Under the pieces are notes generated by a model. It saw nothing but the letters and a program-made list of their open reading frames with translations. It did no database searches and was not told the origin of the DNA. Both the position numbers and the translations under genes were made by a program. From contig JAENYG010000002.1 of the NCBI GenBank assembly GCA_016841875.1, positions 116,559 to 171,233 on the forward strand: a stretch of 54,675 nt of DNA. The letters are read 5' to 3'. This stretch comes from Syntrophomonas sp. (GTDB lineage Bacteria; Bacillota; Syntrophomonadia; Syntrophomonadales; Syntrophomonadaceae). Each line of letters begins with the position of its first letter. Positions within the stretch are counted from its first letter, which is position 1. This document shows, one piece after another, positions 1-54,675 of this stretch.

Positions 1-330
1 GGGTTAAGGTCAGGGGCGGCTTAGGTTTGGCTGACGCCAAACGGGAAACACGAGGTACAGTCCCTCGGTTTCGCTGCCGCGCAACAGAAGGTACAGTCCC
101 TGATGTTTCCCAGCACGTGACGCAGGACAGATGGGACAGTCCCCCAGTTTCCTAGGCGTGACATGAGGGACAGGGTTAAGGTCAGGGGCGGCTTAGGTTT
201 GGCTGACGCCAAACGGGAAACACGAGGGACAGTCCCTCGGTTTCGCTGCCGCGCAACAGAAGGTACAAGTCCCTGATGTTTCCCAGCGCGTGACACAGGA
301 CAGAGGGGACAGTCCCCCAGTTTCCCAGCC
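1..330. repeat. 172-bp tandem duplication of GC-rich palindromic repeat
   Basis: The block starting at 1 recurs at 173 with few changes (period 172). Each copy holds the hairpin GTTTGGC-TGAC-GCCAAAC (25-42 and 197-214) followed by short palindromes such as GAGGGACAGTCCCTC. The same hairpin and the GGGGACAGTCCCCCAGTTTCC-type tail recur near 9.65 kb, so this is a dispersed family. No credible gene lies here; the minus-strand open frame across it is low-complexity and repeat-derived. Confidence 0.8.
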
Positions 331-336
331 GGTTTC

Positions 337-1182
337 CTATCCTGCAAACAGGGGCCGCTTATTTTCGAGAATGTTTTTAAAGCGTTTTTCAATGCTCGTA
401 TTGTCTGAGCTGGTCCGTATATAGAAGAGGTCTTTCTCTAAGGCATCAAAAACCATATCTATGGCTTCATCCAATTCAATACCATTAGGTACGGCATATA
501 GCATCAAACCCTGTTTTTTCTTATAATCATCGGTCTGGTAATAGGGATCGTCTGGGCTATTACTAAGTTCAGCAGGACGATTGCGTCCAGCCTCATGTAA
601 ATTAGTTTTAACAAATGCCGGGCAAAACACAAAAGCCTTAATTTTGCTTTGTATTTGTTGCAGTTGCAGTTCCAGAGCCTCGGTTATAGTTACTACGGCG
701 TGTTTGCTACTCAGGTAAAGGGGTGAGTTATGGCCTGAAACCAACCCGGCCTGAGATGACGTATTTATGATAATTGATTCTTGCTCCTGTTTAAGCATTT
801 CTGGAATAAAGCATTTAATACCATGGATAATGCCAAAAACATTAACGCCATATACCCAGTTCCAGTCATTCATGGAAACCCGCCAGACGCTGCCCGAGAT
901 CTCTACCCCAGCATTATTGAAGAATAGAGCCACATCAGAATAAGTGGCAAAAGTTTTATCCGCAAATGCCTGCATATCTTCATATTTGGAGACATCTACT
1001 ACCGAGGTGAAGAAATCTGCTCCCATTTCTTTAAGTTCGGCTTCGAAGGCAGCCAGAGCACGGGCATCGATGTCTGCCAGGGCCAGTTTAGCCCCTAATC
1101 CATGACATCTTTTGGCCATTTCTTTGCCAAACCCGCTGGCTGCTCCAGTTATAGCTACAGCTCTTCCTTTAAAATTGATCAT
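337..1182 (-). CDS. SDR family NAD(P)-dependent oxidoreductase (copy 1)
   Basis: Classical short-chain dehydrogenase of 281 residues. Visible: cofactor motif TGAASGFG (12-19), NNAG (89-92), and the catalytic set Ser142/143, Tyr156, Lys160 in YLSSK. It would interconvert a hydroxyl and a keto group with NAD(P)H; the substrate is not evident. It is the last gene of the minus-strand set after an acyl-CoA dehydrogenase and a second SDR, so an acyl-CoA or alcohol intermediate is a reasonable inference. It shares with the second SDR an unusual C-terminal stretch (RPAELSNSPDDPYY here, RPQELKNDPNDAYY there), indicating tandem duplication. A Shine-Dalgarno (GGGAGG) lies just upstream of the ATG. Confidence 0.9.
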   Translation of the reverse strand: MINFKGRAVAITGAASGFGKEMAKRCHGLGAKLALADIDARALAAFEAELKEMGADFFTSVVDVSKYEDMQAFADKTFATYSDVALFFNNAGVEISGSVWRVSMNDWNWVYGVNVFGIIHGIKCFIPEMLKQEQESIIINTSSQAGLVSGHNSPLYLSSKHAVVTITEALELQLQQIQSKIKAFVFCPAFVKTNLHEAGRNRPAELSNSPDDPYYQTDDYKKKQGLMLYAVPNGIELDEAIDMVFDALEKDLFYIRTSSDNTSIEKRFKNILENKRPLFAG

Positions 1183-1251
1183 TGTTCTTTCCTCCCTTAT
1201 AATGACTATTAATTAATTTGATCTACATTAACTCTTATAATACGTGTTATT

Positions 1252-1310
1252 AAATCAGGCCGGCCCTATAGGCCTAGGCATTTATGCTCCTCCCAGGCCG
1301 GGCCTGATTT
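1252..1310. other. Inverted repeat between the two SDR genes
   Basis: AAATCAGGCCGGCC (1252-1265) pairs with GGCCGGGCCTGATTT (1296-1310), giving a GC-rich stem of about 14 bp in the gap between the two minus-strand SDR genes. No T-run follows on the minus strand, so it may be an RNA processing or stabilising hairpin rather than a full intrinsic terminator. Confidence 0.5.
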
Positions 1311-1324
1311 AACTAAGGAAATGT

Positions 1325-2158
1325 TTATTCAGGTATGGCATCCAGGATCGATTTAAATCGGGCTTCAATCAAAGGCCTATACTCAGGATGGGTCAGGATA
1401 TGCAGCTTATCAGCTTCAATGCCTTTGAAAAGCCTGTTTATAGCTTCAGGAAGCTGGATGCCGCCCAGGACTTGTTCCGCCATACGTTGTGTTTTGGCAG
1501 CAAAGTCAGGGCTATTATAGTAGGCATCGTTAGGATCATTCTTAAGTTCTTGTGGACGGTGGAGTTCCGAATTGTGCAAATTTGTTACAATAAAACCTGG
1601 GCAATAAACGGAGGCCTTTACCTTGGTTTCTTGGTCCTGCAACTGTCTGGCCAATACCTCGGTTAAAGCTACCGCTGCGTGCTTAGTGGCGATATAATTG
1701 GGTGAATTGGGACTGGTAATCAGTCCGCCTATTGAAGCCGTGTTAATAATACGGCAATCCTTGTCTTGAGATATCATAAAGGGAATAAAGGCTTTTACTC
1801 CATGGAACAGGCCCATCACATTGACTTCAAGTCCCCATTTCCAATCTTCTTCAGACATCGACCAGATGGTACCGACTACTGCCACTCCGGCATTATTAAA
1901 GAACAGGTCTACTGCACCATAATGTTCAATGGTTTTTTTCGCAAAGGCGTCAAATTCATCAAATTTGCGGACATCAAAACTACTGGAGATGACTTCCGCA
2001 CCGGTGGATTTGAGGTCCTTTTCAATTTCGGCTAAATTGGCTGCATCTATATCCCCGATGGAAAGTTTCATTCCTTTAATTGCACATTGCCTGGCTAATT
2101 CTCTCCCTATTCCGTTAGCAGCACCTGTAATAACAGCAACTTTTCCGGTATAATCCAT
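1325..2158 (-). CDS. SDR family NAD(P)-dependent oxidoreductase (copy 2)
   Basis: Classical SDR of 277 residues with TGAANGIG (11-18), NNAG (88-91), Ser142, and Tyr155/Lys159 in YIATK. Full length for the family. It lies 56 bp downstream of the acyl-CoA dehydrogenase on the same strand and is probably cotranscribed with it. It is clearly a paralogue of the neighbouring 281-residue SDR, with the same family-specific C-terminal signature. Substrate is unknown; a hydroxyacyl or alcohol substrate is inferred from context only. The start follows a Shine-Dalgarno GAAAGGAGTGA. Confidence 0.9.
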   Translation of the reverse strand: MDYTGKVAVITGAANGIGRELARQCAIKGMKLSIGDIDAANLAEIEKDLKSTGAEVISSSFDVRKFDEFDAFAKKTIEHYGAVDLFFNNAGVAVVGTIWSMSEEDWKWGLEVNVMGLFHGVKAFIPFMISQDKDCRIINTASIGGLITSPNSPNYIATKHAAVALTEVLARQLQDQETKVKASVYCPGFIVTNLHNSELHRPQELKNDPNDAYYNSPDFAAKTQRMAEQVLGGIQLPEAINRLFKGIEADKLHILTHPEYRPLIEARFKSILDAIPE

Positions 2159-2214
2159 TAATCGTCACTCCTTTCATGGTTATATTTCTGGTATATAGTT
2201 AATGAGAATTAGAC

Positions 2215-3399
2215 TTATTTCGGTGCTTGCCTGACTATATATTCCATATTATTGTCTTTGAACATGTTGATTTGATCGAAAAGCACCTCGATTGCGCCGC
2301 CAGCGATCCCCAGCAGCCTGGCATCACGCAGATAGCGTTCCACGCCGGTTTCTCTCACCACACCTAAGCCGCCGAAAACCTGTACTGCCTCATTGGCACA
2401 CAGCATGGACGTTTCATATCCCTTGGCTTTGCACATCCGCGCCAGAGCCAGGGGATAGGTGCCGGTGTCTCTAATGGCCGCCGTGTTATAGGCCAGTGCC
2501 CGCAGACATTCTATCTCTGTAGCCATGCGCGCGAATTTATGCCTGATTACCTGATACGCATCGTACAGAGACTTGCCTTGCTGGATTCTCTCTTTGGTAT
2601 ATTTTAAGGCCAGGTCATAGCAAGCTTCGGCTATACCCAGACCAGAAGCCCCGCAAGACATGTATTCATCGCAGGCGCTGAGAGCGAAGGCGCCAACACT
2701 TTCATGCAATGGCCCCAGGATGTTTTCCTTGGGTACCCGGCAGTTTTTGAAATATACCGGACCAGTATTGGAGCCGTGCCACCCCAGCTTGTTCTCGATT
2801 TTACCGAGTTCCAGGCCCGGGTTTCCTTTTTCTACAATGAACATGCTGAAGCCTTTACGAGTGATGTGGTCATAATGATCAGCAGTTCTGGCCGTCACAA
2901 TGTAAGTATCTGCCACGTCTATGTTCGTTATAAATATTTTGCTGCCGTTAATGACCCACTCATCACCATCCAGAACTGCTCGGCTCTGGAATTCGCCCAT
3001 GTTAAAGCAGCCAGCCGCCTCGGTAGAAGCTAAGGCCAAAATCTGTTCTCCTTTGACTGCCGGAGTGAGGTATTTCTGCTTTTGTTCCGGAGTCCCCAGG
3101 AGGTTCAGAACTCCTCCCGCCAGGGAGCTATGGGCACCAATAGTAATGTTTAAAGTGGGGGAACCTTTGGACAGCTCTTCGGTTATCAGCATCTTGGTTA
3201 TCCAATCGCCACCTAGTCCGCCGTACTCTTCAGGATAAACAACGCCGATCAATCCCAGTTCGCCAGCTCTCCTGAACAGATGGAGCGGATATTCGTCTTT
3301 CATGTCCAGTTCCAGGCTAACCGGCAGCACTTCTTGTTCCACAAATTCTCTGGCCACATTACGCATCAATTCACGCTCTTCGTTCATAAACCACATCAT
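2215..3399 (-). CDS. Acyl-CoA dehydrogenase
   Basis: FAD-dependent acyl-CoA dehydrogenase of 394 residues, full length. It forms the trans-2-enoyl-CoA and passes electrons to an electron-transfer flavoprotein, which is encoded divergently next door. Visible: the FAD/substrate region LALASTEAAGCFNMG (121-135), and C-terminal CANEAVQVFGGLGVVRE and RYLRDARLLGIAGGAIEVL. The usual catalytic Glu of short/medium-chain enzymes (the E of YEGT) is replaced here by Gly in GIAGG (364-368). A Glu at 245 (ACDEYMSCGASGLG) aligns with the isovaleryl-CoA dehydrogenase-type base instead. First gene of the minus-strand set; a sigma-54 site lies about 200 bp upstream. Start chosen by GGGAGG seven bases before ATG. 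Confidence 0.93.
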   Translation of the reverse strand: MMWFMNEERELMRNVAREFVEQEVLPVSLELDMKDEYPLHLFRRAGELGLIGVVYPEEYGGLGGDWITKMLITEELSKGSPTLNITIGAHSSLAGGVLNLLGTPEQKQKYLTPAVKGEQILALASTEAAGCFNMGEFQSRAVLDGDEWVINGSKIFITNIDVADTYIVTARTADHYDHITRKGFSMFIVEKGNPGLELGKIENKLGWHGSNTGPVYFKNCRVPKENILGPLHESVGAFALSACDEYMSCGASGLGIAEACYDLALKYTKERIQQGKSLYDAYQVIRHKFARMATEIECLRALAYNTAAIRDTGTYPLALARMCKAKGYETSMLCANEAVQVFGGLGVVRETGVERYLRDARLLGIAGGAIEVLFDQINMFKDNNMEYIVRQAPK

Positions 3400-3598
3400 A
3401 TTGTTACCTCCCTAAAATTAATCTTATAATCCACCTGCAAAGATTGACTTTTCATCTTTTCAATATATTAGGATCATCCCTCCTATCGATGGGGAATTTT
3501 AATAGGAGCCCAAAGGTTTATCCGGGGTAATGCTATAAAGTTGGAATCAGATAATATAGCCAATTGATCGAACGCTTGCTCCCTAATTAGGTTCATAA

Positions 3599-3614
3599 TG
3601 CAATTACTATGCCA
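3599..3614 (-). promoter_or_regulatory. Sigma-54 (-24/-12) promoter for the acyl-CoA dehydrogenase/SDR genes
   Basis: On the minus strand the sequence reads TGGCAT-AGTAA-TTGCA, with GG and GC at the exact spacing of the sigma-54 consensus (TGGCAC-N5-TTGCW). Transcription would start near 3587, leaving a 5' leader of roughly 190 nt before the acyl-CoA dehydrogenase. A matching site faces the other way at 3921-3936. Confidence 0.75.
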
Positions 3615-3797
3615 GGGAATACCGGGGTGATTGTCCGCCCCCAAGACTTCTGTGTAATATTCCGCTATTTAGCATGTTAGGCAAGCAAATATTCTCTCTC
3701 TGGCACCATTCAGGCTGGATAAGCGGGTAATAATAGGTATCTTTTGCTTTTAAGGGCAGGGGAGGAGGGCCAAGGATAGTACAACGTCCAAAAAGCG

Positions 3798-3870
3798 GAT
3801 TGTTTATTGAAAAACCATTAAGTCAGCACTGCTGCATAATAATTATACAGTGTGTATTAAGTAAACAATC
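3798..3870. promoter_or_regulatory. Candidate upstream activator half-sites
   Basis: GATTGTTTA (3798-3806) and its exact inverse TAAACAATC (3862-3870) lie between the two divergent sigma-54 sites, 50-125 bp upstream of the plus-strand one. This is a position where an enhancer-binding protein such as the one encoded at 7705-9615 could bind. The assignment is inference; only the inverted repeat is seen. Confidence 0.3.
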
Positions 3871-3920
3871 ATTTGCAGTTTAAAGCTGGTCCATATGGCG
3901 ATTCTTTTTGGGAAAAGCTT

Positions 3921-3936
3921 TGGCATAGATTTTGCA
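3921..3936 (+). promoter_or_regulatory. Sigma-54 (-24/-12) promoter for etfB-etfA-fixC-fixX
   Basis: TGGCAT-AGATT-TTGCA matches the sigma-54 consensus at all key positions. It is nearly identical to the divergent site at 3599-3614 (shared TGGCATAG...TTGCA). The predicted start near 3948 leaves about 65 nt of leader to the etfB ATG at 4014. Confidence 0.8.
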
Positions 3937-4013
3937 ATTTTAAATAGAAAACTTGATGAAAGGCTGGTATAGCCCTTTCATATGTCCATAAATCATGAAA
4001 ATGGAGGTACACA

Positions 4014-4790
4014 ATGGCAAAGATTATCGCATGTTACAAATGGGTAGCAGATGAAGCAGACCTGAGGATAAATGCGGATATGTCTGTTGATCTTAGTAAA
4101 GCTAAAGGAAAAATCAGCGATTATGACAAAAACGCCATCGAAGCAGCTGTACAGGTTGCCAAAGGTACGGGAGACACAGCCGTGACTTTGACTTTTGGCA
4201 GCGGGAAAGCTAAACAGTCTTTGAAAGATGCATTATCGCGGGGACCAGCAGAAGGATTCTGGATCAACAGTGGAAGCGCAGAAAAAGCAGATGGGGCTGC
4301 AAGTTCTAAAGTGTTGGCCGCAGCCATTAAAGAAATGGGAGATTACAAGCTTATCCTGTGTGCTGAAGGTGCCAGTGATACTTTTGCTCGTCAAGTTGGG
4401 CCGGGTATTGCCGCCAGACTTGACATTCCCTGTGTCTCATCGGCAACCGGATTCGAAGTAAATGGGAACACAGTTACGGTAAGCAGAAAACTCGAAGATT
4501 GTGTTGAAGTGGTGGCAGCTGATCTCCCGGTGGTAGTGTGCGTTCTTCCGGAAATCAACCAGCCTCCTATTCCGGGCCTTAAAGCTGTCTTGGATGCTGG
4601 TAAGAAACCCACCCGGGAATTGAGATTAGAAGATTTAGGCCTTTCAGAAACTGATCTGGCCGCTAAGACAGAACTCCAGGGTTTTGAGGCTTATGTGATG
4701 AATCGGAAAAATGTCATTCTGAGTGGTGATAGTGCCGCTGATAAGGTCAAGGAACTGGTGGCCAACTTAAAGAAAGAAGGGATTATTTAA
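4014..4790 (+). CDS. etfB: Electron transfer flavoprotein beta subunit (FixA-like)
   Basis: EtfB/FixA-family protein of 258 residues. It opens with MAKIIACYKWVADEADLRI, carries the family's YDKNAIEAAVQ segment (residues 38-48), and keeps the long C-terminal arm that wraps EtfA. It pairs with the product of the next gene to take electrons from the acyl-CoA dehydrogenase. Presence of FixC and FixX partners downstream points to the EtfABCX type, known in other bacteria to bifurcate electrons between a quinone and ferredoxin. The stop TAA overlaps the etfA ATG by one base, so translation is coupled. Start follows GGAGG in atggaggtacacaATG, behind a sigma-54 promoter. Confidence 0.93.
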   Translation: MAKIIACYKWVADEADLRINADMSVDLSKAKGKISDYDKNAIEAAVQVAKGTGDTAVTLTFGSGKAKQSLKDALSRGPAEGFWINSGSAEKADGAASSKVLAAAIKEMGDYKLILCAEGASDTFARQVGPGIAARLDIPCVSSATGFEVNGNTVTVSRKLEDCVEVVAADLPVVVCVLPEINQPPIPGLKAVLDAGKKPTRELRLEDLGLSETDLAAKTELQGFEAYVMNRKNVILSGDSAADKVKELVANLKKEGII

Positions 4791-5707
4791 TGTCAGGTAT
4801 ATACGTCTACTCAGATAATTTTGGATTAAGTGCTGCCCTCTTAAGCCTGGCTGCCCAATCCGGTGAAGAAGTCTGTGCCATTACCTTGGACCAGGATCAA
4901 GCTGATGAATTGGTCAATTACGGAGCAGATAGATTGTTAGTCTTAAAGGGTGACAGCCCCCGGCCGGAAAGCTATGCCAAAGTCATAGCCGAGTTGCTGA
5001 AAAAGGAAAACGCGGAGCTTTTTCTAGTTGGTTCTACTGCCCGAGGAAGAGAGCTAGCGGCTAAAACGGCGGGATATCTTGATTGTGGAATGGTAAGCGA
5101 TGCAGCCTCATTGGTATTTGAAGTTGGAAAGATCGTTACTACCCGCCTGATGTATGGTGGATCGGTAGTGCAGACAGAAATCATTAACAGCCTGACTGTG
5201 GTGACCGTACCAGTAGGCAAGTTTGAAGCCGCAAAAAACGAGAGCAAAAAGGGTGTCATTTCTTCACTGGAAGTCAAGGCAGATCAGAGAGTAAACATTA
5301 TCGAAACCTCGCCCATAAAGAAGGAGGGCATTGACCTGGCAGCAGCCGATAAAGTGGTTTGTATCGGTATGGGCTTGGATAAACCGGAAGATATACAAAT
5401 AGCCCAGGATCTAGCCCAGGTGCTGGGAGCAGAAATCGGATGCACCAGGGGTATAGCTGAGGAACGGCACTGGCTCCCGGTTCAATCCTATATTGGCATA
5501 TCCGGGGCCAACGTAAAACCTTCTCTCTATATCTCTATGGGCGTATCTGGACAGGTCCAGCATGTGGTTGGAATCAGAGATTCCAGGATCATCGCGGCCG
5601 TGGATTCCAACGATAAAGCTCCTATTTTTAAAGCAGCGGATTATGGGATAGTTGGCGACCTGTATGAGATCATTCCCCTTCTTACCGAGGCGCTGAGAAA
5701 TGCCTGA
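4790..5707 (+). CDS. etfA: Electron transfer flavoprotein alpha subunit (FixB-like)
   Basis: EtfA/FixB-family protein of 305 residues. The C-terminal FAD-binding half is clear: CTRGIAEERHWLP (about 220-232), GVSGQVQHVVGI (about 252-263) and the signature SNDKAPIFKAADYGIVGD (about 272-289). With etfB it forms the flavoprotein that accepts acyl-CoA dehydrogenase electrons. It starts inside the etfB stop codon (TAATG) and is followed 55 bp later by fixC. Length is normal for the family. Confidence 0.93.
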   Translation: MSGIYVYSDNFGLSAALLSLAAQSGEEVCAITLDQDQADELVNYGADRLLVLKGDSPRPESYAKVIAELLKKENAELFLVGSTARGRELAAKTAGYLDCGMVSDAASLVFEVGKIVTTRLMYGGSVVQTEIINSLTVVTVPVGKFEAAKNESKKGVISSLEVKADQRVNIIETSPIKKEGIDLAAADKVVCIGMGLDKPEDIQIAQDLAQVLGAEIGCTRGIAEERHWLPVQSYIGISGANVKPSLYISMGVSGQVQHVVGIRDSRIIAAVDSNDKAPIFKAADYGIVGDLYEIIPLLTEALRNA

Positions 5708-5762
5708 ATGCATTTTTAATGTACCTGGAAAAACAAGAATTAAGTAAAAGGTGGTGTGGACC

Positions 5763-7055
5763 ATGGGTGAAGAAGACAAATTTGACGCTATAGTGATTGG
5801 AGCTGGACCTGCTGGGCTGGCTTGTGCAATCGTGCTGGCCAGAGCCGGAAAAACAGTATTGGTAATTGAGCGAGGTGATACGCCGGGTGCCAAGAACGTT
5901 ACCGGGGGCAGGATTTACACCTATGCCTTAGACATGGTAGATGAAGGACTTCTGGCTGAGGCAGCTCTGGAAAGAATAGTCACTCATGAGCAGATCATGA
6001 TCTTAGATGGTGATAGGTCTATAAACATAGACTATCATGATCCATCATTTAATAATGAAGATAAATCTCCTCAATCATATACCATTCTGAGAGCTGTTTT
6101 TGATCAATGGTTGGCTGGCAAAGCTGAGGAAATGGGGGCTATGGTGGCTTGCGGCATCAAAGTGGACGGCTTGATTCAAAACGGTGAGAAAGTAGTGGGG
6201 GTAGTTGCCGGTGAAGATGAAATGTTTGCCGATATAGTCATCGCGGCTGACGGCGTCAACTCTCTCATCGCTCAAGAAGCAGGATTGATCAAGGATATAC
6301 AAGCGCATATGGTTGGAGTGGGAATCAAAGAGGTGATTGAATTACCACCTACAACCATTGAAGCCCGTTTCAATTTAAATGAAGATGAAGGCGCTGCCCG
6401 GATGATACTCGGGTGCACAGAAGGTATACATGGCGGGGGATTCCTGTACACGAATAAGGAGAGCATCTCATTAGGCTGTGTTTTTATGCCCCAGGAAATC
6501 CTCCAACATGGCAAACAGGTTCACGATATATTTCAGGAATTAAAAATGCACCCATCTATTTACCCCTTAATACAAGATGGAGAAACTGTCGAATATTCCG
6601 CCCATTTGGTCAGTGAAGCCGGTTACCGGGGAATACCGGGAAAATTGTATAAAGAAGGATTGCTGCTGGTAGGCGATAGCGCCGGGTTGGTTATCAATAC
6701 CGGTTATTCTATTAGGGGTATCGATCTGGCCCTATTAAGCGGCGCCGCTGCGGCGAAAGCCATTATTGCTGAAACTGATCCAATTAAAGTTGGTCCTGCC
6801 TACCTGGCGGAACTGGAGAAAACGCTGTTGATGCCGGCCATGAAGTCGACCGATGGTTATCACGATGTGCTGGAGATACCTCGAATATATTCAAATTATC
6901 CGCAGCTAGCCATCGGTGTAATGCAAACACTTTATACAGTAGATGGACAGATCCCTAAAAGTATAAAGAAGCAAATCATGGCGGTAGTAAAGGATAGCGG
7001 CCTTTCTGCCTGGCAATTGCTTAAAGACGGCTTAAAGGGGGTTGGATCGATATGA
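5763..7055 (+). CDS. fixC: FixC-like flavoprotein (ETF:quinone oxidoreductase type)
   Basis: FAD-dependent oxidoreductase of 430 residues with N-terminal dinucleotide fold DAIVIGAGPAGLACAIVLARAG, a NVTGGRIY segment after the second beta strand, and the ETF-QO/FixC-type GLLLVGDSAGLVINTGYSIRGIDLAL near residue 300. In EtfABCX complexes FixC takes electrons from EtfAB and, with FixX, passes them to the membrane quinone pool. I chose the ATG at 5763 rather than the GTG four codons earlier, because AAAGGTGG overlaps the latter and is well spaced for the former. Its stop overlaps the next gene's ATG (ATGA). Confidence 0.9.
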   Translation: MGEEDKFDAIVIGAGPAGLACAIVLARAGKTVLVIERGDTPGAKNVTGGRIYTYALDMVDEGLLAEAALERIVTHEQIMILDGDRSINIDYHDPSFNNEDKSPQSYTILRAVFDQWLAGKAEEMGAMVACGIKVDGLIQNGEKVVGVVAGEDEMFADIVIAADGVNSLIAQEAGLIKDIQAHMVGVGIKEVIELPPTTIEARFNLNEDEGAARMILGCTEGIHGGGFLYTNKESISLGCVFMPQEILQHGKQVHDIFQELKMHPSIYPLIQDGETVEYSAHLVSEAGYRGIPGKLYKEGLLLVGDSAGLVINTGYSIRGIDLALLSGAAAAKAIIAETDPIKVGPAYLAELEKTLLMPAMKSTDGYHDVLEIPRIYSNYPQLAIGVMQTLYTVDGQIPKSIKKQIMAVVKDSGLSAWQLLKDGLKGVGSI

Positions 7056-7345
7056 GCATCAGAATCATGGAGGCGGCTGAACTATTAAGCCTGAACAAAT
7101 TCAATGTGGATGAAGAGCAAGCCCATATTATGCTTAATAAGGATATATGCGCTAAATGCCAGGATAAACCCTGTCTTCTGGTATGCCCGGCAGTGCTATA
7201 CCGCCTGGATAAGAACGGTGCGATTACCTTTGATTATGCCGGTTGCCTGGAATGTGGTACTTGTCGTGTCATGTGCAAGAATCGTGGTATTATAAAGTGG
7301 GATTATCCACGGGGGACATTTGGGGTCAGTTTTAGGTACGGCTAG
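7052..7345 (+). CDS. fixX: FixX-like ferredoxin
   Basis: Ferredoxin-like protein of 97 residues with two cysteine groups: CAKCQDKPCLLVCP (about residues 33-46) and CLECGTCRVMC (about 65-75), followed by the family tail WDYPRGTFGVSFRYG. FixX is the iron-sulfur partner of FixC. It starts inside the fixC stop codon, completing the translationally coupled etfB-etfA-fixC-fixX set. Full length for the family. Confidence 0.92.
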   Translation: MSIRIMEAAELLSLNKFNVDEEQAHIMLNKDICAKCQDKPCLLVCPAVLYRLDKNGAITFDYAGCLECGTCRVMCKNRGIIKWDYPRGTFGVSFRYG

Positions 7346-7704
7346 TTGCCTAATGTCAAGCTGTTCAATGGACTTGGATCATTTAGCCGCCCAATGTTAA
7401 TCTTGCGCTGCATGTTTCCCCTTTCTGTTTTTGAAAGTGTATGGCTGAGACAGATTGTCTAAGTCGGTTAGGGGGGACATGGCTAAATAGCAAGAAGTAA
7501 CTCTTGTTTCAGACGATCGAAAAGTATACAATCGAAGTGAAAACAAGTAATTGAGATATTTCGAGAATCAACTATTTTCATCTGGCTGGTTAAACCCCCT
7601 TACTATTGATAATTGATTTTTGAATAGATGCTGGTGCAGATATAGTTCCAATGCTTCGAAGGATATACAGGGAAATGCGCGAAGTGGATGTGGGGTAAAA
7701 TATA
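7346..7704. other. Intergenic region between fixX and the activator gene
   Basis: About 360 bp without a gene. The only clear structure is a short palindrome AGACA-GAT-TGTCT (7448-7460), a possible protein-binding site. No convincing intrinsic terminator follows fixX, and no strong sigma-70 or sigma-54 promoter was seen before the activator gene. Confidence 0.4.
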
Positions 7705-9615
7705 ATGGCAAAAGAACAATCTTCAGTAATGGCACAAAATATGGAACAGGCCTGGCTCTTGTTTATGAAAGAGGGCGTTATTGACAGCAGCGTGGTGAAG
7801 CCGGATATAGCAAGATCCTGGCGCCGATGCTACAAACAAAAGAAAGAGAGCGGGACAGTTCCCCAAAGCGTTTTGAGACGACTGCAAAAGAAAAATGAGC
7901 TCTTAATTGAAGTATCCAAGCCAATGATTGATGATCTGGTAAATATGCTGAAGAACCATATACCCAATTTTTCCGTCATGTTGCTGGATAGCGATGGGGT
8001 CGTCAATTACCGGATTAACTATGGCAATAACATCGTAACTCTTGGACATCACTGCAACGAGAGGCATTATGGCACTTGCGGTCCGGCATTGGCAATTGCC
8101 AATGGTGTAGGGACTGAAGTAACCGGTTATGAGCATCTCTACCCCAACGCCCATCACTGGCATACCATGGGGGTTCCCATTCGTGACAAGAATAAACAGA
8201 CCATTGGAGCTCTGGCGGTACTCAATCCCATAGGTCAATGCCTGCCTCTTACCATGCAAACCGTTTCCTTAGGCGCCTATCTGATTGAATCGCGTTTGCT
8301 TAGGCAGGAATTGTTACTGGATGTATCATCTACCATTATGGATGGATTAACCCAGGCTACCATCCTGGCTAATGAGGAAGGGATTGTTCTCAGCGTAAAT
8401 AAGCCATGCTTGCATCTCTTTCAAACCACTCCAGAAAACCTTGTAGGCAGGGCTTTGGGAAAATACCTGGCCGGTGGTCATAACCCGGATTTGTTTTCGA
8501 CTTCCGTACAACTAGAAGAATCGCTTTATATGCCTATTAGAACCCACGGCAGCAATAACCTTAATCCCAACCAGATTTGCCGGGTAGATAGACAAATCAT
8601 TCAATTTGAACCTGAGAATGCCTTATTTATGTTTACATTCAAGTCTATGCACAAACCTCTGGTTAGCAAGCTGGCTGAGAAGCCGGATGCTTTTGCCAGC
8701 CTGGTTGGTAATAACGAAGGTTTCCTGCGGGTAATTGATTTTGCTCGAAAAGCGGCGGGTATGGCTTCCAACATCCTGATTGAAGGCGAGAGCGGAACCG
8801 GCAAAGAGTTGATAGCTCAAGCTATTCACAAACAAAGTGGTCGCCCGGGTCGATTTATTGCTATCAACTGTGGTGCTATTCCCAAGGAATTATTGAATAG
8901 CGAACTTTTTGGTTATGAGGATGGTGCTTTTACCGGAGCCAAGAAGGGTGGAAATCCCGGCAAATTTGAACTGGCCCAAAAAGGAACCCTGTTTCTTGAC
9001 GAGATTGGTGAGATGCCGCTGACTATGCAGGTATCACTATTGCGGTTATTGGAAGATAAAACCCTGACCCGGCTAGGGGGAAGCGATTCTCGGGTATTTG
9101 ATGTACGTATCATTGCAGCAACCAACCGTCATATACTGGATGAAGTGAAAAAAGGCCATTTCCGTGAAGATCTGTTTTACCGTTTAAATGTTGTCAATCT
9201 CAAGATGCCGCCACTTAGGGAGCGTAAGGATGATATTACCCTTTTGGCTGACTTCTTATTAGAACAATGCTGTACTAAAAACAATCTGGGAGCTATGGAG
9301 TTTGACGAACAGGTTATAAGTATTTTAAATGATTATGCCTGGCCCGGTAATGTTCGGCAGCTGCAGAATGTTATAGAAAGCAGCCTGATACTGGCCGGTG
9401 GTGGACTGATCACCAGCGACACGCTGCCACCTTATCTTCTTGAGGTGGATAATGCTGTTCGAAGCCCTAGAGGCGGGAAATTACACGAGGTGGAACAGGT
9501 CGTCATTGAAGAAACCCTGAAAAGACATGACGGTAACATCAGTCAATCAGCCAGGGAACTTGGTATTACCCGGAAAACTCTATACAAGAAGATTAACCAG
9601 ATGGCTAACAGTTAA
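7705..9615 (+). CDS. Sigma-54-dependent transcriptional activator (GAF-PAS-AAA-Fis)
   Basis: Enhancer-binding protein of 636 residues of the AcoR-like type. The N-terminal half is a GAF-like sensor (about 75-200), then a PAS-like segment (about 207-310). The AAA+ domain has Walker A GESGTGKE (361-368), the sigma-54 contact loop GAFTGA (408-413), Walker B LFLDEIGE (429-436) and AATNR/PLRERKDDI. A Fis-type helix-turn-helix (GNISQSARELGITRKTLYKKI) ends the protein. All residues needed for sigma-54 activation are present. Its location directly after the etf-fix genes, and the two sigma-54 promoters in the divergent region, suggest it controls both transcripts. The effector is unknown; the GAF and PAS domains suggest a small molecule such as an acyl-CoA precursor. 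Confidence 0.92.
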   Translation: MAKEQSSVMAQNMEQAWLLFMKEGVIDSSVVKPDIARSWRRCYKQKKESGTVPQSVLRRLQKKNELLIEVSKPMIDDLVNMLKNHIPNFSVMLLDSDGVVNYRINYGNNIVTLGHHCNERHYGTCGPALAIANGVGTEVTGYEHLYPNAHHWHTMGVPIRDKNKQTIGALAVLNPIGQCLPLTMQTVSLGAYLIESRLLRQELLLDVSSTIMDGLTQATILANEEGIVLSVNKPCLHLFQTTPENLVGRALGKYLAGGHNPDLFSTSVQLEESLYMPIRTHGSNNLNPNQICRVDRQIIQFEPENALFMFTFKSMHKPLVSKLAEKPDAFASLVGNNEGFLRVIDFARKAAGMASNILIEGESGTGKELIAQAIHKQSGRPGRFIAINCGAIPKELLNSELFGYEDGAFTGAKKGGNPGKFELAQKGTLFLDEIGEMPLTMQVSLLRLLEDKTLTRLGGSDSRVFDVRIIAATNRHILDEVKKGHFREDLFYRLNVVNLKMPPLRERKDDITLLADFLLEQCCTKNNLGAMEFDEQVISILNDYAWPGNVRQLQNVIESSLILAGGGLITSDTLPPYLLEVDNAVRSPRGGKLHEVEQVVIEETLKRHDGNISQSARELGITRKTLYKKINQMANS

Positions 9616-9627
9616 TGACGGAAAAAA

Positions 9628-9735
9628 GGGGGACAGTTCTTGTGTTTCCCAGCTGGGAATACGAGTTCTGGGGGTTTGGCGTTTGGCTGACGCCAAACGG
9701 GAAACAGAGGGGAAAGTCCCCCAGTTTCCTATCCC
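9628..9735. repeat. Dispersed copy of the GC-rich palindromic repeat
   Basis: Contains the palindrome TTCCCAGCTGGGAA, the hairpin GTTTGGC-TGAC-GCCAAAC (9681-9698) and a GGGAAACAGAGGGG...CCCCCAGTTTCC tail. All match the tandem copies at the left edge of the window. It begins about 13 bp after the stop of the sigma-54 activator and runs to the stop of the convergent phosphatase gene. Confidence 0.75.
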
Positions 9736-10493
9736 CAGAGGGTGAAGCGTTTTTGGGGGTTTACGGTGATGATACTGTCTCCGGAGATGATCCGGGAGGG
9801 GTTTACATAGCTGAGGATTTCGGCTGTTTCAGCTCCACACATTTTTTTGATCTGCTCATAGGCCGGGGATATGATGGGTATCCGACGGCCCTGGGCAGAG
9901 TGGGCATCAGATCCTATCACGTGAACACTGCCCTGTTTTAGCAGTTTAAGGGCGGTTTTTTTAACTTCTGAGCCGAATAAGCCGGTAATGGAACCGGTAT
10001 TTAATTGCATTAGTATACCTCGGGCGGACAGCTCCAGCAGCAGCCCGGGGTCTTTGTTTATACTGGCGTTTCTTTCCGGGTGAGCAAGTACCGGGGTGAT
10101 CCCCTGCAGCTGCAGTTCATACATCACCCGGGTGGTGTAGTCCGGGACGTACGCAGACGGGAGTTCCAGCAGCAGGTAGCGGCCGGTATCGTTTAAGGTC
10201 ATCAATTCTCCCCGCAGATGACGCTGGGGCAGATCAGGTTCCAGTCTTACTTCGGCTCCGGGCAGTATCAGCAGGGGTATATTCTCGTTTTCAATTCGTT
10301 TATTCAGTTCCTGCAGAGCAGACCGGATTTCTTCTTTCTTATTATCATAGATGCCACTTATCACATGGGGTGTAGCAGCAATTGCAGTAATACCATCTAC
10401 TGCTGCTATTTTGATCATTTCCAGGGTTTGTTCTATGTCCCGTGAACCATCATCGATTCCGGGCAGGATGTGGGAATGGATGTCTATAAACAT
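9729..10493 (-). CDS. CpsB/YwqE-type tyrosine-protein phosphatase (PHP family)
   Basis: PHP-fold metal-dependent phosphatase of 254 residues. It starts MFIDIHSHILPGIDDGSRD with the metal-binding H-x-H, has ATPHV near residue 35, LLLELPSAYVPDY, LAHPERN and the terminal metal-site VIGSDAHS. CpsB-type enzymes dephosphorylate tyrosine kinases that control capsule or exopolysaccharide export. I place the start at 10493, where TGGAGG precedes the ATG by seven bases; an in-frame upstream start would add 12 residues before the conserved start. No polysaccharide gene cluster is adjacent. It converges on the sigma-54 activator. Confidence 0.88.
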   Translation of the reverse strand: MFIDIHSHILPGIDDGSRDIEQTLEMIKIAAVDGITAIAATPHVISGIYDNKKEEIRSALQELNKRIENENIPLLILPGAEVRLEPDLPQRHLRGELMTLNDTGRYLLLELPSAYVPDYTTRVMYELQLQGITPVLAHPERNASINKDPGLLLELSARGILMQLNTGSITGLFGSEVKKTALKLLKQGSVHVIGSDAHSAQGRRIPIISPAYEQIKKMCGAETAEILSYVNPSRIISGDSIITVNPQKRFTLWG

Positions 10494-10522
10494 ATGTTTA
10501 CCTCCAGGTATTCTGGCAGTTA

Positions 10523-10552
10523 TTGACAAAATGAATAATCTATTAGTATAGA
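10523..10552 (+). promoter_or_regulatory. Sigma-70-type promoter candidate
   Basis: TTGACA (10523-10528), 18 bp, TATAGA (10547-10552) on the plus strand, in the divergent gap between the phosphatase and the guanylate-kinase-like gene. It would give a leader of about 180 nt containing the palindrome at 10600-10622. Confidence 0.4.
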
Positions 10553-10599
10553 TTATAACCTTAATATACCAGTTCGGGTATCAGATATTTGCTGGGATA

Positions 10600-10622
10600 G
10601 GGGGACAAGGAACTTGTCCCCC
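10600..10622. repeat. GGGGAC-core palindrome, short form
   Basis: GGGGGACAAG-GAA-CTTGTCCCCC, a perfect 10-bp stem with a 3-base loop. It shares the GGGGAC core and the GGAAC...GTCCCC elements of the other repeat families in this window but is a single short unit. Confidence 0.7.
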
Positions 10623-10741
10623 TGTGCCGAGATTGAATAATATTTGTGAATAGTGGAAATATTTAACAGGATTTTCCGTCTCGATGGAGAATAAGTAAAT
10701 TCTAAATGAGGAAATAAATCGAAAGGAGAATCGACTGAAGA

Positions 10742-11494
10742 ATGGAATCCATAGGAAGGTTAGTGATGTTAAGCGGACCATCATGTGTCGGAAAAGGTCC
10801 GTTGTGTGATGCTTTGCGAACTTTTTACCCTGATTTGTATGGTAATTTGCATAAGCTGGTTCTATTTAATAGCCGAGCACCCCGTCCCGGTGAAGGCGAG
10901 GGTTTAGATTATTATTTTCGCTCCCGGGAGGAAATGGAAGAGATGAGGGATCGGGATAACTTCATATTATTAGAGGTGCGTGGGGATCTGCAGGGGCTGG
11001 ATGTTGACAAACTGCTCCGCATCCTGCGGCAGGGGCAGGATGTGCTTTTCGAAGGAAATCCTTTTATCCCGGAGGCTTTATGGAATTCGCCGCAGATGTC
11101 GGAAGTGCCTACCCTGAAAGTGTTTTTGTCTCCTATATCACGGGGGGAAATATTATGGCTTAAGTCGCTTAAAGCGGATATACCTGCCATAGTAACTGAT
11201 GCTATGCGCCGTAAGCTGCTGCGCAGGACCCAGAGACAAAAAGGCATACTGTCTTTTAAAGACCTGGAGAATATCAAAGAGCGCTCCAACAGTGCTCCTG
11301 CTGAGTTACGCCTGGCCTGTCAATTTGACTGGGTTATTCCTAACCATGACGGTGAAGACAGTGAAAACTGGACCACCTTTAATTACCCGATGGGTGATGC
11401 ATTTATGGCCCTGCAGACTTTCGCCTCCATACTGCAGGGAGAAGAACCTGCCTGCTGGGGTGAACACTGGGGACCTAACTTGTGGCCGCCATAG
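10742..11494 (+). CDS. Guanylate kinase-like protein
   Basis: Guanylate-kinase-like P-loop protein of 250 residues. The N-terminus MLSGPSCVGKGPL resembles the GMK P-loop, and NSRAPRPGEGEGLDYYFRSREEM matches the GMP-binding segment (usually TRxPRxGExxGxDYxF). It is about 40-50 residues longer than a standard GMK. The usual Thr after GKG/GKS is Pro (GKGP), so normal kinase activity is uncertain. No operon partners. A genuine housekeeping gmk may exist elsewhere; this is more likely a diverged paralogue. Start follows AAAGGAGA. Confidence 0.75.
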   Translation: MESIGRLVMLSGPSCVGKGPLCDALRTFYPDLYGNLHKLVLFNSRAPRPGEGEGLDYYFRSREEMEEMRDRDNFILLEVRGDLQGLDVDKLLRILRQGQDVLFEGNPFIPEALWNSPQMSEVPTLKVFLSPISRGEILWLKSLKADIPAIVTDAMRRKLLRRTQRQKGILSFKDLENIKERSNSAPAELRLACQFDWVIPNHDGEDSENWTTFNYPMGDAFMALQTFASILQGEEPACWGEHWGPNLWPP

Positions 11495-11525
11495 ATGACA
11501 CAAGGGGACGTTTTTGGTGTGTCAT
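11495..11525. repeat. Family A repeat, single arm
   Basis: One arm starting ATGACACAAGGGGACG and ending GGTGTGTCAT. It starts one base after the stop codon of the guanylate-kinase-like gene. Ends TGACAC/GTGTCA are complementary, so the arm is itself a small hairpin. Confidence 0.85.
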
Positions 11526-11539
11526 CTAGCGGGGGCTGC

Positions 11540-12139
11540 TCAGCTCCAGCCATATTCTCCTTTGAATTCTACGAAACGTACATCACCCAGGGATGTTCTC
11601 TCGATTTGATTATTATCTTTTTTAGTTATCATGAAGAGTTCCTGGTTATAGCTGGGACCGATAGGAATAATCATTTTGCCTCCGGGTTTTAACTGCTGTA
11701 TAAGTTTAGCCGGTGCTTTAGCTGCGGCAGCAGTTACCATGATTCGGTCGTAAGGGGCAAATTCTTCCCAGCCCTGACTGCCGTCTGCTACCTGGAAGGA
11801 GACATTATCATATCCCAGGGCCAGCAGTCTTTTCTTGGCCTTTTCAGCCAGTTCCGGAATTCTTTCCACCTTGTAAACCTGGCCGCCGAACTCCGCCAAA
11901 AATGCAGTCTGATAACCGGAACCGGTTCCGATTTCCAGGACCCGGCAATCCTTATTCAAATCGAGTTGCATAGTCATGTAGAGCACCAGGGTAGGCTGCG
12001 AAATAGTTTGATCAAATCCTATCGGGAGGGGATGATCTTTAGCAGCCAGATCCTGAAATTCGGGGTCCACGAACAAACTGCGATCCAGTTTATGAAAAAA
12101 ATCATAGATATCAGCTTCCTTGCTGTTGTTTTCAGACAT
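11540..12139 (-). CDS. pcm: Protein-L-isoaspartate O-methyltransferase family protein
   Basis: PCMT-family SAM-dependent methyltransferase of 199 residues: VLEIGTGSGYQTAFLAEFG (SAM motif I, about 64-82), YKVERIPELAEKAK (motif II region), DGSQGWEEFAPYDRIMVTAAA, and LKPGGKMIIPIG (post-motif). The family repairs isoaspartyl residues in aged proteins. The usual N-terminal RxxFV is modified (DRSLFVDPEF). Length is slightly short but complete. Shine-Dalgarno AAAGGAGGGA precedes the ATG. Confidence 0.85.
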   Translation of the reverse strand: MSENNSKEADIYDFFHKLDRSLFVDPEFQDLAAKDHPLPIGFDQTISQPTLVLYMTMQLDLNKDCRVLEIGTGSGYQTAFLAEFGGQVYKVERIPELAEKAKKRLLALGYDNVSFQVADGSQGWEEFAPYDRIMVTAAAAKAPAKLIQQLKPGGKMIIPIGPSYNQELFMITKKDNNQIERTSLGDVRFVEFKGEYGWS

Positions 12140-12175
12140 TTCGTAATCCCTCCTTTCCTTTTATTCTAACCTAAG

Positions 12176-12255
12176 AATGACACAGGGGGACGTTTTTGTT
12201 GTGTCATTAAATTATTGGCAAAAATGACACAACAAAAACGTCCCCCTGTGTCATT
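12176..12255. repeat. Family A palindrome, complete two-arm unit
   Basis: Two 33-base arms (12176-12208 and 12223-12255) are exact inverse complements around the loop AAATTATTGGCAAA. Arm ends are TGACACA/TGTGTCA and the core is GGGGGACGTTTTTG. The loop is shared with copies at 17098-17173 and 20954-21031, so arm-loop-arm is the conserved unit. Confidence 0.9.
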
Positions 12256-12493
12256 CCTGGGGGAACTTGATTGTAGGAATGTCCCGGTTATATTTTAGTC
12301 GTGGATGGCAGGGATAAATGCTGACTGGATAGAATAGGTATTAAGATGATATTGGGGAGGGTTCTGTTTGTCATCTTCTTCAATATTTTTTTTCTTAGTA
12401 AGAGATTTTAAGTGAAAATAGTTAATTATTAGCAGTCATTTTATAAACCATTTCAGTCCTGGGTAAGGACATTTTAGTGAAGGTGGGGTAATT

Positions 12494-14356
12494 ATGAGGA
12501 TCAAGAGACTGGTATTGGTTGTTACGGTTTTGCTGCTTACTTTGTTTTCATTTCCGGCGGTTTCGCTGGCGGAGTATTTTTACATTGATAATTATGATGT
12601 GAACATAACTGTATTGGAGAATAACCGCTACCAGGTGGTGGAAACTCTGAATGTTTTCTTTACCGCCCCCCGCCACGGCATTATCCGCAGTGTTCCGGTC
12701 AGATACAACAGGCAGCCGATCTTGATGGAAAACATAGCGGTGGATGGATATACTTATACGACTGCCAAGAATGGTAATAATATGGATATTCAAATCGGGG
12801 ATGCCAATGTTATGGTTGAAGGGAAACAGATATATAAAATCCAGTATGATTATGACCTGGGAGAAGATGGTATAAAAGACTATGACGAGTTTTATTTTAA
12901 CCTGATCGGTACAGAGTGGGATACCAACATTAACAATGTAACTTTTAGGGTGAATATGCCCAAACCATTTGATCTTACTAAAGTGAATTTTACCCGGGGT
13001 GTATTAGGCAGCACCGGCACCGAGGGAGTGGAATATCAGATCAACGGTACAACTGTTACTGGCCGTATTACTGCACCATTATCTAACCATGAGGCCTTGA
13101 CTATGGCCCTGCCCCTCCCGGAAGGCTACTATGTTGGTGCGCGGCCCAATCCTGCCAGCAGAATGGCCCTTTATAACTGGTTTCTGTACCCGCTGCTGAT
13201 GGGATTATCTCTATTGATTTTCTACCGGTATGGAAAAGATGAACCGATGTTTCCCAGTGTACAGTTTTATCCACCAATGGGGATCAATTCGGCCGATATA
13301 GGATATATTATGGACAGTCGGGTAGATGGGAAAGATGTCACATCGCTGATTTTCTACTGGGCGGATAAGGGCCATCTGGCTATACAACCGGAGGAGAAAA
13401 AACGCGGAAAGGAAGTTTTCCGTTTCATAAAACTTAGAGACCTGGACGCGGATGCTAAAGATTATGAAGTCGATGCCTTTAACAGTCTCTTCAGTTACGG
13501 GGATGGAACCCAGGTCACAACGGAACAGCTGAAAAACCAGTTTTACAAAGCGGTAGGTCGGGTCACAACCGCCATACCCAGACAGTTCAAGGATGAAGCC
13601 GCCCTATGGTCCAAACCCAGCAATCGGATGTCCTGGGTGGTAGTGGTCATCTCTATCCTGCCCATCTTTTATCTGACCAAACAGAACTTAATTTATAATG
13701 ATAACCCATTCGGGTTCATATCGTATTTTTTCGGGGGCGCAATTGCCCTGGGGGTTAACTCGGGGTTAAGAGGAGTCCTCACGAAATGGGATACCCTAAA
13801 TCAAAAGCAAAAGAATACGAGAATAGTCGGTGCCAGCCTGGCTTTCATGTTTATGATCCTGGCTCCTACAATCTCAGGTGCTGGTCTGCCAGCCCTGGAA
13901 GCTTTTAAAGCTGCCACCGCAGGGGCTTTTATGGCTCTGCTGGCTGGATTGGTGACGCAGAAGACCCAATATGGTCATGATATGTATCAGTATCTGTTGG
14001 GTTTTCGTGAATTCCTGAATGAAGCCGAGCGGGAGAGAATCGAGGAACTATCCGAACAGAATCCTTCCTATTTCTATAATATTCTTCCCTTTGCTATAGT
14101 GCTGGGGGTTACCGAAAAATGGGCCAGTAAATTTGCCTCTATAGTACAGCAGCCGCCGGATTGGTATTATGGATCAAGATATGATGATTTTAATGTTATG
14201 CGTTTCAGTCAGGAAATAGATCAGTGCTTCCGGGAGGCCAGTTCTGCCATGTCATCTTCTCCCTCCTCCAGCAGCGATTCTGGCGGCGGGATAAGTTCTT
14301 CTGACGGAGGTTCCAGTGGGGGAGGCTCCGGAGGAGGCGGCGGCTCCAGCTGGTAA
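12494..14356 (+). CDS. DUF2207 domain membrane protein
   Basis: 620 residues. An N-terminal signal/anchor (RLVLVVTVLLLTLFSFPAVSLA) precedes an extracellular beta-rich domain with features of DUF2207 (HGIIRSVPVRY near 57-67, DEFYFNLIGTEWDTNINNV near 134-152). A membrane segment follows near 230 (WFLYPLLMGLSLLIFY), a cytoplasmic part with GKDVTSLIFYWADKGHLAI, further membrane segments, and a Gly/Ser-rich tail (SSGGGSGGGGGSSW). Such tails are typical of the family. Function is unknown in the family. Stand-alone gene with Shine-Dalgarno GAAGGTGGGG. Confidence 0.85.
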   Translation: MRIKRLVLVVTVLLLTLFSFPAVSLAEYFYIDNYDVNITVLENNRYQVVETLNVFFTAPRHGIIRSVPVRYNRQPILMENIAVDGYTYTTAKNGNNMDIQIGDANVMVEGKQIYKIQYDYDLGEDGIKDYDEFYFNLIGTEWDTNINNVTFRVNMPKPFDLTKVNFTRGVLGSTGTEGVEYQINGTTVTGRITAPLSNHEALTMALPLPEGYYVGARPNPASRMALYNWFLYPLLMGLSLLIFYRYGKDEPMFPSVQFYPPMGINSADIGYIMDSRVDGKDVTSLIFYWADKGHLAIQPEEKKRGKEVFRFIKLRDLDADAKDYEVDAFNSLFSYGDGTQVTTEQLKNQFYKAVGRVTTAIPRQFKDEAALWSKPSNRMSWVVVVISILPIFYLTKQNLIYNDNPFGFISYFFGGAIALGVNSGLRGVLTKWDTLNQKQKNTRIVGASLAFMFMILAPTISGAGLPALEAFKAATAGAFMALLAGLVTQKTQYGHDMYQYLLGFREFLNEAERERIEELSEQNPSYFYNILPFAIVLGVTEKWASKFASIVQQPPDWYYGSRYDDFNVMRFSQEIDQCFREASSAMSSSPSSSSDSGGGISSSDGGSSGGGSGGGGGSSW

Positions 14357-14360
14357 ACAG

Positions 14361-14393
14361 AATGACACAAGGGGACGTTTTTGTTGTGTCATT
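14361..14393. repeat. Family A repeat, single arm
   Basis: AATGACACAAGGGGACG...TTGTGTCATT, 33 bases, five bases after the DUF2207 stop codon and 25 bases before the next start. No inverted partner is adjacent. Confidence 0.85.
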
Positions 14394-14417
14394 GGGATGT
14401 GGAAGGAAGTAAAACAT

Positions 14418-14786
14418 ATGCGAAAATGGCATACAGCTGCAGCAATTTTTGCAATGATTATAGGATTTACCATGATCATAATGTGGGCTGTATTTTATAT
14501 TACAGGCGCTATTCCGGAGATTCAATTCAAACCCGGGGAGATATATTTGCATATGACTGCTGAGATGATTACCGCATTATTATTGATCACTGGCGGATAT
14601 GGCCTGATCAAGCAAAAAGTATGGGGGCGGCAGGTGTATCTCCTTTCGCTGGGAATGCTGGTTTATTCGGTGATTAGCAGTTCTGGTTATTATGTACAGC
14701 GGGGAAATCATTCTTTTACTATAATGTTTGGTGTAATACTGCTGATGAGCATTCTATTTGCAGCCAGGGAAATAACTGACAACTAA
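14418..14786 (+). CDS. Small integral membrane protein of unknown function
   Basis: 122 residues, largely hydrophobic, with about four predicted membrane segments: AIFAMIIGFTMIIMWAVFYI, MITALLLITGGYGLI, VYLLSLGMLVYSVISSSGYYV and FTIMFGVILLMSILFAA. I do not recognise the family. I chose the ATG at 14418 because GGAAGGA lies 8-14 bases upstream and the longer frame would run through the family A repeat. It could be cotranscribed with the DUF2207 gene upstream. Confidence 0.65.
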   Translation: MRKWHTAAAIFAMIIGFTMIIMWAVFYITGAIPEIQFKPGEIYLHMTAEMITALLLITGGYGLIKQKVWGRQVYLLSLGMLVYSVISSSGYYVQRGNHSFTIMFGVILLMSILFAAREITDN

Positions 14787-14853
14787 ACAAATGTTAAAAT
14801 TCGTAATCATTAAGTTGATAAATAGCAATTTGTAATGATGAAAGGTTTATAAA

Positions 14854-16011
14854 ATGAAGAGCAATACACGTGCTATAGCTGTTTTATTCGCCATACTATT
14901 TCTGGTGATGATGGGGTTTGGGATCGTTATTCCTATCATGCCGTTTTTTGTGACTGATCTGGGTGGGGGGCCGACTGTTCTTGGGCTGTTCATGGCTTCT
15001 TATTCTTTGATGCAGTTTTTCTTTGCTCCCTTTTGGGGCAGGTTATCTGACCGCATAGGCAGGCGTCCCGTTCTGCTGATTGGGCTGCTGGGTTATGGAT
15101 TTACCTTTATTTTATTTGGTTTTGCCAGTAAGCTCTGGATGATATTCGCTATAAGGATATTGTCGGGGATTATTTCTTCTGCTACTCTTCCTACCGCTAT
15201 GGCTTATATTGCTGATACCACCGAGGGCAATGAACGCTCTAAAGGCATGGGTTTGATGGGGGCGGCCATGGGGATGGGCATGATTTTTGGACCTGCTATA
15301 GGAGGGTGGCTGGGACACCATGGGTTCGCGCTGCCGTTTTTCGCAGCCGGTGCCTTGTGTCTGCTGACGTTTCCTTTTGCATTTTTCTTCCTGTCTGAAT
15401 CGCTTAAAGAAAAGACCATTGGTAATACCCGGTTTAATTTCAAACTATCGATGGATACCATAAGACACCCCCTGTTTTTGCTTTTTACCCTGGCTTTTAT
15501 AAGCAATTTTACTATGGCCATGTTTGAGACTACCTTCGCTCTGTTCGCGGCGGCTAAAATAGGTTTTGGACCAAGGGAATTGGGTATATTGTTTGCTGTT
15601 CTAGGTGTAGTAGGGGTGATCGTGCAGGGGAGTCTGATCGGAAGATTAGTGAAACGTTTTGGAGATATCAATTTGATTAAAGGTGGATTGTTCATAGCAG
15701 CGGTCGGAATGCTTTCTATTCTGGATGCGCACAGCATGTTTTTCATGCTTGTTACTACCTCAGTTTTCTACGTTGGAATTTCCTTGATAAGTCCCAGCTT
15801 ATCCACACTGGTGACCAAGAATTCTTTAGACGGCCAGGGCGTATCCCTGGGCTTGATGCAGTCATTTGGGAGTCTGGGAAGAATTATAGGGCCGGTAACA
15901 GGCGGGATATTGTATGGTGCTAATATAAGCATCCCTTATTTTTCAGGTGCGGCTTTCCTGCTCTTGATCCTTGGGATAGCAGGCAAGAGAATCAATAAGT
16001 ATGCTGTATGA
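14854..16011 (+). CDS. MFS transporter (multidrug/tetracycline efflux type)
   Basis: Major facilitator protein of 385 residues, 12 predicted membrane segments, with the loop 2-3 signature GRLSDRIGRRPVLLIGLLGYG (motif A) and a motif-C-like GAAMGMGMIFGPAIGGWLG in segment 5. This fits the DHA1 drug:H+ antiporter group; the exported compound cannot be told. Its stop codon TGA is the first TGA of the family A palindrome that follows, so the repeat defines the C-terminus (...NKYAV). Confidence 0.88.
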   Translation: MKSNTRAIAVLFAILFLVMMGFGIVIPIMPFFVTDLGGGPTVLGLFMASYSLMQFFFAPFWGRLSDRIGRRPVLLIGLLGYGFTFILFGFASKLWMIFAIRILSGIISSATLPTAMAYIADTTEGNERSKGMGLMGAAMGMGMIFGPAIGGWLGHHGFALPFFAAGALCLLTFPFAFFFLSESLKEKTIGNTRFNFKLSMDTIRHPLFLLFTLAFISNFTMAMFETTFALFAAAKIGFGPRELGILFAVLGVVGVIVQGSLIGRLVKRFGDINLIKGGLFIAAVGMLSILDAHSMFFMLVTTSVFYVGISLISPSLSTLVTKNSLDGQGVSLGLMQSFGSLGRIIGPVTGGILYGANISIPYFSGAAFLLLILGIAGKRINKYAV

Positions 16012-16085
16012 CACAAGGGGACGTTATTGGTGTGTCATTTTGCCCATTAATAAAATGACACACCAATAACGTCCCCTTGTGTCAT
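16008..16085. repeat. Family A palindrome, two-arm, ATTGG variant
   Basis: Arms 16008-16038 and 16055-16085 are exact inverse complements with the variant GTTATTGGTGTGTC / GACACACCAATAAC. The left arm supplies the MFS stop codon. The right arm ends six bases from the stop of the convergent deacetylase gene. It could act as a bidirectional transcript end. Confidence 0.9.
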
Positions 16086-16091
16086 TTGACG

Positions 16092-16994
16092 CTACACCTT
16101 TTCCAGTTCGGTCAGGGGGGCGAAGCGATAACCTTCTTTTTTTATGTCTTTTATGAGCCGGTCCAGTATCTGGGTATTCGTTGATGAAACCGCATGCAGG
16201 AGCATTATTTGCCCGTTATGAGTACCCTGCATGATTTTTTGATAGGAAGCTTCCGGGTCTGGCTGCTGATCTACTAACCAGTCTTGATAAGCGAAGCTCC
16301 AGAATATAGTCTTATAGCCCAGTTCAGCTGTCATCTGCAGGCTTTTTTCACTGTATTCCCCCCGGGGCGGGCGGAAGAATTTGGGCATTTCTTTACCGGT
16401 CAGATCCTGGAAGGCTGTGGCTACCTTGGTAATTTCCTGATTGAACTGCCCGGGGTCGCTGGTTTTGGAAGGCATGGAAGGATGGGTTTGGCTGTGATTG
16501 CCTACGATATGTCCTTCGGCCACCATTCGTTTAATCAGCTCTGGATTACCTGTAACATAAGGCCCGGTGACAAAAAAGGCGGCGGGAACTTGATTGGCTT
16601 TTAAAGTATCCAGTATCTCGTCAGTGTAGCCATTTTCATAGCCTTCATCAAAAGTTAAAAATATGACTTTGTCTTTGCTGCCGATGTAGTGCGCATCATA
16701 ATCGGCCAGGTCAAAATCTATATCGTTATTTATTCCGGGAGTTTTATGCTCACTGTTACGTACAAAGTACCAGCTCAGGGTCTCATTCCCCGCGCTAACC
16801 GGCTGGGTAACAACATTTTCTTCTGGAAGCTCTTCTGACTGCTGGGTCTCCTGCTCGGAAGGCTGAACTGTTTCCTGGGGTGTCGGCGATGGGTCTTCCA
16901 TATCTTTTACTACCGTCTGCTTCTGGCAGCCTGCAATACAGAACAATAAAATCAGAATAATAATAAGTAGAAAAATTCTTGAGGATTTCTTCAT
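16092..16994 (-). CDS. Polysaccharide deacetylase lipoprotein (PdaA/PdaB-like)
   Basis: About 300 residues. The N-terminus MKKSSRIFLLIIILILLFCIAGC is a lipoprotein signal with Cys at the lipobox, followed by a Glu/Gln/Pro-rich linker and a NodB-homology domain. The motifs are TFDEGYENGYTDEIL (Asp and following acid), HIVGNHSQTHPS (metal His pair), RPPRGEYSE, and LLHAVSS. TFDxGY resembles PdaA-type peptidoglycan muramic-acid deacetylases, which act on spore cortex or cell wall. An ATG four codons upstream is possible but sits too close to the AAGGA. Convergent with the MFS gene. Confidence 0.87.
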   Translation of the reverse strand: MKKSSRIFLLIIILILLFCIAGCQKQTVVKDMEDPSPTPQETVQPSEQETQQSEELPEENVVTQPVSAGNETLSWYFVRNSEHKTPGINNDIDFDLADYDAHYIGSKDKVIFLTFDEGYENGYTDEILDTLKANQVPAAFFVTGPYVTGNPELIKRMVAEGHIVGNHSQTHPSMPSKTSDPGQFNQEITKVATAFQDLTGKEMPKFFRPPRGEYSEKSLQMTAELGYKTIFWSFAYQDWLVDQQPDPEASYQKIMQGTHNGQIMLLHAVSSTNTQILDRLIKDIKKEGYRFAPLTELEKV

Positions 16995-17097
16995 AAGCTG
17001 CTGCATCCTTTCTTATATATAGCCGGTAACAAATTAATAGAAACATCTATAGTTTATACTCTTTTCTCTGCTTTTATCTTACCTGATTTATACAGAA

Positions 17098-17173
17098 AGT
17101 GACACAGGGGGACGTTTTTGTTGTGTCATTTATTGGCAAAAATGACACAACAAAAACGTCCCCCTGTGTCACT
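17098..17173. repeat. Family A palindrome, complete two-arm unit
   Basis: Arms 17098-17130 and 17141-17173 around TATTGGCAAA. The right arm supplies the TGA stop of the minus-strand zinc-ribbon gene that ends at 17169. The core is GGGGGACG, with one more G than most copies, as in the unit at 12176. Confidence 0.9.
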
Positions 17174-17663
17174 CTAGGTGGCTGCCACATTCGTTGCAGA
17201 ATTTAGCCTGGGGATTTTTAATAGCAGAACCGCAGTTTTTACAAGCCCTGGCAGCCGGGGCATTTATTTTATTCCCGCAGTAAGGGCAAAATTTGTCCAT
17301 AGAGGAGATTTTTTCTCCACATTGCTGACAGGTAGTCTCATCTAACGGCTGGATTACCGGAGAGCCGTCTTCCGTGGACTTGTCTTCGCGCTCCGTTATT
17401 ACAATGTCCTCCCCGGAGAGGGAAAATATAACCTGGCCGGGTTTATATCCGGAATCTGACCATTGGTCATGAATACGATCATAATAGAGCCAGGTTCCAT
17501 TTACCGGCTCCAGCATCAGCTGGTAAGGACCGAGTTCCATGTACCAATCCTCGGCATCTCCGTAAAACTCCTGCATAGTTTTAGCTGGGCCGGCTTCTTT
17601 GTTCCGGAAACTCTCCCAGCGTTCTTCGATTTGCACTTGTTGGTGATTTACATGCTCTCCCAT
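17169..17663 (-). CDS. Zinc-ribbon protein of unknown function
   Basis: 164 residues. The N-terminal two thirds is a soluble domain I do not recognise (FYGDAEDWYMELGPYQLML, WLYYDRIHDQWSDSGYKPGQVIFSL). The C-terminus has two zinc ribbons: CQQCGEKISSMDKFCPYCG and CKNCGSAIKNPQAKFCNECG. Its ATG lies inside the last codons of the 1045-residue gene (16-bp overlap), so the two are translationally coupled and likely act together; both carry zinc ribbons. Its stop TGA belongs to the family A repeat. Shine-Dalgarno AGGAGGGA. Confidence 0.8.
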   Translation of the reverse strand: MGEHVNHQQVQIEERWESFRNKEAGPAKTMQEFYGDAEDWYMELGPYQLMLEPVNGTWLYYDRIHDQWSDSGYKPGQVIFSLSGEDIVITEREDKSTEDGSPVIQPLDETTCQQCGEKISSMDKFCPYCGNKINAPAARACKNCGSAIKNPQAKFCNECGSHLE

Positions 17664-20600
17664 GGTTCCCTCCTAAAACTCTTAACTGTCGCCTGGGCCT
17701 GCATATAGCCCTCATAGCCTGGTTCACCGGGATTCTTGGGTTTGTAAGCCCCGAGAAATCTCTGAATGCCTTTTTCAACATCACCGTTACAAAATTGAAT
17801 ATCTTCAGATAGAGTTGTCTCCCATACCCCTCGATCTACTACTGAATTTTTCCCCCAGGTTGGTTCTCCCAGTTCCTTATCCCATTTGGCCAGCCATTCT
17901 TTTTCGGTTATGATCTGTGGTGCTTTTTCATTTTGTACCCCATCCCAGAAATCCAGAACCAGGCGTTCCCCGTCCGGGGTGATTACCAGGGTTGCGGCAT
18001 GGTTTACCCAGGGGTTGCGCTGCAGTGCTATCCGCCCTGTAACGGTGCCATCACCGAATATATCTTTAGCAGAATTCTCCATCCACTCCTGTCCCCACCG
18101 GGCATATTCACCGCACTGTCCACCGGTCATACCTCTCACCCAGTCTTCGATCCATCCGGTGGGAAAATTATTCCAGCCTTTACGTATAGTGTCAAAATCT
18201 TTTATGCCTCCGAACGTCAATCCAGTAGTCAACCCATCCTGAATAGGTCCGCTGGTATGGGCATTTTTAACATAGTAGCCTTCTTTGATTTTTTGCTGGA
18301 TAATTTCATCCATTTTGATTCTCAGGTTATCCACCCGGGTATGTCCGTTAAAATCTAGCCCATCCTTGTTATATCCATCCTTATTGAAGCCACTTTCATT
18401 ATAACCATTTTTATCAAATCCATTTTTATCAAACCCGCGGCTGTCATATCCTTCCCGGTCCCGACCAAATTGGTCGAAGCCCTTTTTGTCATAACCGTCT
18501 TTGTTATAACCGTCCATATTATAGCCATCACGGTCATAATTATCCTTGTCATATCCATACCGGTCGTAGCCATCTTTGTCATAACCATTCTCGTTTATAC
18601 CATCTTTATCAAACCCATTACGGTCATAGCCGCTGTTGTCAAACCCATTCTTATCATAACCATCTTTATCGCGTCCGTAAGCATCAAAACCATCTCGATC
18701 AAAACCATTTTTGTCATAGCCATTTTTGTCATAGCCATCTTTGTCAAAGCCTTCATGGTTAAATCCATCTTTATCATAACCATTACGATCGTAGCCATTT
18801 TTATCAAAGCCATCCTGGTCATAGCCATCCCGATGCAGACCGTTCCGGTCATAACCATCCTGATCATAACCTTCTTTATCAAAACCGTCCCGGTCAAGAC
18901 CCAGCCAGTTGTAACCATCTTTATTGTAACCGTCTCTATCATAGCCTTCAGCATTATAACCATCTCTGCCATATCCCTCACGATTATAACCATTGCTATC
19001 GAATCCATCCCGGTCATAACCAAATTGATCCCGGCCATTTTTATCAAACCCGCTGCGATCATACCCCTCCCGGTTATAACCGCTGCGGTCGTATCCATCT
19101 CTATCATAGCCGTTGGTATCGAAACCATCCTTATCATAACCGCCCTGGTGCTGTCCATTGCGGTCATAACCGTCTCTATTGTATCCATCGCGGTTATAGC
19201 CGTATTCATCATATCCTGATTTATCAAAGCCGAGTTGATCATAACCCCGGCGGTCAAAACCGTTCCTGTCAAAACCATTCCGGTCATAGCCTTCAGAATC
19301 ATAACCGTCTTTATCATATCCTTCCTGGTCGTTGCCGGTTTCATCCTCCATCGGTGCAGGCTCCTGTCCATCCTCTTGGCCTGGCTCCTGGTAGTCATCA
19401 TCGGTAGTATATGGCGGAGCCTGCTCAACTCCAGCCGTATCGATTGAAGGAGGCTGATAATCGATATTTTCACCTGGCGGAGTTTGAGCCTGGCTGTCTT
19501 TGCTGATGTCATCACCGCTAAAATCATCTAAATTCATATCGTCCAGATCCGTATCATACCAATCGATATCATCATCGTCAAAGTCAAAGTCAAACATGTC
19601 TGGATCAATAGCATTTAAAGCGCTTCCTACACTCGGACCTATACTCATGCCGATGGAAGGCAAGACTCCCTGGATGGCAGCCTGGTAAGAGCCCTGGCTT
19701 CCCCACCAGTTAGCCCATCCACCAACTTCTGCTTCCCCGCCATCATCTGCCAGCAGTATATGCCAATGCATTATATTATTTGGATCAAAGAATAAATATA
19801 AGGTGGCTATAAATAATATGAATAACGGCATCACCGGACTGCCTCCCCGATCTCGTCCGGAAAACATAAGAGCCGCAGCTACTCCCAGCAGAACCAGGCC
19901 AAAAAATGAATCCCAGAACAGGAATACTCCCAGCACAAAACCGCAGGCGGCTCCCGCCATATTAAGATAGGCTTCTATCCGGGCATGGCTTTTTATCTGT
20001 TTGTTCTTTATCCCCAGCACCTGCCAGATGCTGTTCCAAGTGCTTCTGATCAGCAGCGACAGCAGACGGCCAACTCCGGTGGCAAAGAGTGCTGAAACGC
20101 CGATGGCTAAGACCAGGTTAGTGGTACCGCTCATAAGGCCTGCGATCAGTAAGGCAAAGCCTGCGCCGGTTAATAGGGCTGCCGGGGCTACCTTGCTGTT
20201 TGAAGTCACATAGGCCGCAATATCTTTGGGGGTGATAATAATGCTTTTTATTAATTCGCCGGCACCTTTTCGTTTGATCAAATAGATAGCAGAGAAGAGG
20301 AGGGTACTGAAAAGGGTCCAGAGCACAGTGGCCGAAATCATGTTACCTTTGGAACCCAGTAACTGCTGGCCGAGCCAGGTATCCGGGCTGAATCCCTGAT
20401 TGATGCCCACCAGGAGATAGGTATGTACGGCGAGGGAAATGAGGAAAAATAATATAGTCAGAGGCAGGCTTTTTAAAAGTGCCTGACCGGTCTTTAAGCC
20501 AATCTGCTTTAAAAGACTGCTCCAGGTGAGTTTGATTTTAGGGCCGGTGTCTGGAGGCGGCATATCATATCCCGTCCCAGCAGGTCCGGGAGGATAATAA

Positions 20601-20785
20601 AAGGGCTCTGTGTTATTGGGCAGGGAAGATAACTGTTGACCGCAGTTCCCGCAAAAAGGTGCTCCGGGAGTTATTTCGGTTCCGCATAATGGACATCGCA
20701 AAGCTGCATTTATAGTTTGGCTGCCGCATTCCGGGCAGAAAATCGCATCATCTGGTAATCTATTTCCACAGTTTTGGCAAAACAT
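17648..20785 (-). CDS. Zinc-ribbon, multi-pass membrane, pentapeptide-repeat protein with Cys-His-Asp domain
   Basis: 1045 residues, a composition I do not know as a named family. Order: two zinc ribbons (Cys3/6/17/20 and 31/34/45/48); proline-rich linker; about six membrane segments (105-335); an Asp-rich stretch (about 395-430); a linker rich in Pro, Gln and Asp; then about 66 tandem pentapeptides of the form G-Y/F-D-K/R-D/N (488-817). A C-terminal globular domain follows, with Cys891 (GGQCGEYARWG), His929 (WVNHAATLV) and Asp945 (LVLDFWDG), spaced like a transglutaminase/papain-type triad. The repeat Asp residues could bind calcium, which is inference. Operon with the overlapping zinc-ribbon gene. 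Confidence 0.85.
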   Translation of the reverse strand: MFCQNCGNRLPDDAIFCPECGSQTINAALRCPLCGTEITPGAPFCGNCGQQLSSLPNNTEPFYYPPGPAGTGYDMPPPDTGPKIKLTWSSLLKQIGLKTGQALLKSLPLTILFFLISLAVHTYLLVGINQGFSPDTWLGQQLLGSKGNMISATVLWTLFSTLLFSAIYLIKRKGAGELIKSIIITPKDIAAYVTSNSKVAPAALLTGAGFALLIAGLMSGTTNLVLAIGVSALFATGVGRLLSLLIRSTWNSIWQVLGIKNKQIKSHARIEAYLNMAGAACGFVLGVFLFWDSFFGLVLLGVAAALMFSGRDRGGSPVMPLFILFIATLYLFFDPNNIMHWHILLADDGGEAEVGGWANWWGSQGSYQAAIQGVLPSIGMSIGPSVGSALNAIDPDMFDFDFDDDDIDWYDTDLDDMNLDDFSGDDISKDSQAQTPPGENIDYQPPSIDTAGVEQAPPYTTDDDYQEPGQEDGQEPAPMEDETGNDQEGYDKDGYDSEGYDRNGFDRNGFDRRGYDQLGFDKSGYDEYGYNRDGYNRDGYDRNGQHQGGYDKDGFDTNGYDRDGYDRSGYNREGYDRSGFDKNGRDQFGYDRDGFDSNGYNREGYGRDGYNAEGYDRDGYNKDGYNWLGLDRDGFDKEGYDQDGYDRNGLHRDGYDQDGFDKNGYDRNGYDKDGFNHEGFDKDGYDKNGYDKNGFDRDGFDAYGRDKDGYDKNGFDNSGYDRNGFDKDGINENGYDKDGYDRYGYDKDNYDRDGYNMDGYNKDGYDKKGFDQFGRDREGYDSRGFDKNGFDKNGYNESGFNKDGYNKDGLDFNGHTRVDNLRIKMDEIIQQKIKEGYYVKNAHTSGPIQDGLTTGLTFGGIKDFDTIRKGWNNFPTGWIEDWVRGMTGGQCGEYARWGQEWMENSAKDIFGDGTVTGRIALQRNPWVNHAATLVITPDGERLVLDFWDGVQNEKAPQIITEKEWLAKWDKELGEPTWGKNSVVDRGVWETTLSEDIQFCNGDVEKGIQRFLGAYKPKNPGEPGYEGYMQAQATVKSFRREPWESM
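18335..19324 (-). repeat. 15-bp coding tandem repeat (about 66 units)
   Basis: Tandem 15-bp units coding the pentapeptide G-[YF]-[DN]-x-[DNE], about 990 bp without a break in phase. Units diverge at codon third positions and at the variable residues, so the array is old and held by selection at protein level rather than freshly expanded. A few units are off-consensus (NGQHQ, NGRDQ, FGRDR, DNYDR). Confidence 0.92.
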
Positions 20786-20953
20786 CGTACAACTCCCCCT
20801 TGTAATTCGTAAGCCTTCTGCAGTTTAATTAGAGGTAAATCCCTTATCTAGCAGGCAATAATTACACCCAGAGAACTACAACTTTAGCATGATAATATAA
20901 TTATTAATTATAATTGGCAAAATTGGAAGGGCTAAAAGGATTTTTTTGCATGG

Positions 20954-21031
20954 ATGACACAAGGGGACGTTTTTGGTGTGTCATTAAATTATTGGCAAAA
21001 ATGACACACCAAAAACGTCCCCTTGTGTCAT
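20954..21031. repeat. Family A palindrome, complete two-arm unit (GGTGTG variant)
   Basis: Arms 20954-20984 and 21001-21031 around TAAATTATTGGCAAAA. Arms carry TTTTTGGTGTGTC and the exact complement GACACACCAAAAA. It lies in the divergent region between the pentapeptide-repeat gene and the hydrogenase leader. Confidence 0.9.
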
Positions 21032-21100
21032 CTTAATAAATTGAAAAGGCAAAAAAAGGGTTTTGGAGCATGAATGTTAAATAATAATGTTAAATAATTA

Positions 21101-21109
21101 TGGTACAAT
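21101..21109 (+). promoter_or_regulatory. Extended -10 promoter candidate for the hydrogenase leader RNA
   Basis: TGG-TACAAT (21101-21109) is an extended -10 element in AT-rich DNA; no clear -35 is seen. It would start an RNA near 21116 that ends at the terminator at 21232-21276. Confidence 0.35.
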
Positions 21110-21115
21110 GTTAAG

Positions 21116-21276
21116 AGGTTGTTCTCAAGATTCGTCTGGAATCAAGTATTTAGCAAACGGGATTATGAAGATCCTGCAGCTTTGGTGATCTAAACTCAAA
21201 TAATGAAAACTGCATATATACTGTAAAAACCACGAAGGTGAAATTGCCAGAAGGCAGATTTACTTTCGTTTTTTTT
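21116..21276 (+). ncRNA. Candidate leader RNA or small RNA ending in an intrinsic terminator
   Basis: About 160 nt between a -10-like element and a strong intrinsic terminator, with no upstream gene on this strand. Local stems include GATTC-GTCTG-GAATC and TGCAG...CTGCA. Position about 290 bp ahead of the hydrogenase gene fits either an attenuator/riboswitch-type leader or a free small RNA. I could not match it to a known riboswitch class. Confidence 0.35.
21232..21276 (+). terminator. Intrinsic terminator with no upstream gene
   Basis: ACGAAGGTGAAATTGCC pairs with GGCAGATTTACTTTCGT (with G-U pairs) around a short AGAA loop, followed by eight T. It points toward the hydrogenase operon, and no plus-strand gene lies upstream within this window's previous 5 kb, so it must end a leader or a small RNA. 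Confidence 0.7.
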
Positions 21277-21298
21277 GTCTGTTGTTATAGATAGACCG

Positions 21299-21411
21299 GA
21301 TTGGGATTATTCACGGAGGTGAGGTTCTTAATAGTGTATTTTCCATCAATTTAACTGGTAGGAAGGGGGACGAGTTTGAGTACCGTTAAAGCTCCAGGAA
21401 ATAGGAGTTAG
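21299..21411 (+). pseudogene. Duplicated hydrogenase leader with an 11-codon start remnant
   Basis: GATTGGGATTATTCACGGAGGTGAG (21299 on) repeats imperfectly at 21490, and a Shine-Dalgarno plus TTG start at 21376 repeats at 21568. The first copy reads MSTVKAPGNRS then stop; the real hydrogenase begins MSTVIAEGVIR. It is therefore a truncated upstream copy of the 5' end of the hydrogenase gene, about 191 bp away, or a short upstream reading frame retained for regulation. Confidence 0.6.
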
Positions 21412-21567
21412 AAGATAAATAAGAAATACCTATAGAAATACTTATAATAAAAAATTATATTAAGTATTAGGATATATTATATAAAATCAGATTGGGATTA
21501 CAAACAGAGGTGAGTGTTCAAATCAATCTAATTTCTGCAAATTTATTTATGGGGAGGGAAAAAAAGT

Positions 21568-22731
21568 TTGAGTACAGTTATTGCTGAAGGAGTAATTCGT
21601 GTTACCAATAATTGTAAAGCCTGCGACCACTGCACTAGCATTTGTCCGACAGGAGCCATCAGCGGGATACTGGGGCAAAAACATCATATTGACCCCAGAC
21701 TATGTGTGAACTGCGGACAATGTCTGATCAATTGTCCTTTTGGGGCTATCAGTGATGCCAGTTCAGTTGAGATGGTCCGGCAGGCTTTGAATGATTCAAC
21801 TAAATTCGTTGTAGTCCAGGAAGCACCAGCGGTCAGGGTAGCATTAGGTGAGGAATTCGGGCTGGCCCCCGGTACCAATGTGAAAAATAAGATGTATGCT
21901 GCTCTGAGAAAATTGGGGTTTGACCGAGTATATGATACCGAGTTTACAGCTGACCTGACCATAATGGAAGAGGGAACCGAGCTTATCCACCGGGTATTTA
22001 ATGCTCTGGGAGTTGAGGGATTTGAGAGCAGCGGTCCGCTGCCCCAGTTTACTTCCTGCTGCCCGGCTTGGATCAAGTATGCTGAAGACAAGTATCCCCA
22101 CATTCTACCTCACATTTCTTCGGCCAAGTCTCCACAGCAGATGTTTGGACCGGTGGCAAAAACTTATGGGGCAGAAAAACTACAGGTTGATCCCGAAGAC
22201 ATGATAGTAGTGTCAGTGATGCCCTGCACGGCCAAGAAATACGAATGCGACCGTCCGGAAATGATGGCCAGTGGATTCAAAGATGTGGATTATGTCATCA
22301 CTACCCGGGAACTGGCCGAGATGATAAAGGCTGACGGGATTGACTTCTTAAATCTTGCCGATGAGGATGCGGATAAGTTTATCGGTCTATCAACCGGTGC
22401 GGCGACCATTTTCGGAGCTACCGGCGGTGTTATGGAGGCTGCTCTGAGGACTGCCTATGAAATTCTCAGTGAAGAAACATTGGATAAGGTGGAATTTGAG
22501 GCGGTCAGGGGATTGGCCCCGGTAAGAGAGGCAACCGTAGAGATTCCGGTAAAGGCGTTAGGAACCAAGCTACCGGTCCATGTCTGTGTAGTTACTGGGC
22601 TCAAGTATGTTGATAGTGTTATCGAAGATGTCCTGGCCGGAAGAAGTACATACCATTTCATAGAAGTTATGAACTGCCCGGGCGGATGTATAAACGGCGG
22701 TGGACAGCCCATAAGGCGAGATACATATTAG
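21568..22731 (+). CDS. [FeFe] hydrogenase large (catalytic) subunit
   Basis: Catalytic hydrogenase of 387 residues. Two [4Fe-4S] motifs lie at the N-terminus (Cys16/19/22/26 and 46/49/52/56). H-cluster motifs: TSCCPAW (162-168), MPCTAKKYE (218-226) and EVMNCPGGCINGG (366 on); likely H-cluster ligands are Cys165, 220, 370 and 374, with Cys164 as proton relay. L3 has Asn where Ala is usual (MACPGGC). There is no signal peptide; the Tat signal on the next gene product probably carries it across the membrane. Start is TTG behind GGGGAGGG. With the small subunit and cytochrome b it should evolve or take up H2 on the outer face, coupled to quinone. Confidence 0.95.
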   Translation: MSTVIAEGVIRVTNNCKACDHCTSICPTGAISGILGQKHHIDPRLCVNCGQCLINCPFGAISDASSVEMVRQALNDSTKFVVVQEAPAVRVALGEEFGLAPGTNVKNKMYAALRKLGFDRVYDTEFTADLTIMEEGTELIHRVFNALGVEGFESSGPLPQFTSCCPAWIKYAEDKYPHILPHISSAKSPQQMFGPVAKTYGAEKLQVDPEDMIVVSVMPCTAKKYECDRPEMMASGFKDVDYVITTRELAEMIKADGIDFLNLADEDADKFIGLSTGAATIFGATGGVMEAALRTAYEILSEETLDKVEFEAVRGLAPVREATVEIPVKALGTKLPVHVCVVTGLKYVDSVIEDVLAGRSTYHFIEVMNCPGGCINGGGQPIRRDTY

Positions 22732-22751
22732 AGAAAGGAGGATTTTTGTAA

Positions 22752-23114
22752 GTGGGTATTTTTAAAGAAAAAGAAGGCTTTACCAGGCGGCAGTTTTTGA
22801 AAGGTTCAGCGATTCTGGCCGTTACCGTGGTAGTTACTGGAGTATTTGCCAAATTTGGAGTAGATATTTACAAAGCCAGTGATGATTACATTGCTGAAAG
22901 AGCACAGGGTCTCTATACTCTGGATGAATCGATGGCCCTACGCCGATCGCATAAAAATCCGGAAATAGCACAGATATACCAGGAGTTCCTTTCTCCCGGG
23001 GGGGTAAACCCGGTGAGTGAAAAAGCCCATCACCTGCTGCATACCAGGTATGGGAAGGATATACCTGCTTTTATTGAGGAATTAGAACACCATGATGAAG
23101 ATCATGCTGCTTAA
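22752..23114 (+). CDS. [FeFe] hydrogenase small subunit with Tat signal
   Basis: 120 residues. The N-terminus GFTRRQFLKGSAILAVTVVVTGVFA is a twin-arginine signal. The remainder (SDDYIAERAQGLYTLDESMALRRSHKNPEIAQIYQEFL) matches the iron-hydrogenase small-subunit family that wraps the catalytic subunit. A GTG start follows AAAGGAGG, 20 bp after the large subunit gene. The mature part keeps a His-rich tail (HHLLHTRY, EHHDEDHAA). Confidence 0.92.
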   Translation: MGIFKEKEGFTRRQFLKGSAILAVTVVVTGVFAKFGVDIYKASDDYIAERAQGLYTLDESMALRRSHKNPEIAQIYQEFLSPGGVNPVSEKAHHLLHTRYGKDIPAFIEELEHHDEDHAA

Positions 23115-23129
23115 TGGGGAGGATGAGAG

Positions 23130-23789
23130 ATGAGTGAAATAAAGGGAAAAGTATTAAAGCATGACCAGCAGACCCGGATGATGCACTGGGTACATCTAGT
23201 ATGCTTTATTATACTGGGTCTTACCGGAATAGCTTTTTACTGGGATATTAATATCATCAGCAATATTTTTGGCGGACCAGCCAATGCCTCACTGGTGCAT
23301 CGGTGGACGGGAGTATTGTTTCTGACCGGTCCTACCATCTATATTTTATTAAACTTTGAGCGATTTTCCAGATTTATTGATACTATATCAAACTTCACCA
23401 AGAACGATATCGCGTGGCTTAAAACCATGGGAGGATATGTGCCCTTTATCAAAGTTGAGCATGCTCCACCTCAAGACAAATATAATGCCGGTCAGAAAAT
23501 ACTGGGCGGGTTGATCATTATAGGCTGTCTGTTGATAATCCTGACCGGGTTTCCTATGTGGTTGTGGCGGCATACTTTACCGGCTGTCTTCCTGTCAGCC
23601 TGCTATAACATTCACTTCTGGACCGCGATAATCATGATCCTCTTAGTGGGTGGGCATTTTTTCCTGGCGGCGATTCACCCCAAATCCAGAGTGGAATTTG
23701 CTTCGATGATGATGGATGGTTACGTTGATGCTGAAATCACTGCTCATCACAATGAAAGTTGGTTTAATGAGCTGCAGAAAGTCGAATAA
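23130..23789 (+). CDS. b-type cytochrome subunit of the hydrogenase
   Basis: 219 residues with four predicted membrane segments. Candidate haem-binding His occur in HWVHLVCFIILGLTGIAFYW (about 21-40), LVHRWTGVLFL (about 55-65), and NIHFWTAIIMILLVGGHFFLAAIHP (about 163-187). It belongs to the Ni/Fe-hydrogenase and formate-dehydrogenase cytochrome b group and would link the exported hydrogenase to membrane quinone. Third gene of the operon, 15 bp after the small subunit; Shine-Dalgarno GGGGAGGATGAGAG. Confidence 0.92.
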   Translation: MSEIKGKVLKHDQQTRMMHWVHLVCFIILGLTGIAFYWDINIISNIFGGPANASLVHRWTGVLFLTGPTIYILLNFERFSRFIDTISNFTKNDIAWLKTMGGYVPFIKVEHAPPQDKYNAGQKILGGLIIIGCLLIILTGFPMWLWRHTLPAVFLSACYNIHFWTAIIMILLVGGHFFLAAIHPKSRVEFASMMMDGYVDAEITAHHNESWFNELQKVE

Positions 23790-23841
23790 TACTTAGAGAT
23801 CAATATTGGAGCTATACCGCTTCAATAGGCATTTACACAGT

Positions 23842-23881
23842 AAATAGGCTGTACCTTGGGTACAGCTTATTTGCTTTTCTT
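23842..23881 (+). terminator. Intrinsic terminator of the hydrogenase operon
   Basis: AAATAGGCTGTACC pairs with GGTACAGCTTATTT around a 3-base loop, followed by GCTTTTCTT. It lies 53 bp after the cytochrome stop. Confidence 0.6.
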
Positions 23882-23889
23882 ACACAAGG

Positions 23890-23920
23890 ATGACACAAGG
23901 GGACGTTTTTGGTGTGTCAT
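23890..23920. repeat. Family A repeat, single arm (GGTGTG variant)
   Basis: ATGACACAAGGGGACG...GGTGTGTCAT, one arm only, directly after the hydrogenase terminator. Same variant as the unit at 20954-21031, so the hydrogenase operon is bracketed by this subtype. Confidence 0.85.
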
Positions 23921-24088
23921 TCGTACATTAAAAATGTATTTATGAGGGATGCTAATTGAGGGTTTCGGGCACCACAGATACATGGAGTTGGGTTCCCGCG
24001 GGAGAAGTATCGCTGTTCCGCATGTGTCAATGGGAAGACTCTTTTGATATACAGTATCTTGAGAATAAAAAACGAAAGGAAATGATTT

Positions 24089-24265
24089 ATGGATAGAAAA
24101 AGAGCTGAGGAAATAATTCATTCTCTGGGAGTCATTGAGGTCACTTATAAAAGTTCCCCGGTATGGATCAATAATTTGGATGGAGATATGGCTAACATAG
24201 ACTACCTGGACCGCTTCTCACAGGCCCGGGTTCCTCTGGCTGAACTGTATGAAAGTGATCGGTGA
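24089..24265 (+). CDS. sspH: H-type small acid-soluble spore protein
   Basis: 58 residues: begins MDRKRAEEIIHSLGVIEVTY and continues KSSPVWINNLDGDMANIDYLD, ending VPLAELYESDR. This matches the H-type SASP pattern (RAxEIL...IEVTYxGxPVWIE...VPVxEL). The family is expressed in the forespore. Shine-Dalgarno GAAAGGA lies eight bases before the ATG. It is too short for usual length cut-offs and is a sign of spore-forming ancestry. Confidence 0.85.
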   Translation: MDRKRAEEIIHSLGVIEVTYKSSPVWINNLDGDMANIDYLDRFSQARVPLAELYESDR

Positions 24266-24287
24266 ACGATTAGCATACAAGTGGACT

Positions 24288-24357
24288 ACAAGTGGGGACG
24301 GTTCTTGACTTGCATTTTTAACTAACTGGATGCAAGTCAAGAACCGTCCCCACTTGT
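24288..24357. repeat. Family D palindrome (ACAAGTGGGGACGG type)
   Basis: Arms 24288-24314 and 24331-24357 are exact 27-base inverse complements (ACAAGTGGGGACGGTTCTTG...). The loop is TTTTTAACTAACTGGA. It keeps the GGGGACGGTTC core of family B but has different ends (ACAAGT/ACTTG). Only copy in this window. Confidence 0.85.
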
Positions 24358-24441
24358 ATGGATAAAATCAGGTTGGGGTAAGGGAATATATAAGGTAAAA
24401 TTGAAGTATTCCAGTGAATATTTTGGAAGGGGAGGAGTTTC

Positions 24442-26481
24442 ATGGGGTACAATCATAAGACTGCCTGTCTGTTAATCACATTTTTTATCTTTTTTACTCT
24501 TTTTCCTGCTCAGGTAGGGGCGATCAATCCGCAGCCGGAGCCTCCAGGCACTTCAACCATCGAGGTCTTGATAGATGGTTTAGAACTGGAAATGGATACC
24601 CAGCCGATTATTGAAAACAATAGAACGCTAGTACCGCTCCGAGCTATCTTTGAGGCTCTGGGAGCCGAAGTGGAATGGAACCCGGAGGCCCGGAGCATTG
24701 TAGCCATCAAGGGCGAGATGTCAGTCAAAGTCTGGATAGGCAGCCTGACTGCTTATAAGAATGGAGATGTGGTGACTCTGGATGTGGCGCCCAAAATATC
24801 GAATGATCGCACTTTGGTACCGCTGCGTTTTGTCAGCGAAGCTCTGGGAGCTGAAGTCGGATGGGATGGCATAAAAAGACAGGTGAGTATCTCTACCTCA
24901 GGAGATGAGAGCAGCCTGCCATTTGATACGTCCCTTATATCCAAATTGAAGATGAATATTCCGGAAAATGAATTTGATAGCCGGTTGATTGCTCAATATG
25001 CTTTGGAAGCCAAACCGTTTGATCCGGGTCTGATCCAAAATATCCATAGCCCATTTGTGTTAGATTATTCAGATTATGTAACCCTGACCGGCAACCAGGA
25101 CGGATGGGGTGGGTGTATAGGGCGTGCTATCATTCACTGTACCAATATTATCCGGGAGATGGAACAACCATATACTCCAGATTTGTCGCTCTGGCACGTT
25201 TTGTACCGGCAGTACGAGTTGGCTGGCAGCGGAGAACCGGATACTAAACTGGTACTGGAGAACTACGGGATGTGTTCCGAAGCATCTCTGCCTACTGATT
25301 ATGATGATGCTACCCTGATTAAGGATAGTAATGGCAAGGTGACGGGAGTAGATTTTAACACCATGTCTGCTCCAACCAGCCTGGATAATCTGGAAGCACT
25401 GCAGCTTTACCGGCTCAAAACCTACAGTGATCCTTATAAAGACTTGTCCGTCGATGAGGTCAAGGATATGCTGTACCAGTACGGACCGCTGGTAGCTGCA
25501 GGACCGCTCCATATAATACAGGGGCCCAATCCCGCTGAAGGTCATTGTATAAGTATTGTGGGTTATGATGATGTGCAAAAACTTTTCAAATGCTTGAACA
25601 GCTGGGGAGATTATTGGAACGGGAATGGTTATTTTTATTTGCCCTATGATGATTTTTCTTACAACATTGAATGGGTTCGCTATATCGAGATAATGCCGAC
25701 CGATAGATCGCTTACCCAATATGCCTATACTGCTCGCATTCACGTAGATATGAACGGCATTAGCCGGAATAAACTTACTGTGAAGGTGGGAGTGGAAGGC
25801 GAACAGCCTCTAGTAGTATGGGATACCCCCAATGAGCAAAACTGTGTTGATAACAGCCGTACTTTGTGTATCGATGTACCTTTGCCATCATATGCTGCCC
25901 AGAACTGGCCGCCGGCAGACAATGCCCAATGGTACGTGGAAATAACCAATCACGCCAGCGGCAGTTATCATGATGCGGTAGTTAAAGAGATAACTCTGGC
26001 CCGCCTGTATAAAAACAGTGATGGATCTTATGCTTCTGAAACCTTTCAACCGAAAACTATCGGGACCAGGGTTGAGGATGGTGAAACGGTGAAAATTAAC
26101 ATTCCCGCTAAATATTATGGATATACGGTGAGCCTGGATAACGATGACACGACAGTCCTCAAGGGAAATTCGATTACCCTGGAAGGAAGCCTGAATATCA
26201 CCACCCAGTACGATACTTCTGATAATGGTACTGATTATGTACCAGTACCAGGTATGGAACTAACCATCTATAGATCACGTGATGGTATAAATGAAATCGT
26301 GGGTACGACTACTACCGGGCAGGATGGGAGCTATAGCTATACTTTTACACCTGATAAAAGCGGACAGTACCGGGTTACATGGAAGGGGAAAAATGGAATT
26401 GTAATTACCTCCAGCGATTATGTGACCATTGAGGTGAATTCACTGCAGATAATTCCGCCGATCCATTTTGATCTTATATAG
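24442..26481 (+). CDS. Secreted papain-family (C1) protease with copper-amine-oxidase-N stalk domain
   Basis: 679 residues. Signal peptide (ACLLITFFIFFTLFPAQVGA); stalk domain with its two typical halves (NNRTLVPLRAIFEALGAEVEW about 59-79; NDRTLVPLRFVSEALGAEVGW about 121-141). A C1A peptidase domain follows: Gln219, Cys225 (GWGGCIGRA), His368 (EGHCISIVGYDD) and Asn386 (LNSWGDYWNGNGYF). A C-terminal beta-sandwich ends it (TTTTGQDGSYSYTFTPDKSGQYRVTW). All catalytic residues are present. Substrate unknown; probably an exported or surface-bound protease. Stand-alone gene with Shine-Dalgarno GGAAGGGGAGGAG. Confidence 0.9.
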   Translation: MGYNHKTACLLITFFIFFTLFPAQVGAINPQPEPPGTSTIEVLIDGLELEMDTQPIIENNRTLVPLRAIFEALGAEVEWNPEARSIVAIKGEMSVKVWIGSLTAYKNGDVVTLDVAPKISNDRTLVPLRFVSEALGAEVGWDGIKRQVSISTSGDESSLPFDTSLISKLKMNIPENEFDSRLIAQYALEAKPFDPGLIQNIHSPFVLDYSDYVTLTGNQDGWGGCIGRAIIHCTNIIREMEQPYTPDLSLWHVLYRQYELAGSGEPDTKLVLENYGMCSEASLPTDYDDATLIKDSNGKVTGVDFNTMSAPTSLDNLEALQLYRLKTYSDPYKDLSVDEVKDMLYQYGPLVAAGPLHIIQGPNPAEGHCISIVGYDDVQKLFKCLNSWGDYWNGNGYFYLPYDDFSYNIEWVRYIEIMPTDRSLTQYAYTARIHVDMNGISRNKLTVKVGVEGEQPLVVWDTPNEQNCVDNSRTLCIDVPLPSYAAQNWPPADNAQWYVEITNHASGSYHDAVVKEITLARLYKNSDGSYASETFQPKTIGTRVEDGETVKINIPAKYYGYTVSLDNDDTTVLKGNSITLEGSLNITTQYDTSDNGTDYVPVPGMELTIYRSRDGINEIVGTTTTGQDGSYSYTFTPDKSGQYRVTWKGKNGIVITSSDYVTIEVNSLQIIPPIHFDLI

Positions 26482-26535
26482 AAGCTTAGGTACGGGGTTA
26501 GGACTTAAATTTTAACCCGTTATAAACGTAGTTTT

Positions 26536-26621
26536 GGGGACGGTTCTCCTGACACATTCCTGAATTAAAGCATAGGTTTGAGCCTTAACAAATGGAATGA
26601 TAATTTAGGAGAGCCGTCCCC
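26536..26621. repeat. Degenerate GGGGACGG palindrome with a long loop
   Basis: GGGGACGGTTCTCCT (26536-26550) pairs with AGGAGAGCCGTCCCC (26607-26621) across a 56-base loop. It lies between the convergent protease and YitT genes. It looks like a decayed member of the GGGGACGGTTC repeats. Confidence 0.6.
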
Positions 26622-26665
26622 GGCTTGCTATAATAGTGTGTCAGAAGAAACATCCCCCTGACACC

Positions 26666-27538
26666 TCACACATCATCTTTATCCCAGGGTTTGAACCCCC
26701 TGCCGTAAACTTCTACTGTGTCAGTTATGGTAATAAAAGCATGAGGATCGAGGTGGAAAATTAATTCCTTTAAGCGGGGAATTTGAGTCTTGCCGGTGGT
26801 AACCATAATTATATCTTCCCTCTGCCCGGTATAAGCTCCTTTACCACTCAAGAGGGTGCACCCCCGGTGCATTCGGTGCAGAATCGCGTGAGCAATATCA
26901 TCGGATTTATTTGAAACAACGATTACGGTTTTTTTGGCTATAAAGCCGGAAGTGACACTGTCAACCATCTTGGAACTGACAAACATGGTTAAGGCCGAGT
27001 AAAGGGTCAATTCGATGTTGCTGGTAATCAGTGCTGCCGCTAAGACCACACCATTGGTAACAAAAATAGTAGTTCCAAAGTTGACTCCCCATATCCGGTG
27101 TACGATACCTGCAATAATATCCAGACCGCCCGTGGACCCCCGGTTAACTAAGGCCAGTCCTACGCCCAACCCGTTAAGAGTCCCGCCCAGCAGTGCCGAA
27201 AGAAGGATGTCATCTACCGCCAGTTTTATATCCAGGGGTGCTAAAAGGGCTAGGAATCCAGACAAGCTCATCATGCCAATGAAGCTGTAGAGTGTAAAGC
27301 GCCTGCTGGCCAGCTTATAACCCGCTATAAATACCGGAATATTCAAACCTATGTACCATACCCAGATAGGATAAGAAGTGATGAAATGCAGTATGATAGC
27401 AATTCCACTCAAACCACCGGTAAGCAGATGAGCAGGTACGATGACAAATTGAATGGCAACAGCAATTATGAGAGATGCCAGGATTATGCCCGCAATATCT
27501 TTGAATGAAATACGTTCTAAGGCTAACAACTTTGGCAT
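26666..27538 (-). CDS. YitT family membrane protein
   Basis: 290 residues. The N-terminal half has five to six membrane segments (DIAGIILASLIIAVAIQFVIVPAHLLTGGLSGIAIILHF onward) and the family's LVNRGSTGGLDIIAGIV. The C-terminal part is a DUF2179 cytoplasmic domain (KKTVIVVSNKSDDIAHAILHRMHRGCTLLSGKGAYTGQREDIIMVTT). The family's role is unknown. I place the start at 27538, where AAAGGAGAA precedes the ATG; an upstream in-frame start has no ribosome site. Confidence 0.88.
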   Translation of the reverse strand: MPKLLALERISFKDIAGIILASLIIAVAIQFVIVPAHLLTGGLSGIAIILHFITSYPIWVWYIGLNIPVFIAGYKLASRRFTLYSFIGMMSLSGFLALLAPLDIKLAVDDILLSALLGGTLNGLGVGLALVNRGSTGGLDIIAGIVHRIWGVNFGTTIFVTNGVVLAAALITSNIELTLYSALTMFVSSKMVDSVTSGFIAKKTVIVVSNKSDDIAHAILHRMHRGCTLLSGKGAYTGQREDIIMVTTGKTQIPRLKELIFHLDPHAFITITDTVEVYGRGFKPWDKDDV

Positions 27539-27748
27539 ACTATTCTCCTTTACCTGCTTGCTGAATGAATGATGGCTGAGAAAATAATTGATATATTCTA
27601 TTTTATCATCCGGGCGCTTTAAAAACCTGTAAAGTATTACCATTTTATCTATTGATTGCTCAAAGGGTTCGTTATATTTTCTCCTAAACGATAAAAATAA
27701 AACTCGAAAATATCAGGCCCCGTGTCCCATAAGGTTTCAAGAAATAAA

Positions 27749-28375
27749 ACCAGAAAATGCAAGAGAGCCAGCATTGTGGTTTTATGCCAGCCCTCTTACT
27801 TTGGAGATTGGTTAGGGTACATTGAGTACCTCCCTTGTGGATTAATCACCCTTTAGTTTCCGTTCCAGTTCCTCTTGAATTTTTTTAGATTCCACCAGGA
27901 TGGATTCGCATCCACTTGTCTGCTTTCCTTCTAAAATCGTCTCTTTCAGAACTTTTTCTTCCACTTTGGGGTAATTTCCAGGATTCCCAGTTTTCCTTTC
28001 TTCCCTGAATTCTTCCCTTCTGATTCAGGTTTCAGTTCTCATTCAAGCTGTAATTTTAGAGTTTCTGCCGATTCTCTGAACTTTCATTCATTGACCGGTG
28101 ATTTCCTGCTAAAATTTTCTTTTATAAGAACCAGCCTTCTTCTTCCAGGTGGGCCCCCAGGTTTCCAGTTCCACCTTCATCCTGTATATTTATCACCCGT
28201 CCAGATTTTGGTTTTATGTTCCGACTCAAGTTATTTTAGAGGTTTTTCCAGACTTGGGATTTTCATCCCTTGGTCCTTTAATGCCTGCTAAAATTTACTT
28301 TTGTAAGAACCAACCCAATCTTTGAGGTGAATATCAGGATCTAAGTTTTACCTTACATCCTGGTATTTATATTGT
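27749..28375. repeat. Three degenerate ~178-bp tandem repeats, pyrimidine-rich on the plus strand
   Basis: Anchors CCTTCTAAAA (27927), CCTGCTAAAA (28105) and CCTGCTAAAA (28284) are 178 and 179 bp apart, with similarity continuing through TTTT(A/G)TAAGAACCA and ATTTTAGAGxTTT...TTTTCATCCxTTGxCC. On the minus strand copy 1 is open as ...EEKVLKETILEGKQ...KKIQEELERKLKGD then stop (near 27846), while the other copies are broken by stops. This stretch (about 1 kb to the next gene) has no intact gene and may be remnants of a tandemly duplicated small gene. Confidence 0.5.
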
Positions 28376-28642
28376 ATTCATTGAACAGAGGATTGTCAAC
28401 AAATTATCAGAAAATTTTGACATTAGTGAACGTTTTCTTTTTCTTAAATCAAGGTCCTGGTAAAAAAGAAGTATTTTCCTCCTGAGGAACTTCAAGCATG
28501 TGCATGCCCCTAACTTACCAGTAAACGGGAGAAACGCTCGCTTGTTTTCAGTAAAATACATATTCTTATAGGATTGGACAATATTAAAAACAGAATCTAA
28601 TGCATGCAAGTCCGGGGGTGCTTAAAAATAAAAGTTAGCAAA

Positions 28643-29962
28643 ATGATTAAGTTTATCAGCCTGCTGGGGCTTTTATCTATTATCTTGTTTTCCTACGCTT
28701 GCAGAGCAGCCGCAGAGCCGCAGCCTCTGGTATATACTATCCGAGTTGAAGATACTGTGACGGCAGGAACAGCCCAATATATTTTACGGGGTATAAGTAA
28801 GGCAGAGAATAATGGTGCCCAGGCAGTAGTCATATTGTTAAACACCCCCGGCGGTCTGGTTACAGCTACCCTGGATATTATACAGGGCATCGATGCGGCC
28901 GGGATTCCTGTTATTACATACGTCAGCCCCAAGGGGTCTATAGCTGCTTCGGCCGGTACTTTCATCCTCATCAGCGGTCACATCGCAGCTATGTCACCGG
29001 GAACTACCTGTGGAGCAGCCATGCCAGTTACGGTGGGCGGTATCGGGCAAAAGCCAGAGGCTGCAGATCAAAAGACGATAAATTTCCTGGCCGGGCATAT
29101 GAAGAGCATAGCTCGAGAAAAGGGAAGACCGGAAGATCTGGCCGAAAAATTTGTTACCGAGAACCTTACCCTTACAGCCGAGGAAGCTCTCGATAAGGGG
29201 GTTATAGATCTAATTGCTGATAATCTAGGGGAGATGCTGGATAAGGTGAACGGCAGAAAGGTGAAAACTGGTCGGAGTATGGTGGTTCTGAATACATCCA
29301 ATGCCCGGATCGAAGAAATTCCAGTAAGCGTGAATGAAAGGCTTATTAACATAATAAGTGATCCTGCCTTAGCTGCGTTGTTTATCATGCTGGGAGTGTA
29401 TGGATTGATTATCGGCTTCTCTTCGCCGGGTTATTTTTTGCCGGAGGCTGCGGGATCTATTCTGCTAATCATGGGTTTGTTTGGCTCAGGGCTGTTTCAG
29501 GTCAACGTTGCGGCAGTGCTTCTGATAGTGCTGGGGATAGGATTGCTGGTGGCGGAAGCGTTTACTCCTACCTATGGGGTGCTGGGTACCGGAGGGGTGA
29601 TAGGTATTGTGTTGGGTATTTTACTGTTCCCTTCAGAACCCTTGATGCCAGCGGCCTGGTTTTCAAAATTAAAAATACTAGCCCTCGGTACCGGCACCAT
29701 TGGTGCAATTTTAGTCGTAATTGTGGTAATAGGCATACTGCGTTTACGAAGGCTGATGCCCATGCAGGGCGAGAATGAATTTTTTGATTATGGAGCTTAT
29801 GTGATCAATGATCTGGATCCCTGCGGTCAGGTGAAAATCAGGGGAGAAATATGGAGCGCCAGGTCTAAAAGCGGAGAAGTAATTGAGTCGGGCCGAAAAG
29901 TAAAAGTAATTGAAAGAACCGGAAAAACGCTTATCGTTGAGTCTGTGGCACCTAAAGATTAA
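28643..29962 (+). CDS. NfeD family membrane-bound serine protease (ClpP class)
   Basis: About 440 residues. Signal peptide, then a ClpP/crotonase-type protease domain with NTPGGLVTATLDIIQGI, the nucleophile segment GSIAASAGTFILISGHIAAM and a downstream Lys in DQKTINFLAGHMKSIA. Four to five membrane segments follow (SDPALAALFIMLGVYGLIIGF onward), and an OB-fold NfeD domain (GQVKIRGEIWSARSKSGEVIESGRKVKVIERTGKTLIVE). This is the long NfeD form that partners with slipins, encoded next. Start uncertain: ATG at 28643 begins the signal peptide but lacks a good ribosome site; an in-frame ATG at 28604 is the alternative. Confidence 0.9.
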   Translation: MIKFISLLGLLSIILFSYACRAAAEPQPLVYTIRVEDTVTAGTAQYILRGISKAENNGAQAVVILLNTPGGLVTATLDIIQGIDAAGIPVITYVSPKGSIAASAGTFILISGHIAAMSPGTTCGAAMPVTVGGIGQKPEAADQKTINFLAGHMKSIAREKGRPEDLAEKFVTENLTLTAEEALDKGVIDLIADNLGEMLDKVNGRKVKTGRSMVVLNTSNARIEEIPVSVNERLINIISDPALAALFIMLGVYGLIIGFSSPGYFLPEAAGSILLIMGLFGSGLFQVNVAAVLLIVLGIGLLVAEAFTPTYGVLGTGGVIGIVLGILLFPSEPLMPAAWFSKLKILALGTGTIGAILVVIVVIGILRLRRLMPMQGENEFFDYGAYVINDLDPCGQVKIRGEIWSARSKSGEVIESGRKVKVIERTGKTLIVESVAPKD

Positions 29963-29973
29963 GGAGGGATATT

Positions 29974-30732
29974 ATGGACATGCTGAATAGTCTGCTTAAC
30001 TGGTTGGGAATCATAGTGCTGGCAGTAATCATTCTTTCGTCCAGCATAAAGGTTATTCCGGAATATGAAAGGGCGGTTTTGTTTCGTCTGGGCAGAATGG
30101 TGGGTGTAAAAGGGCCAGGATTATTTTTTATCATACCGATAATTGATAGAATAATACGGGTATCTTTGAGGATTGTGGTAGTGGATATACCCCCCCAGGA
30201 AGTTATAACCCGGGATAATGTCACCACCCGGGTAAATGCAGTACTTTTCTATCGGGTGGTTTCACCCGAGCGGGCCATCGTTAATGTGGAGAGATTTGCT
30301 GAAGCCACCAACCAGCTGGCTCAGACTACCTTGAGAAGTGTGGCCGGAACCGCCGAACTGGATGAACTGCTTTCCCAGCGGGAAAAACTGAATCAAACTA
30401 TCCAAACCATAGTAGATGATGCTACTGATCCCTGGGGAATAAAAGTAACTTCAGTAGAGATTAAAGATGTCGTTCTGCCCAATGAAATGCAAAGGGCCCT
30501 GGCCCGGCAGGCCCAGGCCGAGAGAGATCGGCGCGCGGCTATTATTCAGGCCGAAGGAGAACGCCAGGCGTCAGAAAAGTTGGCCCAGGCTTCAGAAATA
30601 TTAACTAGTGTTGAGGGAGGATTAACTCTTAGAATGCTCCGTTCTCTATCCGAGGTATCGAATGCTCCAAATACTACCATATTGTTCCCCCTGCCCATGG
30701 AGCTAGGCAAACTCCTGGGTGGCGGCAAATGA
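29974..30732 (+). CDS. Slipin / stomatin-like SPFH protein
   Basis: 252 residues. One N-terminal membrane segment (LGIIVLAVIILSSSIKVI), then a band-7/SPFH domain: PEYERAVLFRLGRMVGVKGPGLFFIIPIIDRI, VDIPPQEVITRDNVTTRVNAVLFYRVV, LRSVAGTAELDELLSQREKLNQ. An Ala/Glu/Gln-rich helix follows (QAQAERDRRAAIIQAEGERQA). Slipins form oligomeric membrane rings and are cleaved by their NfeD protease partner, encoded 11 bp upstream. The stop TGA is the first TGA of a family A repeat arm. Confidence 0.92.
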   Translation: MDMLNSLLNWLGIIVLAVIILSSSIKVIPEYERAVLFRLGRMVGVKGPGLFFIIPIIDRIIRVSLRIVVVDIPPQEVITRDNVTTRVNAVLFYRVVSPERAIVNVERFAEATNQLAQTTLRSVAGTAELDELLSQREKLNQTIQTIVDDATDPWGIKVTSVEIKDVVLPNEMQRALARQAQAERDRRAAIIQAEGERQASEKLAQASEILTSVEGGLTLRMLRSLSEVSNAPNTTILFPLPMELGKLLGGGK

Positions 30733-30758
30733 CACAAGGGGACGTTTTTGTTGTGTCA
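30728..30758. repeat. Family A repeat, single arm
   Basis: AATGACACAAGGGGACG...TTGTGTCA. The TGA at 30730-30732 is the slipin stop codon. Confidence 0.85.
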
Positions 30759-30845
30759 CGTTAGTTGGTAGTTAAAATGCAGGAATTAATTACATTAAAT
30801 AGAATTTTAGCTTATAAACTTTAAATCCAGGAGGAGGAGTTTGTT

Positions 30846-31889
30846 TTGAAGAGGGCGGTTGTTTTTCTGCTGATATTGAGTCTTCTGTTAGGTATGTCAA
30901 TAGTAGGATGTTCTAAAGGAGAGTCCGGGGAAGCGACAACATCCGGCGAACAGAATACTGAGGTAACAACAACGACGACTGACGAAGTATCGTGGGAAGG
31001 TAAAAATGAATTGACATCCCTGGAAGCTGCTGCTTTAGCTTATAGTGAAGCGGTAAAATGGAGAGAAGATGCAGTATTGTGGTATATGCTGCCGGTAGCT
31101 GCTCATTTGACCGAGGATTGGCAGGATACGGATATCGCGTTTAAATGGGCTATTCTATTTGTGAGTAAACAGGATACCAAGAGGTTTAATGTTACCATAC
31201 AAGGTGGCAAGGTGATTAATGCAGTCGAGGAGAAAAATGTGCCCCGGATCAGCGATGTTCAGGATAATTTTCCGGTCGACCGTCCCGGGATAACCATGAA
31301 AGAAGCAGGAGCAACGGCTATTGCTAACAACATGCCCAGCCATATTACCCCGATGATCGTCTATACCATTGATAACGCTACTAAGAAATATAGAGGTCAG
31401 CCGGTATGGGAATTTGTTTTTAGCGTGAATGATGTATTTTATAATTATACCATTGACGGCTTAACGGGGGAACTGCTGGGGATTGTTGATAAAAATGGCG
31501 ATCCTATAGAGCCACCAGCGGCCCAGGTGGAGGTGGAACCGACTGAAAGTTCAGAACAGTCAGCCCGGCTTTTTATATCTCTTTTGGACAGCGGCCAGAT
31601 AGAAACGGCGTTGGGGAAAATGACTTCATCGGTACTGCCCAATGAGGAGAGGAGGCAAAGCTGGTCAAATTGTTTTGCTACCATCGAATCTATCAAGGTA
31701 AATAGTGTTGAAGAAGCTTATAAAGACGAGTGGACCAGCAGCAGAGAACTATACAAATATAACCTGACCGTTAAACTCAAAGCTGGAGCCCAGCCGGGCT
31801 TATGGGAGGATGGAGAAAACATCCGCTGGATTGCCATGGAAAAAGAAGACGGCCAGTGGAAAGTCCGAGAAATATCTATGAATCCTTAA
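30846..31889 (+). CDS. Lipoprotein with PepSY-like region, function unknown
   Basis: 347 residues. A TTG start behind GGAGGAGG gives MKRAVVFLLILSLLLGMSIVGC, a lipoprotein signal with Cys22, then a Thr-rich linker. The middle (VNAVEEKNVPRI...ITMKEAGATAIANN...YRGQPVWEFVFSVNDVFYNYTIDGLTGELLGI) resembles PepSY-type repeats. The C-terminal third (SARLFISLLDSGQIETALGKMTSSVLPNEERRQSW) looks like an NTF2-like fold. No precise function can be given. It follows the NfeD-slipin pair but is separated by a repeat arm. Confidence 0.75.
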   Translation: MKRAVVFLLILSLLLGMSIVGCSKGESGEATTSGEQNTEVTTTTTDEVSWEGKNELTSLEAAALAYSEAVKWREDAVLWYMLPVAAHLTEDWQDTDIAFKWAILFVSKQDTKRFNVTIQGGKVINAVEEKNVPRISDVQDNFPVDRPGITMKEAGATAIANNMPSHITPMIVYTIDNATKKYRGQPVWEFVFSVNDVFYNYTIDGLTGELLGIVDKNGDPIEPPAAQVEVEPTESSEQSARLFISLLDSGQIETALGKMTSSVLPNEERRQSWSNCFATIESIKVNSVEEAYKDEWTSSRELYKYNLTVKLKAGAQPGLWEDGENIRWIAMEKEDGQWKVREISMNP

Positions 31890-31900
31890 AATAGATCAGA

Positions 31901-31968
31901 ATGACACAAGGGGACGTTTTTGTTGTGTCCTTTTAAAATGACACAACAAAAACGTCCCCTTGTGTCAT
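31901..31968. repeat. Family A palindrome upstream of RAYT 1
   Basis: Arms 31901-31930 and 31938-31968 with a short TTTTAAA loop; the left arm ends GTGTCC instead of GTGTCA. It lies 80 bp before the RAYT gene. With the arm at 32818 it brackets the transposase gene. Confidence 0.9.
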
Positions 31969-32048
31969 TTATTAACCCCCCTCCAGGCAGATTACTTTAT
32001 CTAGTAAAAATGGTAAAATATACACATGAAGTAATCGAAAAGAGGGAA

Positions 32049-32819
32049 ATGATGCCACGTCAATCTAGACAGATCAGCAAGATAGGTATATATCATGTGC
32101 TTGTAAGAGGGATTAACCGGGGAGCCTTATTCCATGATGATGAGGATCGTCAAAGGTATTTATATACTTTGACAAAATTTATCAAGGACAATGAAGTCCT
32201 GGGATATTGTCTGATGGACAATCATGTTCATCTTCTGATCAAAGAAGGTTTAAATGGGATATCTAATCTTATGCACCGCCTGGGAGCAAGCTATGCGTAT
32301 TTTTTCAACAATAAATATGAACGGGTCGGCCATGTTTTCCAAAATCGCTTCAAAAGTGAAAACGTTGAAGATGATTCTTATTTAAAGGTCGTTATTAGAT
32401 ATATTCATCAAAATCCTATAAAGGCAGGAATGGTAAATAAGGCCGAATCATATCGCTGGAGCAGTTGCCAGGCTTATTATGGTGGTAAAGACTATTTCCC
32501 GGGATTAACAAGTACGGACTTGATTCTGAGCTTGTTTTCTGAAAAAAAGGAACATGCAATTATGATATTCCGCCAATTCACTGAAGTTGAGACTTCGGAT
32601 AGGTGCCTGGAAGACATAGAGATAACAGCTTTGACAGAGGTCCAGGCTCATCAGGCGATAGAAAAAGTGTTGGATAATAAATCAGTTATTATATTAAACG
32701 AACTGAGTAAGGCAGACCGGGACCTAGTGGTGCGTGAGCTAAAGGCGATTGAGGGATTAAGTATCCGGCAAATATCCCGCCTAACTGGCGTGAGTTTTAA
32801 TATTGTGAAAAGAGCTTAA
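32049..32819 (+). CDS. REP-associated tyrosine transposase (RAYT 1)
   Basis: 256 residues, Y1/HUH transposase of the REP-associated type. It opens MMPRQSRQISKIGIYHVLVRGINRG, and has the HUH motif DNHVHLL (about 57-63), AYFFNNKYERVGHVFQNRFKS and the Tyr-containing helix YLKVVIRYIHQNPIKAGMV, plus WSS. It ends in a helix-turn-helix-like tail (LSIRQISRLTGVSFNIVKR). RAYTs cut single-stranded DNA at REP hairpins and are thought to spread them. Start set at 32049 behind GAGGG; a longer frame runs through the repeat. The stop TAA directly abuts a family A arm. Confidence 0.92.
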   Translation: MMPRQSRQISKIGIYHVLVRGINRGALFHDDEDRQRYLYTLTKFIKDNEVLGYCLMDNHVHLLIKEGLNGISNLMHRLGASYAYFFNNKYERVGHVFQNRFKSENVEDDSYLKVVIRYIHQNPIKAGMVNKAESYRWSSCQAYYGGKDYFPGLTSTDLILSLFSEKKEHAIMIFRQFTEVETSDRCLEDIEITALTEVQAHQAIEKVLDNKSVIILNELSKADRDLVVRELKAIEGLSIRQISRLTGVSFNIVKRA

Positions 32820-32875
32820 TGACACAACAAAAACGTCCCCTTGTGTCATAGGGGACGGTTCAAGAACCGTCCCCT
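32818..32875. repeat. Family A arm plus GGGGACGGTTC mini-palindrome after RAYT 1
   Basis: 32818-32849 is one family A arm in the opposite orientation (AATGACACAACAAAAACG...). It is joined directly to AGGGGACGGTTC-AA-GAACCGTCCCCT (32850-32875), a perfect 12-bp stem carrying the family B/D core. Two repeat types are fused at this junction. Confidence 0.88.
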
Positions 32876-32902
32876 GCCTGCAAAAGAACCGTCAGGTGGA
32901 CA

Positions 32903-33127
32903 CTATTTTTTTGTATCAGGTTCTAAAATCAGCTTATATTCATTGCCAGTTTGCTCAACCGTACTTGTATAGCCCTGGTTCTCGGCCAATCTGAGCACAT
33001 TTTCCTTAGATACCTGACTCTCCAGTAATACAGTGATAGTATCGGAAGGGTTTTTTCCCATGGCATTTTTAGTTTTTACCACCGGTATTGGACAGGAAAG
33101 ACCTCTAACATCAATTTCAACCGACAT
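32903..33127 (-). CDS. TusA-like sulfur carrier / SirA family protein
   Basis: 74 residues, full TusA fold: DVRGLSCPIPVVKTKNAM with the active-site Cys-Pro-x-Pro at about 12-15. TusA proteins carry a persulfide (or in some clusters selenium) on that Cys. Last gene of a four-gene minus-strand set with a YedE/YeeE-type transporter and a DUF3343 protein, a context seen in selenium or thiosulfate uptake loci. Shine-Dalgarno AAGGAGG. Confidence 0.9.
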   Translation of the reverse strand: MSVEIDVRGLSCPIPVVKTKNAMGKNPSDTITVLLESQVSKENVLRLAENQGYTSTVEQTGNEYKLILEPDTKK

Positions 33128-33157
33128 ATTATTAACCTCCTTAAAAACTCCTCACTT

Positions 33158-34021
33158 TTAAATAGACTGCATACTTTTTAATACTTCCGGGAGTCTGGCT
33201 ATAATTTCTTCAATCCTGGTGGCTGGAGTGGTTGGAGCAAAGGCACCGGCCAGCCGATTAGCCTGGGCACTTAAGCTCAAGGCTGGTTCAATATCCAAAC
33301 CGCTGGAAATCAGGGCTGCACACATACCGGTTATAGTATCACCAGTGCCTCCAATACATTCCAATTCCGGGATATCAGGTCCAACGATAGATGACAGGAT
33401 ACCGTTTTTATCAGCGATAAAGTCTGATTGTCCTTTTACCAGTAAAAATTTAGCCGCTCCATGGTTTTTGTAAGCTGCTGCAATCAGCTCTGGAATGGAA
33501 GTGTGATCACAGGATTCGAACAGGTGCTTATCGATGTAGGCGGGATGAATCGCCTCCGCATCGGCCAGAAAAGCAATTTCAGATAAATCCGGTGTAAAAA
33601 CATCAAAACCTGGAGCTAACCCAACTGCTTTCGCCGCATACATAGATGCTGCATCAGCGATTAAAATGGGCCTGGGGTCTAATTGCTGTACCTGCTGATA
33701 CAGCTTCTGCATCAATTCCAGGTCTGGCATCCAGTAGTGGAGGGCCAGCACGTGGGGGGATATCTCGGTCAGATGTTTTATTAAATATTGGTATATCATT
33801 CGGCTGCCATTGCCTTTACCTATATCACCAGCTATCACCACCTGGGGTGGATCTATATGGAGATATTCCGTTATAGCCAACGCAGCACTTATCATGGCCG
33901 CTGTTCCCTGGCCGGCAGGGATAGCATGGCCATCTATGCTCAACAGGGAGCCATTTCTGGCTGCCGTGCCGTAAAGGAGGGGGATATCAGCCCGGGGTAT
34001 TATACCCGCTATTAACAACAT
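33158..34021 (-). CDS. Ribokinase-fold, NAD(P)HX-dehydratase-like protein
   Basis: 287 residues. Features: GHAIPAGQGTAAMISAALAI, VVIAGDIGKGNGSRMIYQYLIKHL, DVFTPDLSEIAFLAD and the anion-hole motif ECIGGTGDTITGMCAALISSGLD, as in the ribokinase/YjeF-C superfamily. No YjeF epimerase half is fused. Its role beside TusA, DUF3343 and YedE is not clear to me. I set the start at 34021, where the ATG overlaps the upstream stop (TAATG). Confidence 0.75.
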   Translation of the reverse strand: MLLIAGIIPRADIPLLYGTAARNGSLLSIDGHAIPAGQGTAAMISAALAITEYLHIDPPQVVIAGDIGKGNGSRMIYQYLIKHLTEISPHVLALHYWMPDLELMQKLYQQVQQLDPRPILIADAASMYAAKAVGLAPGFDVFTPDLSEIAFLADAEAIHPAYIDKHLFESCDHTSIPELIAAAYKNHGAAKFLLVKGQSDFIADKNGILSSIVGPDIPELECIGGTGDTITGMCAALISSGLDIEPALSLSAQANRLAGAFAPTTPATRIEEIIARLPEVLKSMQSI

Positions 34022-34575
34022 TATATCTTGCTCCCTTTCATCCAAATCTCCAACGCCCCTTCGACCGCCCGGTCCAGCATCAAAGCACAAAGAGTATGCC
34101 CGATATCTCTGGGACGAGGGATTTCGTCCAAGCGTTTTCCCACCATTTCAATATGCAGGTAAGGAATATCCGGGCACCCGCCGCCAGAAGTATTAACAAT
34201 CAAACCACTTTGCTTATCAAAGGTAAGTTTCATATTCCCTGCTTTTACCATGATATGCGCCGGGTATTCAAAAACCTGAACGATATCCAATAATTCTCCG
34301 GATCCTGCCAGGGGTACCACCTCGTTATAAGGTACCGGCTGAAGTGTCCTTTCGATGGCGGGCTGTTCCACCAGGTTTATCTCCAGAGCAACATCACAGC
34401 CTTTGCGCAGGGAGGGGGGAGGAGCAACCAGGCTGCAGGTATACCCGGCCTTGGTTACCAGCTTTTCTCCTTTGATAGCTTCTTCGACAGTATCGAATAG
34501 TACCAGGCCCTTACCTCGGTTTTCATTAGATCTCCTATTTAGCCCGGTTCTATCTTTCTTCTTGGGCCAGAACAA
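34021..34575 (-). CDS. DUF3343-containing protein
   Basis: 184 residues. After a basic N-terminus, GLVLFDTVEEAIKGEKLVTKAGYTCSLVAPPPSLRKGCDVALEI matches the DUF3343 pattern (a small domain often found with selenium-related or TusA/YedE genes). The remainder (about 100-184: MVKAGNMKLTFDKQSGLIVNTSGGGCPDIPYL, RDIGHTLCALMLDRAVEGAL) is an extra domain I do not recognise, with a Gly-Gly-Gly-Cys loop. TTG start behind GGAGGTG; stop overlaps the next ATG. Confidence 0.75.
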   Translation of the reverse strand: MFWPKKKDRTGLNRRSNENRGKGLVLFDTVEEAIKGEKLVTKAGYTCSLVAPPPSLRKGCDVALEINLVEQPAIERTLQPVPYNEVVPLAGSGELLDIVQVFEYPAHIMVKAGNMKLTFDKQSGLIVNTSGGGCPDIPYLHIEMVGKRLDEIPRPRDIGHTLCALMLDRAVEGALEIWMKGSKI

Positions 34576-34618
34576 TTTGCGGCACCTCCGTAATCTAAAT
34601 CATCCAGCAGTTAATGCT

Positions 34619-35671
34619 TTAGTCCAGCTGTTCACTCATAAAATAACCTACGGCACAAACGAATATCAGACCAATGATTACTGCTGTCGGACCAAATAGG
34701 CCTGTGCCGGCGGGGCTGGAAGCTAGTATAAAGTTGTGGCTTACGGCAGCTCCGACTAGTAATCCCAGTATGGTCACACCTGCATCAGTATCTCCTTCTG
34801 CCGCCAGTACTGTCTGCCGCAGGGGGCAGCCACCCAGTAAAGTGCAGCCAAGTCCACAGAGCACCATACCCATGAAATTCCATAGGGCATTGGTATGCGC
34901 TACTGGCTGGCCTTCAAAACCGATGTTGACTGAACCGATCAACAGATTTACCAGTAATGCACCTACAAAGAAAGCAGCTATGCCGCTGAAAAGGTAGGAA
35001 TCTTTAACCAGGGACAGGTCGCGCCAGCCGCCGACAAAACACATTCTTGTCTTCTGGGCTAGAGCACCGATCAATAAACCGACCAGCAGTGAAATGATCA
35101 AAGCGGCATGCATGGAACCGGGACCAGTTTCGCTGTTGCGGATGAACTCCGGTTGGAATATGGCAAAAAGTAATATGACGACCATGATCAAAGGCATTAA
35201 ATATCCGGCTATTGGGTAGGTGGAATTAGCGCGTCCCAGATTGAAGCCTCTTTTGAGGAAATATATGCCTATTATGGCACCTGCTACCACGCCAGCTATT
35301 CCATAAAGGGCATTTAGATCTCCCCCGGCCAGCCTTAATACAGCTCGTACCGGACAGCCCAGGAAAACAAGAGCGCCGATCATGACGAACATTCCCAATA
35401 AAAACCGTACCAGTGGACTGGAACCGCCCCGGGCGCGAAAATCACCAAAAGAAATCGCAGCAAGAAATGCACCCAGGCAGAGTCCCATTATTTCCGGCCG
35501 CAGGTACTGTACTACTGCTGCCTGGTGAAATCCGAGTGCACCGGCAATATCTCGATAGAAACAGGCTACACATATGCCCATATTACCAGGATTACCAAGT
35601 TTGGTCATGTAGGCTGCCAGTCCTCCAAACACCAAACCGGCAATAATCATCAAGTATTTTTGATTTTTCAA
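34619..35671 (-). CDS. YedE/YeeE-type transporter (putative selenium or sulfur-compound transporter)
   Basis: 350 residues, about ten membrane segments, in two homologous halves with the family's Cys motifs: MGICVACFYRDIAG and LGCPVRAVLRLAGGDLNAL in half one, RMCFVGGWRDLSLV and LGGCPLRQTVLAAEGDTDAG in half two. YeeE relatives move thiosulfate; the YedE branch in anaerobes is proposed to move a selenium species. TusA and DUF3343 downstream fit either. First gene of the four-gene set; TTG start behind AGGAGG. Confidence 0.85.
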   Translation of the reverse strand: MKNQKYLMIIAGLVFGGLAAYMTKLGNPGNMGICVACFYRDIAGALGFHQAAVVQYLRPEIMGLCLGAFLAAISFGDFRARGGSSPLVRFLLGMFVMIGALVFLGCPVRAVLRLAGGDLNALYGIAGVVAGAIIGIYFLKRGFNLGRANSTYPIAGYLMPLIMVVILLFAIFQPEFIRNSETGPGSMHAALIISLLVGLLIGALAQKTRMCFVGGWRDLSLVKDSYLFSGIAAFFVGALLVNLLIGSVNIGFEGQPVAHTNALWNFMGMVLCGLGCTLLGGCPLRQTVLAAEGDTDAGVTILGLLVGAAVSHNFILASSPAGTGLFGPTAVIIGLIFVCAVGYFMSEQLD

Positions 35672-35969
35672 CTCTACAACCTCCTATCAATTATAAAGAA
35701 ACAGACTAATAAGTAAAAACCCTCCCCCCCGTGCAGTTTTCAACAATACAATATTCTGCACATATGCCGCCAATCCTCTTTTATAATACAATATATAACA
35801 AATAATTATATTAAAATGGACGTAGAACCCATGGTTAAAACTATTGCGTTGAGCAACTGTTTCAAACAAAATGCAATTCTAATGGTGCAGAATATTGATA
35901 ATATATATGAATTTTTATTATTATAATGATAGTTAATAAGCAGGGGGGCAACGGGATCAGTTGCTTCTT

Positions 35970-36066
35970 ATGACACAAGGGGACGTTATTGTTGTATGAC
36001 ACAAGGGGACGTTATTGTTGTGTCATTTGAAAATAATGACACAACAATAACGTCCCCTTGTGTCAT
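35970..36066. repeat. Family A palindrome with an extra truncated arm (TTATTG variant)
   Basis: A truncated arm (35970-35995) is followed directly by a full arm (35996-36026) and its inverse complement (36036-36066). All three carry GTTATTGTTG. The tandem partial arm suggests slippage or repeated insertion at the same site. The rest of the 490-bp gap (35672-36165) holds AT-rich DNA and the ilvE promoter. Confidence 0.9.
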
Positions 36067-36074
36067 CAAAAGTT

Positions 36075-36103
36075 TTTTGAATACTGTATGCATTTGCTAT
36101 AAT
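36075..36103 (+). promoter_or_regulatory. Sigma-70-type promoter for ilvE
   Basis: TTTTGA, 17 bp, then TGC-TATAAT (extended -10, hexamer 36098-36103). Transcription would start near 36110, about 55 nt before the ilvE start, just downstream of the family A repeat. Confidence 0.55.
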
Positions 36104-36165
36104 AGATTGAACTTTGGCACTGGAAATAATAGACTTAATATATCAGCGAGAAAGGGGAAATGAAA

Positions 36166-37233
36166 ATGTCCGGGGATATTAAAATCGAAAGAACCAAAAC
36201 CCCCAAAGAAAAGCCTGATCAAAACAATTTGGGCTTCGGGGATTATTTTACCGATCACATGTTTATAATGGACTATACGGAAGGCAAGGGGTGGCATGAT
36301 CCGCGAATAGTGCCATATGCACCGTTATCTTTAGATCCTTCAAGTATGGTACTGCACTATGGTCAGGCTATATTTGAAGGTTTAAAAGCATATAAGACCA
36401 AGGATGGCAGAATTCTGCTGTTCAGACCATATAAAAATATGGCGAGGGCTAACATTTCCAATGGAAGGTTATGCATACCTCCTCTTGATGTGGATTTTGC
36501 TGTTGAAGCAGTAAAAGCGATCGTGAGAGAAGACCAGGATTGGATTCCAGAAGCAGAGGGAACTTCATTATATATAAGACCTTTTATTATAGCAACTGAT
36601 CCTTATCTAGGGGTAAGACCATCGTATACTTATCAGTTTATTATTATATTGTCGCCAGTAGGGGCCTATTATCCGGAAGGGATCGATCCGGTTAAGATTT
36701 ATGTAGAAAGCAACTATGTCCGGGCGGTTAAAGGCGGAATGGGTTATACCAAGACTCCCGGCAATTATGCTGCCAGTTTGATAGCTCAGGTGGAGGCCAA
36801 GAAGAAAGGGTATACCCAGGTTCTCTGGCTGGATGGAGTGGACAAAAAGTACATCGAAGAAGTGGGTACTATGAACGTGTTCTTCAAGATAGATGGTGAA
36901 ATAGTTACTCCAGCCGTGGAAGGGAGTATCCTGGCCGGAATTACCAGGGACTCAAGTATTGAACTGCTCCAGAGTTGGGGAATCCCCACTACCGAACGAC
37001 AGATTTCCATCCAGGAACTGTACGATGCCCATGCCAGCGGCAAGCTGGAAGAGGCCTTTGGCACAGGGACTGCGGCAGTCATTTCTCCCATCGGGGAGCT
37101 GAACTGGGACGGCCAGATTATTACTATCAATGATGGAAAAATTGGAGAATTTGCGGCTAAGATTTATGATACCATGACCGGCATACAGTATGGCGAGATT
37201 GAAGATGAGTTCGGCTGGATTGTAGAGGTTTAG
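36166..37233 (+). CDS. ilvE: Branched-chain amino acid aminotransferase
   Basis: 355 residues, PLP fold type IV, class II BCAT length. Visible: YGQAIFEGLKAYKTKDGRILLFRPYKN (about 66-92), the PLP Lys in GGMGYTKTPGNYAAS, VLWLDGVDKKYIEEVGTMNVFF and AFGTGTAAVISPI. It interconverts Leu/Ile/Val and their 2-oxo acids with glutamate as amino donor. I prefer the second ATG (36166), which is eight bases after AAAGGGG. Single-gene transcript with its own promoter and terminator. Confidence 0.95.
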   Translation: MSGDIKIERTKTPKEKPDQNNLGFGDYFTDHMFIMDYTEGKGWHDPRIVPYAPLSLDPSSMVLHYGQAIFEGLKAYKTKDGRILLFRPYKNMARANISNGRLCIPPLDVDFAVEAVKAIVREDQDWIPEAEGTSLYIRPFIIATDPYLGVRPSYTYQFIIILSPVGAYYPEGIDPVKIYVESNYVRAVKGGMGYTKTPGNYAASLIAQVEAKKKGYTQVLWLDGVDKKYIEEVGTMNVFFKIDGEIVTPAVEGSILAGITRDSSIELLQSWGIPTTERQISIQELYDAHASGKLEEAFGTGTAAVISPIGELNWDGQIITINDGKIGEFAAKIYDTMTGIQYGEIEDEFGWIVEV

Positions 37234-37274
37234 TATCCATTCAAGCGTTAGCGCTTAATTGCAGGTTATAATAT

Positions 37275-37313
37275 AAAAAGACCTTTTAGCCTTTAGCTCA
37301 AAAGGTCTTTTTT
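37275..37313 (+). terminator. Intrinsic terminator after ilvE
   Basis: AAAAGACCTTTT pairs with AAAAGGTCTTTT around AGCCTTTAGCTC, ending in a T-run. The A-run on the other side lets it work for the convergent gene as well. Confidence 0.85.
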
Positions 37314-37430
37314 GCGTTTCTGGGAAAACCGGGGAGTGTCCCCCTGTTTCTTGCTTTACCCAGCGGTTGAGAAAAGCTCAGCTCCAGAAGTTGAGCAGCA
37401 ATCACCCACCAGCCTGGATCATGGGGTTAA

Positions 37431-38264
37431 TTAATTATCTTTATAGATAATAGTCCCAACATGTTCACCATTAAGAGCCCGGGTAATGTTGCCTTCTACG
37501 GTACCATTGATTATTTGTATTTCCCTGGTGTTATTTGAATTTAGTAAAGATACCAACACCATACGTTCCACCACCAGGTCTTCTAAATCTCTTTCTATCA
37601 GCTCTTTGGCACCGATTTTGGGGATAAATTCAGCACTGCTGTTAACCTTGGGATTATCCGCGTACAGGCCGTCTACATCCTTAATGAATATGCATTGTTT
37701 AGCCCCGGTTACCTCGGATAACAGGAATGCGCCGACATCGGTGCGATTAGGAGGCAGTCGGCCTTCTTCCGGGGGATGTTCCCAGTAACCATAAGGCGGC
37801 ATTCCGTGTATCACGGGGATACAGCCTTGATTTAAGTAAGCAGCCAGTTTGGGAATATCGTCATGGCCGATTTTAATTCCTCCGTAGGGGTTGAGCAGGG
37901 TTGAAATCATCAGGGCATTCTGCTCGGACACACTCTGGCCCAGGGTGGCGATAATCCCGGTAGGCATCCCCAATTCCATTGCAATAGCATAAACATGTCG
38001 GGAGCGGGTCCCGCCCCCGGTGGAGATTACCATTTTGTGTTTAGGCATATTTTCTACGATCTCTTGAATTATGGGGAGTACTGCTCGGGCACCCATGTCG
38101 GTGATGCTTTGACCGCCGATTTTAAGTATATTTACATCCGGTAGGGCTCTGAACTGCGGCCCATATTCCAAAGATTTCAGGAACCCTTTGCCTACCAGGG
38201 ATTCCCCCATTAATTTGCTTTTGATGTGCAGCCTTTTACTATCTCTTTCACGAATCAGGGGCAT
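37431..38264 (-). CDS. Amino acid kinase-fold protein, molybdenum storage protein-like
   Basis: 277 residues of the amino acid kinase fold (ILKIGGQS, STGGGTRSRHVYAIA, TDVGAFLLSEVTGAKQCIFIKDVDGLYADNPK). Several stretches follow the MosA/MosB molybdenum-storage pattern rather than UMP kinase: LPDVNILKIGGQSITDMG, GMPPYGYWEHPPEEGRLPPNRTD and INGTVEGNITRALNGEHVGTII. MoSto stores molybdate or tungstate as oxide clusters using ATP. Only one such gene is visible, so a homo-oligomer would be needed. A small gene of unknown role lies just upstream. Confidence 0.8.
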   Translation of the reverse strand: MPLIRERDSKRLHIKSKLMGESLVGKGFLKSLEYGPQFRALPDVNILKIGGQSITDMGARAVLPIIQEIVENMPKHKMVISTGGGTRSRHVYAIAMELGMPTGIIATLGQSVSEQNALMISTLLNPYGGIKIGHDDIPKLAAYLNQGCIPVIHGMPPYGYWEHPPEEGRLPPNRTDVGAFLLSEVTGAKQCIFIKDVDGLYADNPKVNSSAEFIPKIGAKELIERDLEDLVVERMVLVSLLNSNNTREIQIINGTVEGNITRALNGEHVGTIIYKDN

Positions 38265-38297
38265 AAATACAATCCCTCTTCTTTCTCAAGTTCTTGT

Positions 38298-38507
38298 TTA
38301 ATCATGACTATTATCATCTTTTTCTTTGGTCAGGTAAACGATTTCCCCATCGATTTTATCAGCTATTTGTTCCAGTTCTGATTTCCTGATGTGATTAACA
38401 TTGATTTTAAGATCGGTTCCTACAATGCCGACTACGGCAAATCTGGGTTTCTTATCTCCTTGACCTATCTGGTTGCGTTCTCTGACAAAAAGTATGGGAC
38501 TAGACAT
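38298..38507 (-). CDS. Small protein of unknown function
   Basis: 69 residues, beginning MSSPILFVRERNQIGQGDKK and ending VYLTKEKDDNSHD, with a central RFAVVGIVGTDLKINVNHIRKSELEQIADKI. No family recognised. It precedes the molybdenum-storage-like gene by 33 bp on the same strand and is probably cotranscribed, so a link to metal storage is possible but unproven. The ATG at 38507 is used because AAGGAGG overlaps an earlier in-frame GTG. Confidence 0.7.
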   Translation of the reverse strand: MSSPILFVRERNQIGQGDKKPRFAVVGIVGTDLKINVNHIRKSELEQIADKIDGEIVYLTKEKDDNSHD

Positions 38508-38726
38508 AGTTTCATCCTCCTTCACAATAATGTTACATGATCAGCCTGATTTATCATCATTATAACAAAGTGTCGACGGCAATCAAAATAGGGCTCGAAG
38601 AAGCTTGTGAAATCAAGATAAGCCAGTATTGTTGCCTTAAGATATCATGCATTAGTCTGGAATTATGTATAAATTAAGAGATAAAAAACATATAAAGGAA
38701 GGAAATGACATTTTGCACATAGAAGT

Positions 38727-38746
38727 AAATACAAATATTTGTATTT
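38727..38746. promoter_or_regulatory. 20-bp palindrome upstream of pspA
   Basis: AAATACAAATATTTGTATTT is a perfect palindrome about 63 bp before the PspA-like start. A half-copy AAATACAAATA recurs at 39557-39567, before the NfeD-like gene of the same set. Possibly an operator or an AT-rich promoter element; the gap 38508-38808 holds nothing else of note. Confidence 0.45.
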
Positions 38747-38808
38747 ATTTGTAAATTTTTATTTTGAACATTGGTATGATGGAAAATGAGACAAAAGGGG
38801 GTTAGTTT

Positions 38809-39483
38809 ATGAGCTTATTTAAACGGATAAACGATAATATCCGGGCTAATTTGAATGCTTTACTCGATAAAGCTGAGGATCCGGTTAAATTATCGAATCA
38901 GTACTTAAGAGACATGGAAGACGACATTGCAGATGCTGAAAGTGCGGTTGCCAGACACCTGGCTGCAGTCCGCAAGCTGCAGTCACAATGTGAAGAAGCT
39001 GCCGGTATGGTTGAAAAAAGAGAAACCCAAGCCCTGGAAGCACTGCAGAAGAACAGGGAGGATTTGGCCAGGAAAGCTTTACAGGATAAAAAGCTGCACC
39101 AGGTTATGGCTGAAGAATACAAAGTTTATTATGAGAATAGTTATGCTACAGGAGAAGAGCTGAAATCACAGCTTCGGCAAATGAAACATGAATACGATCA
39201 ATTGCTGAGTAAAAGAGATGCCCTGGTCGCCAGGACTCAGGCGGCTAAAGCTCGACAGGGAATTCATCGAGTGAAAGATGGTTTTGGGAAAAATACGGCC
39301 AGGAGCAGTTTTGATCAGATGGAAAATAAGGTCCGGCAGATGGAAGCTGAAGTGCAAGTAATGGAAGAGCTGGGGGGTGTTGATAGGAGCCTGGACGAAG
39401 AATTGTCAGCACTGAGTGAAGATAGTATTGAGAAAGAACTGGCTGAACTTAAAGAAAGGATAGCAGGTGATGATATGCGTTGA
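38809..39483 (+). CDS. pspA: PspA/IM30 family protein
   Basis: 224 residues, nearly all helical coiled coil, beginning MSLFKRINDNIRANLNALLDKAEDP with the amphipathic N-terminal helix, then YLRDMEDDIADAESAVARHLAAVRKLQ. This is the PspA/IM30 pattern: a membrane-stabilising, ESCRT-III-like protein. It precedes an NfeD-like and a flotillin gene, a combination also seen in Bacillus-type envelope stress loci. Start follows AAAGGGGG. Confidence 0.9.
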   Translation: MSLFKRINDNIRANLNALLDKAEDPVKLSNQYLRDMEDDIADAESAVARHLAAVRKLQSQCEEAAGMVEKRETQALEALQKNREDLARKALQDKKLHQVMAEEYKVYYENSYATGEELKSQLRQMKHEYDQLLSKRDALVARTQAAKARQGIHRVKDGFGKNTARSSFDQMENKVRQMEAEVQVMEELGGVDRSLDEELSALSEDSIEKELAELKERIAGDDMR

Positions 39484-39591
39484 TCGGCTTGAATCCTTTG
39501 TATTTGAGGGTAATGGTTCCCAAGCTATTTGTCCCCGCGATGGTAAGTCATTTGATAAATACAAATACATATTTCGGGGGGGAGCTGTCAT

Positions 39592-40119
39592 ATGCTTGAT
39601 TTATATTGGGGTTGTTTAAGTGTCGGTATTATTTTTGCCGTAGTTTCTCTTATTTTTGGAGATTTACTGAGTGATATTTTTGACGGAATATTTGATGCTG
39701 TTTCCATTGATAGTGCTGATTTTATTCATCCTATGGTTATTGTGGGTGGCATCACGGTTTTCGGAGGGAGCGGAATACTTTTAAGCCAGTATACTTCCCT
39801 GACTCCATCATTGGTGGCTTTATTTTCATTATTTAGTGCATTCATCATATCAATAGTGGTCTATTTTGCTTATGTCAGACCTATGAAAAACAGCGAAAAT
39901 TCCATCGGTTTTTCTGTTCAAGATTTGGTGGGAAAGATAGGGGAAGTGGTAACACCCGTTCCAGGGATTGGCTGTGGTGAGGTACTAATACGTATTGGTG
40001 CTGGCAACACCAATCAGATTGCGGCCAGCCTGGATGGAGAAGGGCTGGCAATGGGGACCAGAATTGTAGTTGCAGAGGTCAAGGATCATGTTTTATATGT
40101 TTTCCCTTATGAAGAATGA
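39592..40119 (+). CDS. NfeD-like membrane protein (short form, YuaF-like)
   Basis: 175 residues: two to three membrane segments (GIIFAVVSLIFGDLL, MVIVGGITVFGGSGILL, LVALFSLFSAFIISIVVYFAYV) and a C-terminal OB-fold NfeD domain (SVQDLVGKIGEVVTPVPGIGCGEVLIRIGAGNTNQIAAS). It lacks the ClpP-type protease found in the longer NfeD at 28.6 kb. Short NfeD proteins pair with flotillins; the flotillin gene starts 17 bp downstream. Confidence 0.85.
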   Translation: MLDLYWGCLSVGIIFAVVSLIFGDLLSDIFDGIFDAVSIDSADFIHPMVIVGGITVFGGSGILLSQYTSLTPSLVALFSLFSAFIISIVVYFAYVRPMKNSENSIGFSVQDLVGKIGEVVTPVPGIGCGEVLIRIGAGNTNQIAASLDGEGLAMGTRIVVAEVKDHVLYVFPYEE

Positions 40120-40136
40120 AGAGGAGGATAAAATAA

Positions 40137-41618
40137 ATGCCGGGATATATAGGTATACCTGTTATTATCACAGTAGTTATTATTGTTCTGGGGATGACGT
40201 TCTGGGCACGGTATAATACCGTGGGTCCAGATGAAGCCATGCTGGTCACCGGGTCTTTCCTGGGCAGCAGGTATGTTTTTAGTGATGAATCAGGACGCAA
40301 GGTCAAGATAATCAGGGGAGGAGGAGCCTTTATTCTGCCGGTTTTCCAGCAGGCAGAGTTTGTCTCATTACTGTCCCTGAAACTGGATGTTTCCACCCCG
40401 GAAGTTTATACAGAACAGGGGGTTCCAGTCCTTGCTGATGGGGTGGCAATAATAAAAATCGGGGGTTCGGTGGAAGACATAGCCACTGCGGCCGAACAAT
40501 TTTTGGGTAAACCCAAGGAAGCGCTGCAGCTCGAAGCCCAGGAAGTGTTAGAAGGACACCTGAGAGCGATTTTAGGGACCATGACGGTAGAAGAAGTGTA
40601 TCGGAACCGGGATAGATTTGCTCAGGAAGTACAGGGAGTGGCGGCTAAAGACTTGAAAAAGATGGGTTTGCAAATTGTATCTTTCACAATTAAGGATGTA
40701 CAGGATAAACACGGATATCTGGATGCCTTAGGGAAACCAAGGATTGCTGCGGTTAAAAGGGATGCTGAGATAGCAGAAGCAGAAGCGGTTCGGGATGCCC
40801 GGATCAAAAAAGCGGTGGCAGATGAAGAAGGGCAAAAAGCAGAACTGCTGCGGGACACGAATATTGCGGGAGCAGAAAAGGATAAACAACTTAAAATGGC
40901 GGAATTTAAAAAGGAACAGGATACTGCCAAAGCTGAAGCTGATCAGGCATATAGTATTCAGCAGGCCCGTTCCAAACAAAATGTGATGCAAGAGGAAATG
41001 AAGGTTGAGTTGGTCCGAAAAGACCGGGAAATCGACCTGCAGGATAAAGAAATTCATCGCCGCCAGAAACAATATGATGCTGAAGTAATGAAGAAGGCCG
41101 ATGCAGACCGTTATGCAGTGGAGCAGGCGGCTGAGGCTGATAAAGCCAGACGTTTAAGAGAAGCCGATGCTATTCAGTATAAGATTGAAGCGGAAGCACG
41201 GGCCAATGCTGAACAGAAAAGGCTGGAGGGTATGGCCATAGCCGATGCCGAACGAGCTAAAGGTACAGCTGAGGCTGAAGTAATTCGTCTGCGAGGACTG
41301 GCCGAGGCGGAAGCCAAAGAAAAACTGGCCGAAGCCTTTGATAAGTTCGGGCAGGCTGCAGTTCTGGATATAATAGTAAAAATGCTGCCCGAGATGGCTG
41401 CTAACATTGCGGAACCACTGCGATCAATCGATAAGCTGACCGTGGTTGACACCGGCAATGGGGAAGGGGCCGCCCGGGTAAGCAATTACGTCACTTCTCT
41501 GATGGCAACTGCTCCGGAGATGTTAAAAAATGTTTCCGGTATTGACATAGAAAAAATGATCAAGGGATTAATAGACCAAAACTCCGATGAAGTTGTCATT
41601 GGGGACGGTTCCAAGTGA
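40137..41618 (+). CDS. floT: Flotillin family protein
   Basis: 493 residues. One N-terminal membrane segment (YIGIPVIITVVIIVLGMTFW), an SPFH domain (NTVGPDEAMLVTG...VFQQAEFVSLLSLKLDVSTPEVYTEQGVPVLADGVAIIKIGG...), then a long Ala/Glu/Lys coiled coil (about 200-410) and a C-terminal flotillin region. Flotillins scaffold ordered membrane domains and oligomerise via the coiled coil. The last residues VVIGDGSK and the stop are encoded by a family B repeat arm, so the C-terminal tail was altered by repeat insertion. Confidence 0.92.
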   Translation: MPGYIGIPVIITVVIIVLGMTFWARYNTVGPDEAMLVTGSFLGSRYVFSDESGRKVKIIRGGGAFILPVFQQAEFVSLLSLKLDVSTPEVYTEQGVPVLADGVAIIKIGGSVEDIATAAEQFLGKPKEALQLEAQEVLEGHLRAILGTMTVEEVYRNRDRFAQEVQGVAAKDLKKMGLQIVSFTIKDVQDKHGYLDALGKPRIAAVKRDAEIAEAEAVRDARIKKAVADEEGQKAELLRDTNIAGAEKDKQLKMAEFKKEQDTAKAEADQAYSIQQARSKQNVMQEEMKVELVRKDREIDLQDKEIHRRQKQYDAEVMKKADADRYAVEQAAEADKARRLREADAIQYKIEAEARANAEQKRLEGMAIADAERAKGTAEAEVIRLRGLAEAEAKEKLAEAFDKFGQAAVLDIIVKMLPEMAANIAEPLRSIDKLTVVDTGNGEGAARVSNYVTSLMATAPEMLKNVSGIDIEKMIKGLIDQNSDEVVIGDGSK

Positions 41619-41664
41619 CAACACAAAACAAAACATTGTCACCGGGGACGGTTCTAAGTGACAA
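41593..41664. repeat. Family B repeats, two direct arms
   Basis: TTGTCATTGGGGACGGTTCC...GTGACAA (41593-41621) and TTGTCACCGGGGACGGTTCT...GTGACAA (41636-41664) lie in the same direction, 14 bases apart. The first encodes the flotillin C-terminus in the frame GTT-GTC-ATT-GGG-GAC-GGT-TCC. Confidence 0.88.
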
Positions 41665-41744
41665 GATAAAACAAAACATAAAATAGGCTTTATAGAATAT
41701 CGTGGGGTTCCCCGATTGCGTCTGGCAAGAGGGGATGATATTGG

Positions 41745-41813
41745 GTGAATACATATGAAGCTATGATGTTCATGTTTCTTATGTTGTTTATTCTGGCCCT
41801 CATAACGAGATAG
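41745..41813 (+). CDS. Putative holin-like type I toxin peptide
   Basis: 22 residues from a GTG start: the N-terminal MNTYEAMMFMF is followed by a Leu/Ile-rich membrane stretch ending ALITR. It fits the putative holin-like toxin family (MxxYEALMLM...), known members of which act as type I toxins controlled by an antisense RNA. GAGGGGATGAT precedes the start. Two hairpins follow directly (41813-41840 and 41866-41899), as in known loci. Far too short for length filters. An antisense promoter was not identified. Confidence 0.65.
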   Translation: MNTYEAMMFMFLMLFILALITR

Positions 41814-41899
41814 AGCCACATACCTGTGTGGTAGCGGCTCTTACAGCTTAATTGAATTTTTGCTGGAATCGTTTTCGGGGTCTATCAGCCCCACGATTC
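41813..41899. terminator. Two hairpins downstream of the toxin peptide
   Basis: Hairpin 1 pairs GAGCC (41813-41817) with GGCTC (41836-41840) and contains TACC/GGTA. Hairpin 2 pairs GAATCGT (41866-41872) with ACGATTC (41893-41899) and holds GGGG/CCCC inside. They likely form the 3' end of the toxin mRNA and the overlap with an antisense RNA. The remaining sequence to 42080 shows no gene. Confidence 0.5.
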
Positions 41900-42080
41900 T
41901 TTATTAAGACCATATCGGCTCAATAAAAGAAAGTGAGGAAACGATTAATAAAAAGAATTAATCATGTAGGCCCTGGGTGCCTGTTTTATTTTTGCAGCAG
42001 CTGTCTGTAGTCAGATATAAAATCTAGTGAGACAACAGATACTGCGAATAGTAAGGTGCTGCCTGACCCTGCCTTACTTC

Positions 42081-43007
42081 TCATATTGATTCTATAAACT
42101 CCAGGTCAGTAAAATATACCGTCCAAATAATTTCATTATCTAGACCGTACATATCAATTTCAATAAGGGTATTATTATATTCCCAGTAACTATATACTTC
42201 TAAATCACCATTCCTTACGGCGTATCCCCACTTTTCAATACTATCTATATACTGCTCATCATACCAGACCGGCTCAAAAGACGCTGGTCCATATTTATCG
42301 CTCAGCATTTGTTCGAGCGTGTAGTAGCTATCTAATAGATTACCGGTATTAAGGGAACTGCTATCCAGAACATACCTTGCTGAGAGCAGGCGATCTTCTG
42401 TAAACGCATAGCCCAGAATACAGGGGTATCCGGCCAATCTTACATCATAATAAAACAAGAGGTATAATGAATTATTTTCAAATCCTTGAAAAGGAAGGTC
42501 TCCTTCGGAAGCTTTTACCTCATCCACGCTGGCACCCCAGGTAGTATTTCTGAAAACAAATGGCTCATAATCAACAACCTTGGTTTTAGCATTCGGGGTA
42601 GTTATAGTTATTGTTTGGCTGCTACCATCCCATTGTACCTTTGCACCCAGAGCTTCACTAACAAAACGCAGTGGTACCATAGTACGTCCATCAGTAATCT
42701 TAGCAGGAACATCAAGCGTATAAGGCTCGTTATTTATATGAGCTGTTAACTGGCCTATCGTTAGATCGATTTGAGTATCGCCTGCCAGGGCCGTTACGGT
42801 CTGTGTTTTTCCATCCCAGAGGACCTCTGCGCCCAGGGCTTCAAAAATAGCCCGAAGAGGAACTAAAGTCCGTCCATCTTCGATTGCTGGGGGGACATCA
42901 AAGGCCAACTGGGTTCCATCTACTAGCACAGTTGGGGCTGCCGATACTGGGAATGTGCAGGCCAGGCATAGAATGAAGACTAAAAAGAATAATAAGCATT
43001 TTTTCAT
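42081..43007 (-). CDS. Exported copper-amine-oxidase-N (stalk) domain protein
   Basis: 308 residues. Signal peptide (MKKCLLFFLVFILCLACTFPVSAA), stalk domain (VDGTQLAFDVPPAIEDGRTLVPLRAIFEALGAEVLWD...DGRTMVPLRFVSEALGAKVQWD), and a C-terminal globular part of about 150 residues with no recognised catalytic motif (TTWGASVDEVKASEGDLPFQGF..., EQMLSDKYGPASFEPVWYD). The domain is a repeated surface-protein module in this organism. It follows the prolyl oligopeptidase gene on the same strand. Confidence 0.85.
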   Translation of the reverse strand: MKKCLLFFLVFILCLACTFPVSAAPTVLVDGTQLAFDVPPAIEDGRTLVPLRAIFEALGAEVLWDGKTQTVTALAGDTQIDLTIGQLTAHINNEPYTLDVPAKITDGRTMVPLRFVSEALGAKVQWDGSSQTITITTPNAKTKVVDYEPFVFRNTTWGASVDEVKASEGDLPFQGFENNSLYLLFYYDVRLAGYPCILGYAFTEDRLLSARYVLDSSSLNTGNLLDSYYTLEQMLSDKYGPASFEPVWYDEQYIDSIEKWGYAVRNGDLEVYSYWEYNNTLIEIDMYGLDNEIIWTVYFTDLEFIESI

Positions 43008-43098
43008 TGATGTAAACTCCTCTCATCATAACAATCTCAAAACGTTCATTTTTAACCTTAACGATTCCACCAGCAAAGGGAATGCGGAGTATATCTGC

Positions 43099-45576
43099 TT
43101 AATAAGAACATTCCATATTAAGGTATTTGATGATAAAGGTATAGATAAAAGCAGTATCCTCCAATCCTTCATAACGCCCAGTCGAACCGAAGTGTCCGCT
43201 GGACATATTGGTTTTTAACAGGAGTATATTGTCGTCAGTTTTATACTCCCGCAGTTTAGCTGCCCATTTTGCGGGTTCCCAATAGGATACCCGGGAGTCG
43301 TTAAACCCGGCCGTAATCAGCATATGAGGATAGTCCTGAGCAGAAACATTATCATAGGGAGAATAGCTCTTTATATAATCATAATAGTTTTTATATGCGG
43401 GGTTACCCCATTCCCGGTACTGGAAGGATATTAATGGCTGGGATTTGTCTGACAGATTGGTTAAAACGTCTACGAAGGGAACTTCGGCCACTGCAACCTG
43501 GAATAAATCAGGCCTCATATTGACTGCTGCTCCTATTAGTAACCCACCTGCACTAGCGCCCGTGATGGCCAGCTTGTCAGAACAGGTGTAGTTTTTATCA
43601 ATAAGAAATTCGGCACAGGAGATAAAATCAGTAAAGCTGTTCTTTTTCTTGAGCATGGTTCCATCCATATACCAGTCGAGTCCCTGCTCACCTCCACCTC
43701 GGACATGAGCAACCGCGTAAATCAAACCTCGATCCAACAGGGGGATAAGCGTAGGATCAAACTGAGCCGGTATACTAAAACCGTAAGCTCCATAAGCTTC
43801 CAGGAGAAGTGGATGGGAACCGTCTTTTACCAGCCCTTTTTTATACAGCAGGGAAATCGGAATCAATGTACCATCACTGGCAGCTGCATATTTTCGTTCA
43901 TAGCAGTACTGAGAAGAATCATACCCGTTAACTTCTAATTGTTCAATTAGAGACGACTTTCTAGCATCTATTTCGTAACAGTACAGTGAATCGGGAGTTA
44001 CAAAGGAGGTGAAATAATAGAAGAATGAGTTCTTGAAAAATCCCTGGCCGCTGTCGAGGGAGATACTGTAGGCTGGTTCAGGCAATCTTAAATAATGGGT
44101 ATCTCCGGTAATCCAATTGATTATTCTGATTTTCTCCAGTCCGTTGCGCAATTCCTGAATAACCAGGTAGTCCTGACAGACCAGAAAATCTTCAATTATA
44201 ACATCTTCCCGGTGGGGGAGAATATCTGTCCAACTGCTCGGATTGGGGTCAGTCGAGGGTGCTTTTACCAGTTTCAGGTTAGGAGCATTCTGGTTAGTCA
44301 AGAGAATGAACGAGTCATCCAGATGCTGGACGCTGTAGAAAATACCAGGTTTACGGGGAACAATAATCTGTGGTTGTGACTTTAGATCGTCAGCCAGATA
44401 GAGCACTTCCGTTCCGGAGGGGCCGACACAATTGATGAGCAAATATTTGCCATCATCAGTGATTTCAGTGTTGATATAAAAATCTTCATCTTTTTCATGA
44501 TAGATTAATGTATCATGTGAAATGTCATTTCCCAGCTGATGTCGGTATACTTTATAAGCACGGCTTTCCTGGTCTAACAGCGTATAAATTATAGTCTGGC
44601 AGTCACCTGACCAGTGCATAAGACCTGATGTATCTTTAATCATGTCAGGCAGAATTTTTCCAGTGTTTAGATCTTTAATATATAAAGTGAAATTCTCATC
44701 ACCAGTGGTATCCAATGAATAGGCCAGCATAGAGTGATCTATGGTAATATCAATATCTCCCAGCTGCAGGTATTTATAATTTGGGGCCATCAAATTAAGG
44801 TCGAGCAGAATTTCTTCGGCAGCTTCAAGACTTCCCCTTTTTCGGCAAATTACAGGGTAATTTTGTCTGGCTTCTATACGAGTGTAATAAAGATAATCAT
44901 CTACTTGGGTTAGATATGATACATATGTTTCCTGGATGTGCTGAAGCAGTTCGGCATGAATTTCATCCTGCAGCGCTTGCGATTCCTGCATTATGGCCTG
45001 GGTGTATTCATTTTCCGCATCAAGATACTTTTTAACTTCTTGATCATTCTCATCCTGGAGCCAGTAGTAGTTATCTATTCTGGTATCACCATGGAGAGTC
45101 AGTTTGGCAGGCTGCTGTTTGGCTATTGGGGGAGCAGGGGATGTATCAACTCCAGCTGTGGTGATATAGACAGCATATCTGGCAGCATTCCATTCTACTT
45201 GGGAGCCCATCGCTTCACTTACAAAACGAAGGGGTACCAGGGTGCGATCATCAATAATTTTTGCCGGCGCATCTAAAGTAACCGGGCTATCATTCACATA
45301 TGCCGTTTTCTGACCGATGGTAAGCTGAATCTTTGTTTTGCCATTGATTGCAGTTACAGTTTGGGTGGCACTATCCCAGGATACTTCTGTTCCCAGGGCT
45401 TCAAAAATAGCCCGGAGCGGAACTAGTGTGCGCCCATCTTCGATAACCGGTACGGTGTCCATGAGCAGTGTTTTCCCATCCAGATAAACATCAGGTGATT
45501 TGGCTGCTGCACTGCTTGGTATCAATATCGTTATGCACAAGATGAGACAAATAATTATTGAGAATAATCTTTTCAA
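43099..45576 (-). CDS. Exported prolyl oligopeptidase (S9A) with stalk domain
   Basis: 825 residues: signal peptide, stalk domain (VIEDGRTLVPLRAIFEALGTEVSWD, IDDRTLVPLRFVSEAMGSQVEW), then a complete S9A enzyme. Signs of the latter are HGDTRIDNYYWLQDENDQEVKKYLDAENEYT, the beta-propeller, EAYGAYGFSIPAQFDPTLIPLLDRG, nucleophile GASAGGLLIGAAVN, Asp in GFNDSRVSYWEPAKW and His in SSGHFGSTGR. It cleaves short proline-containing peptides. Fusion to a stalk domain points to surface display. TTG start at 45576 chosen because GGAAGGGG precedes it; the longer frame has no ribosome site. Confidence 0.9.
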   Translation of the reverse strand: MKRLFSIIICLILCITILIPSSAAAKSPDVYLDGKTLLMDTVPVIEDGRTLVPLRAIFEALGTEVSWDSATQTVTAINGKTKIQLTIGQKTAYVNDSPVTLDAPAKIIDDRTLVPLRFVSEAMGSQVEWNAARYAVYITTAGVDTSPAPPIAKQQPAKLTLHGDTRIDNYYWLQDENDQEVKKYLDAENEYTQAIMQESQALQDEIHAELLQHIQETYVSYLTQVDDYLYYTRIEARQNYPVICRKRGSLEAAEEILLDLNLMAPNYKYLQLGDIDITIDHSMLAYSLDTTGDENFTLYIKDLNTGKILPDMIKDTSGLMHWSGDCQTIIYTLLDQESRAYKVYRHQLGNDISHDTLIYHEKDEDFYINTEITDDGKYLLINCVGPSGTEVLYLADDLKSQPQIIVPRKPGIFYSVQHLDDSFILLTNQNAPNLKLVKAPSTDPNPSSWTDILPHREDVIIEDFLVCQDYLVIQELRNGLEKIRIINWITGDTHYLRLPEPAYSISLDSGQGFFKNSFFYYFTSFVTPDSLYCYEIDARKSSLIEQLEVNGYDSSQYCYERKYAAASDGTLIPISLLYKKGLVKDGSHPLLLEAYGAYGFSIPAQFDPTLIPLLDRGLIYAVAHVRGGGEQGLDWYMDGTMLKKKNSFTDFISCAEFLIDKNYTCSDKLAITGASAGGLLIGAAVNMRPDLFQVAVAEVPFVDVLTNLSDKSQPLISFQYREWGNPAYKNYYDYIKSYSPYDNVSAQDYPHMLITAGFNDSRVSYWEPAKWAAKLREYKTDDNILLLKTNMSSGHFGSTGRYEGLEDTAFIYTFIIKYLNMECSY

Positions 45577-45791
45577 AAAATTACCCCTTCCTAAAAAAAG
45601 AAAAAAAACACGCATAACCATATATTACCATAAATTATATTATTATGGATAGTTCATTTATCCGGAAGTTGAGATTTTTCTAACTAGAAAGATATTAGCG
45701 TTAGCTAAAATTATAAAAGTGCATTTTTTAATAAATTATAAACACAATAATAATATAAAATAGTATTTGTCTGCCAAAAAGGGGGTAGGTC

Positions 45792-46241
45792 ATGGAAGGA
45801 GAAGTACTGGCCATAAATATCACTGAAAAGAGCAGTGGCGAAAAACGCTCGATAGAGGAGGCTTACCTGCGGCCGGGTCAGGGCATTACTGAAGATGCTG
45901 CTTCATCCCAATATAGTGGCAAAATAAGCATGCTATCACAATCTACTTATGACCAGATGAGGGAAATGGGGGTCAATTTTTACTACGGTGATTTCGGGGA
46001 AAACATAAGGGTAGGCGGTATGGTGGTGGGACGTCTGCCGGTCGGAACCCAGATAAAGATCGGCGAAGCTGTCCTGGAGGTTCTGGGAAAATACGATGAT
46101 TTTTCCGATCAGTATGTTACGGTTCGAGGCTATGCAGGTGATATCACTTTATTACCGGATAGGGTTCATGTTAAGGTTGTGATTGCTGGTAAGATCAAGG
46201 CTGGTGATAAAATTAGAGTCTTACAAGAATTTTTATCATAA
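45792..46241 (+). CDS. MOSC-domain protein, diverged
   Basis: 149 residues, MOSC fold like the gene at 48301: EVLAINITEKSSGEKRSIEEAYLRPGQGITEDAA, MLSQSTYDQMREMGVNFYYGDFGENIRV, LPVGTQIKIGEAVLEV. The C-terminal third lacks all the cysteines of the usual GKxCH...C...C pattern (here LGKYDDFSDQYVTVRGYAGD), so sulfur or metal chemistry at that site is doubtful. MOSC proteins act in molybdenum cofactor-related sulfur transfer. First gene of a MOSC-dodecin-MarR-ArsM-MOSC cluster. Confidence 0.82.
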   Translation: MEGEVLAINITEKSSGEKRSIEEAYLRPGQGITEDAASSQYSGKISMLSQSTYDQMREMGVNFYYGDFGENIRVGGMVVGRLPVGTQIKIGEAVLEVLGKYDDFSDQYVTVRGYAGDITLLPDRVHVKVVIAGKIKAGDKIRVLQEFLS

Positions 46242-46337
46242 TGGCCAGTTTGATAATGAAAGATATTTTTTATTCAGGCATAAAACTACATCATAAAATG
46301 CACAATAATACTATTATTGAATAAAGGAGGTTTTATA

Positions 46338-46532
46338 GTGCAGGTTAAAGTGGCCGAATTTGTAGGAGAATCCAAAAAGAGCTGGCAGCACGCCATAGAA
46401 AATGCAGTTACCGAGGCTTCGAAAACTATGGATAATATCAGCGGAGTTGAGGTATATAACTGGACTGCCGACTGCCAGGATAACAAGATCATTGAATACA
46501 AGGCTAATATTAAAATAGCGTATACGGATTAA
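46338..46532 (+). CDS. Dodecin family protein
   Basis: 64 residues: MQVKVAEFVGESKKSWQHAIENAVTEASKT...VEVYNWTADCQDNKIIEYKANIKIAY. This is the dodecin pattern, with the flavin-stacking Trp in the NWTAD position. Dodecins form hollow dodecamers that store flavins or CoA. GTG start eight bases after AAAGGAGG. A terminator follows at 46614. Confidence 0.88.
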   Translation: MQVKVAEFVGESKKSWQHAIENAVTEASKTMDNISGVEVYNWTADCQDNKIIEYKANIKIAYTD

Positions 46533-46613
46533 TATTGCTGCGCCGCTGATGCGGTGTATATAAGCCAGGACTGAATTTCTGGCTGTGAACCATAAAAAAT
46601 ATTTGACCATTCG

Positions 46614-46637
46614 GCCGGGTGAACCCCCGGCTTTTTT
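46614..46637 (+). terminator. Intrinsic terminator after the dodecin gene
   Basis: GCCGGG-TGAACC-CCCGGC followed by six T (46632-46637). A further hairpin AGCCAG...CTGGCT (46563-46584) lies just upstream. Confidence 0.75.
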
Positions 46638-46652
46638 AGTTCCGGTTCCAGA

Positions 46653-46751
46653 TTGTCAACGAGGACGGTCCATTTGTTGTCAATGGGGACGGTTCTTTTT
46701 GACAAATAAAAATAGAATAATGTTGTCAAATGGAACCGTCCCCATTGACAA
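46653..46751. repeat. Family B repeats: partial arm plus palindromic pair
   Basis: A decayed partial arm (46653-46676, GAGGACGGTCC) is followed by a full arm TTGTCAATGGGGACGGTTCT...TTGACAA (46677-46705) and the inverse arm (46723-46751). Lies between the dodecin terminator and the MarR operator. Confidence 0.88.
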
Positions 46752-46770
46752 GGAACACCCTGGTTCGAGC

Positions 46771-46811
46771 CAAGATATTAGTTGCGTTATGCAACTAATA
46801 TCTTGTACAAT
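46771..46811 (+). promoter_or_regulatory. MarR promoter with overlapping 35-bp palindromic operator
   Basis: CAAGATATTAGTTGC (46771-46785) and GCAACTAATATCTTG (46791-46805) are perfect 15-base inverse repeats around GTTAT. A promoter TTGCGT (46782-46787), 18 bp, TACAAT (46806-46811) is embedded in it, so a bound dimer would block RNA polymerase. Autorepression by the downstream MarR protein is inferred. Confidence 0.75.
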
Positions 46812-46823
46812 ACAAGGGGGGTG

Positions 46824-47297
46824 ATGCAGGTGAATGAATTGTATGATGAGCACAGACTCCAGGAACAGCTGCGATTATTAAGCAAAAAACTAGCCTTGAC
46901 CGATAAATATGACGCAGCCTGCTGTGGAACCACTGTTGGACAGTGCAGGGTGCTGCAGGCAATAGGTAGAAACCCCAATGTTAATACTAAGCAGCTGGCT
47001 GAGAGCTTGAATGTAGATAAGAGCACCATGAGCCGTACTATTGACCATCTGGTTAAACAAGAATTGATTGTTCGCAGGCCATACCAAAGGGATCGACGGC
47101 ATACTATCTTAAATTTTACCAGCGAGGGTCAGGTGATGCTGAAAGCCCTAGAAATGGAGATAAACAAATATCATGCAGAAATCTTATATGCTATTCCGGA
47201 AGATAAGAGAGATCAGGTTATGGAAAGTCTGGATCTGCTGTTAAGAGCTTTAGATAAATCAGACCTGGGAACATGCGGAAGCTCAACGTGCTGCTAA
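46824..47297 (+). CDS. MarR family transcriptional regulator
   Basis: 157 residues. Winged-helix region: VLQAIGRNPNVNTKQLAESLNVDKSTMSRTIDHLVKQELIVRRPYQRDRRHTILNFTSEGQVMLK. Cys pairs at the N-terminal side (AACCGTT, GQC) and the C-terminus (CGSSTCC) could sense arsenic, metals or thiol oxidants. It is followed by an ArsM-like gene and probably controls it and itself through the palindrome over its promoter. ATG chosen next to GGGGGG; an upstream start would lie inside the operator. Confidence 0.88.
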   Translation: MQVNELYDEHRLQEQLRLLSKKLALTDKYDAACCGTTVGQCRVLQAIGRNPNVNTKQLAESLNVDKSTMSRTIDHLVKQELIVRRPYQRDRRHTILNFTSEGQVMLKALEMEINKYHAEILYAIPEDKRDQVMESLDLLLRALDKSDLGTCGSSTCC

Positions 47298-47428
47298 AAT
47301 AGATGAATTAGATTAATGTAAGCAAATAAGAGAAGCGTTCCTGGTCATCCCTTCCTCCAAGAAGACAATCGGCCTGTCCCCGAAGGTGGAATCATCTTCA
47401 CTTTCATTAATTAGAACGGAGGATAATA

Positions 47429-48220
47429 ATGGACACTAAAAATGAAAAAATAAAATCGTTCATACAGGAAAAATACGGGGAGATTGCCCGGGTTAACTCA
47501 TGCGGATGCTGCGGCGGCAGTGAAGGTATATCCTGCTGTAATGTTGATCCTGAAACAGCTGCGCGGATAATTGGATATTCCCAGGATGACTTGAAAAATA
47601 TTCCGGTGGAATCGAATATGGGTTTAGGCTGCGGAAATCCCCAGGCTATAGCAGGATTACAAGTGGGGGAAACGGTACTGGACCTGGGCAGCGGGGGTGG
47701 ATTTGACTGTTTTATGGCTAGCCGAGCAGTTGGCGAATCCGGGCGGGTCATAGGTGTAGATATGACTCCAGAAATGATTGATAAGGCCAGTCAACTGGCG
47801 GTGGAAATGCATTACGATAATGTTGAGTTCCATCTCGGGGAAATCGAAAATATACCGGTTGAAGATAATATGGTGGATGTCATCATGTCAAATTGTGTAA
47901 TAAATCTATCCCCTGATAAACCCAGGGTTTTTCAAGAAGCATACCGGGTTTTAAAAAAAGGCGGAAGGCTGGCCATTTCTGATATCGTTGCCACCGCTGT
48001 ACTGCCTGAAGCTGTTAAAAGTGACTTGACTTTACATGCCTCCTGCATTGCCGGGGCTGTATTGATTGAGGACATCGAAAGAATGCTGCAGGAAGCAGGG
48101 TTTGAAGAGATACGGATTACCCCGGTGGAACAGAGCAGGGATCTGATTCGGGATTGGGCACCGGGCCAAAATGTTCAAGGTTTTGTAGTGTCAGCCAGCA
48201 TTGAGGCTATTAAGCGGTAA
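47429..48220 (+). CDS. arsM: Arsenite S-adenosylmethionine methyltransferase
   Basis: 263 residues. Pattern of ArsM: N-terminal Cys-rich stretch (NSCGCCGGSEGISCCNVD), MGLGCGNPQAIAGLQVGETVLDLGSGGGFDCFMASRAVGESGRVIGVDMTPEMI (SAM motifs), the arsenic-binding Cys in MSNCVINLSPDKPRVFQEAYRVLKKGG, and SCIAGAV. Methylates trivalent arsenic to volatile or less toxic forms. Preceded by a Cys-rich MarR regulator. Shine-Dalgarno CGGAGG. Confidence 0.92.
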   Translation: MDTKNEKIKSFIQEKYGEIARVNSCGCCGGSEGISCCNVDPETAARIIGYSQDDLKNIPVESNMGLGCGNPQAIAGLQVGETVLDLGSGGGFDCFMASRAVGESGRVIGVDMTPEMIDKASQLAVEMHYDNVEFHLGEIENIPVEDNMVDVIMSNCVINLSPDKPRVFQEAYRVLKKGGRLAISDIVATAVLPEAVKSDLTLHASCIAGAVLIEDIERMLQEAGFEEIRITPVEQSRDLIRDWAPGQNVQGFVVSASIEAIKR

Positions 48221-48300
48221 TTTTGCGTTATACTAGATATAATGATTAAAATGTCATCACTACAGCAGTAAATGCTAGAAATAAGATGGAGGTTGAACAA

Positions 48301-48753
48301 ATGATAGGAGAAGTGCTGGCAGTAAACATATCAGAAAAGCGGGGGGAAAAGAAAAAAACCGTTGAGGAAATTAATCTGCGAGTGGGTCATGGTATTGAAG
48401 AAGATGCTCATGCCGGAGACTGGCACCGACAGGTGAGCCTGCTTTCTCTGTCCAGCTTCGAAAAAATGAGAAAACTGGGGGCAGACGTTATCTATGGAGA
48501 TTTCGCTGAAAATATCAGTGTTGCAGGTATAGATGTATTTAGACTGCCGGTAGGCACTCAGATACAAGTTGGCGAAGCCCGGTTGGAAGTGACCCAGATA
48601 GGCAAGACTTGCCATGATATGGGCTGTGCCATTAAAAAGCAGGTGGGTACCTGCGTTATGCCCCATGAAGGTATTTTTACCCGGGTGCTGGAATCTGGCC
48701 GGATAAAACCAGGAGATGCGGTCAAAGTTGTCAGTGGGGACGGTTCCATTTGA
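48301..48753 (+). CDS. MOSC-domain protein
   Basis: 150 residues of the stand-alone MOSC type: GEVLAVNISEKRGEKKKTVEEINLRVGHGIEEDAHAGDWHRQVSLLS, then YGDFAENISVAGIDVFRLPVGTQIQVGEARLEV, and the Cys pattern IGKTCHDMGCAIKKQVGTCVMPHEGIFTRVL. MOSC domains act in molybdenum-cofactor-related sulfur transfer; a link to the nearby MarR-ArsM genes is not established. The last codons VVSGDGSI and the stop come from a family B repeat arm. ATG at 48301 used because GGAGG lies seven bases upstream. Confidence 0.9.
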   Translation: MIGEVLAVNISEKRGEKKKTVEEINLRVGHGIEEDAHAGDWHRQVSLLSLSSFEKMRKLGADVIYGDFAENISVAGIDVFRLPVGTQIQVGEARLEVTQIGKTCHDMGCAIKKQVGTCVMPHEGIFTRVLESGRIKPGDAVKVVSGDGSI

Positions 48754-48756
48754 CAA
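48728..48756. repeat. Family B repeat, single arm inside the MOSC gene end
   Basis: TTGTCAGTGGGGACGGTTCC...TTGACAA. It encodes the terminal VSGDGSI and the TGA stop of the MOSC protein, in the same frame as the arm at the flotillin end. Confidence 0.88.
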
Positions 48757-48775
48757 GTAAAAACAAGAACTGTTT

Positions 48776-48803
48776 AATGCCCTGTTCTAGATAGCAGGGC
48801 ATT
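48776..48803 (+). terminator. Terminator-like hairpin after the MOSC gene
   Basis: AATGCCCTG (48776-48784) pairs exactly with CAGGGCATT (48795-48803); only a short T-run follows. Confidence 0.5.
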
Positions 48804-48893
48804 TCTAATGTCCTGGCGGCCACGCACCATTAATGTTAGCTATGCCGCTCATATTATTGAAAATAGCAAAGGATTGCTCACTTATTCCAGAAA

Positions 48894-49445
48894 TCAGGAG
48901 ATGGCCATGGACAGAAGTTTTAATTCCCAGCTGCCATTTTTATAGAAAGCTTCAAATTTGGGAAATACTGCACCCAGGTTGCCAAACCAGGAAACGCCGG
49001 TAAGGGCAGCACTATTCTCATCATAAGTGATGTTGCTCAGATAAAGAAGTGTGCCATTCTGGGTTGCCATTAAACGGCCGTTTGATTCGAATAGAAATAG
49101 AGAAGGATCATTTTTTACATCTTCGTAGTCGTATACATTATCAGAAAGGGTCTGCAGCTTTTCTAATACCAGCTGTTTTCCTTCCGCACTCAAACCCACC
49201 AGGCTGTCAGTTTTTACGGCAATAAAAGTATCTCCCCCGTTTTCTTCTGCAAAAGCTGCTTCCAGAACTATGGTGTATAAATCGATTTGTTTCATCTCTT
49301 TGGGAGTAATAGCAGATTCAGATTGCTTCATCATATTGTCTTCAGGACTATCTGCTTCATCAGATCCTGGCTTCTCAAGACAGCCTGAATTCAACAAAAG
49401 CAGGAGCAGCAGGATTATGCTGTACTTGATTATCTTATTTCTCAC
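48894..49445 (-). CDS. Lipoprotein of unknown function
   Basis: 183 residues. GTG start after GGAGGAGGG gives an N-terminus RNKIIKYSIILLLLLLLNSGC with a lipobox Cys, then an acidic linker (PGSDEADSPEDN) and a compact domain (IDLYTIVLEAAFAEENGGDTFIAVKTDSL..., YDENSAALTGVSWFGNLGAVFPKFEAFYKNGSWEL). No family recognised. Convergent with the MOSC gene. Confidence 0.72.
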   Translation of the reverse strand: MRNKIIKYSIILLLLLLLNSGCLEKPGSDEADSPEDNMMKQSESAITPKEMKQIDLYTIVLEAAFAEENGGDTFIAVKTDSLVGLSAEGKQLVLEKLQTLSDNVYDYEDVKNDPSLFLFESNGRLMATQNGTLLYLSNITYDENSAALTGVSWFGNLGAVFPKFEAFYKNGSWELKLLSMAIS

Positions 49446-49536
49446 AGTTTTCCCTCCTCCGATTACCATAATGACAAATGTGTCCAGCCAGGCTTTACAA
49501 ATATGTACGCATCAGCTTATTATTTCTTACCCTCGT

Positions 49537-49565
49537 TTGTCAATGGGGACGGTTCCGTTTGACAA
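49537..49565. repeat. Family B repeat upstream of RAYT 2
   Basis: TTGTCAATGGGGACGGTTCC...TTGACAA, 59 bp before the RAYT 2 start. Its inverse lies just after the gene (50453-50481). Confidence 0.9.
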
Positions 49566-49624
49566 GAAAAATAGGGCATGATACAATTTCTGCAAAAATA
49601 TTTAAAAAAAGGAGAATATTGTAA

Positions 49625-50449
49625 ATGGCCAGGCAACCACGTAAAATTAGCAATACAGGTGTATACCATGTAATGATACGAGGAAATGAGAAGCGTAATA
49701 TATTTTATGATGATGAAGACCGTATGCATTTTCTTAATATAGTTCAGACCAAGGTGAGATTGACCAAAACCAAACTCTATGCATATTGCCTTATGGATAA
49801 TCACGTTCACTTCCTTATGGGCGAAGGCAATGAGTCTATGGCAGTTTTTATGAAAAGAATTAATGTGAGTTATGCCTATTATTTTAACAAAAAGTACGAT
49901 AGGATTGGTCACCTATTCCAGGATCGCTTTAGAAGTGAAGTTATAGAAGATGACCGCTACTTATTAGAGGCCATGCGGTATATTCACAACAATCCAGTCA
50001 AAGCATCAATAGTAAACAAAACTGAAGATTATAAATGGAGTAGTTACCATTATTTTATAGTTGACCTGGATAGCAGTATTGAAAAATATTTTTTATTGAA
50101 TATGTTTTCTGATAATATTGAGCGAGCATTAGAGCTATTCAAGGAATTTCATTTAAAAAATGATGAAAGGGAGTTTCTGAATTGCGATACTCGGAATAAA
50201 GAAGAGAAGAGAATACGCCAGGTAAAAAAAGCAAAAGAAATTATTGATAATGTCTTAAATCAAAATAATTTTACTGATGAAAACTACTTAGACCATAAGG
50301 ATATGAGAAATAAGATTATATTATCCCTTAAGCAACAAAGGGGGCTGTCCATTCGGCAGATAGCAGATGTATTAAACATTAACCGGGGGGTAGTTCAAAT
50401 AGTAATAACGAGTGACAAAAAGAACCATCTTCGAGGACACGAACAATGA
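49625..50449 (+). CDS. REP-associated tyrosine transposase (RAYT 2)
   Basis: 274 residues. MARQPRKISNTGVYHVMIRGNEKRNIFYDDED, HUH motif DNHVHFLM, YYFNKKYDRIGHLFQDRFRSE and Tyr helix YLLEAMRYIHNNPVKASIV, WSSYH. C-terminal helix-turn-helix-like tail (LSIRQIADVLNINRGVVQIV). It is a homologue of RAYT 1 but clearly diverged, and it is flanked by family B rather than family A repeats. Start behind AAAGGAGAA. Confidence 0.92.
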   Translation: MARQPRKISNTGVYHVMIRGNEKRNIFYDDEDRMHFLNIVQTKVRLTKTKLYAYCLMDNHVHFLMGEGNESMAVFMKRINVSYAYYFNKKYDRIGHLFQDRFRSEVIEDDRYLLEAMRYIHNNPVKASIVNKTEDYKWSSYHYFIVDLDSSIEKYFLLNMFSDNIERALELFKEFHLKNDEREFLNCDTRNKEEKRIRQVKKAKEIIDNVLNQNNFTDENYLDHKDMRNKIILSLKQQRGLSIRQIADVLNINRGVVQIVITSDKKNHLRGHEQ

Positions 50450-50452
50450 AAG

Positions 50453-50481
50453 TTGTCAACAAGAACCGTCCCCAATGACAA
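50453..50481. repeat. Family B repeat downstream of RAYT 2
   Basis: TTGTCAACAAGAACCGTCCCCAATGACAA, inverse of the upstream arm with one changed central stretch, three bases after the RAYT 2 stop. Confidence 0.88.
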
Positions 50482-50562
50482 AATCCCCTTGTAAAAATGG
50501 TAGGATATTGTAAAGATTTGCAGAATAAGGTATTGAAAAGAAATTTGAAATGGGGAAACTGG

Positions 50563-51300
50563 ATGGAGAAGAATTTTGTTATTAACCGGCAATTATTGGG
50601 TTGGTTTTTCAGTCATGATAAATGGCTGCGAGAACTATTAATAGGCTCCCTGATTCTGATGGTTCCTATAATTAATATGTTTATTGCTTATGGGTACTGG
50701 CTGCAGATTATGCGTAACAGTATGAGAAATGAGGATGTACTGCCTGACTGGACAGGCTGGAAGGAGAAATTTATCCTGAGTATACAGGGTATGATTTTGA
50801 GCTTCACCTATAGTTTCTTGTGCTTATTAGTTTTTGCAGGGTTAGGGTTAGTAATCCTTCTTCCCGTATCATTTCTGTCTAAGGATGCAGCTCTTACAGG
50901 TTTGGGAGTGCTTTATTTTATATTTTGTTTTACCATTTCTTTTGTGGTAATGATTGCTATAGCCCATTTTATTAAGCAGGATAATCTGGGTGCAGGTTTT
51001 GATATAAAAGCTGTTCTTAACATCACCCGGAGATGTATATTAAAGATGTTGTTATTGGCTCTTACTGTGTTTGCTTGTGTTCTAGGCCCCATTATCCTTA
51101 TCTTCATCGTTTTTGTTATGTTGGCGGCGGTATTCCCCCGGCCTGGCTTAGAGAATGTGATCACAGTAGTATTATATTTAATCCTCATTCCGGTAATCTT
51201 GTGGTCCAATGCCACATTCCATTATGGTCTGGGTAAAATTTATTTGGATGCTGTTGGTGCTCCACCTGCTGTAAATTCTGTGCCGCCTTTATTGGAATAA
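50563..51300 (+). CDS. DUF4013 membrane protein
   Basis: 245 residues with five to six membrane segments. LIGSLILMVPIINMFIAYGYWLQIMRNSMRNEDVLPDWTGWKEKFILSIQGMI carries the DUF4013 hallmarks (GYW...LPxWxxW near the N-terminus). Function unknown. ATG at 50563 preferred over an upstream in-frame ATG because GGGG lies just ahead and conserved sequence begins there. Confidence 0.82.
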   Translation: MEKNFVINRQLLGWFFSHDKWLRELLIGSLILMVPIINMFIAYGYWLQIMRNSMRNEDVLPDWTGWKEKFILSIQGMILSFTYSFLCLLVFAGLGLVILLPVSFLSKDAALTGLGVLYFIFCFTISFVVMIAIAHFIKQDNLGAGFDIKAVLNITRRCILKMLLLALTVFACVLGPIILIFIVFVMLAAVFPRPGLENVITVVLYLILIPVILWSNATFHYGLGKIYLDAVGAPPAVNSVPPLLE

Positions 51301-51375
51301 GCATGAGTGATATTGAGACAGGCGAGGTCAGAAAGCTCCTTTTACCGTTTGGGCGTGTGCTGCGAAAGGCTATTC

Positions 51376-51400
51376 CCTGCAGCAGTTCTCCTGCTGCAGG
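51376..51400. terminator. Hairpin between convergent genes
   Basis: CCTGCAGCAG-TTCTC-CTGCTGCAGG, a perfect 10-bp stem between the convergent DUF4013 and zinc-finger genes. No T-run follows, so its terminator role is tentative. Confidence 0.45.
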
Positions 51401-51418
51401 ATATGTACAGCTTTCACT

Positions 51419-51871
51419 TTAATTGTCTGAATCATACAAATCATAGCCGGCGATTTCTAATGTTTCCCCTCGGTCAGACATGGCTCCGGGGAAGGTTATA
51501 TCTTCTTCGGCCGGTCGGATGAAGTCATCCTGCGCTTTCCGGGCACACTCTATGCAGAGGGTGGTATTAAGTAACCGTTCCAGTCTTTTTGGTTCGATAG
51601 CTTTACCACAGGACTTGCATATATAGTATTGTCCACGATCATAACGTGCCAGGGCATCATTTGTTTTCTGTAATTCAAGTTCCATCAATTCCAGCAGACC
51701 GGCATCTTTTTCACGTTCATATAGATCGCTGGCAGCGTCGGCAGGATGCTGGTCATACATGGATAATTCATCGGTGGATTCTGTTACCGGTATCATTAAA
51801 TCGTCTTTCTTCTGGGCGATTACCTCTTCTAACTCTTGTTTCTTATCCAGCAGTTTGCTTTTTAAATCCAA
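51419..51871 (-). CDS. TraR/DksA-type C4 zinc finger protein (YteA-like)
   Basis: 150 residues. Helical N-terminus (LLDKKQELEEVIAQKKDDL, then HPADAASDLYEREKDAGL), and a C4 zinc finger ICKSCGKAIEPKRLERLLNTTLCIECA. The DxxDxA-type motif of DksA is not clear, matching the YteA/YocK branch of Firmicutes, of uncertain role. TTG start behind GAGGTG. Confidence 0.87.
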   Translation of the reverse strand: MDLKSKLLDKKQELEEVIAQKKDDLMIPVTESTDELSMYDQHPADAASDLYEREKDAGLLELMELELQKTNDALARYDRGQYYICKSCGKAIEPKRLERLLNTTLCIECARKAQDDFIRPAEEDITFPGAMSDRGETLEIAGYDLYDSDN

Positions 51872-52005
51872 ATCTTAACACCTCTACAACTAAAATAATA
51901 TCATTTTGCGATGGCGAACGGCTCCTGTGCTTTGATGGTCATCTCTACTGCCGTACCCAATATCTATTATTATTTGCTCTAAGGATAATTTAATTCATGG
52001 ATTAA

Positions 52006-52082
52006 TATGGGACACGGGGACAGGTTCCTTGTCCCAGTTAGAAATAATTAGTGGGACAAGGAACCTGTCCCCGTGTCCCATA
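52006..52082. repeat. Family C palindrome (GGGACACGGGGACAGG type)
   Basis: Arms 52006-52036 and 52052-52082 are exact 31-base inverse complements (TATGGGACACGGGGACAGG...). Ends GGGACA/TGTCCC and a GGGGACAGGTTCC core relate it to the other families. Only copy in this window; it lies 65 bp before the flavodoxin-like gene. Confidence 0.88.
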
Positions 52083-52147
52083 AGAGGGACTTGGGATGTG
52101 GTTCGAGAAATACTCTATTAAAAAGAAGGATATTGAGGAGGGATAAT

Positions 52148-53005
52148 GTGAAAAGGATTAAGGTTTTAGGTATCTCAGGCAGTCCCAGGCACGCTAATAC
52201 TGAGACTCTGGTGGGCGAATCATTGAAGGCCGCTCAGGAGTTGGGTCCGGTAGATACTGAATTGATTTCTCTGGCGGGTCTGGAGATCAATCCCTGTGAT
52301 GGCTGTAACAAATGTTATGGGTATTCCAAAGGAGCTTCCTGGGATCGATTATGTTATAAATACGATGATGATGTGACTATGATTTATAAGAAAATAAGCG
52401 AAGCAGACGGGCTCATTGTTGGTTCGCCTGTGTATACGGGCGATATTACCGCTAAACTGAAGGCTTTAATGGAAAGGGGAGCCTGTTTTTGCCATTATTC
52501 TGCTTCTCCGGTGGCTGGCAGCATTCGCAACAAGGTTGTCGGAGGTATAGTTGTGGCTTTTGAAAGACGAGGCGGACAGGAGAGTTCTCTGCAGAGCATC
52601 TGGAGATGGGCTACTGGAATACTATTTTCCTATGTAGTAGGTGCGGTACCTTTCCCTGATGATCCTCCACCACAGGCCTCGGCCTTTGGGGGTCTGGCGG
52701 ATACCTGTGATTCGTCCTCCGGCCTGGGGAAATACGGGGCCATGCCTGAAACTACCCGTACTGATCCCCCTAATAGTGGTATTTATAATCTGCGTTCAGT
52801 GAGGAATCTAGGTAAAAGTGTGGCTCTGGGATCTCTGTTGATAAACCGCGGGACTGCCTCGCTGCAGGGTGAGGGCATAATAGTACCCCCACTGCCATTG
52901 ACATCATTTCCTGAAAAAATTCTGCAGCCCGATTCATATTTAAAAGAGGTGCGACAGGGAAAAAGAACTGCGCCTGATTATCAGATAATCAAAGGTGATT
53001 ATTAA
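52148..53005 (+). CDS. Flavodoxin-like NAD(P)H-dependent FMN reductase family protein
   Basis: 285 residues. VLGISGSPRHANTETLVGESLKAAQELG (FMN phosphate loop), INPCDGCNKCYGY (Cys motif of the iron-sulfur flavoprotein-like group), ADGLIVGSPVYTGDITAKLKALMERG. The C-terminal 120 residues extend beyond the usual domain. Probably a redox flavoprotein; substrate unknown. GTG start after GAGGAGGGA; no ATG is available in frame near the site. Confidence 0.85.
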   Translation: MKRIKVLGISGSPRHANTETLVGESLKAAQELGPVDTELISLAGLEINPCDGCNKCYGYSKGASWDRLCYKYDDDVTMIYKKISEADGLIVGSPVYTGDITAKLKALMERGACFCHYSASPVAGSIRNKVVGGIVVAFERRGGQESSLQSIWRWATGILFSYVVGAVPFPDDPPPQASAFGGLADTCDSSSGLGKYGAMPETTRTDPPNSGIYNLRSVRNLGKSVALGSLLINRGTASLQGEGIIVPPLPLTSFPEKILQPDSYLKEVRQGKRTAPDYQIIKGDY

Positions 53006-53158
53006 TGATGTTCCTGCAGTATGGTTGCAGAAGGTTATGTATATCAGGATCAGCGTATGATAAAAAAGCTTCTCGTATACCAGGGTTGAATCTCACAGTC
53101 CCACCATATCCCATGTGATATGGCAGCAGCATTAGGATTCGCCTGGGGGTAGCAAAGG

Positions 53159-53887
53159 TTAAAACAGAAATAAAGGGTATAAAGTCCGAGTTTGCTTGTG
53201 GAATTCAACATTCAGGTCCGGGAAAAAATCATATAGTGAGCGAGATTTATCGATACTTTGAAATTCTATTCCATCATATACTTTGGTCCACTTGTAATTA
53301 CGAGCCTGAATTACTTTAACTTCGTAATTCATCCGCTTAATCAGTTTAACCAGATCTACAAGGTATCTTTCTGCTCCTCCAAAATAGAAAGGTAAATGGT
53401 CGTCCAATAATCCATTATCTTGTCTCTGATCGTGTTTATGAAAAGGTTGAGAAGAATCCAGGATCTGAAGATCTTTAGGAAAATGATATAAATACTTTTC
53501 AAAAGCCGGATGCGAAGATGGTTTTGAATTACTGTGGGTTGGAGCATATAAAATAGATTTTGCCTGAATGGTATCGCATTTGGATTTTATGATTGTAAAT
53601 AGTGGGTCAAGTTTAGGATAAGCAATCATCAATATTTTCTCTGGATGGATCCCTGGGCGGATCATTTTCTCTACCCATTTAGTTCTTATGGGGTATTTGA
53701 AAATCAGTCTGTCTACGCAGATAATATCCTGATAGGACCGATCGGGCCAATCATCTACAGCTCCTATGAAAGTGAAGCTATTATGATCAATATCATCGAT
53801 AGTAATACAGTACCCAGGAATATTTGAAACAGCATACTGATAGGGCAGGCATAGAGCTTCAGGTAAAAGCCCAGTATCAGCATGCTG
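53159..53887 (-). pseudogene. Chimeric remnant of two glycosyltransferase-type genes
   Basis: An open frame without a start at its 5' end (it follows a TGA at 53888-53890) reads GLLPEALCLPYQYAVSNIPGY..., IGAVDDWPDRSYQDIICVDRLIFKYPIRTKW, then KILMIAYPKLDPL and SILYAPTHSNSK. This is the interior of a CDP-glycerol/TagB-like transferase. It then runs into HLPFYFGGAERYLVDLVKLIKRMNYEVKVIQARNYKW, the N-terminal part of an unrelated GT4-type glycosyltransferase, and stops. An internal ATG at 53665 gives a 168-residue frame with no good ribosome site. Likely a dead fusion left by deletion in a polysaccharide gene cluster. Confidence 0.65.
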
Positions 53888-54049
53888 TCAAATAACTATG
53901 GTATACACAGTTTATTCAGCTTTAAAAAAGATGTAACGACAGTCCCCCAGCTATAACAAGCATCCAGAATAAAATCATTCTCCTCTCGGCGTAAGAGAAT
54001 CATACCTTCTTACTGATTTACTTCCTCTAAGTTCCCTCTTGATCACTTA

Positions 54050-54675
54050 TTACACTATTTCGATACTATCAATAAACTGCAAAGCTACAAATGTAGTAGA
54101 GCTGATGCGTCCGGAAGAGAGAATGTTTTTTAGGACGACTACTCCATCTGTCAGTCCTGCAATTGTGCGGGCGGGGGTTATGGTGTGCCCCCCGGCTGTG
54201 ATAACAACTCCTGCTTGATTGCCGGTGGAAATAATTTCTTCCAAAACCTTTTTAACATGATATTCACCTTCAGTCAAAACTGCATGTGGATGAGTAGATG
54301 ATAAATCTAAAAGTTCCATGTCCGCAATATCTCTATTGATTTCAATGAATGCAAGTCTTGCTGGGTTCAGATACGATGTTCTGCCATCAGCTTTTAAAAC
54401 CATAACTCCACTTCCAACCTGATCTGCCTGCACCTTCATTAACGCTGCTCCATAGGTTTCACCCTTGGTGGTAAGGCCGAGCAGTACGGCAGGATAGTTA
54501 TAGTCATTTATCAGCTGTTTAGCAACTTGAAGCAAGTGTTTTTGACCGGAGCTGGATATTTCCGAGCCAGAAACGGACAACCCCGGAGGCCCCTGAGGCC
54601 CGGCTTCACCCTGAGGTCCGGGCACACCCTGAGGCCCGGCTTCACCCTGAGGTCCGGGCACACCCTGAGGCCCGG
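54050..54675 (-). CDS. Collagen-like protein, 5' end beyond the window
   Basis: At least 208 residues visible, open to the window edge. The known part begins with Gly-x-y repeats (GPQGEAGPQGVP as a 36-bp DNA unit repeated just over twice, ending GPPGLSV). A non-collagen domain follows (SGQKHLLQVAKQLINDYNYPAVLLGLTTKGE, ATHPHAVLTEGEYHVKKVLEEIIS, VVVLKNILSSGRISSTTFVALQFIDSIEIV). Such proteins form spore or cell-surface filaments. The C-terminal domain is not a C1q/BclA type that I recognise. Confidence 0.8.
   Translation of the reverse strand, partial: GPQGVPGPQGEAGPQGVPGPQGEAGPQGPPGLSVSGSEISSSGQKHLLQVAKQLINDYNYPAVLLGLTTKGETYGAALMKVQADQVGSGVMVLKADGRTSYLNPARLAFIEINRDIADMELLDLSSTHPHAVLTEGEYHVKKVLEEIISTGNQAGVVITAGGHTITPARTIAGLTDGVVVLKNILSSGRISSTTFVALQFIDSIEIV

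What the first reader, a model, noticed from the sequence alone, without database searches (positions are those of the whole stretch)
17169..20785. Unfamiliar membrane protein with about 66 G-Y-D pentapeptides and a Cys-His-Asp domain, coupled to a second zinc-ribbon gene
Zinc ribbons, six membrane segments, an Asp-rich hinge, a 330-residue array and a transglutaminase/papain-like domain in one chain make an unusual architecture. The D-x-D/N-G-Y/F register offers regular acidic ligands, and the aromatic residue every five positions could build a solenoid or fibre. The overlap with the next gene implies a two-protein device, possibly a surface-anchored cross-linker or protease on a calcium-sensitive stalk.
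Basis: partly seen in the sequence, partly recalled or inferred. Interest (0 to 1): 0.78.

Follow-up and report, generated by a model that had tools for sequence, protein, structure and literature searches.

The report
Membrane-anchored enzyme on pentapeptide stalk
A syntrophic bacterium encodes a membrane protein that probably holds a papain-like enzyme outside the cell at the end of a long, regular five-residue repeat, always next to its own small partner gene; it looks like a modular surface effector built on a repeat and an anchor not described before, but its activity is untested.

Summary
Gene 17648-20785 (-) encodes 1,045 residues: two zinc ribbons, seven (not six) hydrophobic segments, an acidic linker, 67 pentapeptides (66 with Gly in register) and a C-terminal domain whose Cys891, His929 and Asp945 are invariant in all five sequences found. 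The zinc-ribbon gene 17169-17663 overlaps it by 16 nt. Positive-inside charge puts the array and enzyme outside the cell. No Pfam family matches the array or the C-terminal domain. A low-confidence AlphaFold2 model of the domain has papain-like strand order, and its nearest solved structures are Gln-deamidase-like papain folds; triad spacing (38/16) matches SseI (38/15). The partner's N-domain occurs only beside this enzyme domain (5 of 5 loci; 3 of 348 genomes). A distant relative keeps anchor and array but has another C-terminus and downstream gene. Giant secreted proteins in several genera carry the same kind of array. Best reading: a surface-displayed modular effector, polymorphic-toxin-like, with a papain-like (deamidase, transglutaminase or protease) tip and a cognate partner that may be its immunity protein. 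Toxicity, immunity, catalysis, calcium binding and the array's fold are not shown; AF2's solenoid for the array is of a kind known to be unreliable.

The parts
17648..20785 (-). main gene, 1,045 aa (P0001)
   Evidence: ORF; orthologue 86% identical in the C-terminal part with conserved synteny in L009; dN/dS 0.12 overall
20627..20782 (-). two N-terminal zinc ribbons (residues 2-53)
   Evidence: Pfam PF13240 E 3.4e-13, PF12773 E 3.6e-10
19781..20467 (-). seven-segment membrane module (residues 107-335); N-in, C-out by positive-inside rule
   Evidence: hydropathy; K/R counts in inside loops 7, 6, 5, 2 and in outside loops 1, 0, 0, 0; conserved across 7 sequences
19337..19750 (-). acidic linker (residues 346-483, 36 D/E, 1 K/R), begins near LLA|DDGG, a possible signal-peptidase-like site
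   Evidence: the LA-DDGG (once LA-HDGG) motif is conserved in A3; cleavage is inference
18332..19336 (-). GYDxx pentapeptide array, 67 units (residues 484-818)
   Evidence: no Pfam family at E<=10
17651..18340 (-). C-terminal Cys-His-Asp domain (residues 816-1045)
   Evidence: alignment A2; AF2 model and fold comparisons
18113..18115 (-). Cys891 codon, predicted nucleophile (GGQCGE)
   Evidence: invariant in 5 sequences
17999..18001 (-). His929 codon (NHAATLVI)
   Evidence: invariant in 5 sequences
17951..17953 (-). Asp945 codon (LDFWDG)
   Evidence: invariant in 5 sequences
17169..17663 (-). partner gene, 164 aa (P0002): unique 95-aa N-domain (17379-17663) and C-terminal zinc ribbons
   Evidence: N-domain only next to the CHD domain in 348 genomes
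17648..17663 (-). 16-nt overlap of the two genes, candidate translational coupling

Best explanation
The main protein is a membrane-anchored, modular surface effector. Shown by sequence: cytosol-type zinc ribbons, a seven-segment membrane module, an acidic linker, a long pentapeptide array and a C-terminal domain with an invariant C-H-D triad. Inferred: the membrane module leaves the C-terminus outside; the array is a stalk or spacer that carries the tip away from the membrane; the tip is a papain-superfamily acyl-transfer or hydrolysis enzyme, most like protein-glutamine deamidases, that modifies a protein on or in a neighbouring cell; possible cleavage after LLA could release it. The overlapping gene makes a cytosolic zinc-ribbon protein dedicated to this tip, most simply an immunity or inhibitor protein. 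In plan it works like the anchor, filament and toxin-tip proteins of polymorphic toxin systems, with a new anchor and a new filament. Rough odds: papain-like fold 0.85, outside location 0.85, dedicated partner 0.85, antagonistic effector with immunity 0.4-0.5.
For: Topology: every K/R-rich loop falls on one side, and the C-terminal side (residues 334-420) has 19 D/E and no K/R. Enzyme: C-H-D invariant, spacing 38/16 against SseI 38/15 and PMT 40/15; the model puts Cys at the start of a helix followed by the His and Asp strands; best structural rows are SseI (Z 7.5 and 7.3), then, with some unrelated rows between, protein-glutaminase, NTAQ1, tegument-type DUBs, vasohibin and LapG at Z 3-4.5. 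Modularity: G043 keeps the anchor (E 5e-184) and array but has a different C-terminus and a different downstream gene. Pairing: partner N-domain in 5 of 5 CHD loci and nowhere else in 348 genomes; both absent from G015 at this site, with a 38-residue remnant left. Tail exchange: in the paralogue, G015 and G016 share a tail unlike G000's although the rest of the gene groups G015 with G000, and G016 keeps an orphan fragment of the old tail. The same kind of array sits in signal-peptide-bearing giants of 1,800-2,200 aa whose C-terminus differs in one genome, with an extra gene behind it.
Against: No toxicity or immunity tested. The C-terminal model has mean pLDDT 52, built from two sequences. Only two kinds of C-terminus are seen on this anchor (the third relative runs off its contig). 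In the paralogue the partner did not change with the exchanged tail. The whole gene is under purifying selection (dN/dS 0.12), without the fast evolution often seen in toxin tips. Anchor clade and C-terminus type change together, so the partner could belong to either. No secretion or delivery route is known; there is no WXG100 protein in the genome.
Confidence: 0.5

Rival explanations
1. Non-antagonistic surface enzyme: a cross-linking or processing enzyme (transglutaminase, deamidase or protease) on a stalk that modifies the cell's own envelope or matrix, the partner being a regulator or assembly factor. This is.
For: Papain-like C-H-D domain; purifying selection everywhere; both paralogues shared within the genus.
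Against: A partner that is always co-inherited and seems cytosolic (no signal peptide or membrane segment seen) is less expected; the C-terminus varies on the same anchor; tail exchange with an orphan remnant.
Confidence: 0.28
2. Signalling device: zinc ribbons and P0002 act in the cytosol, the array senses something outside, and the enzyme domain processes a ligand or the protein itself.
For: Zinc ribbons in both proteins; PrsW membrane peptidases fused to zinc ribbons are read as signalling peptidases in the literature (PMC3482391).
Against: No kinase, sigma or anti-sigma gene seen adjacent; P0002 follows the enzyme domain and is absent beside the G043 anchor.
Confidence: 0.14
3. The array and enzyme face the cytosol (six crossings) and the pair works inside the cell, for example as an enzyme and its cytosolic adaptor.
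Against: Seven peaks and a strong positive-inside pattern; similar arrays sit in proteins with signal peptides.
Confidence: 0.06

Closest known systems
Polymorphic toxin systems (PMC3482391), especially PrsW-anchored and RHS-filament toxins and surface-anchored contact-dependent toxins
   Same: N-terminal multi-pass membrane module, long repeat region, variable C-terminal enzymatic domain at the extreme C-terminus, small dedicated gene directly downstream; papain-like folds are known toxin tips there
   Different: Anchor has no PrsW match at E<=5; the repeat is a GYDxx pentapeptide, and the word 'pentapeptide' is absent from the held text of that survey; no known Imm family matches the partner; toxicity untested
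SseI / PMT C3 deamidase-like papain folds and protein-glutaminase
   Same: C-H-D order and spacing; best structural neighbours of the model (Z 7.5 and 4.5)
   Different: No sequence-profile match (0 Pfam families at E<=10); low-confidence model; different organism and architecture, unknown substrate
Pentapeptide repeat proteins (PF00805)
   Same: Five-residue period with an aromatic or aliphatic centre, dozens of contiguous units
   Different: Position two before the centre is mostly D/N/E, not A/C/S/V/T/L/I; position one before is Gly; no Pfam match
DotG/IcmE and Decapeptide (PF25296) repeats
   Same: Gly-aromatic steps every five or ten residues; weak matches (NCBIfam DotG E 0.0014; PF25296 24.3 bits for a giant relative)
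   Different: Below curated cut-offs; a compositional resemblance only

Membership tests
papain-like cysteine-enzyme superfamily | Cys, His, Asp in that order, conserved | tested here: met
   invariant in 5 of 5 sequences
papain-like cysteine-enzyme superfamily | Cys at the start of a helix packed on an antiparallel sheet carrying His and Asp | tested here: inconclusive
   AF2 topology fits but mean pLDDT 52, two sequences; neighbours mostly papain-like but Z<8
SseI/PMT-type deamidases (Tox-PLDMTX) | sequence-profile match | tested here: not met
   no Pfam family at E<=5 or E<=10 for the domain or any of its 5 aligned members
SseI/PMT-type deamidases (Tox-PLDMTX) | glutamine deamidase activity | not testable with these tools
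   needs an assay
polymorphic toxin systems | conserved N-terminal trafficking part with variable C-terminal domains | tested here: inconclusive
   two kinds of C-terminus on one anchor; a third is cut by a contig end
polymorphic toxin systems | cognate gene immediately downstream | tested here: met
   5 of 5 loci, nowhere else among 348 genomes; that it is immunity is not shown
polymorphic toxin systems | replacement of C-terminal tips with orphan remnants | tested here: inconclusive
   tail of about 60 residues exchanged and orphan old tail in G016, but not the whole domain
polymorphic toxin systems | toxicity of the C-terminal domain and neutralisation by the partner | not testable with these tools
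   needs expression
PrsW-dependent toxins | PrsW peptidase domain | tested here: not met
   no PrsW match at E<=5 in the full-length scan
type VII (WXG/LXG) effectors | WXG100 partner in the genome | tested here: not met
   no WXG100 match in the genome while B. subtilis control rang; EspG hint in only 1 of 7 accessory proteins, E 0.06
pentapeptide repeat proteins PF00805 | consensus [ACSVTLI][DNSKEIR][LF].. | tested here: not met
   position two before the centre is mostly D/N/E (consensus from PMC8145042); no Pfam hit
pentapeptide repeat proteins PF00805 | right-handed quadrilateral beta-helix | tested here: inconclusive
   AF2 pLDDT 84 in one model, no fold match; AF2 bias known

The most novel reading that the evidence does not exclude
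An undescribed class of modular surface effectors in Syntrophomonadaceae and other members of the phylum: zinc-ribbon seven-segment anchors (or secreted giants) display interchangeable enzymatic tips on a GYDxx pentapeptide filament, here a new papain-like family with its own zinc-ribbon immunity protein.
Probability: 0.35. Interest if true: 0.66.

Novelty: new variant of a known kind. Interest (0 to 1): 0.48.

Why it matters
If right, it adds a new anchor and a new filament to the ways bacteria hold effector domains at the surface, in obligately cooperative (syntrophic) bacteria where antagonism is little studied. The repeat is regular and acidic, with one aromatic per five residues, and makes a clean test case for whether such arrays fold or only space. 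The enzyme and partner are small and can be expressed alone, so the effector reading is directly testable.

Tried and rejected
Sequence families: Pfam, NCBIfam, PHROGs and PADLOC gave nothing significant beyond zinc ribbons; PDB profile search of the C-domain gave only a chance mannanase. Relatives of the C-domain in phages, plasmids and viral contigs: none. Array hits in phages and plasmids are degenerate look-alikes (pentapeptide proteins, Gordonia, PelG tails), not shown homologous. T7SS link through an EspG-like accessory: one weak hit, no WXG100, dropped. Homology of the accessory genes of the two protein families outside their zinc ribbon: E 0.0035 but probability 9%, inconclusive. Higher-order periodicity of the array (4 units per coil): no clear signal in the window array. 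Fold search of the array: none in PDB, one 24-residue match in BFVD; a missing match is not evidence. A Reg_prop gene and ABC-transporter neighbourhood of the distant relatives was seen but is not shared by the window locus. Structure jobs could use only window and L009 rows, so the models rest on two sequences.
Full report
Check of the observation. The window lies in a genome of 3.97 Mb; the one named relative found is a Syntrophomonas MAG. The 1,045-aa gene (17648-20785, -) and the 164-aa gene (17169-17663, -) are real ORFs with ribosome-binding sites, overlapping by 16 nt. The array has 67 units, 66 with Gly in register (shuffles: mean 17.5, maximum 27). Consensus G-[YF]-[DN]-[RK]-[DNE]. 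It is not a young DNA expansion: neighbouring units are no more alike than distant ones, Gly uses four codons, and between the two orthologues dS is about 0.8 with dN/dS 0.09 and no indel from about the third unit on. So the protein pattern, even its odd units (GQHQG, NYDRD, GIN.N), is under purifying selection.

Topology. Hydropathy finds seven segments in the window protein. Loops alternate sharply: K/R 7, 6, 5 and 2 on the side of the N-terminus; 1, 0, 0 and 0 on the other, where the C-terminal stretch is strongly acidic. This puts zinc ribbons in and array plus enzyme out. Paralogues and distant relatives are less clean in the same scan (segments merge or split), so the count is best read from the window protein and its charges. 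The giants with the same kind of array begin with signal peptides, which agrees. A motif LA-DDGG (once LA-HDGG) follows the last segment in all relatives and could be a cleavage site; this is inference.

C-terminal domain. No family in Pfam matches at E<=10 for any of five members. Five copies exist, in three genomes of one genus among 348 sampled across the phylum. GGQCGE, NH.ATLVI and DFWDG are invariant. The AF2 model (two sequences only) is poor, mean pLDDT 52, pTM 0.49, but shows Cys at the start of a helix, then strands with His and Asp. Foldseek ranks SseI first (E 0.033, probability 0.95), then tegument-type DUBs, LapG and phytochelatin synthase; VIA-align gives SseI Z 7.5 and 7.3, then protein-glutaminase, NTAQ1 and vasohibin at about 4, with a few unrelated rows among them. 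Z below 8 can be a common arrangement, but that most top rows share the catalytic fold expected from the motifs is informative. SseI has Cys178/His216/Asp231 and PMT Cys1165/His1205/Asp1220 (PMC3498931): spacings 38/15 and 40/15, here 38/16. I therefore read the tip as a papain-like enzyme, with a deamidase-like activity as first guess; transglutaminase or protease stays open.

Array fold. The best AF2 model has pLDDT 84 with one- or two-residue bridges at the Tyr-Asp positions, but the other models are 71 to 47, pTM is 0.37, and no PDB fold matches. AF2 gives confident but unrealistic solenoids for repeats (PMC11795689). The array fails the pentapeptide-repeat consensus. Its fold and any calcium binding stay open.

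Partner. P0002 has a 95-aa N-domain and C-terminal zinc ribbons. The N-domain is found five times in 348 genomes, each time directly behind a CHD domain (loci). In G015 the site of the window pair holds only a remnant of the first 38 residues, and no second partner copy. The two genes thus come and go together.

Modularity. The membrane module is found only in Syntrophomonadaceae-type genomes G000, G015, G016, G043 and G011, all of one family. G043 keeps module and array (21 units), then a short common helix (GKT....I..L..KM, compare GHTR..NL..KMDEI in the window) and a different C-terminus of about 190 aa, followed by a different 352-aa zinc-ribbon gene. In G000 a degenerate third module on contig C34 lies by a relative of that 352-aa gene (28% over 240 aa, E 4e-23). 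In the paralogous locus, the last about 60 residues of G015 and G016 agree with each other (77% nt) better than with G000 (as low as 57%), while the rest of the gene groups G000 with G015; G016 still carries a fragment of the G000-type tail behind its stop. This resembles how tips are exchanged in CDI/Rhs systems (general knowledge), though here only a tail moved and the partner did not.

Wider family. Arrays of 74-101 units sit in secreted proteins of 1,800-2,200 aa in several genera of the phylum, with a conserved set of small membrane and zinc-ribbon genes; in G025 the C-terminus is different and an extra 271-aa gene follows. This supports, without proving, a common use of the array as a carrier of C-terminal domains. 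The arrays are low-complexity, so similarity between the two protein families need not mean common descent.

Mechanism. Most likely: anchored or released surface effector, array as stalk, papain-like tip acting on a target protein, cytosolic zinc-ribbon partner as immunity or inhibitor. The plan matches anchor-filament-tip toxins (PMC3482391), such as PrsW proteins with or without RHS filaments, but neither PrsW nor T7SS markers are present. A non-antagonistic envelope enzyme is the main rival. The evidence does not decide between them; expression with and without P0002 would.

Verdict. Real, well conserved, unusual; new in its anchor, repeat and enzyme family, known in its general plan.

Noticed in passing
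window 24294-50473: GGGGACGGTTC occurs 12 times (0.02 expected), often as inverted pairs, near two RAYT-like transposase genes at 31920-32819 and 49625-50449: REP-type mobile repeats.
   Followed up: partly
window 24442-26481 (+): 679-aa secreted protein with copper-amine-oxidase-N-like repeats and a papain C1-like peptidase (HCISIVGYDD, NSWGDYWNG), a few kb from the finding.
   Followed up: no
window 54591-54675: 36-nt tandem repeat at the window edge that may encode collagen-like Gly-x-y repeats.
   Followed up: no
L012:3493-5597 (own genome, contig C34): Degenerate third copy of the zinc-ribbon/membrane module with stops, next to a zinc-ribbon gene related to the one behind the G043 homologue.
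   Followed up: partly
L107:2662-6650 (-): Giant array protein of G025 with a C-terminus unlike its relatives and an extra 271-aa gene behind it, a candidate effector-immunity swap.
   Followed up: partly
L113:1450-3561 and L114:1492-3810: Cetobacterium and Fusobacterium PelG proteins carry a degenerate GYD-like repeat tail after a lipobox-like segment.
   Followed up: no
L110:4857-11785: The giant array gene of G016 is interrupted downstream of its array by a run of unread bases and a shifted frame, so its C-terminus reads as a separate ORF.
   Followed up: no
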